A stretch of 35,955 nucleotides of DNA from Candidatus Obscuribacter phosphatis (GTDB taxonomy: Bacteria; Cyanobacteriota; Vampirovibrionia; Obscuribacterales; Obscuribacteraceae): positions 73,960 through 109,914 of the forward strand of contig MOYA01000005.1 in NCBI GenBank assembly GCA_001899315.1, written 5' to 3'. Made by a program: the position numbers and the translations under genes. Below the pieces are notes generated by a model, which was not told where the DNA came from, did no database searches, and saw only the letters and a program-made list of their open reading frames with translations. This document shows, piece by piece, positions 1-35,955 of this stretch. Every line of letters begins with the position of its first letter. Position 1 is the first letter of the stretch.

Positions 1-128
1 TCATTGAATTTTTCCGGATGATTATTATATTGCTTAGTATTAAAAACAAAAAAAAGAAGAAAAGCAGAGTCGGGACAATTCTTTAGTTCAGCTGTTTGCC
101 ATGCTCGGTTAACCCAGGGATGGATCAA

Positions 129-152
129 GCTACCCCGAAAAATCGAGGTAGC
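129..152 (-). terminator. Hairpin downstream of the GNAT gene
   Basis: GCTACC and CGA (129-138) pair with TCG and GGTAGC (143-152) across one mismatch, with an AAAA loop. It lies about 50 bases past the stop of the minus-strand acetyltransferase. No T-run follows directly on the minus strand; the nearest one is near positions 45-60. It is a weak terminator candidate. Confidence 0.35.
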
Positions 153-204
153 AATTCCATCCCCGGATACTGCAGGAACTAGGCTGAGCCTTGGGCTTTA
201 CTTA

Positions 205-681
205 TTAGTGCCGGGTGGACTGCTTTTCGTAGCAAAGCAAACGAGCCGACTGACCGCGCCCGTAGTAATCGGTGAGCAGGCTGACGGAACGAAAACCCAT
301 GGCAGTGCAGAAGTCGAGACATTGCTTGTCGCTGCTTTCGACGACCATGCAAAGCTGATGCTTGCCGTGGTCTTGCATTTCGTTCTTGATTTTGCCCATC
401 AGTGCCGAGCCGATGCCGCAACGGCGGAACGACTCATGCACGGCCATGTGGGTGATGTAGACACCATCATCCCGCACGACAAAGATGAGGAAACCTACCA
501 CCAGGGAGCCGTGTACAGCGACTAGCACCGCATGGCTGCTCCCCTGAATCAGCTCGTCAAGCCAATCTTCTTCCACAACAAAATTGAGAGTGTTGCGGCT
601 GATGGCGACGATGGCTGCTTTGTCTTCGCCTCGGGCAAGGCGAAGTTGTACACGTTTTTCAACTTGTGAGGTTGTGTTCAT
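205..681 (-). CDS. GNAT-family N-acetyltransferase (RimI-like)
   Basis: A 158-residue single-domain GNAT enzyme, which would transfer an acetyl group from acetyl-CoA to an amine. The acetyl-CoA loop is clear: ITHMAVHESF followed by RRCGIGSAL (residues 86-94) fits the R/Q-x-x-G-x-G/A motif A. The C-terminal FCTAMGFRSV and a Tyr-Tyr pair (DYYGRG) match motif B and the end of the fold in RimI-type protein-alanine acetyltransferases. The ATG at 681 is preceded by GCGAGG at good spacing. The gene stands alone. The acceptor cannot be read from sequence; a small-molecule acetyltransferase is equally possible. The GNAT fold is secure, the RimI likeness is inference. Confidence 0.85.
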   Translation of the reverse strand: MNTTSQVEKRVQLRLARGEDKAAIVAISRNTLNFVVEEDWLDELIQGSSHAVLVAVHGSLVVGFLIFVVRDDGVYITHMAVHESFRRCGIGSALMGKIKNEMQDHGKHQLCMVVESSDKQCLDFCTAMGFRSVSLLTDYYGRGQSARLLCYEKQSTRH

Positions 682-1041
682 GGTATGCCTCGCACATTCA
701 GTGGTTTCACAAGAAACGCAGCAATCCCCTCAATCATGCCAAGACATTTAGCGGCTCTCTAAACGACAACTTTTGTTGTCGAAAGAAAGCTGTAAATGTG
801 GAACCTGCGGGGTTTATGGATTGCGCGAACTCTAAAGAAAAGATTAAGGGTATTACTTGTACTAGCATCCCAGCCCATCTATAAGTCAATTAAAACACTC
901 CTAATAGAGCTGTAATAGGCAATAAGAGAGATCCTCTTGGCTAGCCGGGCTAACGCTAGCTTTATACTGTAATAGTTAGTATAGAGTCCTTCGAAGAAAA
1001 ACATAAGGACCTAGGGGCATTGGCAGGTCCAACCCTCCCCA
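682..1041. other. Intergenic region, GNAT leader and corA 3' side
   Basis: No gene is supported here; the short reading frames lack ribosome binding sites and family likeness. It must hold the promoter for the acetyltransferase. At 940-954 GCTAGC, CGG, GCTAAC forms a short hairpin with one mismatch, resembling hairpins seen at 10814, 10937 and 10967. Confidence 0.5.
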
Positions 1042-1051
1042 TGGAAAAGAG

Positions 1052-1081
1052 AAAGACGGCGTCAGGCTTGACACCGTCTTT
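1052..1081 (-). terminator. Intrinsic terminator of corA
   Basis: A 12-bp stem (AAAGACGGCGTC at 1052-1063 with GACACCGTCTTT at 1070-1081, one G-U pair on one strand) with a 6-base loop. It is followed on the minus strand by a pyrimidine-rich run (TCTCTTTTCC) and sits 16 bases past the corA stop. Confidence 0.75.
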
Positions 1082-1097
1082 CCAAGCGCCACTTAAG

Positions 1098-2207
1098 TCA
1101 CTTCAGATTGCCAATCTTTCGCTTGAGCGACCGTTTGATGGAACGTTCGCTGCCGGCGCTGCTGATCCCTTTCAGCCAGCCCTTCCAGTGCATCCAGAAA
1201 AGCAGCCCGCCCATAAGCGAAGTCATAACGAGCAAAGCCACAGGATAACCATAGAGCCAATTCAGCTCGGGCATGTTCCATGGCGACTTTTCCGGATTGA
1301 AGTTCATGCCGTAGATACCAGCGATGAAGGTGGGCGGAATGAAGAGAGTGGTGATGATGGCCAGGACCTTCATCACCTCATTCATACGATTGCTGCTGCT
1401 TGAAAGATGGAGATCCATCAAGTCAGAGCAGAGTTCTCGATCCATTTCCACCAGATCTAAGAGTCTGATGGCATGGTCGTAACAGTCACGCAAATAGACC
1501 TTTGTTTCATCGCGGACGAGCTCGGGTTGCACATCGCGCAGGAGTGTATGAATCGCTTCACGAAGAGGCCAGATGCAGCGCCTCAGCTTGATCACGTTGC
1601 GCTTGAGCACATAGATACGCCCGGGTGCTTTCTGGTCATGACGGTTGAGGATGTCCTCTTCCACCCCCTCCAGGCGCTCTCCCAGAGCCTCCAAGAGAGG
1701 GAAATAGGCATCGATGACCGCATCGACGATGAGATAGACCAGGTGATCGGCCTTCTGATTGCGACTGTGGCGCCCATCGTGCCTGAGCTTCTCACGCACC
1801 GGCGCCAGACAGTCACCGCCGGGAAACTCCTGAAAAGTGACGACAAAGTTGCTCCCGAAGAAGAGACTAAGCTGTTCGGTCAGGGTCGACTGCAACTCAT
1901 CCTCGGCGCTGCGCCGCTCCAGTTGCACCAGAGGCATGGGCAGAGCCAGAAAATTGTGCTTGTCGTAGTCTTCGAACTTGGCTCGCTGCCTGACATGCAA
2001 AACGTCTTCCAGAGCCAGGGGATGCAGCTTGAAGACGGTACCAATCTGAAAAACTGAATCGCGCGGCAGAGGTCCATCCACGTTCAGCCAGATCATTGAA
2101 GCCGCTTCGGCTAGTCCCGAGAGCCTGTCGAGACCGTCCAGGGGGACGGTCTCTTCTTGCAAGCCATCGGAGCCGAAGGCGATAACACTTATGCGTGTAT
2201 CAGTCAT
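1098..2207 (-). CDS. corA: CorA-family Mg2+/divalent cation transporter
   Basis: A 369-residue CorA protein, which moves Mg2+ (or Co2+/Ni2+) across the inner membrane as a pentameric channel. The family-defining GMN motif is at residues 300-302 (IYGMNF), right after the first of two C-terminal membrane segments (about 281-299). The second is about 321-340. The first 275 residues form the cytoplasmic domain, ending in the long charged stalk helix. The tail is basic (KRSLKRKIGNLK), as expected. The ATG at 2207 has AAGG upstream (ACCAAGGTACGTCG). Two membrane-protein genes lie just upstream on the same strand, separated by an 8-bp tandem repeat. The CorA versus ZntB branch is not settled by sequence alone. 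Confidence 0.95.
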   Translation of the reverse strand: MTDTRISVIAFGSDGLQEETVPLDGLDRLSGLAEAASMIWLNVDGPLPRDSVFQIGTVFKLHPLALEDVLHVRQRAKFEDYDKHNFLALPMPLVQLERRSAEDELQSTLTEQLSLFFGSNFVVTFQEFPGGDCLAPVREKLRHDGRHSRNQKADHLVYLIVDAVIDAYFPLLEALGERLEGVEEDILNRHDQKAPGRIYVLKRNVIKLRRCIWPLREAIHTLLRDVQPELVRDETKVYLRDCYDHAIRLLDLVEMDRELCSDLMDLHLSSSSNRMNEVMKVLAIITTLFIPPTFIAGIYGMNFNPEKSPWNMPELNWLYGYPVALLVMTSLMGGLLFWMHWKGWLKGISSAGSERSIKRSLKRKIGNLK

Positions 2208-2222
2208 CGACGTACCTTGGTA

Positions 2223-2250
2223 AGATGGTTAGATGGTTAGATGGTTAGAT
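2223..2250. repeat. 8-bp tandem repeat in corA leader
   Basis: AGATGGTT occurs three times in a row (2223-2230, 2231-2238, 2239-2246), followed by AGAT. It fills most of the 51-bp gap between the upstream membrane-protein stop (2259) and the corA start (2207). A tract like this can change length by slippage and so alter leader spacing. Confidence 0.9.
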
Positions 2251-2258
2251 CGCAGACT

Positions 2259-3329
2259 TTAGCCCCGCGGCAAGCGACTACGCAGAGCCGTCGGCACGAG
2301 AGCCAGCAGTCGTGCCTCGAGCACCAGCTTATGGCGACGGTAGAGCAGTCCCAAATAGAAGATGGCGCCGGCGAAAGCCATCAGCGCCAGAGGGAAAGCC
2401 AGCGAATTGGTGAAATAGGTCATGAGCAAGTGCACGACGTAATAGATCGAGCCGATCGCGCCGACAAGCAAGAAGACCCGGCGAGCCAACGCCACCGAGA
2501 GCAGCATGAACAGCACATTCAAGGCAAAGTAGAAGAACTTGCCGGCTTCACCACCGCTGTCGAGGAAGGTGAGGGGCAGCCAAAATGCAGCGGTGCCAAA
2601 GAGATAGCCCCACCAGGAATAGTCCTCCTGACGCCCAACCCGGGTATCGACGTAGACCGACAAAGCCAGAATAGCCAGACCGATGACCATCGACACCTTC
2701 AGATAGGCGGGCGATGCAAAGCCAAAGAGAGGACCGAAGTAGGGGCTGGCCACAAGATCGGCGATAGTCATCGACAGAAGCCACATTGAGCCGAAAACCG
2801 GCGCGGCAAGCAGCGAAACCTTGACCCGATTGAGAACCAAGAGTCCAGCGCCCAAAGTAGCAAGTTCAGCCAAGAGAGCCACTTGAGAGGACGACAAGCG
2901 GTCAGTGAATTGCAGCATCTCCAGGCCCGAAAGCAGAGCCACAGGAGTCATCAATACGCTGAGCAAGAAAAGCACGCCACCGGCAGTTTTCTGTCCGAGC
3001 TGGAAGCGCAGACGACTGCCGAGCATGGCGAATGCCGCAGCATAAGCCAGGCTCAGACCGAAGACACCGCCTGCGCCGAAGAAGTTGTTGGCGCGCTCCA
3101 TAAACCAGGCCATGGCGATCATGACCAAGACGCCACCCGCATACCAAGCCAGTTGCGCCAGGTCAAAGCCGCCCTTATCGACGACGCTGCCTCGGGCACG
3201 GGCCTGTGCCGTTAACTCATTCCAGAGCGAATCGACATCGGCGGGCGCCATGGCGCCGTGCTTGGCGGCTGTTTCCAGGTCGGCTTTGGAAACCGAAAGT
3301 GTTTGAAAATTGGTTTGGGATTCAGACAT
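2259..3329 (-). CDS. Polytopic membrane protein, DUF2157-like
   Basis: A 356-residue integral membrane protein. The ATG at 3329 (MSESQTNFQTL) is chosen over upstream starts because AGGAG sits 5 bases before it and because it avoids overlap with the preceding gene. Residues 1-60 are soluble and helical (VSKADLETAAKHGAM, then DVDSLWNEL). After that about 10 hydrophobic segments fill the protein, with short loops. A small soluble N-terminal region followed by many membrane helices is the layout of DUF2157-type proteins, but I assign that family only tentatively. The gene follows the four-helix membrane gene by 8 bases and precedes corA, so the three are probably one operon. No catalytic motif is visible. 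Confidence 0.75.
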   Translation of the reverse strand: MSESQTNFQTLSVSKADLETAAKHGAMAPADVDSLWNELTAQARARGSVVDKGGFDLAQLAWYAGGVLVMIAMAWFMERANNFFGAGGVFGLSLAYAAAFAMLGSRLRFQLGQKTAGGVLFLLSVLMTPVALLSGLEMLQFTDRLSSSQVALLAELATLGAGLLVLNRVKVSLLAAPVFGSMWLLSMTIADLVASPYFGPLFGFASPAYLKVSMVIGLAILALSVYVDTRVGRQEDYSWWGYLFGTAAFWLPLTFLDSGGEAGKFFYFALNVLFMLLSVALARRVFLLVGAIGSIYYVVHLLMTYFTNSLAFPLALMAFAGAIFYLGLLYRRHKLVLEARLLALVPTALRSRLPRG

Positions 3330-3337
3330 GTGAACTC

Positions 3338-3805
3338 CTAAGCCAGAACCAGGCTGAAGCCGATAATCGGCAGGAAGACAAAGAGCAGGTATGGCAGCAC
3401 CACCAGGAGGGTGGGAGCCCAAGCAGCCTTCCAGGCGGCGCCGGCATTGGGCACAGCGATAGTGCCGGGCATGACCTTGCCGGCGATAATGGTCATGAGC
3501 CAGTTGGTCACCTGCAGACCCATGAGACTGACCAGACCGACAAGCGCGATGAACCCTATGCCGACGACCGGACCAGGCGAAGCAGCCGTGACCAGGAAGA
3601 AAGGCAGAAGCAATACCACGAAAGTGAAGACGACAAGGCCCATGAGGACGTTGCCGCCGACTGCCATGAGCAGACCAAAGAGGAACTTAGGTCCGAAGTC
3701 CGGAGTGGAGAATGTCACCTGGCGACCACTGAACCAGGGTGCCAGAAACTGATATGTGAAGAGGTAGATGAGACTCGAAAAAACGAGTCCGATTATGGTC
3801 TCCAT
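3338..3805 (-). CDS. Small four-helix membrane protein, unknown
   Basis: A 155-residue hydrophobic protein beginning METIIGLVFSSL. This ATG at 3805 has AAAGGAG six to seven bases upstream, unlike the in-frame start nine codons earlier. Four membrane segments are visible (about residues 3-22, 40-68, 80-105 and 125-153), with a short soluble stretch after the first (FSGRQVTFSTPDFG). I do not recognise the family. Its stop lies 8 bases before the start of the next membrane-protein gene, so the two are co-transcribed and may form a complex. There are no charged motifs typical of transporters. Confidence 0.75.
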   Translation of the reverse strand: METIIGLVFSSLIYLFTYQFLAPWFSGRQVTFSTPDFGPKFLFGLLMAVGGNVLMGLVVFTFVVLLLPFFLVTAASPGPVVGIGFIALVGLVSLMGLQVTNWLMTIIAGKVMPGTIAVPNAGAAWKAAWAPTLLVVLPYLLFVFLPIIGFSLVLA

Positions 3806-4576
3806 GGGGAGCTCCTTTGGGTTGTTCAACAAAGCCCAGACAGCAAGTTTGTCAGCGGCAGACGAAGAGGCGAAGTGCTGCTTAGGTCGACGAAATCGAC
3901 CGAAAAACTAACTTAGACCTGGCGGCTAACCGAACTTGAGTTGATGTGCTTTGAAGAAAGGAAAAATTTGAACTCTTACTCTTAGCACTTTGCTTGAGAC
4001 GTTTTCTTGGCTAGTGATTCTTTTCTTAGTGCTTATTTATTGCGTGTAAATAAATTTGCTGCCATATCGCGGGCAATTGGCGCAAGCAAGCAGAAAAATG
4101 AGATTAGCAAGAAAACCTCTTGCATTTTCTACCATAAGGCATCGTTGCACAATGGAAACGATTGTCATTCTCACAGCTTCGCGAAGCACGAAAAACTTCT
4201 CTGCACTAAAGTTAACCTGCGCTAAATGTGTCGGCTCTAATTTAACCAAGGAGTCTCCCCGGAAGACGCCCCAGCCATTTGGGTCGGACCCCAATTATTT
4301 GGGCTTTCCGAGCGATTATTCCGAATCGATCAAGAATCGACCATCAAGAGCAAACGAATACCGGTAACTCAAGCCGGTTGAGAACTCTAGCCATTGTGGC
4401 CTAGGTTCTAGATCTATTCATCCCTTTAACCAAATCGCCAGAGGAAATCAAAAGAGCCAACGCTCATTCCTAAACGAAGCCATTAGCCTGCATAAGCTCT
4501 ATCGGTCCCAGTCCACATGAGACACGATAGCTGTCAAGCACGCTCTGGTCAGGCGAAACAACTAAGGAAACCCGTC
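3806..4576. other. Long intergenic region before the ZIP gene
   Basis: About 770 bases, AT-richer than the flanks. Short overlapping reading frames around 4007-4367 on both strands have no ribosome binding site or recognisable product, so I do not call them. At 4278-4303 the pattern TTTGGG, CCCCAA, TTTGGG allows two mutually exclusive hairpins. Promoters for the minus-strand membrane operon and the plus-strand transporter must lie here. Confidence 0.5.
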
Positions 4577-5347
4577 ATGAACATGCTTCTTATCTACGGC
4601 GTTCTCGCCGCGGTGGCGGTGAGCTTGGTCTCGCTGGTCGGCGCCGTCTTTCTCTCCGCCACCCAGAAAACCACCGAACGCCTCACCCCAATCTTTCTCA
4701 GCCTGGCAGCCGGCACGATGGTCGGAAATGCGGTGTTGCACCTCATTCCCGAATCGATCGAGCACATCATCGAGCACCAGGAGCTGGGTTTCGACCTGCA
4801 CTTCATCGCCGGACTGGTGGTGTTGGGCTTCTTCATCTTCTTCGCCATCGACCTCTTCCTGCATTCGGTCGGCAAACACGATACGCATCTCGTCAAGCCG
4901 GTCGGTTACATGGTTCTCATTGGCGATGCCATCGAGAACCTCACCGATGGCTTGATCATTGGTGCCGCCTTCTTGCTCGATCCGGCCGTCGGCCTGGCCA
5001 CCACGATGGCTGTGCTGCTGCACGAAATCCCCATCGAGCTTGGCGACTTTGCCGTCCTGGTTCATTCCGGCATGAGCAAGAAGCGCGCCGTGGTGATGAA
5101 CCTGCTCAGCGGGCTGGTCTCGGTGGTGGGCGTCTTCCTGGCTTACTTCTTCGGTTCCATTGTCGAGTCCTTCCCGCTCATCATGGGTCCGGTGGCCGCA
5201 GGCGCTTTCCTCTACATGGTCGGTTCTTCTCTGGTGCCGGCAATCCGCCAGCACTCCGACCTGAAGAACTCCTTCTTCCACCTCTTCATCGCCTTGCTCG
5301 GCACGGCGCTGATGGCGGCTCTGCTTCTCTTGGAACACAGCCACTGA
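4577..5347 (+). CDS. ZIP-family metal transporter
   Basis: A 256-residue ZIP permease importing a divalent metal such as Zn, Fe or Mn. The ATG at 4577 (MNMLLIYGVL) follows AAGGAAA at normal spacing; the longer frame upstream has a hydrophilic start unlike the family. About eight membrane segments are visible. Family motifs are HLIPES (55-60), ENLTDGLIIGAAF (120-132) and HEIPIELGDF (149-158). In most family members the metal-binding TM4 motif starts with His (HNxxDG); here it is Glu-120. The second His or Gln of HEIPHE/HEIPQE is Ile-153. The binuclear metal centre is therefore altered, and specificity may differ. A strong terminator follows. Confidence 0.92.
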   Translation: MNMLLIYGVLAAVAVSLVSLVGAVFLSATQKTTERLTPIFLSLAAGTMVGNAVLHLIPESIEHIIEHQELGFDLHFIAGLVVLGFFIFFAIDLFLHSVGKHDTHLVKPVGYMVLIGDAIENLTDGLIIGAAFLLDPAVGLATTMAVLLHEIPIELGDFAVLVHSGMSKKRAVVMNLLSGLVSVVGVFLAYFFGSIVESFPLIMGPVAAGAFLYMVGSSLVPAIRQHSDLKNSFFHLFIALLGTALMAALLLLEHSH

Positions 5348-5378
5348 GCTAGACTCAGCGGACCGTGGACTGGGACCG

Positions 5379-5416
5379 AAAGGGATGATTGCGCAGGCGA
5401 TCATCCCTTTCTTTTT
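5379..5416 (+). terminator. Intrinsic terminator of the ZIP gene
   Basis: Perfect 11-bp stem AAAGGGATGAT (5379-5389) with ATCATCCCTTT (5400-5410), a 10-base loop, then CTTTTTC. It lies 32 bases past the stop. Confidence 0.9.
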
Positions 5417-5422
5417 CGTTCG

Positions 5423-5445
5423 GTTTACTACATTTTATAATATCT
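5423..5445. repeat. Shared intergenic motif, copy A
   Basis: GTTTACTACATT then T then TATAATATCT, followed 8 bases later by seven A residues. The same 23 positions occur with one difference at 27755-27777. Both copies sit between a plus-strand terminator and a minus-strand hairpin at a convergent gene junction. Confidence 0.8.
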
Positions 5446-5496
5446 AATCAGCAAAAAAATTGAAAACTCAAATCTGATTCCAGACAGAGCGAAAGT

Positions 5497-5532
5497 CTGC
5501 CCGGTCAACATTTAGCAATGTCGACCGGGCAG
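5497..5532 (-). terminator. Hairpin terminating the CysQ-like gene
   Basis: CTGCCCGGTC (5497-5506) pairs with GACCGGGCAG (5523-5532), extended by ACATT/AATGT across a small internal bulge. It lies 11 bases past the minus-strand stop at 5543. The minus-strand T-tract comes only about 40 bases further on (complement of A-tract 5453-5459). Confidence 0.65.
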
Positions 5533-5542
5533 CTAGCGAAAA

Positions 5543-6466
5543 CTATGGAGAAGCTAAAGACTTGCCACTCTGGGCTTTGAAAAGCTCGCGCCAGTAAGAA
5601 AGCGCCCCGGCAGCGCCAATAACTACCTGGCAGAGATGAGTCGGATTATCGTAGCTGTAGCTGATGAAATCAGCGCTCTCGGTGCCGACTTCAAAGCCCA
5701 TCTCTTGAGCCACAGCGCAAGAAGCAGCCGTATCCCAATAGCCCAAGGTGGGGCGAATATGGACGAACAAGTCGGCCAAACCGAGGTGCAACTCAAAGAC
5801 ATCATAGCCAATGCTGGAAGCCTGGACAATCTCCACACCTTCAAGACCCTCCAGCCAAGAGTTGGCCTTGAGGTCATTGCGACTGACCATGATCCTCACC
5901 TTATCTTGATTGCGCACCTTATCTTGGCTGGGCACCTCGCTCTGGTTGGGCGCTCTGTCCTGCTTGGTCAGAGAGGTCTGCGTTGCTTGCCGCTTCTCCA
6001 GCTTCTGCACCAGCCCGTCCTTGAGGTGATAAACACCCAAGCCAGGCCCACCAAAGAAACCTTCATCTTTGGCAGGAATATAGAATGCACCGAAGGCTTC
6101 GCGACCATCGACCACGAGACCGGCCATCACACAATATTTGCCGGAGCCGTCAACATAGTACTTGGTACCGTCGATAGGATCGACAATCCAACGGCGCCGC
6201 CCGTCATCTGCACTCTGCCAGGGGGCTTCTTCCGAAAGAACAAGGTCGGCGGGAAAGAGCTTGGTGAGTTCCTCGATGAGCAGCGCCGAAACTGCTTTGT
6301 CGGCGCTGGTAACCAGATCTTCGGCGGACATTTTGGTACTAATTTCCACCCCGGCTCGCATTTCTACAGCCTTCAAACCGGCTTCCCGACAGAGTTCGAT
6401 CACACTCTTCATTTGTTCGAATGAAAGTACGCCTTGTTTATGGTCAATTTCAGAGTCAGAGCTCAA
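5543..6466 (-). CDS. Inositol monophosphatase / CysQ-family phosphatase
   Basis: About 307 residues of the Mg2+-dependent, Li+-sensitive FIG/IMPase superfamily. Members hydrolyse inositol phosphates, 3'-phosphoadenosine 5'-phosphate or sugar bisphosphates. Motifs in order are VTSADKAV, LSEEAPW, WIVDPIDGTKYYVDG (metal-binding DPxDGT) and GYWDTAASCAVAQEMG (the WDxAA motif). VTxAD plus SEE is closest to CysQ. I choose the TTG at 6466 because AAGGA lies about 7 bases upstream; a later ATG at 6412 (MKSVIELC) fits the family's usual start but has no visible site. An unusual low-complexity insert (TKQDRAPNQSEV, then two more NQDKV-type units) is encoded by an 18-bp tandem repeat. The substrate is not determined. 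Confidence 0.9.
   Translation of the reverse strand: MSSDSEIDHKQGVLSFEQMKSVIELCREAGLKAVEMRAGVEISTKMSAEDLVTSADKAVSALLIEELTKLFPADLVLSEEAPWQSADDGRRRWIVDPIDGTKYYVDGSGKYCVMAGLVVDGREAFGAFYIPAKDEGFFGGPGLGVYHLKDGLVQKLEKRQATQTSLTKQDRAPNQSEVPSQDKVRNQDKVRIMVSRNDLKANSWLEGLEGVEIVQASSIGYDVFELHLGLADLFVHIRPTLGYWDTAASCAVAQEMGFEVGTESADFISYSYDNPTHLCQVVIGAAGALSYWRELFKAQSGKSLASP
5897..5968. repeat. Four 18-bp tandem repeats inside the CysQ-like gene
   Basis: Four consecutive 18-bp units (starts 5897, 5915, 5933, 5951) of the type CACCTTATCTTGGCTGGG, increasingly diverged along the plus strand. They encode hexapeptides of the form P/R-N/S-Q-D/S-K/E/R-V/A in a surface insert of the phosphatase, keeping the reading frame. 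Confidence 0.9.
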
Positions 6467-6879
6467 TTTCTTTTCCTTTCTTGAAGAAGATACAGAGCAA
6501 CACCACAATGCCGAAAGGCACAGCAGTGAATGGCAGATATCTTGTTGGGTTTTGTTCTAGGGCGATGAATAATAGAAATTGGCTGGACGAAAATACTGCT
6601 TAAGCCTAGTGCCTATGAGCTCTCAACTCTATCTTTATCTATCAAAGTTGCTGAAAATGGCTCTCATAGTTCAGCCCCTTGGCTAGGCGAGCTGCCCAAG
6701 CACTTACGATATCCTATAATAATAAAAAAAGAAAAAAAATGCTGCAAGCGCCGTTCGAATCAGGAATTGCTTCCCTCATCGAATCGGCGCCGCAGCCTTG
6801 TTGAACTAGTCCTCAAAGGGGGAGAACGACACCGCTCGCTGAGCCATGCCGCCTCCCCCTTCCGTCGGGCAAAGGGCTA
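6467..6879. other. Intergenic region with A-tracts and a hairpin
   Basis: No gene is supported. It carries the CysQ promoter side, an A-rich tract (about 6718-6739, preceded by CCTATAATAATA), and near 6815-6861 an imperfect hairpin described separately. A TTCGAATC string at 6754-6761 is not part of a tRNA. Confidence 0.5.
6815..6861 (-). terminator. Possible terminator of the 71-residue peptide gene
   Basis: AAGGGGGAG (6816-6824) pairs perfectly with CTCCCCCTT (6853-6861), enclosing a 28-base loop. It lies 18 bases past the minus-strand stop at 6880. Only a short T3 follows on the minus strand, so termination is uncertain. Confidence 0.45.
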
Positions 6880-7095
6880 TCAGCCCTCGTCGCCGAACGC
6901 CTTCTTGAGCAGTTCGTTGCGGGTGCACGGGCCACCGCACGAACCTTCCTGCCGCCAGCCGCCGACCACCTGACGCCGCGTGTCCGCGACCTCACGGTCG
7001 TCGACGACGGCGCCGGTGAGCAGCGAGCTCGCCAGCAGGGACGGAATCACCGGCGCATTGCCCTGGTGTCCCGCGTAACAGCTGTTCGTGTTCAT
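6880..7095 (-). CDS. 71-residue Cys/Gly-containing small protein, unknown
   Basis: The ATG at 7095 (MNTNSCYAGHQGNAPVIPSL) has GGAGG 7 bases upstream, one of the best ribosome binding sites in the window. The peptide has a short N-terminal part with one Cys, a hydrophobic middle (SLLASSLLTGAVV), a charged Arg/Asp stretch, a Gly-Gly (QVVGGWRQ), and a SCGGPC motif with two Cys near the C-terminus. There is no signal peptide. It follows the TruD gene by 74 bases and shares its GC-rich codon use. I do not recognise a family. Possibilities include a metal- or disulfide-binding small protein or a modified-peptide precursor; nothing in the sequence decides this, and no modification enzyme is recognisable beside it. 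Confidence 0.65.
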   Translation of the reverse strand: MNTNSCYAGHQGNAPVIPSLLASSLLTGAVVDDREVADTRRQVVGGWRQEGSCGGPCTRNELLKKAFGDEG

Positions 7096-7169
7096 TGTAG
7101 AACCTCCGAAACGTATGTTGAGTTGATGACTATGTGCGAGCCGACAGACTTTGCCGGCCACTCATCCGA

Positions 7170-8609
7170 TTACTTGTCCAGCACTTCCCAGTCCTTGCCG
7201 TCCAGGTTGAACAGCAGCGACAGGAAGGTGGTCGCGTAGGCTCCCCGACGCAGAGCGAAGGTGAGCTGGATGGATTCGTCGCGGGCCAACGTCTTCAGTT
7301 CGCCCACGCGCACGTGCGACGGACGGCGCGGACCCGGGCTTCCGTCCTGGTTCGTCAGGAAGTGCCTGCGCACCACCGGATCGATCTTGGACGGGATGGC
7401 TTCGGGCATCCAGCGCTCGTACCACTTCACACTGGCTTCGTCCCCCGCGAAGTAGAGCGGGATGACGGGTTCGCCGGTGCGACGGTCCACTTCCAAGGCG
7501 GAAAGCGGAATCTGCCCATCGAGAACACGCGCCAGCACCTGGTTGAACCAGAATGCCTGGTACGCGCCGACCCACAGGCTGACATCATCCCGCATCTCGA
7601 GGAACGCCTTCTCGATGTTGCGGGTCTCGATGATCTTCGAGATCAGCTTGTGCTCGATGAACATGTTCGCCGGCTCGTAAGCCGGACGACGGAAGGAACG
7701 GTTGCCGCGGTAGCTCGGCTGAGGCTCTTCCAAGATGCGCTGCATCTCGATGAAGTCCCAGCTCTGCTCGGCCACCGACTGACCCTTGGCGCGGGCGGTT
7801 TCTTCCGCCTGAGCCCAGAGCGCCGACAGCTTGCGCCGCAGCTCGTTGGCGAGGGGATGGTCATTCTCCTCGACCAGTTCGCAGCAGAAGCGCTTGACGC
7901 CGGCTTCCGACCCCATGGTGATGAAGTCGAGGCCGACGCCGAGCAGGTTCTGCCGACGACCGAGACGCTGACGCCCGAAGAAGTTGGGCATCACCACGGT
8001 CTCTTGGTCGTTCTGTACATAGGTGATGGACTTGAGACGCGGCGACAGGTATTCGTCGATCGCCGCCTTCTTCATGCCCGGCAGTCCGACCTGGAGCGTG
8101 AAGCTGTTCCCTTCCAGGAACCCCTTCCTGAGCACCCGGTCGTGCCGACGGACGTCCTTGATGAAGTAGCCGTGCTCACGGAGCATGCGCTCGTCCGGGG
8201 TGGCGTGACGACGCACCGCGTCGATGTCCACCGTCGGGTCGGAGATGACCACCATCTGGGCAGTGCGGGCCGTGCGGTCCTTGTTGCCTGCCATGGTGAT
8301 CTTGTTGGCCGGAATCTTCAGGTCGTTCGCCACCTTGCGGGCAGCAGCCGAAGAAGTGAGCCGGCACTTGACGAGCGTGAACGCCACGTACCGCCCGGTG
8401 AACTTCTCCATCTGTTCCGGAGTGAAGTCCGGCCGGGTGGTGGCCGTGAGCATGCCGTAGCGGTGGAACTCCTGCACGATGAAGTGCGACGCGTCAGCCT
8501 TGTGGAACGCCGGCACCACCGAGTGGTCACCGGCATAACGCCGCAGCTGTTCGGTCGGGAGGAATCCGAAACCGGTACGGGCAGCCTTATCAGAGATAAC
8601 GGTATCCAT
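7170..8609 (-). CDS. truD: TruD-family tRNA pseudouridine synthase, long form
   Basis: A 479-residue member of the TruD/Pus7 family, which converts U13 of tRNA (or other RNA sites) to pseudouridine. The catalytic block MAGNKDRTARTAQ (106-118) matches the family G-x-K-D-R-x-A-x-T signature, with Asp-111 as the expected nucleophile. NFFGRQRLGRRQN (209-221) matches the second signature N-Y/F-F-G-x-Q-R-F/L-G. The N-terminal FIVQEF fits the family's F-x-V-x-E start. E. coli TruD is about 350 residues, so this one is nearer to archaeal/eukaryotic lengths; the extra length is spread between motif 2 and the C-terminus. The ATG at 8609 has AGAGGTG upstream. It is one of four GC-rich minus-strand genes; the RNA target is unknown. 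Confidence 0.9.
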   Translation of the reverse strand: MDTVISDKAARTGFGFLPTEQLRRYAGDHSVVPAFHKADASHFIVQEFHRYGMLTATTRPDFTPEQMEKFTGRYVAFTLVKCRLTSSAAARKVANDLKIPANKITMAGNKDRTARTAQMVVISDPTVDIDAVRRHATPDERMLREHGYFIKDVRRHDRVLRKGFLEGNSFTLQVGLPGMKKAAIDEYLSPRLKSITYVQNDQETVVMPNFFGRQRLGRRQNLLGVGLDFITMGSEAGVKRFCCELVEENDHPLANELRRKLSALWAQAEETARAKGQSVAEQSWDFIEMQRILEEPQPSYRGNRSFRRPAYEPANMFIEHKLISKIIETRNIEKAFLEMRDDVSLWVGAYQAFWFNQVLARVLDGQIPLSALEVDRRTGEPVIPLYFAGDEASVKWYERWMPEAIPSKIDPVVRRHFLTNQDGSPGPRRPSHVRVGELKTLARDESIQLTFALRRGAYATTFLSLLFNLDGKDWEVLDK

Positions 8610-8766
8610 GATTACACCTCTGTGTTTGAGGACCGATGCTTGTCGGCCCAGTAGTTAGGACAGAGCGGAAGTCAGCAACCGCAGGGTGCGGTCACCGTGT
8701 CCAGACCAGACGTCGCGCTCGGCGAACGATCCGTCAGACTTCCAACAGGGGAATGAAGCAACCTGC

Positions 8767-9534
8767 TTAGACGTTGGGGTCCACGGGCAGGTAGTCCAGC
8801 AGCGTCTCCATCTTGTCGATGTGGAGCGTGTCCGCCGGTACTTCTTCCGGGCTGTAGACATGCTCGCGGTCGATGAGGACCGTGCGCATGCCAAGCTCGC
8901 GGGCAGGCAGGATGTCGTTTTCCAGGTGATCGCCGATCATCAGGCAATCCTCCGGCTTGACGCCAGCGCGTTCGCATGCGCGCCGGAACAGCCTGATGTC
9001 GGGCTTTGCGTAGCCTTCTTCGAAGCTGTACACCCGCAGTTCTTCAGGAATGAACTTGCCAAGGCTCTCTTCGTCGAAGAGCGCTTTGACCGGGAATCCC
9101 CAGAGATTGGAGATGAGTCCATGGTTGAAACCAGCCGCCTTCAGCTTCTTGAGGACCTTGCGGGAGTCCACGAAGAGAAGCACGCACTGCGATTCTTTGT
9201 GCGTCACTTCACTGAATTCGGGCACCATTTCAGGCTCAACCGAGAGGTTGAACGGACGAGCCACCGCGCGCAGGAAGCCGACAGGGTCTTGTTCACCCTT
9301 GCGGTTCGGATGCGGGATATTGGTGGTCAGACAGACTTTCAAGAAGTCCGGGTCAACCGACTTGATGTTGCGCAGGTCGATTGTGTCCGTATGCAGCTTG
9401 AGGATGCGCTGGAGGTGCAGGATCGGCTCGCGGTTGTCCGAACGAGCGATTGTCCCCCAGAGGTCCCACCAGATGACCTTCGGTGCTTCCGAGGTCGACC
9501 AGGGTTTGATAGCAATACCATTTGATGGAGTCAT
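8767..9534 (-). CDS. HAD-superfamily hydrolase
   Basis: A 255-residue haloacid-dehalogenase-like phosphatase. Motif I is WWDLWGTI, with nucleophile Asp-24. The usual second Asp two residues on is Trp-26, a DxWGT variant also seen in other HADs. Motif II is LISN (Ser-142), motif III YAKPD (Lys-177), and motif IV MIGDHLENDI (Asp-202 and Asp-207). A helical cap occupies about residues 35-115. Loss of the second Asp, normally the acid/base in phosphatases, leaves open whether this is a phosphatase or a dehalogenase-type enzyme. The ATG at 9534 follows AAGGAGCTCACC. It lies between the zinc-ribbon gene and truD, with gaps of 205 and 157 bases. Confidence 0.88.
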   Translation of the reverse strand: MTPSNGIAIKPWSTSEAPKVIWWDLWGTIARSDNREPILHLQRILKLHTDTIDLRNIKSVDPDFLKVCLTTNIPHPNRKGEQDPVGFLRAVARPFNLSVEPEMVPEFSEVTHKESQCVLLFVDSRKVLKKLKAAGFNHGLISNLWGFPVKALFDEESLGKFIPEELRVYSFEEGYAKPDIRLFRRACERAGVKPEDCLMIGDHLENDILPARELGMRTVLIDREHVYSPEEVPADTLHIDKMETLLDYLPVDPNV

Positions 9535-9685
9535 GGTGAGCTCCTTCCATATGCGGTTGTCGGGCAGTTCGCACGCCAGAACATGCGCTGGACCCGAGGG
9601 TTACAGACTGGATTGATACTTTGGATATCCATTACGGAGACTCCGGTGTTGGAGTAGATTCCGGTTGGAGGCAAGGATGTTGGAA

Positions 9686-9712
9686 GCACGAGTCTCACGG
9701 TGAGACCCGTGC
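9686..9712 (-). terminator. Hairpin downstream of the zinc-ribbon gene
   Basis: GCACGAGTCTCAC (9686-9698) pairs with GTGAGACCCGTGC (9700-9712) with one mismatch that becomes G-U in one orientation. It lies 28 bases past the minus-strand stop at 9740. Only a few T residues follow, so it may be a terminator or an mRNA-end stabiliser. Confidence 0.5.
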
Positions 9713-9739
9713 TCTTTCACCCCGAGATGCGGTTGTCGC

Positions 9740-10429
9740 CTACAGGCAGTAGGTGACCTCCGCCGTCACTTCCACCGACTGACCGCCACTGGCGGGGTCG
9801 ACGAAGGAAAGCAGAACACGGCAGAGCCTGTCGTTCAGGTTGCTGTGCTTGATGGTGAAGCCGGACAGGAGCAGCCGACCACAGGCAGCAGCCAGGTCAG
9901 GCGGGCAGCGGCGGCTACGCAGATGCTGGTCGAACTGCGTGGACGGCGCATCCTTCTCGGTCTCCTGGCTGAGCGGATAGCCGCCCTTGAGCAGGATGCC
10001 GAAAGCGGTCGCCGACACGGAGTCGATGGCGTTCTTGTTGTAGCGCAGCTCGAGGCGAGCCGTCGGGTCTTCGCTGGCGAAGACCATGGTGACGATGGAG
10101 TCGGCCTCGAACAAGGCGTCGACAGAGCCCTGGGCCACGGCAGCAGCAGCGCGGTCAGAGGAGATCTCGCCGATGCCGTCACGTTCGCAGGAGAGCTTCA
10201 GCCCGGGGGCGTCGGCTTCGCGCGAGCGAATCAGGTTGGCGATGATGCTCTTGATGGCTGCGGGCTTGGCGGCGAAGACCTGGCGGTCCTTCTGCGACGG
10301 AACAGCCGTGATGCTGCCACAGGAGTAGCAGGCGACGTGCTGGTTGTCGAGGAGGTTGGCGCGGCAGGAGTCACCGTCATGACCGGCGATGGCACAGGCA
10401 GGACAGGCAGCGGTACCGATGATTTTCAT
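9740..10429 (-). CDS. Protein with T7-primase-like zinc ribbon, unknown
   Basis: A 229-residue protein. Residues 9-37 form a four-Cys zinc ribbon: CPAC, then 21 residues including DGDS and DNQHV, then CYSC. Spacing and the CYxC second knuckle resemble the zinc-binding domain of T7-type phage primases, which reads template DNA, and related ribbons. No primase or TOPRIM motif follows. The rest (about 55-229) is a soluble domain I do not recognise, rich in Ala and Ser, with further Cys residues at C-terminal positions (RRCPPD, AACGRL, DRLCRV). The ATG at 10429 has AAGGAG about 10 bases upstream. It heads the four-gene minus-strand block. A nucleic-acid-binding role is inference from the ribbon only. 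Confidence 0.75.
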   Translation of the reverse strand: MKIIGTAACPACAIAGHDGDSCRANLLDNQHVACYSCGSITAVPSQKDRQVFAAKPAAIKSIIANLIRSREADAPGLKLSCERDGIGEISSDRAAAAVAQGSVDALFEADSIVTMVFASEDPTARLELRYNKNAIDSVSATAFGILLKGGYPLSQETEKDAPSTQFDQHLRSRRCPPDLAAACGRLLLSGFTIKHSNLNDRLCRVLLSFVDPASGGQSVEVTAEVTYCL

Positions 10430-11493
10430 GATATAGAAAGCTCCTTTTCCTTCTCCGGAATGTTACAAGCGACCCATATCAACAACGCAGCAGCTCCGGA
10501 GAGGCACTTCCATCATTCAGCCGAAGACTCCCACGACACGATCCGACCAGCTTGCAGAGGCAAGTTGCGTTAGATGAGTGAGAATCAGACTGATTGATGA
10601 ATAGCGCTTAGCTGAAAAACCTTTTGGGTTGCGAGTTGATATAGATACCCGCAACTTAGAGGAAAGTTATCAAGAGATGCAAGTGTTTATTCAGCTGCTT
10701 TCAGAATTAATAAAGACAATACACGCGCGCAGGCGTTATTTAAGGGAACTTAAGATACCCCGAAAAGAAGATAAATACCTGCTCCGATGACCATTAAGTG
10801 CTCTACTCAATAAGTTAGCTAGCGCTAACACACACTGTATTTTCCCCACCCCAGCCAGATTAAGCAGCTATCACATCTAACAATAACCTGTCCAGTTGCC
10901 CATTTCGAGACAGTGAATCAAGCCCGACCCGACAGATTAGCGCAAGCTAAGCAACCTCACAAAACAGGCTAGCGAAGCTAACCGATTAATCAAGAAAGGC
11001 GTCACAACAGGCCTGTGGCTCAAAACCGCTGTGAGCAAGTCCAATATCAACGACAAAAGCCTTGAGCTTGATGAAGTCTGTATGCATAGATGCACGCGCC
11101 TGCGCGAACTGTATTAGTTAAAACTCAGTTTTGTCTTTCTTTCTACTATTGAGTCCGGGTGAGACCTATATCTACGTTAGACATACTGTTTCAATTTCTT
11201 CTCCAAGAGCTTAACCAAACCAAGACCAAACTATCTCGTCATGACGCCAATCAATCTCTGCCAGAGGATTCATCGCTGGTAGTTGTGTGACGTCTTTCGA
11301 GAATAGCCGCTTGACCGAAGCTCGAAAGAGCCTTTCAAGCAAGCTCAAAGAAAGAAATCGTACAGCGCGGTTCAGTCAAGGTCAGAAAGACCTCATGGAC
11401 GACTGGTCCTGCTTTTTTCTCAACCTGAAACCGAACCGCGCGACCAGGAAATGCCTGTGTCGAAACGGTTCCTAACAATCACGAGGTATCGCT
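10430..11493. other. 1-kb non-coding region rich in inverted repeats
   Basis: No coding frame is supported over 1,064 bases. Short inverted repeats are frequent: AATCAG/CTGATT (10583-10595), GTTGCG/CGCAAC (10628-10655), TTAAG/CTTAA (10740-10753), GTTAGC/GCTAAC (10814-10829), TTAGC/GCTAA (10937-10950) and GGCTAGC/GCTAACC with one mismatch (10967-10983). A 10-bp pair, CGCGCAGGCG at 10726 and its complement at 11097, spans 360 bases. GCGCGGTTC (11365-11373) and GAACCGCGC (11433-11441) can pair in the leader of the metallopeptidase gene, enclosing a T6 run (11413-11418). The region must carry divergent promoters and may encode RNA. Confidence 0.6.
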
Positions 11494-13329
11494 ATGAAAA
11501 TCATCGAAAACAAGCTGCATCACGTGTTCGGCCCGACCCCGGCGAAGCGCAGCAAGGTCGTCTCGCGGCTTCCCTCCGGCGCTCTCGGCAAGGCCATCAA
11601 CCGCCTGGTCGCCACCGTTCCCGATCTGGAACTGGAGTACGACCGCACCGGCCACGTTCGTCACCTGACTGCCCCCAAGCAGTCCATCTTCAGCGGCTCC
11701 ACCTTCCAGGGTGACGCCCGCGCCCACGCTGTGGCCATGCTCGGCACCAGCTCCTTCCACGAAGCGCTCGACCTCGAGGGCATCGAACTCGACAACGGCG
11801 CCAGCGAGAAGTTCGGCTGGGGTCATCGCGTCGACTTCAAGCAGTACATCACCCTCAAGTGCGGTCGCAAGCTGCGCGTTCGCAACGGCAGCGTCGGCGT
11901 TCACATGAACGACCAGGGCGACGTCTTCTCGGTCAACTCGACCATCAAGGTCTTCCCGCCCCGCAAGGTGCTGGGCAAGGTGATCAGCGAAGACGAAGCC
12001 ATCGCCGCCGCCAAGAAGCACGCCGCCAAGCTGGCCGGCTCGCTGGGCAAGGACCTGAAGAAGTTCGCCCGCGACCTGACCGGCGCGCTCGAGACCTGCG
12101 ACGCCAAGGCCGAGCTGGTTCTGTCCGAGCACGAAGGGCGCTTCGACCCGGTCTACGAGGTCGAGCTGTCCATCTGCGAGCCCCGCCAGCTCCTCATGAT
12201 GCTGGTCAAGGCCCGCACCGGCGAAGTGCTCTACCACGAGTCGAAGCTCCACTTTTCGGTGGTCAGCAATCGCACCCAGGTCGGTCTGAACCGCATCGCG
12301 GCCAAGACCCTGCTGCGCATTCCCGACCCCAAGGTGGCCGTGGGAAAGCAGGTGGTCGACCACTACGTCGATGACCTGCCCGACCCGTCGGTGCTCAAGA
12401 ACCATCGCCTGGTCATGCTGATTCGCAAGAATCGCAAGTGGGTGGAGGTCAAGGCCAAGGCGGACGGCACCTACAACTTCGACGTCAGCAAGGAGAAGGA
12501 CGAGTTCTCGGCGGTGATGACCTACATCGCCCTGAACACCCAGCTGGTCTGGATGGAAAAGCTGGGCATGAAGACGAAGTACGAGCCGCTCAAGGTCTTC
12601 ATGAACGACCCGAGCGTGCGCGACAACGCCTACCTCGACCCGGAGAACTGGGAGGTCCACATCGGCATCGGTTCCGGCATCGGTTCCGGTCTGGTGCAGG
12701 ACATCTTCCTCGACCTGGGCGTGAGCTGGCACGAGAACGGCCACGGCATCGTCACCATCCAGGCGCCCGGCAAGGACCTGCCCGGCAACGAAGGTGGCGC
12801 CATCCACGAAGCGACCGGCGACGTCCTCGGACAGCTGCTCGTGAGCTACTACTTCCGCCTCAAGTTCGGCGGGCTCATGGGCTACCCGGTCACCCGTGCC
12901 GACATCAAGGCCGACCCGCGCATCATCGGCGCCTACGCTCTGCCGCCGGATGGCATCCGGAAGCAGCGCAACGGCAAGACGGTGCGTGACAAGACCGGCG
13001 AGGTGCACGACGACGGCGAAATCGTCGGCGGCGCCCTGGCCGACTTGCTGGAAGCCATGACCACGGGCAGCGCTGTCACCGACGACGGCGCCAGCCTGGA
13101 AGCGGCGCTGGAGAACTATGCGCGCATCTACCTGATGGCGCTGGCTCTGGTCCCCGCTGCCCGCGTCACCTTCCGCGACCTGCGTCGCACCCTCATCACT
13201 GCCGACCAGCAGTTGCTGAACGGTGCCAACCGCGCTTCCATCGAAAGCAATTTCGACAATCGCGGCATCACCGCAGGCACGCAGGGCGGCACCAGCACGG
13301 TCAGCCGTCGCCGGCGTCGCATCGACTAA
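11494..13329 (+). CDS. Thermolysin-like (M4/M36-type) metallopeptidase, no signal peptide
   Basis: A 611-residue gluzincin. HENGH (413-417) is the zinc-binding HExxH, and NEGGAIHEATGD supplies the third ligand Glu-439, matching NESGAINEAISD of M4 enzymes. VHDDGEIVGGALADLL (His-505) matches the downstream catalytic-His region of M4/M36. The N-terminal half carries an FTP/PepSY-like propeptide region (about 45-250, with VFPPRKVLGKVISEDEA). Such enzymes are normally secreted zymogens, but the start MKIIENKLHH has no signal peptide or membrane segment, and the tail is basic (SRRRRRID). The ATG at 11494 has GAGG upstream. Codons are almost all G/C-ending. It is monocistronic with a strong terminator. 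Location and substrate are unknown. Confidence 0.88.
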   Translation: MKIIENKLHHVFGPTPAKRSKVVSRLPSGALGKAINRLVATVPDLELEYDRTGHVRHLTAPKQSIFSGSTFQGDARAHAVAMLGTSSFHEALDLEGIELDNGASEKFGWGHRVDFKQYITLKCGRKLRVRNGSVGVHMNDQGDVFSVNSTIKVFPPRKVLGKVISEDEAIAAAKKHAAKLAGSLGKDLKKFARDLTGALETCDAKAELVLSEHEGRFDPVYEVELSICEPRQLLMMLVKARTGEVLYHESKLHFSVVSNRTQVGLNRIAAKTLLRIPDPKVAVGKQVVDHYVDDLPDPSVLKNHRLVMLIRKNRKWVEVKAKADGTYNFDVSKEKDEFSAVMTYIALNTQLVWMEKLGMKTKYEPLKVFMNDPSVRDNAYLDPENWEVHIGIGSGIGSGLVQDIFLDLGVSWHENGHGIVTIQAPGKDLPGNEGGAIHEATGDVLGQLLVSYYFRLKFGGLMGYPVTRADIKADPRIIGAYALPPDGIRKQRNGKTVRDKTGEVHDDGEIVGGALADLLEAMTTGSAVTDDGASLEAALENYARIYLMALALVPAARVTFRDLRRTLITADQQLLNGANRASIESNFDNRGITAGTQGGTSTVSRRRRRID

Positions 13330-13331
13330 GG

Positions 13332-13425
13332 CTAAGACCTCGGTCTTAGTCGACTGAAGCAAAGGAGTCGACCGGGACCCGCTCACAAAGCGGATCATCC
13401 CGGTCGACTCTGGAGCTTCTCTTTT
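13332..13425 (+). terminator. Tandem hairpin terminator of the metallopeptidase gene
   Basis: A first hairpin CTAAGAC/GTCTTAG (about 13332-13349) begins right after the stop. A second, stronger one pairs GAGTCGACCGGGA (13365-13377) with TCCCGGTCGACTC (13398-13410) around an inner CCGCT/AGCGG stem, then a pyrimidine tract with T6. Confidence 0.88.
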
Positions 13426-13481
13426 TTCTCTCGTCTACGATGCTGTATAGTTTTTAAGAGCAGCAAAAATGCCAGCAAAAA

Positions 13482-13527
13482 CGGAATAGACTGCTGACAC
13501 TGTGGGCGGTATCAACAGTCTATTCTG
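13482..13527. other. Isolated 10-12 bp hairpin, possible RNA element
   Basis: GAATAGACTG (13484-13493) pairs perfectly with CAGTCTATTC (13516-13525), with two further flanking pairs and a 22-base loop. It lies between the metallopeptidase terminator and the next HAD gene, 160 bases before that gene's start. No T-run follows. Confidence 0.5.
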
Positions 13528-13687
13528 TTTAGTCGGCGGGGGATTAAGCTCGGCTTTGTCTACTGACAATCTACGAAAAGATAATGGCAAGATATGGTCA
13601 CAGCGATTAGAATCTCGCCCTGAGCATTTGCGATAATATATGCCGCTTACGCCGTTTATGCCGTTTCCTCAAAAGGCAGGAATAGAA

Positions 13688-14293
13688 ATGACTGAGATCA
13701 CCGAGGCACTAATTTTTGACATGGGCCATGTCTTTGTCGACTTTGAGTGGGAAGAAGTATGCAACGGCTTTTGCAGAGCCTTTAGCCTGAGCCAGGACCA
13801 ATTCAAGCCCATACTGAAACACATAGCCTCACTGGGCTATGAAACCGGCCATATCGACACCATCGGACTGCTTGCCGAAGTCGAGAAAGTCACCGAGGTG
13901 CAGCTGAGCGAAGAGCAGTTTCATGAACTCTGGAATGCCACTTTCAGAGAGAACGAAGAGATGAGCGCCTTGCTGGGTGAATTAAAAACCAAATATCCGC
14001 TTTACCTGCTCTCCAATACAAACGAGTCACACTGGCGCTATCTGGAAAACAAATTTGCGGTGAGCAGACATTTCCAAGACTTGGTACTTTCATTTGAAGT
14101 GGGCTATGCCAAACCGCAAGCTGAAATTTATCATCACACCCTATCAAAAACCGGAAAGCCCCCAGAGAAATGCCTTTTCATCGACGACCTAGTGGCAAAT
14201 GTTGAGGCAGCCAGAGCGGTCGGCATTGATTCGATTCTCTTTCAGTCACCAGAGCACTTGCAAAAAGAGCTAAGGCAGAGAGGCTTAATTTAA
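13688..14293 (+). CDS. HAD-superfamily phosphatase, YihX-like
   Basis: A 201-residue HAD-IA hydrolase. The ATG at 13688 (MTEITEALIFDMG) has AGGA 7 bases upstream and is preferred to an in-frame ATG at 13640. Motif I is IFDMGHVFVDF, motif II LLSNTNESHW, motif III YAKPQAEIY and motif IV LFIDDLVANVEAA. Overall length, the IFDxGxVxVD start, LSNTN and the FxDDxxxNxExA ending match the YihX alpha-glucose-1-phosphate phosphatase branch. Members dephosphorylate small phosphometabolites. The second motif I position after the nucleophile is Gly, as in that branch. It is a stand-alone gene with average codon use. The substrate is not established. Confidence 0.88.
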   Translation: MTEITEALIFDMGHVFVDFEWEEVCNGFCRAFSLSQDQFKPILKHIASLGYETGHIDTIGLLAEVEKVTEVQLSEEQFHELWNATFRENEEMSALLGELKTKYPLYLLSNTNESHWRYLENKFAVSRHFQDLVLSFEVGYAKPQAEIYHHTLSKTGKPPEKCLFIDDLVANVEAARAVGIDSILFQSPEHLQKELRQRGLI

Positions 14294-14295
14294 AA

Positions 14296-14327
14296 TAGCG
14301 CAAATTGCGCTAGCCCAAGAAAGGGCT
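14296..14327 (+). terminator. Paired hairpins after the YihX-like gene
   Basis: TAGCGCAA/TTGCGCTA with a single central base (14296-14312) abuts AGCCC/GGGCT (14312-14327) three bases after the stop. A T-run is missing directly after, so this could be a terminator or an RNA-end structure. Confidence 0.55.
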
Positions 14328-14658
14328 TCCGAAGACAGTTTTCATCTTAAAAGCGCCGAACAATAGTCCCAATAGTCTGACGTGGCAAGCGGCACGCTCG
14401 ATGCACCCACATGCCCTGAGATGCCCTTAATCTCATTACTCTATGAGCAAGAAAGAACAAGTAATAGGCTAAGACTGTTTTTCTACCTTTTCTCACCGCA
14501 GATCATTCAAACCGAGCATAGAGCCCAAGCACCAGCCATAAGCCGCTTTCCTAGACCATCCCCACCGGTGGTTTACTTGGAATGCCTGCTCTGACTGTTT
14601 CGCCCTCGATAAGCTCGGTGAGAAAAGATCTGCACACCATCAAATCAATTCGGAGCAA
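14328..14658. other. Intergenic region, nothing recognised
   Basis: About 330 bases before the two-helix membrane gene. A short plus-strand frame at 14382-14594 has no ribosome binding site or family likeness. The promoter of the next gene is presumably here. Confidence 0.45.
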
Positions 14659-15279
14659 ATGATGGACAAGTGCCAACGTCAACGCATTACCCTTCTCTCT
14701 CTGCGCAGCCTCCTTTCCGCCGGTGTGGGCGTCGTTGCTGGTTTCGCCGCCTTCCTCGCGGCCAACCACTTCGGCATCGACCTGCCGGCAGGCAGTGAGG
14801 CTCTCTTCGGCTGTGCCGCCGGCGCCATCGCCTGGTTCGCCAGCCGCAGCAAGTTCCAATTCACCGAAGAGTGCATGCACATGGCTCGCGGTGCGGATCT
14901 TCGCCAGGTGGCACCGGTGAAACTGGGCAAAGAACGTCCGGTTCGCAGTGCCGCACCGAGCGCCGGCAAGAAGCCCGAGACCCGGACCCCGGCAGTTCTC
15001 AACGCCGGTCAGTTCTTCAAGCGCGGTCGCATCGAAGTGACGGTGCAGGTCGGCGAAAACGACAGCAAGAATATCGAGGTGACAACCCGCGGTCTGAGCG
15101 GCAGCGAGTTCAAGGGCAACAACGGTCTGCGCCCGCGCCTCGAGAGCGTCAGCGGCGTCAGCTGGGAAAACCCCCGCAACGACCAGAACGGCACCCGCAC
15201 CATGGTCGGCAAGGTGACCGGCCGCAACGAAAGCGAGATCGCCGAGAAGCTCACCGCCATCTGCGAGCGCTTCGCCTGA
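14659..15279 (+). CDS. Two-helix membrane protein with soluble C-terminal domain, unknown
   Basis: A 206-residue protein starting MMDKCQRQRITLL; the first two codons are both ATG (14659 and 14662) and CGGAG lies 3-8 bases upstream. Two membrane segments form a hairpin (about 16-36 and 44-62). A basic, Ala/Pro-rich linker (75-115) follows, then a soluble C-terminal domain of about 90 residues (RGRIEVTVQVGEN through EKLTAICERFA). I do not recognise the family. Codons are strongly G/C-ending and a strong terminator follows, which points to good expression. Topology, with both ends on the same side, is inferred from the basic start and linker. Confidence 0.7.
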   Translation: MMDKCQRQRITLLSLRSLLSAGVGVVAGFAAFLAANHFGIDLPAGSEALFGCAAGAIAWFASRSKFQFTEECMHMARGADLRQVAPVKLGKERPVRSAAPSAGKKPETRTPAVLNAGQFFKRGRIEVTVQVGENDSKNIEVTTRGLSGSEFKGNNGLRPRLESVSGVSWENPRNDQNGTRTMVGKVTGRNESEIAEKLTAICERFA

Positions 15280-15333
15280 GCTGTCCGCCTGAGCGGTCCG
15301 CCGAAACTAAAATAAGCACAGCCTGAATCACTG

Positions 15334-15376
15334 AGAAGCAACCTTCCACCAAGGAAGGCTGCTTCTCTTCTTTTTT
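15334..15376 (+). terminator. Intrinsic terminator
   Basis: AGAAGCAACCTTCC (15334-15347) pairs with GGAAGGCTGCTTCT (15353-15366) with one mismatch, then CTTCTTTTTTC. It lies 55 bases past the stop at 15279. Confidence 0.88.
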
Positions 15377-15445
15377 CACCATTTTCTATTATAACGCTTA
15401 GTATCTGCGCGGCAAAAAAAAATTTTGCAGACAAGCAAGAGAATC

Positions 15446-15486
15446 TCCGGCAATAACAATAGTTTTGGCTATTTGTTATTGCCGGA
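15446..15486 (-). terminator. Terminator hairpin of the 161-residue gene
   Basis: TCCGGCAATAACAA (15446-15459) pairs with TTGTTATTGCCGGA (15473-15486), with TAG/CTA continuing inside. It starts 10 bases past the minus-strand stop. The minus-strand T-tract (complement of A9 at about 15414-15422) lies roughly 25 bases further on. Confidence 0.75.
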
Positions 15487-15495
15487 ATCGCTCGT

Positions 15496-15981
15496 CTAGC
15501 CTTGAATCAAACCGGGTTCCACAGACCAATAGGCGGGTGCCCGACCTGGCTCATCGCAGAAATAGAACTGTCCTTGCCAGAAACGCAAGGTCCAGAGAAC
15601 CCTTCGCCCGCTGCGGCAAAAGACAGTTTCACCGGCATTGAGAGTGAAGAGCGCGCCGTTGCCCGAGACTGCAGAGGGCGAACTTAGCGAAAGCGCTTCG
15701 ACAGATGCCACTTGCACATTGCGCAGATGAACCAAAATCCTTTCATCAGGACGGCGCTGAGCTGACGCAGGCATGAGCCAAAGACTGTCGAAAGCTCTCC
15801 TGACCAAATCGGCACGGAACACCAACTGTTCATTTTCGGCCAACTCGGCAAAACTGTCATCGACATGGACAGCTTCGAGGTTCTTGACCAGAGCGCAGCC
15901 TGATGCCGCCTCGCATTCGAACTCGATTCCGCGCCTCACCTCGAGACCGGCTTCAGTCACTTCTACTGTGTAGCATTGCAT
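15496..15981 (-). CDS. Uncharacterised 161-residue protein
   Basis: The ATG at 15981 (MQCYTVEVTEAGLEV) follows AAAGG at acceptable spacing and is preferred to a longer frame whose first 16 codons are Lys-rich and unlike a protein start. The protein is acidic, soluble and beta-rich in appearance. It ends in an aromatic segment (TLRFWQGQFYFCDE). No membrane segment, signal peptide or catalytic motif is visible. I do not recognise the family. It converges with the two-helix membrane gene and has its own hairpin terminator. Confidence 0.65.
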   Translation of the reverse strand: MQCYTVEVTEAGLEVRRGIEFECEAASGCALVKNLEAVHVDDSFAELAENEQLVFRADLVRRAFDSLWLMPASAQRRPDERILVHLRNVQVASVEALSLSSPSAVSGNGALFTLNAGETVFCRSGRRVLWTLRFWQGQFYFCDEPGRAPAYWSVEPGLIQG

Positions 15982-16201
15982 TTTGAGACCTTTCTCTTTT
16001 CTAGATTTTGCGTGCTTCCCCCAAAGCAAAACAAAATAGACATTGACCTCTGCAGTCTTGCCGCCCTAATAAGGAACAAGCAAGCCTAAAACAGACTTTC
16101 TTAGAGAGAGTTTCACCAAAACAAGAGCGGCTTCGATAGCGCATCTCGCACGAAGCAATGCCCATCTACAAGACTACGACGATATCATTGCGACAGCACA
16201 A

Positions 16202-16222
16202 AAACCGCCCCTAGAGCGGCTT
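16202..16222 (-). terminator. Minus-strand terminator-like hairpin without a known gene
   Basis: Read on the minus strand, AAGCCGC pairs with GCGGTTT (one G-U pair), followed by TTG. It works only in the minus direction. It lies 8 bases past the end of a 66-codon frame (16230-16430) and may end a small transcript. Confidence 0.4.
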
Positions 16223-16437
16223 TACTCAATCAGTTTGCTACGTGGTCAAATTTCTCGACCAGACCAAAAGTATCGCGATGCACGCGTGAAAAGACCGTGA
16301 AAAGACTGCGAAAAGTCGGCAATAGCAGATGAATATAGACAAGTGCAAATGACAACCGATCTAAATGCCCGAAGCGAAAAGCAAGCGCCAAACTCTTGAA
16401 AAAATGCGGTGGCAGTATCGATACAAACATATATTCG

Positions 16438-16497
16438 CCCGCTTATATAATGCAAAACCGGTGTACTGCATATACGCAAGACCCGCTTATAGAGTGC
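16438..16497. promoter_or_regulatory. Two 16-bp direct repeats, candidate operator
   Basis: CCCGCTTATATAATGC (16438-16453) and CCCGCTTATAGAGTGC (16482-16497) match at 14 of 16 positions and start 44 bases apart, about four helical turns. They lie 72-131 bases before the decarboxylase start. Same-face spacing suits a dimeric regulator; this is inference. Confidence 0.5.
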
Positions 16498-16568
16498 GAA
16501 AGCTAGATTTTGCCAAAGAGATTCGCATGATATACTGATAATGTTTAGTACTCTGAATACCGAACCAA

Positions 16569-18020
16569 TTGGAAGAGCAGCACCAAAGCCTATCCGATTT
16601 ACAAAGCTCTCAAGCTGGGGCCGCGGCATCAGACAACAAATTTTTTCTAGCAGCAGCCATGCGTCGACACCTAGAGCTTGAAGCTGCTTCTTTTCACACG
16701 CCTGGGCACAAGGGCAGGCTAAGCGTACTTAGCCCAGATCTACCCCTCAATGCCGCTTTCGACCTGACCGAACTACCGGGACTGGACGAACTTTCAGACC
16801 CGGCAGGACCACTGGCCAAACTGGAAGAAGCCGCTGCCAAACTCTACGGAGCGGCAGCCAGTTTCATTTCAGTCCAGGGGGCCACCGGTGCAATCATGGC
16901 CGCCGTCGCCGCCACCGCCGGCAGTGGCGACTCAATTCTCTTACCCAGGCATTGCCATCGCTCGGTTTTGCAGGCTCTTAGTGCCACCAACCTCAAGCCG
17001 GTTTGGTATGAAGCAGACTTTGATCAAGCATGGCAAATCTATAGACAAGTACAACCAGAAACAATCAAGCAAGCCATTTTCGAGGCCGAGAAAAGCGGCA
17101 AGCTAGCCCTCACCGTAGTAGTTTCTCCGACTTACACCGGCGATTGCAGCAATTTGCAAGAAATCGCCGCCATTGTGCATGAGCATGGACATGCCCTATT
17201 GGTGGATGAAGCACATGGCTCACATCTATTGCCGTCACCAGCTCTAAGAGCCGGTGCCGACTTTGTCGCCCAGTCTCTGCACAAAACACTTACCGCATTG
17301 ACACAAACAGGTTTGCTGCATATCGGCTATGGCTGCGCGATTGAAAAGCGCCGCCTTAAAGAAGAACTAAATAGAGTGACAAGCTCGAGCCCAAGCTATC
17401 TGCTGCTTGCCTCTATAGAAGCCGCTCTGGCTCTAGTTTCTCAGGGCAAGCAATTAGAGCATTTCGAAGAACTTTCTTTCAATTTGCATAGAGATCTACT
17501 CAAAATAGCACGGTTAAATCATATAGAGATTTTGTCCGGCCACGAAGACTCTCTAAAAGATCTGCAGAGCTTCCGAAAATCCTTTCAAATGCGTTCTTAC
17601 GCGCATATTTTGATCAAGCCCAAAGAGGGCTCCAGTCAACACTTATATGATCATCTCATCTCAAAGGGCATCTACCCCGAAGCAATTTTCGGCAAAGGTG
17701 TTTTGCTTATGCTGGGCTTGGGCAGCCAAGACGAAGACTGCGCCAAACTCGTGCAGGTCTTGCAAGACTATCGAGGCGAAGTTGGCGCAAGCGAAGCCCC
17801 GGCCACCTTTCTCGTCCCTTTCAAATTTAAGCTTACCCCGCAACAAGCGAGCCAATGTCGGCAGATTCTAGTTTCAAGACATGAAGCCTTGGGGCGAATC
17901 TCAGCCCAACTGCGCGCCCCCTGCCCACCTGGAATCCCTATTTTGGTACCCGGTCAAGAAATCACAAAGGAGGTTTTGGAGAGAAGTAGGTTAGATGAGT
18001 TTTTGGTAGTAGTCAGCTGA
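16569..18020 (+). CDS. PLP-dependent Orn/Lys/Arg decarboxylase family protein
   Basis: A 483-residue fold-type I PLP enzyme of the short (about 480 residues) group III decarboxylases, which make cadaverine, putrescine or agmatine from basic amino acids. Landmarks are SFHTPGHKGR (41-50), DLTELPGLDEL, PRHCHRS (126-132), VVSPTYTGD, LLVDEAHGSHL (PLP-contacting DEAHG at 213-217) and SLHKTL, with Lys-239 as the expected Schiff-base lysine. The start is uncertain: TTG at 16569 has no good ribosome binding site, but the next ATG (residue 31) would cut into the conserved N-terminal helix. Codon use is mixed and AT-richer than neighbours such as PepF. The Ycf45-like gene follows 124 bases later. The exact amino acid is not determined. 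Confidence 0.92.
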   Translation: MEEQHQSLSDLQSSQAGAAASDNKFFLAAAMRRHLELEAASFHTPGHKGRLSVLSPDLPLNAAFDLTELPGLDELSDPAGPLAKLEEAAAKLYGAAASFISVQGATGAIMAAVAATAGSGDSILLPRHCHRSVLQALSATNLKPVWYEADFDQAWQIYRQVQPETIKQAIFEAEKSGKLALTVVVSPTYTGDCSNLQEIAAIVHEHGHALLVDEAHGSHLLPSPALRAGADFVAQSLHKTLTALTQTGLLHIGYGCAIEKRRLKEELNRVTSSSPSYLLLASIEAALALVSQGKQLEHFEELSFNLHRDLLKIARLNHIEILSGHEDSLKDLQSFRKSFQMRSYAHILIKPKEGSSQHLYDHLISKGIYPEAIFGKGVLLMLGLGSQDEDCAKLVQVLQDYRGEVGASEAPATFLVPFKFKLTPQQASQCRQILVSRHEALGRISAQLRAPCPPGIPILVPGQEITKEVLERSRLDEFLVVVS

Positions 18021-18144
18021 GGGTATAATCCTTTTCTTACTACTGCTGTATCCCAATAACGGCCAAGCCGGTACAAGTTGAGAAGAGCAGCCTGTGAAAA
18101 ATATATGTCCGGATGTAGAAACTCGCCCCTCCAGGAGAAAACCA

Positions 18145-19737
18145 ATGGATCAAGTCGCACCAGCCGATGATCTCTCCTCCTTTCTCGCAATCTTGCCGCC
18201 AAATCTGCGCAGAGCCTTGGAAAACGATACAAACGGACTCTATGAAGTGGTGCTCGACCTAGGCCGTCTGCCGGAAGCCCGCTATCTCGACCGACATACA
18301 GTCAACCTTTCAGACTCACCGGTAACCGCCGAAGACCTTGAAGCAGCCATTGCCTTGGTCGGTGAATTTTCGGGCGACAACCGCGCCGGCATCGAACGCA
18401 CCTTGCACCGCATCTCGGCCATGCGCAACCGCGCCGGCAAGATCATCGGACTGACCTGCCGCGTTGGCAGAGCCATTTCAGGCACTATCAATGTTATTCG
18501 AGACCTGGTGGAATCGAACAAATCTATACTCTTTTTGGGACCGCCCGGTGTTGGTAAAACCACCAAGCTTAGAGAAATGGCCCGGGTACTTTCAGACGAA
18601 CTGGGCAAGCGCGTCATTGTTATCGACACAAGCAATGAAATCGCCGGTGATGGCGATGTCCCGCACCCTGCCATAGGCAAGGCCAGACGCATGCAAGTTC
18701 CGAGACCGGAAGTGCAGCACGCCACAATGATTGAAGCGGTGGAAAACCACACCCCTGAAGTAATCATCATCGACGAAATCGGTACAGAAGAAGAAGCACA
18801 GGCGGCTCGCACCATCGCCGAACGCGGTGTCATGCTTATTGGCACAGCCCACGGCAACGCCCTCGACAATCTGCTCAAGAACCCCACCCTGGTAGACCTG
18901 GTGGGCGGCATCCAAACAGTCACCCTGGGCGATGATGAAGCTCGCCGCCGCGGCACGCAGAAAACCGTGCTGGAAAGATCCAACCAACCGACCTTTGAAG
19001 TCTGTATTGAAATCATCGATAGACAGACCCTGGCAGTTCACCGCAATGTCGGCGAAGCGGTTGATCAGTTATTGCGCGGCTGGCAGATTCATCCAGAAAT
19101 TAGAAAGCGGGACGAATCGACCGGCGACTTTGCCGTGGTGCAAAAGCCCGAACCAACTGTGACTGTCACCATGATGGAAGGCTTGGAACCTTTTGCATCA
19201 GACTGGGCTTCGCCAAAGGAAACCCATCTCAAGGTTTATCCCTATGCAGTTAGCAAAGGTCTTCTGGAAAGGGTCGTAAAGACCTTACAGCTGCCGGTGG
19301 AAGTGGTCAAAGCCATAGATGAAGCCGATGCCATTCTAGCCCTCAGGAGCTATGCCAGAGCCGGTGCAAAGATATTCTCTTTGGCGGAAGCTCAAGGTGT
19401 TCCGGTCTATGTGGTGAAGAGCAACAACCTGCCGCAGATTCAAAAGGCTCTCAGAGAAGCTCTCCATTTAGAAGAGAGCAGTATCGGGTCGGTTGATATT
19501 GAAGGCGACATAGACGAAACAGAAGTAGCTCTAGAGGAAGCAAGGCAGGCGATAAACCGCGTTATGGATCGTCTGGAGCCAACCGAATTGGCGCCCAGGA
19601 AAGCCTATATCAGACGCTTGCAGCACCAATTGGTGGAAAGATTCAATTTGTCGAGCCGCTCAGTGGGTGATGAACCGCAGAGAAGACTGCGCATCTTGCC
19701 TCCGGCCGGCACCCAAAAGAATCTAGGCTACATCTAA
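18145..19737 (+). CDS. Ycf45-like AAA ATPase with R3H domain
   Basis: A 530-residue protein. The ATG at 18145 (MDQVAPADDL) is preceded by AGGAGAAAACCA, so an upstream GTG frame is discarded. Residues 1-115 are the N-terminal domain. Walker A is GPPGVGKTT (132-140), Walker B VIIIDE (206-211), followed by a GTAHG sensor-like motif (about 233-237). Residues 350-450 form the Ycf45-type C-terminal domain (PYAVSKGLLERVV, then VPVYVVKSNN). The last 45 residues carry an R3H motif (Arg-490 to His-494 in RRLQH), a single-stranded nucleic-acid binder. Homologues occur in cyanobacteria, plastid genomes and some Gram-positives (related to SpoIIIAA-type ATPases). The cellular role is not established; nucleic-acid binding is inferred from R3H. 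Confidence 0.93.
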   Translation: MDQVAPADDLSSFLAILPPNLRRALENDTNGLYEVVLDLGRLPEARYLDRHTVNLSDSPVTAEDLEAAIALVGEFSGDNRAGIERTLHRISAMRNRAGKIIGLTCRVGRAISGTINVIRDLVESNKSILFLGPPGVGKTTKLREMARVLSDELGKRVIVIDTSNEIAGDGDVPHPAIGKARRMQVPRPEVQHATMIEAVENHTPEVIIIDEIGTEEEAQAARTIAERGVMLIGTAHGNALDNLLKNPTLVDLVGGIQTVTLGDDEARRRGTQKTVLERSNQPTFEVCIEIIDRQTLAVHRNVGEAVDQLLRGWQIHPEIRKRDESTGDFAVVQKPEPTVTVTMMEGLEPFASDWASPKETHLKVYPYAVSKGLLERVVKTLQLPVEVVKAIDEADAILALRSYARAGAKIFSLAEAQGVPVYVVKSNNLPQIQKALREALHLEESSIGSVDIEGDIDETEVALEEARQAINRVMDRLEPTELAPRKAYIRRLQHQLVERFNLSSRSVGDEPQRRLRILPPAGTQKNLGYI

Positions 19738-19796
19738 AGTCTGCGGCAAAGATGCTAGTATGTACTCGTTTTCACTCTTAGAACGAGAGACTTACT

Positions 19797-20447
19797 ATGC
19801 AGCAAATCAGCTACAGGAACTGGAACCACTACCGTAGGGGTCGCGGGCTTGCTCTCTGGGCCAAGATCCTTATTGGTCTGGGCGTACTCAGCCTCATCGG
19901 ACTCCTCATTGTGGGTGGTCTTTTGTGGTCGCTTTTCGGCGACTTTGCCGACCCGAAAGCAGTTGAAAAAGCTGCAAACTCAATAGTCACTATGGCTCCT
20001 CTGCCTGCAAATTTAAAATATGCAGTCGGCAAAAATCTCATGGGCGCCTTCCAATTTGCAGCCATAAACGACGAAGCAGCCAAAGATACCTATATGCTTA
20101 TGTCTTACAAAATGGAAGCCAGCAAAAAGATCACCGCCAAAGACTTTATCGACGCCTTGAAAGGCGGCAAGGAAATGCCTTCTTCCCCGGCCGGCTCTGC
20201 AGCTGGAGGCAAGCTGGATGTGAGCGGCGAAGGCGAGTTCGACATTGCCGGCACCAAGGTTCCTTATGTCTATGGCAAAACCCAGGCTAAGGGCGGCAAT
20301 ACAGCCGCTTCTCTAATCGGGGCTTGCACCCCCGAGGGCGAAGACCGCATGGTCTTGATTATTGCGCAGCAGAACGCTGACACAATTAACTTAGACAGAG
20401 TGAAGAGCTTTGTTTCACTGATCACTTCAATGAAGCCTGCCCAATAA
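19797..20447 (+). CDS. Membrane-anchored protein, unknown
   Basis: A 216-residue protein. Its basic start (RNWNHYRRGRG) is followed by one strong membrane segment (about 20-46), leaving residues 47-216 outside the cytoplasm. The outer domain is soluble and moderately charged, with a Gly/Ser/Pro linker (SSPAGSAAGG). No lipobox or catalytic motif is visible. It begins 59 bases after the Ycf45-like gene, so co-transcription is plausible. GAGAGA upstream of the ATG is a modest ribosome binding site. A symmetrical terminator follows. I do not recognise the family. Confidence 0.72.
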   Translation: MQQISYRNWNHYRRGRGLALWAKILIGLGVLSLIGLLIVGGLLWSLFGDFADPKAVEKAANSIVTMAPLPANLKYAVGKNLMGAFQFAAINDEAAKDTYMLMSYKMEASKKITAKDFIDALKGGKEMPSSPAGSAAGGKLDVSGEGEFDIAGTKVPYVYGKTQAKGGNTAASLIGACTPEGEDRMVLIIAQQNADTINLDRVKSFVSLITSMKPAQ

Positions 20448-20475
20448 AGGCGAGACGAGAAGACAAAGCAAGCAA

Positions 20476-20505
20476 AAAAGAGCCGCCCGGCAAGGCGGCT
20501 CTTTT
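20476..20505. terminator. Bidirectional intrinsic terminator
   Basis: AAAAGAGCCGCC (20476-20487) pairs perfectly with GGCGGCTCTTTT (20494-20505). T-runs on both strands let it serve the plus-strand membrane-anchored gene and the minus-strand 135-residue gene. Confidence 0.9.
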
Positions 20506-20551
20506 GATTCTCGTGGGTGATAGACTGCCGAGCTTCAAGCTCCGCGCAGCT

Positions 20552-20959
20552 TTAGCATTCTAAATAACCGTCATTTTTCATGTTTTCGTTGGCGATATGG
20601 CGCTGCACCACTTTGCTGCAACGGTATTCAGTGCAAGCACCAAGCACGGTGTTATTGTGAATCATCGCCAAAATTTCAGAAGCAGAGGCATTGGGCAATC
20701 TAGCTTCTTGTGACTTGAGACGGTCAAAGGAAGCATTATAGAAGCCTTGGATGCCGCCATTTGGATAGTTCTCCGGCTGCAAAGCATACTTAGGGTCGAA
20801 GAGAGGTTTGAACTTTTCGTCCTCTACTTCCAGCTTTGGTTCCGGAATGTTCAGATTGGCAAACTCACTTTGCCGCGGTTGCATTCGCAGATCCACAGCT
20901 TCCGCCTGATTTTGCTGAATTTCGTTGGGTCTTTCTGTTTCCATAAAGTTTCGAGCCAT
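20552..20959 (-). CDS. Uncharacterised 135-residue protein
   Basis: It begins MARNFMETERPNEIQQNQAE and is hydrophilic, with a Gln/Glu/Pro-rich first half lacking obvious fold and a helical C-terminal part (SEILAMIHNNTVLG). Four Cys lie near the end, two of them in CTEYRC, plus a terminal EC. No signal peptide is visible. The ATG at 20959 has AGGT 5-8 bases upstream. I do not recognise the family. It faces the membrane-anchored gene and shares its terminator. Confidence 0.6.
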   Translation of the reverse strand: MARNFMETERPNEIQQNQAEAVDLRMQPRQSEFANLNIPEPKLEVEDEKFKPLFDPKYALQPENYPNGGIQGFYNASFDRLKSQEARLPNASASEILAMIHNNTVLGACTEYRCSKVVQRHIANENMKNDGYLEC

Positions 20960-21149
20960 AGCTTACCTGCCTATTTCCCTATATACCACGCCTACCGAGA
21001 ATGTAATGAGCCTTGGGGGTCATGCGGTCGTCTGCGAGCGAATTTAACCGAGCCGGAGGGGCTTGCCTCTCGGACGGTCTGCAATGCACTACCCAGTGCG
21101 ACCATAGCCATGTTATGTGGTCAAGGGGCTAGCGTCAATTCAACGCGTC

Positions 21150-22736
21150 TCATGTTCGACGTCTCTTTGGGGGAGGACCACCACTGAGACCGGAAACCCC
21201 ACCGCTACTTACATCCTGGGACTCTCCCCCCTGAGAACTCCCCTTGACTACCCCGCTTGGCTTTGCGGTTTTGTCGTCTTCCGATGAGGTTTTACTCACA
21301 TTGGCAGCACTATTCGACTCTAGAGAATCAGCCAGGGCACCCATAACCGATTCATTAGAGTCGGCGTTATATATAGAACTTGTCGGTGTTAGCTTTTGCT
21401 CTTCAGAACTGAACGGGTGAAGACTTGGCTGTGGCGGCGGGGTCTCTTGCTTTTCAGCGCCAAAGGGGTCAAGACTTGGCTGTGGCGACGAGGTCATTTG
21501 CTCTTCAGCGCCAAAGGGGTCAAGACTTGGTTGCGGCGGCAAGGTCATTTGCTCTTCAGCACCAAAGGGGTCAAGACTTGGTTGCGGCGGCAAGGTCATT
21601 TGCTCTTCAGCACCGAAGGGGTCAAGACTTGGCTGTGGCGACGAGGTCATTGGCGCAGACTGTTCAGTAGGCTGCCCAGACACTTCGGGCGCGAAAACAA
21701 AACCAGGGCTAGCCAGATTGATGAATGGATTTTCTGTTCGCGGCGCCTGACTAAGAGCGATGAGCTCCTTGTCCAGCAAGTCGCTCAAGATATCATCTTC
21801 CGCCATGGCTACCATTTCGTGCGCCGGCAGAGGAACCTCTTCGCCGCCCGAGAATTCATCACCTGCTACATCTGGACTTACTGCTTCCGCCTCAATTTGG
21901 TCAGGCACCGCTATTGACGATTCTATATTGGTGACTTCTTCTTGCTCTGTGACTTCGTCAAAATTTGAGACTTCATCTAAGTTTGAAACTTCATTTAGGT
22001 CAGGCAATGTCAGCTCAACTGAAAGGGCATTTACATCGACAGGAGGCACCACCGAAACCATTTCTAGGGGAATCTCTTCCAGCACGGGTAAAGCCGTGGT
22101 CGCTACTTCTTTTTCTTGTTCACTTTCCGGTTCGGTCTCTTCTTCTATAGAACCCAAGCGCGGTGAGATAGAAAAAGCTCGGTCGGCAAGCTCTTCTAGA
22201 TCGTCCAAAATTTCTCTATAGCCCGATAGCCTATCGCCCCCACCCAAGAGACCGGCACCACCAGATCTGCCGCCAAACATCGACCCCAAGCCGCCCAAGC
22301 CAAAGCCGAAACCGCCCAAATTAGAGCGTGGTATTGCTTGACCTTCAAAGCGATTGGCGTCTTCGCGGACCTGAATGTCGACCGACTTTTCAACATTAGA
22401 AGAAGAAGAAGAAGACTGCGATTCGACCGTTGAAACCATATCGCTGCCTTCTAAGGGCACATCGCCTTCAACCGTAGCGCCCAGTGACTCTTGCACAAAA
22501 TGACGCAATTCCTCGTGGATTCTTTCTAGATCTTTGACTAACCTGGCATCGACCAGTGACTGACCGCCGACACTGCGCGCTTCATTACCGCCAATCGGCT
22601 CGAGATCCATGGCTAATTCCACAATTTTCTCGCGCACATAAGCACTGACAGATTTATAGCCCTTTTCACGCGCCAAACGCTGCAATAGTTCGAACTGCTG
22701 CGGCTTCAAATTGACGCTGATTTGATGCTCTCGCAC
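21150..22736 (-). CDS. Ribbon-helix-helix protein with long acidic repeat-bearing tail
   Basis: A 528-residue protein starting with GTG at 22736; GAGG lies about 6 bases upstream. Residues 4-45 (HQISVNLKPQQFELLQRL, then SVSAYVREKIVEL) look like a CopG/MetJ-type ribbon-helix-helix DNA-binding domain. A Gly-rich segment (about 140-175, GFGFGLGGLG) follows, then a strongly acidic low-complexity stretch (200-330). Five 17-residue repeats of the type PQPSLDPFGAEEQMT occupy 363-447. The end is Ser/Gly-rich with a basic tail (KRRRT). RHH repressors are normally 50-120 residues, so most of this chain is probably disordered. DNA binding is inferred; the tail's role is unknown. Codon use is AT-richer than its neighbours. 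Confidence 0.8.
   Translation of the reverse strand: MREHQISVNLKPQQFELLQRLAREKGYKSVSAYVREKIVELAMDLEPIGGNEARSVGGQSLVDARLVKDLERIHEELRHFVQESLGATVEGDVPLEGSDMVSTVESQSSSSSSNVEKSVDIQVREDANRFEGQAIPRSNLGGFGFGLGGLGSMFGGRSGGAGLLGGGDRLSGYREILDDLEELADRAFSISPRLGSIEEETEPESEQEKEVATTALPVLEEIPLEMVSVVPPVDVNALSVELTLPDLNEVSNLDEVSNFDEVTEQEEVTNIESSIAVPDQIEAEAVSPDVAGDEFSGGEEVPLPAHEMVAMAEDDILSDLLDKELIALSQAPRTENPFINLASPGFVFAPEVSGQPTEQSAPMTSSPQPSLDPFGAEEQMTLPPQPSLDPFGAEEQMTLPPQPSLDPFGAEEQMTSSPQPSLDPFGAEKQETPPPQPSLHPFSSEEQKLTPTSSIYNADSNESVMGALADSLESNSAANVSKTSSEDDKTAKPSGVVKGSSQGGESQDVSSGGVSGLSGGPPPKRRRT
21396..21650. repeat. Five 51-bp in-frame tandem repeats
   Basis: The units begin every 51 bases and encode PQPSLDPFGAEEQ plus a variable four-residue joint (MTSS, MTLP, ETPP). 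The middle units are nearly identical in DNA and the outer ones more diverged, which suggests recent copy-number change. The repeats lie wholly inside the RHH protein gene, so this is not a CRISPR array. Confidence 0.93.
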
Positions 22737-22901
22737 AACAACCTCAAACTCTTTCTCGTTCTCTCAGACCTTGCAGTCTAGATAATATGCTTATTTTACC
22801 CTGCCAAACAAGCCTTGATTCGAATCAGAACAAGACTGCCTCAAAGACGAATTTTGCGGCTAGATCGGCGTCAAGAAAAACATTACCATAAATAGTACGG
22901 C

Positions 22902-22937
22902 AAAAAAAAGAAGGAGGACGGAAAACCGCCCTCCTTC
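22902..22937 (-). terminator. Intrinsic terminator of the ClpP-like gene
   Basis: GAAGGAGGACGG (22910-22921) and CCGCCCTCCTTC (22926-22937) form a 12-bp stem with an AAAA loop and one mismatch/G-U pair. On the minus strand it is followed by eight T residues (complement of 22902-22909). Confidence 0.92.
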
Positions 22938-23004
22938 TCAAGAGTCACCGAGTCAATCGGAAACCGGTAGACCCGCTAAAGCGGCAACCGGCAAACCGAC
23001 CAGC

Positions 23005-23892
23005 TCAGCGACGACGACGCGAACGCCTCTTCGACTTCGCGGGAGCCAGAGCCTTGGGCTTGGCGCCGGCGAAAGCCGGAGCAGGCACCACTTCGTCAGC
23101 GAAGCCCAGAGCAATCGCTTCGGCGGCGTCGAGCCACCAGTCCTTGCGATGGGCACGCTCCTCGATCTGCGCCTCGGTGAGCACCGAACGAGTGGCGAGA
23201 ATCTTCTTCAGATTCTCCCAGAGGCTGCGCGAGAAGGCGACTCGGTCCTCCATGGCATGGACAGTACCGATGGCACCGCCCGAGACGGCATGGATGAGGA
23301 CCTTGGAATTGGCACCCACCAGACGACGGTCACCGGCCTGCAGCAGGATGCCGCCCATCGAAGCCGCCATACCGAAGCAGACGACTGTGACATGGTGACC
23401 TTCGCCCCGCAGCATCTGCAGGTAGTCGTAGAGCGCCAGACCAGCCAGCACCGACCCGCCGGGCGAGTTGACGATCACCGTGATCGCCTTGCCCGGGAAG
23501 CGCCGCTTCCAGTCACCAAGCTTCTGCAGAGCAGGCTTGATGCTTTCGTCGGTGACGCCGTCGTAGAAGGTGTAGGTGAGGTTCTCGTCGGCCGAAGCCT
23601 TCTCACGAGCGGCATCACGCTCCTTCTTCTCCAGGTCGAGCTGGGCGCTGCGCAACTGTGCGCGCGACAGCTCCAGCTTGATACCGGCTTCCTGGGCGGC
23701 GTTGGTCTTGTCGGCACGCGCCTTTTCCACCCGCAACCGCGCTTCCTGAATCTGCAGGCGCTTCAGCTCCTCGTCCAGGGTCTGGGCCGTGGTCTTGGGC
23801 GTAGCCGGGGTCGCGGTCTGGGACTTGTTATTATCGGCTGCGACCGCCTGAGCAGGTGCAGCGTCCTTGGGGGTTTGAGTATCGTTACTCAT
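23005..23892 (-). CDS. ClpP-like serine protease with coiled-coil N-terminus
   Basis: A 295-residue protein. Residues 105-275 are a ClpP/crotonase-fold protease: VNSPGGSV (141-148, oxyanion loop), GMAASMGG with Ser-178, NSKVLIHAVSGG with His-201, and KDWWLDAAEA with Asp-251. The triad is complete. Residues 1-35 are disordered. Residues 38-102 form a charged helix, probably coiled coil. The tail is Lys/Arg-rich (KSKRRSRRRR). Housekeeping ClpP is about 200 residues and lacks both extensions, so this is a paralogue, perhaps with its own partner; phage prohead proteases of this fold also exist, but no phage genes are nearby. The ATG at 23892 has a weak AGAGA site. Strong terminator and G/C-ending codons. 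Confidence 0.9.
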   Translation of the reverse strand: MSNDTQTPKDAAPAQAVAADNNKSQTATPATPKTTAQTLDEELKRLQIQEARLRVEKARADKTNAAQEAGIKLELSRAQLRSAQLDLEKKERDAAREKASADENLTYTFYDGVTDESIKPALQKLGDWKRRFPGKAITVIVNSPGGSVLAGLALYDYLQMLRGEGHHVTVVCFGMAASMGGILLQAGDRRLVGANSKVLIHAVSGGAIGTVHAMEDRVAFSRSLWENLKKILATRSVLTEAQIEERAHRKDWWLDAAEAIALGFADEVVPAPAFAGAKPKALAPAKSKRRSRRRR

Positions 23893-24001
23893 TGATTTCT
23901 CTCAGTTCTGCGCCATGGCAAGATTTCACTTTTCACTGTTGTTAGATCGTTGCTGGCGCTGTTCAGGGTTGAAAGTCAGGAATAAATTTACGAAGGGCGA
24001 A

Positions 24002-24427
24002 TTACTCGCCCAGGCGAGACAGAACCCGGTCGACGCGGTCCTGCCCCGAATCGAAGCAAGCCTCCTTTTGCGCTTCCACGAAATTGGCCAGATGACCGGC
24101 CAATTCTTCTCCGTACTGCTCGACCAGATGCTCGAGGGCGCTCGGCTCCAGACCGCCGGCCAAAGCGTCACTGAGAACGCCTGGCTCGACGCCTGCAGCA
24201 AGCAACCGCCCGAGAACATCCGGGTTCAGACCATTCTGCATGGCCCGATAGAGCACCGGCAGCGAAGCACCACGCTCTTCCAGTTCGACCGGGTCGGGGA
24301 AGAGAGTGGCGACAACTTCACCGTGCCGAGCTAAGACTCGATCGGTCTCGCTTTGATAGCGAGCCGCTTCCAGAGCGTGGCAAGCAGCCTCGCTCAGATC
24401 GTGTTGGCGATGCGCGTTCAGGTCCAT
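24002..24427 (-). CDS. Uncharacterised 141-residue helical protein
   Basis: The ATG at 24427 (MDLNAHRQHDLSEAA) follows AGGAGAG and starts 11 bases after the adenylate kinase stop, so the two genes are coupled. The protein is acidic and almost entirely helical in appearance, with repeated segments (LGRLLAAGVEPGVLSDALAGGLEPSAL is a run of two similar units, here broken for reading: LAAGVEPGVL and LAGGLEPSAL). No catalytic motif, signal or membrane segment is visible. I do not recognise the family. The ClpP-like gene follows about 110 bases later on the same strand. Codons are more G/C-ending than in adk. Confidence 0.65.
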   Translation of the reverse strand: MDLNAHRQHDLSEAACHALEAARYQSETDRVLARHGEVVATLFPDPVELEERGASLPVLYRAMQNGLNPDVLGRLLAAGVEPGVLSDALAGGLEPSALEHLVEQYGEELAGHLANFVEAQKEACFDSGQDRVDRVLSRLGE

Positions 24428-24438
24428 AGCTTCTCTCC

Positions 24439-25194
24439 TTAGTCGTTGACGACAGCTTTGACCTTTGCCAGCACCTGCTCTTTGGTCATGGCATTGGTCG
24501 GGTTGACGAAAACCAACGCACCGCCCATGGTGCGCTGATAGTAAGACCGCAAAGGTTTCGACTCTTCGCGGTAGGTGACGAGACGCTCGCGAATTGACTC
24601 GGGCGCATCGTCTTTGCGCTGGTAAAGCGAGCTTGAGCAAGCATCGCAGATACCATCGCGCTTGGGGGGCTCAAACTTGAGATGGTAAGAGCGCCCACAA
24701 GCCGAATTCGAGCAAGTGCGTCGCAACGAAAGCCGCTCCACCAAGTCCTCTTCGGAAAGTTCAAGCCAAACGGCTTTCTGCACCGAGAGACCCCAAGATG
24801 AAAGCAGCTTGTCGAGCAACTCAGCCTGACCCTTGGAACGAGGGAAACCATCGAGAATGGCGCCGCGAGCGTTCTCGGGCGCTCTCAGGGCACGTTCCAA
24901 AAGGTCGAGGGCCATTTGGTCGGGGATGAGCTGTCCCTTTTCGACCATGTCCTTGACTCGTTTGCCAAACTCAGTTCCCTGGGCGATCTCCTTGCGAATG
25001 AGAGCGCCGGTACTGATATGCGTCAGCTTGAGAGCTGGAGCGAGTTGCCCGGCCACTGTACCCTTACCTGCACCAGGACCGCCAAGGAGAGCAATTATGC
25101 GCGGTCGGCTGGACGGGAAGAGGGGCCAGAGGAACTTTCGCTTCAGCCAAAAATTCAGGCTGAATAGAAATTCAGCCCCACGAAAAGCTTTCAT
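24439..25194 (-). CDS. adk: Adenylate kinase with N-terminal extension
   Basis: A 251-residue enzyme converting ATP plus AMP to two ADP. The ATG at 25194 (MKAFRGAEFLFSL) has CGGAG about 7 bases upstream and is chosen over several earlier starts. P-loop GGPGAGKGT is at 38-46; DGFPRS and the AMP-site residues (THISTGALIR) are present. The LID carries a zinc site: CSNSAC, then CDAC 20 residues on, with RSYHLKFEPPK and QRKDD conserved. The first Cys pair is C-x4-C instead of the common C-x2-C. Residues 1-31 are an extra hydrophobic/basic segment (SLNFWLKRKFLWPLF) absent from the usual 215-residue enzyme and possibly membrane-associating. A chromosomal housekeeping copy elsewhere cannot be excluded. 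Confidence 0.93.
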   Translation of the reverse strand: MKAFRGAEFLFSLNFWLKRKFLWPLFPSSRPRIIALLGGPGAGKGTVAGQLAPALKLTHISTGALIRKEIAQGTEFGKRVKDMVEKGQLIPDQMALDLLERALRAPENARGAILDGFPRSKGQAELLDKLLSSWGLSVQKAVWLELSEEDLVERLSLRRTCSNSACGRSYHLKFEPPKRDGICDACSSSLYQRKDDAPESIRERLVTYREESKPLRSYYQRTMGGALVFVNPTNAMTKEQVLAKVKAVVND

Positions 25195-25741
25195 AGACAT
25201 ACTCCGCATGATTTGAGCAGCAGCCAAAAGCTGATGCTGGAGCACAGACAAGGTAGTTGTCGGTGGTTTAAGTAACTTGGGTTTGGTTTTAGTCCAGAAA
25301 ATAGTTGAGAAAGTAATTGCAACCTAGACTAGGCATCAAGAAGAAAGCAAATGAAAAGCACCTGAAATGGCTCTTGATTGTTTAAATTGCCTTTTATCTA
25401 TGTCACCTGGAGTGTTTTTTGAATAGTTCGCGCTGGCTCCGCCATTTTTACTGAAGAGCGTCTAATCAAGGGCTTCTCGGGGGACCCAGCTTGACATCTT
25501 GCTGTTTGGGCAATTCCGGACACAAACAGAGGTTTTGATAGCCCATCTAATCAAATCGGCGGCTGTTTAGATCTTGGCAGCGACACAATACTTAATTTAG
25601 TGTCGAGGTGTCTTTTTAACCCCAATTCCTCCTTTTGTCTGGTGACCTCAACTAAAAAAATGATTTACTAGCTGTCTATACGGTTTCCAGCCAGACCGAG
25701 GTCTTGGGTTATCAACAACCTGGTCCAAATTAGGAGCACAC
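25195..25741. other. Divergent intergenic region, adk and pepF
   Basis: No gene is supported over 547 bases. It must hold divergent promoters. At 25581-25617 CGACAC and GTGTCG form a 6-bp hairpin, and a second GTGTC followed by TTTTT can compete for the same left arm. This terminator-like structure lies 125 bases before the pepF start and could attenuate it. Confidence 0.5.
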
Positions 25742-27607
25742 ATGACTACTGCTACTGTACTGGGAGAACTCCCCGCCCGTGTCGACGTTCCCGTCGAACT
25801 GACCTGGGACCTCTCCAAAATCTTCGCCACCGAAGCCGACTGGGACGCCGCCTACGCGTCCACCGAAGCGATTGTGGCCCGTCTCCCCGAGTTCAAGGGC
25901 AAGCTGAAGCGTTCCGGCAAGCAGCTGCTCGCCTTCCTGAGCGAGCGCGACAAGGCCGGCGAGCAGCTGAGCAAGCTCTATGTCTACGCCAGCATGAAGG
26001 CCGACGAAGACACCGCCAACACCGCCAATCAGGAGCGCGAGGACAAAATCCGCGGGCTCTACACCAAATACGGTGCGGCGGTGGCCTGGTCGACGCCTGA
26101 GCTTCTCTCGATGAAGCCCGAGCGCCTGGCTTCTTTCATCAGCAAGTACCCCGCCCTCTCGCTCTGGAAGCAGCAGTTCGATGAACTCAACCGCGAGCGC
26201 GCCCATGTGCGCAGCCCCGAGGTCGAGGAACTGCTCGCCCAGCAGTCGATGGTGGCTCAGGGTCCGCAGACCATCTTCGGCATGTTCGACAATGCCGACA
26301 TCCAGTTCCCCAAGGTGAAGGACTCCCAGGGCAACGAGCATCAGCTCACCCACGGAAGCTACGGTGTCTTCCTGCACAGCCGCGACAGCGTGCTGCGCGA
26401 GAACGCCTACCGCGGCATGATGGAGACCTTCGAGAAGAGCCGCAACACCGTCGCTGCCATCTACTCGGCGCAGGTGCAGGCCAATATCTTCAACGCCCGG
26501 GCCCGCCGCTACGGTTCCTGCCTGGAAGCGGCTCTCGGTCCGGACAATGTGCCCCTTTCGGTGTACAAGAGCCTGATCGAGACCGCCCATGCCTACCTGC
26601 CGGTTCTGCACCGTCTGGTCAAGCTCAAGGAGCGTGAGCTGGCCAAGCAGGGTCTGCTGCCCGCCGGCAAGATCCGCCTCTGGGACCTCTATGCGCCGGT
26701 GGTCGGTTCGGTCGATTACAAGGTCGACTACCCGACGGCTCAGAAGGTCATCCTGGAAGCGGTCAAGCCCCTCGGTCAGGAATACGTCGACAACCTGCGC
26801 ATCGGTTTCGACTCGCGCTGGGTGGACGTGGTCGAGAACAAGGGCAAGCGCTCCGGCGCCTACAGCGGCGGCACCTTCGGGACGCCTCCGTACATGCTCA
26901 TGAACTGGAAGGACAAGCTGGAGCAGATGTTCACCCTCGCCCACGAGGCCGGACACTCCATGCACTCGTTCTTCTCGCGTCGTGCGCAGCCCTACCAGTA
27001 CTCCAACTACACCATCTTCGTGGCTGAAGTGGCGAGCACCTGCAACGAGGCCCTGCTGGCGCACCACCTGCTCTCCACCGAGAGCGACCCGGCGGTGAAG
27101 CGTTACCTCATCGACCACCAGCTCGATGCCTTCCGCGCCACCTTCTTCCGCCAGACTCTCTTTGCCGAGTTCGAGATGCTGGCTCACGAAGCGGCGGAAC
27201 GGGGCGAGGCACTGACGGCTGACCGGCTGTCGGAGATCTTCCTCGACCTCAACAAGAAGTACTACGGCGACTGCGTGGCCGACGACGATCCGGTCAAGAT
27301 CGAATGGGCGCGCATCCCGCACTTCTACAACTCGTTCTACGTCTACAAGTACGCCACCGGCATCTCGGCGGCCACTGCTCTGTCGGCGCAGATCCTCAAG
27401 GAAGGTCAGCCGGCGGTGGACCGCTATCTGAAGTTCCTCTCGGGCGGCTGCTCTGATTTCAGCATCAACCTGCTGCAGGGCGCCGGCGTGGATCTGTCCA
27501 GCCCGGATGCCATCAAGTCGGCTCTCGACGTCTTCACCAGCTACCTCGACCAGCTCGAGGCGCTGATCGTGCAGGCTGACGCCGACGAGAAGGCAACCAA
27601 GGGCTGA
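25742..27607 (+). CDS. pepF: Oligoendopeptidase F (M3B zinc peptidase)
   Basis: A 621-residue cytoplasmic peptidase of family M3, which cuts oligopeptides of roughly 7-17 residues. The zinc motif HEAGH is at 401-405 in FTLAHEAGHSMHSFFS, and EVASTCNEALL supplies the third ligand Glu. Upstream YSGGTFGTPPYMLMNW and downstream FYNSFYVYKYATG match PepF signatures. Length is normal (about 600). There is no signal peptide. The ATG at 25742 follows AGGAG at 7 bases. Almost all codons end in G or C, suggesting high expression. Monocistronic, with a long leader and a strong terminator. Confidence 0.96.
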   Translation: MTTATVLGELPARVDVPVELTWDLSKIFATEADWDAAYASTEAIVARLPEFKGKLKRSGKQLLAFLSERDKAGEQLSKLYVYASMKADEDTANTANQEREDKIRGLYTKYGAAVAWSTPELLSMKPERLASFISKYPALSLWKQQFDELNRERAHVRSPEVEELLAQQSMVAQGPQTIFGMFDNADIQFPKVKDSQGNEHQLTHGSYGVFLHSRDSVLRENAYRGMMETFEKSRNTVAAIYSAQVQANIFNARARRYGSCLEAALGPDNVPLSVYKSLIETAHAYLPVLHRLVKLKERELAKQGLLPAGKIRLWDLYAPVVGSVDYKVDYPTAQKVILEAVKPLGQEYVDNLRIGFDSRWVDVVENKGKRSGAYSGGTFGTPPYMLMNWKDKLEQMFTLAHEAGHSMHSFFSRRAQPYQYSNYTIFVAEVASTCNEALLAHHLLSTESDPAVKRYLIDHQLDAFRATFFRQTLFAEFEMLAHEAAERGEALTADRLSEIFLDLNKKYYGDCVADDDPVKIEWARIPHFYNSFYVYKYATGISAATALSAQILKEGQPAVDRYLKFLSGGCSDFSINLLQGAGVDLSSPDAIKSALDVFTSYLDQLEALIVQADADEKATKG

Positions 27608-27632
27608 GCGCGTAGACGCTGACTTTTAAGAG

Positions 27633-27679
27633 ACGGTCCGGATCTTGCAGAAATGCAGGTCCGGACCGTTTTCTTTTTG
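27633..27679 (+). terminator. Intrinsic terminator of pepF
   Basis: ACGGTCCGGA (27633-27642) pairs perfectly with TCCGGACCGT (27660-27669), with an inner TGCA/TGCA stem, then TTTTCTTTTT. Confidence 0.93.
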
Positions 27680-27754
27680 CCGAGAAAGAGACGACCGGTC
27701 TAGTGTGAACCTCCCCCAGATAAGATCAAGCAGAGGAGGCAGCATTTTTTCCGC

Positions 27755-27777
27755 GTTTACTACATTCTATAATATCT
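27755..27777. repeat. Shared intergenic motif, copy B
   Basis: GTTTACTACATT then C then TATAATATCT, followed 8 bases later by an A7 tract. It matches 22 of 23 positions of the copy at 5423-5445 and sits in the same place, between a plus-strand terminator and a minus-strand hairpin. Confidence 0.8.
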
Positions 27778-27831
27778 CGACCGAGAAAAAAATACCCTCT
27801 GAATGAGAGCCAAGTTCTTTAGCCCTGTCTT

Positions 27832-27860
27832 CGGAGAGCCTGGCTGAAGCAGGCTCTCCG
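27832..27860 (-). terminator. Hairpin terminating the amidase gene
   Basis: Perfect 11-bp stem CGGAGAGCCTG (27832-27842) with CAGGCTCTCCG (27850-27860), 14 bases past the minus-strand stop. The T-tract on the minus strand comes about 40 bases later, as at the CysQ-like gene. Confidence 0.7.
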
Positions 27861-27873
27861 ATAGACTGATGGA

Positions 27874-28665
27874 CTAGGCAACCGGCTGGCAACCTTTGAG
27901 AGTGGTCGGGTCGGTCAGATAGGCGACTAGAGCCCGGCTCAACGAAGAAGCCACTTTGTCTTGATAGCTGGAAGTCTTGAGCAGAGCAGCGCGAGCCTTA
28001 TTGGTCAAATAACCAATTTCAACTAGCGATGCCGGCGCTCTATTGCCATTCAACACAAAGAGGTTCCTTTGCATACTCCACTTTGCCGGATCGTTAAGAT
28101 CGACAGAAAGAGTACTTAGAAAGAGGTCGGACAGAGCCTGATCAGCCGAATCGTGCCAATAGGTCTCAATACCAGAGATGGCCCTATTGCCAACAGCATT
28201 GGCGTGAATGCTGAGAAACAGGTCGGGACAGCTGTTATTGCTTTGGTCTAAGCGTTCTTGCAAAGTCAAAGTACTGTCGACATCGCGAGTCATCTCAACT
28301 TTAGCGCCCAATGCCACAAGCTTGGTGCGCAACGACAGCGACACGGCCAAAGTGAGATCTTTTTCGACGATACCGTTATACATGGCACCAGGGTCATTGC
28401 CGCCATGGCCTGGATCAAGCAAGATTACCCGCCCCTTGAGCACCGGTGCAGATTGGGGGCTTGAGTCAGCGTCCTCGGCATGGGCCTGGTCGCTGGCTTC
28501 AGTCGGTGCATTCTCAGAAGCTTGACCCTTATCGGGGGCAGGCGAAACTTGGGCTTGGCGATCAGGCTGTACGGTTCCTGCACCACCAGCAGTGCTACTG
28601 CCACAAAAAAGAGCTAAAGCCAGAGAAAAGGCTCTGACTAGATCAACGAAAGAAAGAGATAGCAC
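27874..28665 (-). CDS. N-acetylmuramoyl-L-alanine amidase (Amidase_3), exported
   Basis: A 263-residue zinc amidase that cleaves the bond between MurNAc and L-Ala in peptidoglycan. The start is GTG at 28665, with AAGGAG 7 bases upstream; the frame before it is not protein-like. An N-terminal hydrophobic segment (LVRAFSLALALF) is a signal peptide or anchor, followed by a disordered Ala/Gln/Asp-rich linker (30-75). Catalytic residues are DPGHGG (His-87), VEKD (Glu-101), SIHANA (His-154) and VEIGYLTN (Glu-216), the full Amidase_3 set. Length is compact and no binding repeats are seen. It acts in the periplasm, in cell division or wall remodelling. It has its own terminator hairpin. Confidence 0.94.
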   Translation of the reverse strand: MLSLSFVDLVRAFSLALALFCGSSTAGGAGTVQPDRQAQVSPAPDKGQASENAPTEASDQAHAEDADSSPQSAPVLKGRVILLDPGHGGNDPGAMYNGIVEKDLTLAVSLSLRTKLVALGAKVEMTRDVDSTLTLQERLDQSNNSCPDLFLSIHANAVGNRAISGIETYWHDSADQALSDLFLSTLSVDLNDPAKWSMQRNLFVLNGNRAPASLVEIGYLTNKARAALLKTSSYQDKVASSLSRALVAYLTDPTTLKGCQPVA

Positions 28666-29009
28666 ATGATGTCTCCTTAAATTATTTTTTCCTCCAGGGA
28701 AAGTTAAGTGGGTTGATGGGCTTTGCCGCCAAAAGATGAAATTCAAATCCAAGCAGACAAGAAAGCATACAGACGATTCAGCATACAGGCGAGTCAGCAC
28801 TGGAACCACCGGGGTTCTGGATTGGATCGTCAAAACAGCAATCGGGTGATGCTTTGGATTGGTTATTGAATTTCTTATGGCAGACAAAAGGGGTAGATCT
28901 GCAACCTACAACTTTAAGGACGAATACAGCTAACTAAAATGCTCTCATCAACACCCTTAACGAGGCTTGCGCAATAATAGAGGAGGAAAGTTTCAGAACT
29001 TGGTGGAAC
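28666..29009. other. Divergent intergenic region, amidase and LRR gene
   Basis: About 340 bases with no supported gene; it must hold divergent promoters. I see no convincing operator or structured RNA. An AGGAGGAAAG string at 28981-28990 is too far from the LRR start (20 bases) to be its ribosome binding site. Confidence 0.45.
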
Positions 29010-30020
29010 ATGCTCGGCAAAGTTAGAAAAGCTATCTGTGCAATATCAGGACTTTTGCTGCTTAGCGCACCTGCGATATCGGCTGCAGAGAAAAATCAGT
29101 CGGAGTATTCTCAAATAAAATTCAAACTGCTGCCACGCGACTGTCCAGCCAGGCACCTTCAGTTTCCCGATGTCGACCTGGGTGTGCTTAATTTGACCGA
29201 GAACCGACTGCTTGGTTCAGAGGTAGGCAAAGCCCTGACAAAATCGAGACCCTTACTGGCCCGCGGCAATGTTTATATCCCGCCCAATACCTTTGTCACT
29301 TACTCACCAAACGGTAATTTCTACAAGAATCCACAGCTCCTAAAGGGTCTTCCTGATAATGCTTTCGACGGAATCGTCTTGCGTTTCATAGCGATGCAAG
29401 ACGACGAAATTGGTAGAGGCGACCAAGGACTCATAGCTTTGAGTCGCTTCAAGACACTGCGCACCGTCGTTCTTAGCCGGGCTGAAATCACCGACAAAGG
29501 AATCTCAAGCCTCAAAGCTTGCCGAGAACTTGAATTACTCGATTTGTTGGGATGTGAGATGCAAGGTCACTTTCTTAAGGAACTAGTCCCGTGCAAAAAC
29601 CTAAAGGTTCTAGATCTTCAGTACTCAAGCATAGACAAAAATTACTTCAAGTATCTGGCAGAGTATCCCGCACTTGCCACACTAAACCTCAATCGCAGCG
29701 GCGTCAACATGAAGGCTTTGACTGTTCTTCCTGCTTGTAAAAGTCTCTCTTCTCTCGATCTTTCATCTAACCCAGAGGTAAACGACAACATCGTGCCTAT
29801 TGCACTGGCCATGCCCAAACTCAAATATCTTGATTTAAATAAAACCGGTGTCTCAGAGAAGGGCTTAGAAAGACTGCGAGCAAAAAAAATATTCACAAGC
29901 AAGTTGGAACTCTATGCTTCATCGCCTAAGAAAATTGAAAAAATGAAAGCACGCCGCAAAGCAAAAGATGCTGATGCCGAGACTCTCTTTGGTCCGGTTT
30001 CTAGAGGTCGCAAGCTTTAG
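29010..30020 (+). CDS. Secreted leucine-rich-repeat protein
   Basis: A 336-residue exported protein. The start MLGKVRKAICAISGLLLLSA ends in PAISAAEK, a typical signal peptide with cleavage after AISA. From about residue 145 to 290 there are six or so LRR units of about 24 residues, such as LRTVVLSRAEITDKGISSL, LELLDLLGCEM, LKVLDLQYSSI, LATLNLNRSGV and LKYLDLNKTGVSEKGLERL, resembling the F-box/adenylate-cyclase type. The first 100 residues are unlike known domains. The C-terminus is basic (KARRKAKD, then SRGRKL). LRR proteins bind other proteins; the partner is unknown. Its stop lies only 10 bases from the end of the opposing kinase gene. Confidence 0.85.
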   Translation: MLGKVRKAICAISGLLLLSAPAISAAEKNQSEYSQIKFKLLPRDCPARHLQFPDVDLGVLNLTENRLLGSEVGKALTKSRPLLARGNVYIPPNTFVTYSPNGNFYKNPQLLKGLPDNAFDGIVLRFIAMQDDEIGRGDQGLIALSRFKTLRTVVLSRAEITDKGISSLKACRELELLDLLGCEMQGHFLKELVPCKNLKVLDLQYSSIDKNYFKYLAEYPALATLNLNRSGVNMKALTVLPACKSLSSLDLSSNPEVNDNIVPIALAMPKLKYLDLNKTGVSEKGLERLRAKKIFTSKLELYASSPKKIEKMKARRKAKDADAETLFGPVSRGRKL

Positions 30021-30030
30021 TCTAGCCTGA

Positions 30031-30216
30031 TTAGTCCAACTCCGATAATAGATTGCAGGCCGGCTCTAGACCATTATCACAGGCGCAACTAAGCCATTTG
30101 CAAGCCTGCTCAAGATTCTCATTGTCCAGTTCAAACTTACCCAATTCAAACTGAGCCTCTGCCACTCCCAGTTCAGCAGACTGCCGCAACCATTTTATGT
30201 ATTCTTTCGGCTTTGC
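30031..30216 (-). pseudogene. Out-of-frame 3' end of the Sel1 kinase
   Basis: In a second frame after the kinase frame drifts, this stretch encodes KPKEYIKWLRQSAELG, then VAEAQFELGKFELDN, then EQACKWLSCACDNGLEPACN, clear continuations of Sel1 repeats. Removing one base from the CCCC run at 30216-30219 joins it to the kinase and gives 748 residues, ending at the stop at 30031. The stretch is therefore the displaced end of that gene and not a separate one. Confidence 0.85.
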
Positions 30217-32278
30217 CCCAATGTCCGTCTCGATACATACAAGCAAGCGCATAACAACAGTCAGGGTCATTCAATTCGGCACCTTTCTTGTACCAATAAA
30301 ATGCTGCTTCATGGTCTTCTTCACCAAAAGTTCCATCGTAATAACTATTGGCAAGAAAGAACATGGCATCGGCATTATCAAGTTCGGCGGCTTCTTTTAG
30401 GTGCTTTAAAGCCTTTTGAAGATCTTTCTTGATTTTGTGGAAGCCCTTTAGATAGAAGGTACCAAGCCAAGTCAAAGCGGCAGGATAGCCCTCGGAAGCA
30501 CATTCTTTGATAAGCGCAACCGCCCTCTCTTCATCGACCGTTCCTGCCCTGCCGTCGGCGAGCCAGCCGCCAAGACTGGTTCTAGCTTCCTTACTACCCT
30601 GTTCTGCGGCGCATTCCATCCAATAAATTGCCAACTGCGGATTAGGCTCGTAAGGCATAGTCTTTGCGCCGGTCAAATAAAAGTAGCCTAGGGCAATCTG
30701 GGCATCAACATTGCCTAATTCGGCAGAACGATTCAACCAGTAAAGTCCAGCCTGGCAATCCGGCTCGAAATCTTCACCATGCAATAATTTGTAGCCCAAG
30801 TAATACTGAGCATCTACATCATCATGTTCGCAAGCACGGTTAAGCCAATGTCTAGCAGAATCGAGATTCTTGTCTGTGCCGCGACCTTCTAAATAGCGCG
30901 AACCGACAAGAAATTCTGCAAAGGCATTACCATCCAGAGCGGCGGATGAATACCAGTAGAAAGCCATTGCATCGGATGCTTCCACACCAAAACCATTCTC
31001 GTAATAAGAGCCCATATCGAGCCTGGCTTCGATATTGCCGTCTTTGGCGGCGCTTTCGCACCATCTAAATGCTTCTTCAGGGTGAAAAGACTGCGACCAT
31101 TCTTGGCTATAAAAATAAACCAGCTCCATCTTTGCCTGGGTATCACCACTCTCGGCACGGGCGAGCAAATCAAGCATACGTTTCTGATGAGACTCCCTCA
31201 CTCTCTCAGCATCATCAGCTAAAGCTTGAGGCTCTTGAATATAGCGATCTTGCTCAGCGCTGTAAAACTCGAGCGAGTCATAGCAATTTTGCAAATCATC
31301 CTTCATTTCGAGCATAGATTGATAGCGCTCATCAGGTTCTTTAGCCAGAGCCTTGAGAGCGATCTCATAAAGCCTGCCTTCAATAGCATTGGCAGGCTTA
31401 AACTCGGGTTGATCATTGATATGACTGAAAACCACCTTTATGTAGCTTTCGCCCTCGAAGGGCGGCCGCCCGGCCACACATTCAAACAACATACAACCCA
31501 TCGAATAAATGTCTGACCTATGATCTATTTTCTGACCCATACATTGCTCTGGGCTCATATAGAGTGGCGAACCAAAGACCTCTCCAGTTTGAGTGAGACG
31601 CAAACTAATCTGCCCTGGACGTGTAAATATTTTGGCGATGCCAAAGTCGACCAAAACCGCAGAGAAATTGCGACCCGATTGATCAACCGGCTTGGTCAAA
31701 ACCATGACATTACCCGGCTTGATATCGCGGTGCACAATATGACGACGATGAGCATGCTCAAGGGCGCCGCAAATGTCTATCAGGCAGAGAATCAAAACAG
31801 AAAGCATACAATCTGGACTCTCCAGCAATTCATCCAGAGGAGTTCCTTCCAAATATTGCATCACCATAAACGGCAGCCCATCCTGGCTTACAGCGTAGTC
31901 CTTAACCTTGACTATATTGGGATGAGAAAGAGAGGATGCAGCCCTAGCCTCGTTCATAAAGCGCTTACGCATGACTGAGTCTTCGGCGGTCTCCTTCACC
32001 AAGACCTTGATGGCGACTGTTTCAAAACCACTTTCACTTTCTGATGCTGGCGCTTTGTGATCATATGCTTTGTAAATCACACCCATGCCGCCACGACCAA
32101 TTTCCTCCACTATTTCATAGCGCCCTTCCAGCATAAAAGAGGCTGGTTTATAGCTGAGAGTCGAGCTTAGTGCGCCGCCATCTTTCGGGCAAAATGACGA
32201 ACCGAGAGGATACTCTTGCTTACAAATTTGGCAATAGTTGACCTGAAGACCATCAACAGAATCACTTTCAAGAGTCAT
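30173..32278 (-). CDS. Ser/Thr protein kinase with zinc ribbon and Sel1 repeats
   Basis: The ATG at 32278 (MTLESDSVDG) follows CGGAG. A short zinc-ribbon-like segment, CQIC then FCPKDGG (16-35), comes first. The kinase domain (about 54-330) has the Gly loop GRGGMG (61-66), Lys-91, HRDIKPGN (Asp-185), DFG (211-213) and SPEQ, all active-site residues of Hanks-type kinases. From about 380 on, at least eight Sel1/TPR-like repeats (e.g. AFYWYSSAALDGNAFAEF) should bind partner proteins. No membrane segment, so it is cytoplasmic. The frame ends abnormally at 30173 in non-repeat sequence (RIHKMVAAVC) because of a frameshift; two more repeats follow in another frame. The 3' end faces the LRR gene. Confidence 0.92.
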   Translation of the reverse strand: MTLESDSVDGLQVNYCQICKQEYPLGSSFCPKDGGALSSTLSYKPASFMLEGRYEIVEEIGRGGMGVIYKAYDHKAPASESESGFETVAIKVLVKETAEDSVMRKRFMNEARAASSLSHPNIVKVKDYAVSQDGLPFMVMQYLEGTPLDELLESPDCMLSVLILCLIDICGALEHAHRRHIVHRDIKPGNVMVLTKPVDQSGRNFSAVLVDFGIAKIFTRPGQISLRLTQTGEVFGSPLYMSPEQCMGQKIDHRSDIYSMGCMLFECVAGRPPFEGESYIKVVFSHINDQPEFKPANAIEGRLYEIALKALAKEPDERYQSMLEMKDDLQNCYDSLEFYSAEQDRYIQEPQALADDAERVRESHQKRMLDLLARAESGDTQAKMELVYFYSQEWSQSFHPEEAFRWCESAAKDGNIEARLDMGSYYENGFGVEASDAMAFYWYSSAALDGNAFAEFLVGSRYLEGRGTDKNLDSARHWLNRACEHDDVDAQYYLGYKLLHGEDFEPDCQAGLYWLNRSAELGNVDAQIALGYFYLTGAKTMPYEPNPQLAIYWMECAAEQGSKEARTSLGGWLADGRAGTVDEERAVALIKECASEGYPAALTWLGTFYLKGFHKIKKDLQKALKHLKEAAELDNADAMFFLANSYYDGTFGEEDHEAAFYWYKKGAELNDPDCCYALACMYRDGHWGKAERIHKMVAAVC

Positions 32279-32624
32279 CGGCTCACTCCGAACATGCACC
32301 AGAAGCAGAAGCAATTTAGGCCAGCTTGCAAGTCTCCCGACAAGGCGCCTCTCTCATGCTGCGCTAACAACTTCAACTTAGTTTACCCCTTTACAAGAGG
32401 AAATTTATCTCTATCTGTTTAGTAATCATGAAGCCATTGCTAGGTTCAGTTTGTATCTGTCTTTTTAGTCTCCAGTTAACTTTAGCCCAGAGATAAAGCA
32501 ATCAAAACCTCGGAAAGACTCTCCTCTACGCATCCGCGAAGAGAGCATTGGACCGACTCTCGGCTCAGACCTGGAACCTGAGGCAGCTCTAATCACAAGA
32601 ACCTCGCAGTGTTAGGAGGCATTT
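32279..32624. other. Divergent intergenic region, kinase and nucleoside hydrolase
   Basis: About 346 bases with no supported gene. The last 130 bases before the plus-strand start can form short stems, for example CTCT/AGAG around 32520-32546 and GAGAG/CTCTC around 32542-32562. This hints at a structured leader, but I cannot match it to a known riboswitch class. Confidence 0.4.
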
Positions 32625-33686
32625 ATGTCAAATCAAACGGTAATCTTGGCGGTGGTCGATGCTCCCGATCCCGACAACTTTGCTCAGCTGGTAGCCCTGG
32701 CCAAGCTCAATCCGCAAGCCAAGCTCTTCGTCATGCTCACCGGACGCCCGGTGCGCTTCAACGCCAGTCGCGATCACGCCAACTGGGAATGGGACCTGGA
32801 AAGCTCACGCATGGCCCAAGAAGCATCAGCCATGCGGGCTAAGAACTTTCTGCGTCACTTCGATGTGGAAGTAAGCCGAGTCTTCGACGGCGGCATCGCA
32901 CCGCGCACTTTGGTGCCGCATTGGGTGCATTTCGCCGAATACTACAAATTTCTCGATGTCGACCCGCTCGCCGCTCTGCGACACAGCGAACTCGAACCCC
33001 AGGAAGACCTGATCAAGCTCTTGCTCGCCCTGCCGCCGGCTTCGGTGAAAGTGGCTGTGGGCGGACCAATGACCGGTCTGCATCAGCTCATCGTGCGCTG
33101 TCCCGAAGTGGTCAGTCGCTTTGCCGAAGTACATGCCATGTTTGCCACCTGGGGCAATGTCGAACTCATGCAGTTCGATGAAAAACCACGCGGCGCAGTG
33201 CAGTTCAATGTTGCTTGCGACCCGCAGGCAGCCAACGCTGTATTGACCGGACTCGACTGCCCGGTCTATCTCATGCCGACCGAAGTGACACGGGTCAAGT
33301 CCATCGGCTTCCAGAATGCGCAGAAACTGAGAGAGGCACTGCCCGACAACAAAGGTAGTCGCGCCCTCTATCACCTCTACGCCCTCTGGTATGACGCAGC
33401 AGTCAAGCCTCGGCAAGAGAAAAATCCAGACGAATTGATTTTCATCCACGACATCGTCGCCGCTTTCAGCCTCGATGCAGAGCTGAGAGACGCTATTTAC
33501 GACGTGGTGCCGGTGGAGATCACGTCAGTCCCCCATCTGCCGCGCGAAGGCAGCGAATGGGGCAAGGTGTTCATGAAGGAGCGCCCGACAGACCAAGCTC
33601 AAGGCTGCAAGATCTTTGCCGCCAAGGGCCTCAAAGAAAAGGGAGCCGAACTCTATCTGGAGACTTTGAAAAAGGTCTTCGCCTAG
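32625..33686 (+). CDS. Nucleoside-hydrolase-like protein (IunH superfamily), divergent
   Basis: A 353-residue member of the inosine/uridine nucleoside hydrolase fold, which splits the N-glycosidic bond of ribonucleosides using a Ca2+-bound water. Recognisable elements are VDAPDPDN (11-18, the calcium loop, normally DxDPGxDD), VAVGGPMTGLHQLI, VQFNVACDPQAAN (normally E-x-N-x-x-x-D-P-x-A-A), VYLMPTEVT and IHDIVAAF (normally the last metal Asp region). The calcium loop differs from the classical enzymes: Gly is lost and the final Asp is Asn-18, so activity is likely but substrate may be unusual. The ATG at 32625 has a perfect GGAGG. It opens a cluster with a NUDIX gene and a second, unrelated-looking hydrolase of the same superfamily. 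Confidence 0.85.
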   Translation: MSNQTVILAVVDAPDPDNFAQLVALAKLNPQAKLFVMLTGRPVRFNASRDHANWEWDLESSRMAQEASAMRAKNFLRHFDVEVSRVFDGGIAPRTLVPHWVHFAEYYKFLDVDPLAALRHSELEPQEDLIKLLLALPPASVKVAVGGPMTGLHQLIVRCPEVVSRFAEVHAMFATWGNVELMQFDEKPRGAVQFNVACDPQAANAVLTGLDCPVYLMPTEVTRVKSIGFQNAQKLREALPDNKGSRALYHLYALWYDAAVKPRQEKNPDELIFIHDIVAAFSLDAELRDAIYDVVPVEITSVPHLPREGSEWGKVFMKERPTDQAQGCKIFAAKGLKEKGAELYLETLKKVFA

Positions 33687-33691
33687 ACAGC

Positions 33692-33734
33692 TTCGGAAAA
33701 CGGATTTAGTTCTATACTCTCTGATTCGGAGAGT
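33692..33734 (+). promoter_or_regulatory. Possible promoter and hairpin before the NUDIX gene
   Basis: TATACT (33714-33719) resembles a -10 box; TTCGGA 16 bases upstream is a poor -35. The hairpin ACTCTC/GAGAGT (33716-33734) overlaps it, so the same bases could also act as an mRNA structure between the first two genes. Confidence 0.3.
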
Positions 33735-33776
33735 CGACCTCAGTCAACCTCTAACTTTAGAAATCTGGAGAAACAG

Positions 33777-34568
33777 ATGAGCAACCAAAGCCAAACCGTC
33801 ACCACCGCCTGCGGTATCACCGTCACCGCCGAAGCCGGCATCGACCTGAACATCGCCACTGCGGCGAAGCCTTTCACCGACTGGCTCGCGCAGATCGATC
33901 GCAAGCGCTTCAATGTGCGCAACGTGCACATTCAGTCGGTGGACATGTTCGGTCCCCGCGTCGGCTTCATCAAGTTCAAGGCCGACGTCGCCGACAGCCA
34001 GGGTCGCGCCCTGCCCGGCATCATCTTTGCCCGCGGCGGCGCCGTCGCCGTGCTGGCCGTCCTGGTCTGCGAAGGCAAGGCTCACGCCGTCGTCACCGTG
34101 CAACCGCGCCTGGCCACCGGCGACTTCGAATTCGTCGAGACCTGCGCCGGCATGCTGGACGGCTCCGGCAACTTCGCCGGCGTCGCCGCCAAGGAACTCA
34201 AGGAAGAGCTGCACATCGATCTGGCTCCCGGCGAACTCGTCGACCTGGGCGCCCTGGCCGGCTTCAAGAACGGCATCTACCTGACCCCGGGCGGCAGCGA
34301 AGAGACCATGCGCTTCTTCGCCTTCTGCCGGGAAGTCTCGCGCACCGAGCTGGACGACATCAACGGTCGCCTCACCGGCGCCCTCGACGAAGGCGAGCAG
34401 ATCACCCTCAAGCTGGTCAACATCGACGACCTGGCGGCCATCCCCGACGCCAAGACGATCATCGCCCACAGCCTGTATCAGCGCTTCAAGGACAAGATTC
34501 CCGGCACCGACAAGATCAAGTCGAGCAGCACCGTGGGCGCCACCGCCCGGGTGCAGAGCATCCACTAA
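33777..34568 (+). CDS. NUDIX hydrolase, ADP-sugar diphosphatase-like
   Basis: A 263-residue NUDIX protein. The box, residues 125-147, reads GMLDGSGNF then AGVAAKELKEELHI. The catalytic Glu-140, Glu-143 and Glu-144 are kept, but three box positions differ from G-x5-E-x7-REUxEExGU: first Glu is Gly-131, Arg is Lys-139, and the late Gly is His-146. The spread-out GMLD-GNF-GVAAKEL form and the large N-terminal domain (1-90) recall plant NUDX14 and human NUDT14, which hydrolyse ADP-ribose, ADP-glucose or UDP-glucose. The ATG at 33777 has GGAG at 7 bases. Codons are G/C-ending. It lies between two nucleoside-hydrolase-like genes. The substrate is inference. Confidence 0.87.
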   Translation: MSNQSQTVTTACGITVTAEAGIDLNIATAAKPFTDWLAQIDRKRFNVRNVHIQSVDMFGPRVGFIKFKADVADSQGRALPGIIFARGGAVAVLAVLVCEGKAHAVVTVQPRLATGDFEFVETCAGMLDGSGNFAGVAAKELKEELHIDLAPGELVDLGALAGFKNGIYLTPGGSEETMRFFAFCREVSRTELDDINGRLTGALDEGEQITLKLVNIDDLAAIPDAKTIIAHSLYQRFKDKIPGTDKIKSSSTVGATARVQSIH

Positions 34569-34610
34569 GCATCCCTCTAGATGCTGCCATTTGACTGACT
34601 GCCAGAGCCA

Positions 34611-34731
34611 GAGGAGGAAGCGAAACGCTTCCTCCTCGCCTGCATTCTAATCAGTGGAAGCGTTTCGCTTCCTCCTCGCTTGCGTTCTAATGAGAGGCAG
34701 CACTTCGCTGCCTCCTCTTCTGCATACTAAT
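34611..34731 (+). ncRNA. Three tandem hairpins at 40-nt period
   Basis: Three units of 41, 40 and 40 bases (34611-34651, 34652-34691, 34692-34731), each a hairpin followed by a tail like CTGCATTCTAAT. Stem 1 is GAGGAGGAAGCG with CGCTTCCTCCTC (12 bp, loop AAA). Stem 2 is GGAAGCG with CGCTTCC (7 bp, loop TTT). Stem 3 is GAGGCAGC with GCTGCCTC (8 bp). Loop centres fall at 34624, 34664 and 34704, exactly 40 apart. Stem 3 differs in sequence from 1 and 2 yet still pairs, so base pairing itself appears conserved. No T-run follows any stem. The array ends 16 bases before the second hydrolase start and would be in the mRNA leader. Confidence 0.75.
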
Positions 34732-34747
34732 AAAAAAGGACAGGACA

Positions 34748-35911
34748 ATGTCGGTTGAAAAAGTCGAGAAGAAAGCTCTCCCCATCTGGATCCCGCTCTT
34801 CAAAGATCTGTTCGTGATCACCGACCCGGGCCGCGACCAAGACGACGAAGATGTGCTGGTCATGCTCAACCGCATGATTCGCCTCGAAATCTTGCAGGTA
34901 CTGGGTGTGGTGGCCAATCTAGCTCCCAGCGCTCAGCGAGCGCGCCTGGCCAAGGGAACACTGCAGCTCTTGGGACAGAACCAGGTGCCGGTAGGCTATG
35001 GCAGCAATTGCCTGCAGAGTGAAGAAGACGGACTGGAGTACCAGTTCTCGGTGGGCTATCTGGCCGAACACGACAATGTCGTGGACGGCAAGGCGCTCAT
35101 TTACGAGACTCTCAAGAACGCGCGGCCCAAGTCGATCGTGCTCTTGCTCATCTCTGGTCTGACCGATGCCGCCGCCGTGCTGCGCGAACACCATTATCTC
35201 TTCCAAAAGGCGGTGCGGCGCGTGGTGATCATGGGCGGTGTGAAGACCTGCAAGGACAATCCCAATGCGCCCGAACTCGATGGCGAGGGTCGCATCCTCC
35301 CCGATGAGACCGCGCAGAACCACAAGTTCGACCTGGAAGCAACACGCTATCTCTACCGCATGCTGCAGGACATGGAGATTCCCATCACTGTCGTCTCGCG
35401 CCATGCCGCAGTGGCCGCCCGCGTGCCGCGCTCGGTCTACGAAGAGATGGCGGCGACTGGTCATCCCATCGGCACTCGCCTTTTGGCGGCTCAGAAAGAA
35501 GCAATCCAGAAAGTCTGGGAACGGGCAAACATGGCAGCTGACGATCCCAATCGTCTGGAATTGCCGGCTCGTTGCGACAAGACCTGGTTCTGCAATAACT
35601 TTCTGGGCGGCAAAGGCGCCGAGCTGACCAGCCAAGACAACATCTGGGATCTGGTGCAGACCTTCAATCTCTATGACCCGTGCACGCTTGCTGCCTGCAT
35701 TCCCAATCAGCGCGAGCATTTCTTCTCTCCCACCGTGGTGGAAGTGCACGGCGTCGAACACCTGATCATCGGCGTCAGCGCTCAGGTTCACAACGTGAGA
35801 GAACCGCTGGCACTGGCCGAGCATCTGCGCAACATGCTGGTGGAGAGCCTTAAGCAAGCGCAGGTCTCAGCATCGCCCAAGGCTCAAGAAGCGACCAGCA
35901 AGGTCGCCTAG
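34748..35911 (+). CDS. Second nucleoside-hydrolase-like protein
   Basis: A 387-residue protein of the same superfamily as the first gene of the cluster but not a close copy. The calcium loop is ITDPGRDQDDEDVL (24-37), a DPG-x-DxDD form with two extra residues. VVIMGG (around 160) matches the superfamily MGG motif, and LYDPCTLAAC the late metal Asp region. Between these, NHKFDLEATRYLYRML and ITVVSRHAAVAARVP stand where classical enzymes have EFN-DPEAA and PLDVT. The N-terminus has no signal peptide. AGGACAGGACA precedes the ATG at 34748, just after the hairpin array. Ribonucleoside hydrolysis is likely; the base specificity cannot be read. Confidence 0.82.
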   Translation: MSVEKVEKKALPIWIPLFKDLFVITDPGRDQDDEDVLVMLNRMIRLEILQVLGVVANLAPSAQRARLAKGTLQLLGQNQVPVGYGSNCLQSEEDGLEYQFSVGYLAEHDNVVDGKALIYETLKNARPKSIVLLLISGLTDAAAVLREHHYLFQKAVRRVVIMGGVKTCKDNPNAPELDGEGRILPDETAQNHKFDLEATRYLYRMLQDMEIPITVVSRHAAVAARVPRSVYEEMAATGHPIGTRLLAAQKEAIQKVWERANMAADDPNRLELPARCDKTWFCNNFLGGKGAELTSQDNIWDLVQTFNLYDPCTLAACIPNQREHFFSPTVVEVHGVEHLIIGVSAQVHNVREPLALAEHLRNMLVESLKQAQVSASPKAQEATSKVA

Positions 35912-35934
35912 TTGCGCCTTTCTAAGTTTTGAAA

Positions 35935-35955
35935 AGAGGCGCCCTGCGCCTCTCT
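35935..35955 (+). terminator. Terminator hairpin, cut by the window end
   Basis: AGAGGCGC (35935-35942) pairs perfectly with GCGCCTCT (35946-35953), 24 bases past the last stop. The following sequence is outside the window, so a T-run cannot be checked. Confidence 0.7.

Follow-up and report, generated by a model that had tools for sequence, protein, structure and literature searches.

A three-hairpin array between a NUDIX gene and a nucleoside hydrolase gene of Candidatus Obscuribacter phosphatis, probably a locally multiplied terminator-type hairpin

The stretch of DNA analyzed here (the window; 35,955 nucleotides) belongs to a 5.49-Mb Candidatus Obscuribacterales MAG (G000, in which the window's contig is C5), whose nearest relatives are Candidatus Obscuribacterales / Melainabacteria MAGs. 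The host lineage is an uncultured, non-photosynthetic relative of cyanobacteria. Two co-directional genes on the forward strand, encoding a NUDIX-domain protein and an inosine-uridine-type nucleoside hydrolase, are separated by a gap of 179 nt, and the ORF listing of the window contained no ORF of at least 80 aa overlapping this gap (34569-34747). Upstream, a first nucleoside hydrolase gene at 32625-33776 precedes the NUDIX gene, giving the order hydrolase-NUDIX-hydrolase, and a single protein with a protein kinase domain followed by Sel1 repeats is encoded on the minus strand at 30173-32314. The features of the gap and its flanks are as follows.

33777..34568, + strand: upstream gene, NUDIX-domain protein, 263 aa (Pfam PF00293, E 1.6e-6)
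34568..34585, + strand: small 6-bp hairpin AGCATC CCTCTA GATGCT at the NUDIX stop codon, read from the sequence; a longer version lies at the same place in the sister species
34611..34637, + strand: hairpin 1, perfect 12-bp stem GAGGAGGAAGCG/CGCTTCCTCCTC with loop AAA (-21.4 kcal/mol alone)
34638..34655, + strand: spacer 1 (GCCTGCATTCTAATCAGT), from the sequence
34656..34672, + strand: hairpin 2, 7-bp stem GGAAGCG/CGCTTCC with loop TTT, the reverse complement of loop 1 (sequence and repeat analysis, fold)
34673..34691, + strand: 3' remainder of the unit 2 stem, TCCTC, and spacer 2 (GCTTGCGTTCTAAT), from the sequence
34692..34717, + strand: hairpin 3, 8-bp stem GAGGCAGC/GCTGCCTC (34694-34714) with loop ACTTC, to which GA/TC adds 2 bp past a one-base bulge; ortholog of the single hairpin of the sister species
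34718..34747, + strand: tail 3 (TTCTGCATACTAATAAAA), leading into the ribosome-binding stretch of the hydrolase, AAAGGACAGGACA; the tail CATACTAATAAAA is common to the window and the sister species
34748..35911, + strand: downstream gene, inosine-uridine-type nucleoside hydrolase, 387 aa (Pfam PF01156, E 2.9e-12)
35935..35953, + strand: terminator-type hairpin behind the hydrolase, first copy, AGAGGCGC CCT GCGCCTCT; the sister species has one

Repeat analysis and folding bore out the first-pass annotation in its description of three hairpins whose loops are centred at exact 40-nt intervals and which have a common tail. The array, also detected by TRF, is a direct repeat of 3 x 40 nt (34616-34735) whose copies, at 34616, 34656 and 34696, follow one another at exactly 40 nt; their loops are centred on 34624, 34664 and 34704, and they share the tail TTCTAAT/TACTAAT. 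Identity to unit 1 is 83% for unit 2 and 70% for unit 3. In unit 2, CAGT stands in place of the outer 5' arm GAGGA, which limits the stem to 7 bp. The predicted fold of the region reaches -76 kcal/mol compared with -46 +/- 4 for shuffled sequences (z = -7.0; none of 200 shuffles was as stable), and first-order Markov surrogates (2 x 1.98 Mb) yielded no matching tandem-hairpin cluster. The missing T-run was likewise verified, as no contiguous T-run follows any of the stems and no plus-strand terminator was predicted in the array. A promoter in the unit tails was considered and discarded: TTCTAAT resembles a -10 box, but it has no partner hexamer and gave no hit in the plus-strand scan.

A further feature, missed in the first-pass annotation, emerged from the same comparison of units. 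Loops 1 and 2 are exact reverse complements (AAA and TTT), so that the 5' half of hairpin 1 (34611-34632) can pair without mismatch with the corresponding part of unit 2 (34656-34677), an inverted repeat of 22 bp with a duplex energy of -42.4 kcal/mol. In the minimum-energy fold of the single strand, this duplex replaces hairpins 1 and 2 and is predicted to be preferred at equilibrium. It was seen in the window species only; units 1 and 2 could possibly supply an RNase III site, which would be a novelty of this species.

The same gap was compared among relatives that share the gene pair. In the sister species (G031; hydrolase 96% identical), it holds one hairpin, GAGGAGGGGGC ACTTC GCCTCCTCCTC, followed by ATTTACATACTAATAAAA, and the match of loop and tail identifies it as the ortholog of unit 3. 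Among the more distant relatives, G030 (hydrolase 69-70% identical) and G024 (63-64%) carry one hairpin each, of unrelated sequence, while G006 and G020 (65-68%) keep the same gene order with a gap too short for a hairpin. A recognizable ortholog of the window hairpin was accordingly found in one close species only. Because these relatives retain the NUDIX-hydrolase order with an unrelated hairpin or none, the gene order predates the hairpin, which in turn predates the array; that copy number went from one to three and not from three to one is suggested by the presence of one hairpin, though of unrelated sequence, in both G030 and G024. The gap between the first hydrolase and the NUDIX gene of the sister species also holds a hairpin, which is T-poor.

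The third stem uses different bases and still pairs, from which the first-pass annotation had argued for selection on RNA structure. The pairing part of this claim stands in a weak sense: across the four aligned units, 92.5% of cells are paired and 2 of 11 pairs show changes on both sides, a level reached by 28 of 500 shuffles. The compensatory changes are real but thin, and the pairing signal is suggestive, not strong. The step from pairing to selection is unsafe, as revealed by 31 orthologous gaps compared between G000 and the sister species (DNA ~87.5% identical), where ordinary single hairpins also carry compensated stem changes (gaps 0, 16 and 18) and 5 of 22 non-identical orthologous hairpins match better with one of them inverted; the margins are small in some of these (one point in gap 0), and the clearest are gaps 16, 18 and 25. 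Spacer inversion and arm homogenization are marks of template switching between the arms of inverted repeats (PMC8604942), a process also able to give rise to RNA hairpins and to preserve them (PMC8794818). The two features expected of a template-switch hotspot, inverted loops and compensated changes in the arms, were both found here. The loop inversions between species point to template switching, which would keep stems perfect without selection, and the AAA/TTT loop pair of window units 1 and 2 is, judged from its sequence, the same signature; at the window array itself, these comparisons do not separate selection from template switching.

The whole 5.5-Mb genome was searched with a covariance model built from the three window units and the sister's hairpin, in addition to DNA and pattern searches. 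Convincing scores were obtained only at the window locus and its ortholog, so the copies at other genes for which the first-pass annotation had proposed this check did not materialize; the next match (E 0.003) is an ordinary lone hairpin of the terminator type that lacks the tail. Rfam returned no match at the gathering threshold for the window array or for the sibling arrays described below. The model search also exposed other arrays with the same architecture and different stems. These sibling arrays consist of 36-44 nt units in direct repeat, are intergenic, have a stem private to each locus, and lie at the 3' ends of unrelated genes. Our tandem-repeat and hairpin survey covered ~2.0 of the 5.5 Mb of G000 and 0.38 Mb of hand-picked sister contigs. 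The large C1, C2, C5 and C6 stretches were not chosen for arrays, except that C5 is the window's own contig and that C1, C2 and C6 carry weak model matches; model matches guided the choice of the sister contigs and of two short G000 stretches, so the resulting rates are not unbiased. The following arrays were recorded, in which the groEL, S1-like and tRNA identities are those we presume from reading the translated protein or the sequence rather than from a family search.

G000 C5:202451: 4 units, stem GGGGAC/GTCCCC, behind a presumed S1-like gene
G000 C1:77974: 2 units; ortholog at G031 C25:20391 with 4 units
G000 C1:379004: 3 units directly behind the presumed groEL; 4 in the sister species, and a single unrelated hairpin in G030
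G000 C1:865001: behind a presumed tRNA gene; of the 3 terminator-type hairpins, two are homologous copies in tandem, and canonical terminators with T-runs are part of the array or its source
G031 C19:29399: 3 units; the counterpart in G000 is a single hairpin, and that in G030 a canonical terminator with T8

For most arrays, the preceding feature is a stop codon or an RNA gene; the called genes on either side of the C19 array are divergent, and the array follows a conserved stretch that may encode a small RNA. Close species have different copy numbers at the window array (3 vs 1) and at sibling loci (2 vs 4, 3 vs 4 vs 1, and 1 vs 3). Within 1.96 Mb, 8 of the 12 intergenic hairpin pairs lying 22-75 nt apart were homologous, compared with 0.09 expected from random pairs. 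Behind the window's own hydrolase, too, the hairpin is repeated: at least two copies flank 79 N just beyond the end of the window (window 35931-35955 and G000 C5:109915-110030), versus one in the sister species. The N run may be an assembly gap brought about by an array of hairpins at this place, or a masked stretch. No array was found in 0.4 Mb of G013, from another genus, an absence that is not significant at the rate seen in the surveyed genomes. A perfect 36-nt repeat at G000 C1:19256-19382 (3.4 copies) was excluded from the arrays as apparently coding on inspection; it probably lies near the start of a gene that, from its sequence, we take to be purD-like. On G031 C19, a 71-nt stretch outside called genes (~9318-9388), upstream of a glmU-like gene and just before a terminator hairpin, is 96% identical to a more distant species while its flanking DNA is 69-75% identical; it has no Rfam match and is a candidate unannotated small RNA.

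The window units share the GC-rich, short-loop hairpin of intrinsic terminators, and none of them carries the U-tract. Behind G000 genes, 48% of hairpins have at least four T in the next 8 nt versus 22% in random intergenic sequence, and this T enrichment marks the hairpin class as terminator-type; about half of the gene-3' hairpins in G000 nevertheless have fewer than four T in 8 nt. The earlier statement that the window hairpins are not ordinary terminators therefore holds for the missing T-run and fails for the class as a whole, which is common 3' of genes in G000 and from which some sibling arrays, built from or related to canonical terminators, are drawn. Without a U-tract, efficient termination at the site is unlikely, and the most economical reading would make the window hairpins a 3' exonuclease barrier or a partial pause or termination point between cistrons, as is established for hairpins of this kind.

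Taken together, the array is probably a U-poor, terminator-type intercistronic hairpin that has been tandemly multiplied in the window species. The common ancestor with the sister species would have carried a single terminator-type hairpin in the NUDIX-hydrolase gap; in the window species, a unit of ~40 bp (hairpin plus short spacer) would then have been duplicated in tandem to three copies, presumably through replication slippage or a template switch at the palindrome. Further template switches from arm to arm may subsequently have restored pairing in mutated stems and turned one loop around (AAA to TTT, or vice versa). At the RNA level, the hairpins would mark an intercistronic boundary, blocking 3' exonucleases and perhaps slowing or partly terminating transcription, so that the NUDIX message would be protected and the hydrolase part of the message would gain a structured 5' flank. 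Since other, unrelated gene-end hairpins were likewise copied in G000 and the sister species, the pattern looks like recurrent local DNA duplication rather than a special regulator. On present evidence, the window hairpin is ordinary when taken singly, unusual as a case of recurrent local amplification, and not a cluster-specific regulator. None of our results points to three copies doing more than one, and any role of the extra copies is putative. Three observations count against this explanation: hairpins that lack a U-tract inside a co-directional pair make real termination doubtful; the conservation of hairpin 3 and its tail with the sister species would also fit a hydrolase leader; and, with a recognizable ortholog of the hairpin in one close species only, the proposed order from one copy to three depends on G030 and G024, whose single hairpins are unrelated in sequence.

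Such a leader, or processing element, would have RNase III cut the duplex of units 1 and 2 and so separate the NUDIX and hydrolase messages, with hairpin 3 setting the 5' end of the hydrolase message or its translation. We consider it unlikely. The perfect duplex is the minimum-energy fold, and conservation of hairpin 3 in the sister species runs up to the ribosome-binding site, but no such duplex exists in the sister, where there is only one hairpin, and in relatives that share the gene order the hairpin is unrelated or missing; on the same comparison, the hydrolase-specific translational control suggested in the first-pass annotation is not supported. Sequestration of the ribosome-binding site by the tail was rejected as well, its pairing being weak in the window fold and, by inspection, not preserved in the sister's sequence. 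Somewhat less improbable is a neutral by-product, in which the instability of palindromes in this lineage leads to duplication and self-correction, and the hairpin and its copies are of no consequence at the site. Copy number does vary at every array comparable between species, loop inversion is frequent, and the gaps of G006 and G020 lack the hairpin altogether; against this stand the T enrichment of hairpins behind genes and the good pairing of most orthologous hairpins despite the divergence of the DNA, which suggests that single hairpins are kept.

The regular 40-nt spacing would suit a small RNA precursor or a protein-binding RNA with repeated sites, which is nonetheless very improbable given that neither loops nor stems are conserved from unit to unit or among species, that the same sequence does not recur elsewhere in the genome, and that Rfam has no match. 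Short palindromes in close array also recall BIMEs (PMC2817692). Membership in a dispersed REP-like or other mobile palindromic family is extremely improbable, and we rejected it: no dispersed copies of one consensus and no further true copy were found genome-wide at the sensitivity used, stems differ from array to array, and the genome-wide scattering named beforehand in the first-pass annotation did not appear.

The window offers a compact natural test case for how perfect RNA stems arise and persist. Within one genus, the same kind of hairpin exhibits duplication, loop inversion and compensated stem changes, which means that compensatory changes in bacterial intergenic hairpins are no proof of RNA selection until template switching has been checked; the copy number of gene-end hairpins, moreover, is a fast-evolving trait. 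It is a tentative and rather doubtful extension that Obscuribacterales carry an unnamed recurrent class of locus-private terminator-type hairpins, amplified repeatedly to 2-4 copies at a nearly fixed period of ~40 nt, a period that would arise either from a specific mechanism of duplication or from selection favouring hairpins in series at gene ends, where they would serve as a dosage-tunable 3'-end element. A limited literature search turned up nothing relevant on duplicated terminator arrays, which is not proof of novelty.

Among known systems, intrinsic (Rho-independent) and tandem terminators resemble the window array in their GC-rich perfect stems, short loops and position 3' of genes, and some sibling arrays contain canonical terminators with T-runs or are derived from them (the C1:865001 array and the G030 relative of the C19 array); the window units differ in being free of T-runs, placed inside a co-directional pair, and mutually homologous at a fixed period of ~40 nt. 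Intercistronic RNase III or exonuclease-barrier hairpins are known in bacterial operons and likewise lie between co-directional genes, with the potential 22-bp duplex as a further likeness, whereas the predicted window duplex was seen in one species only. REP and BIME elements are also short intergenic palindromes in close arrays, but arrays of the window type are not dispersed, have a different stem in each array, and consist of directly oriented units. Template-switch (quasipalindrome) mutations (PMC8604942, PMC8794818) share arm homogenization, loop inversion and multi-base compensatory changes with the hairpins described here; the published cases are mutations inside individual inverted repeats of yeast genes and RNA genes, whereas in the window whole hairpin units have also been tandemly multiplied.
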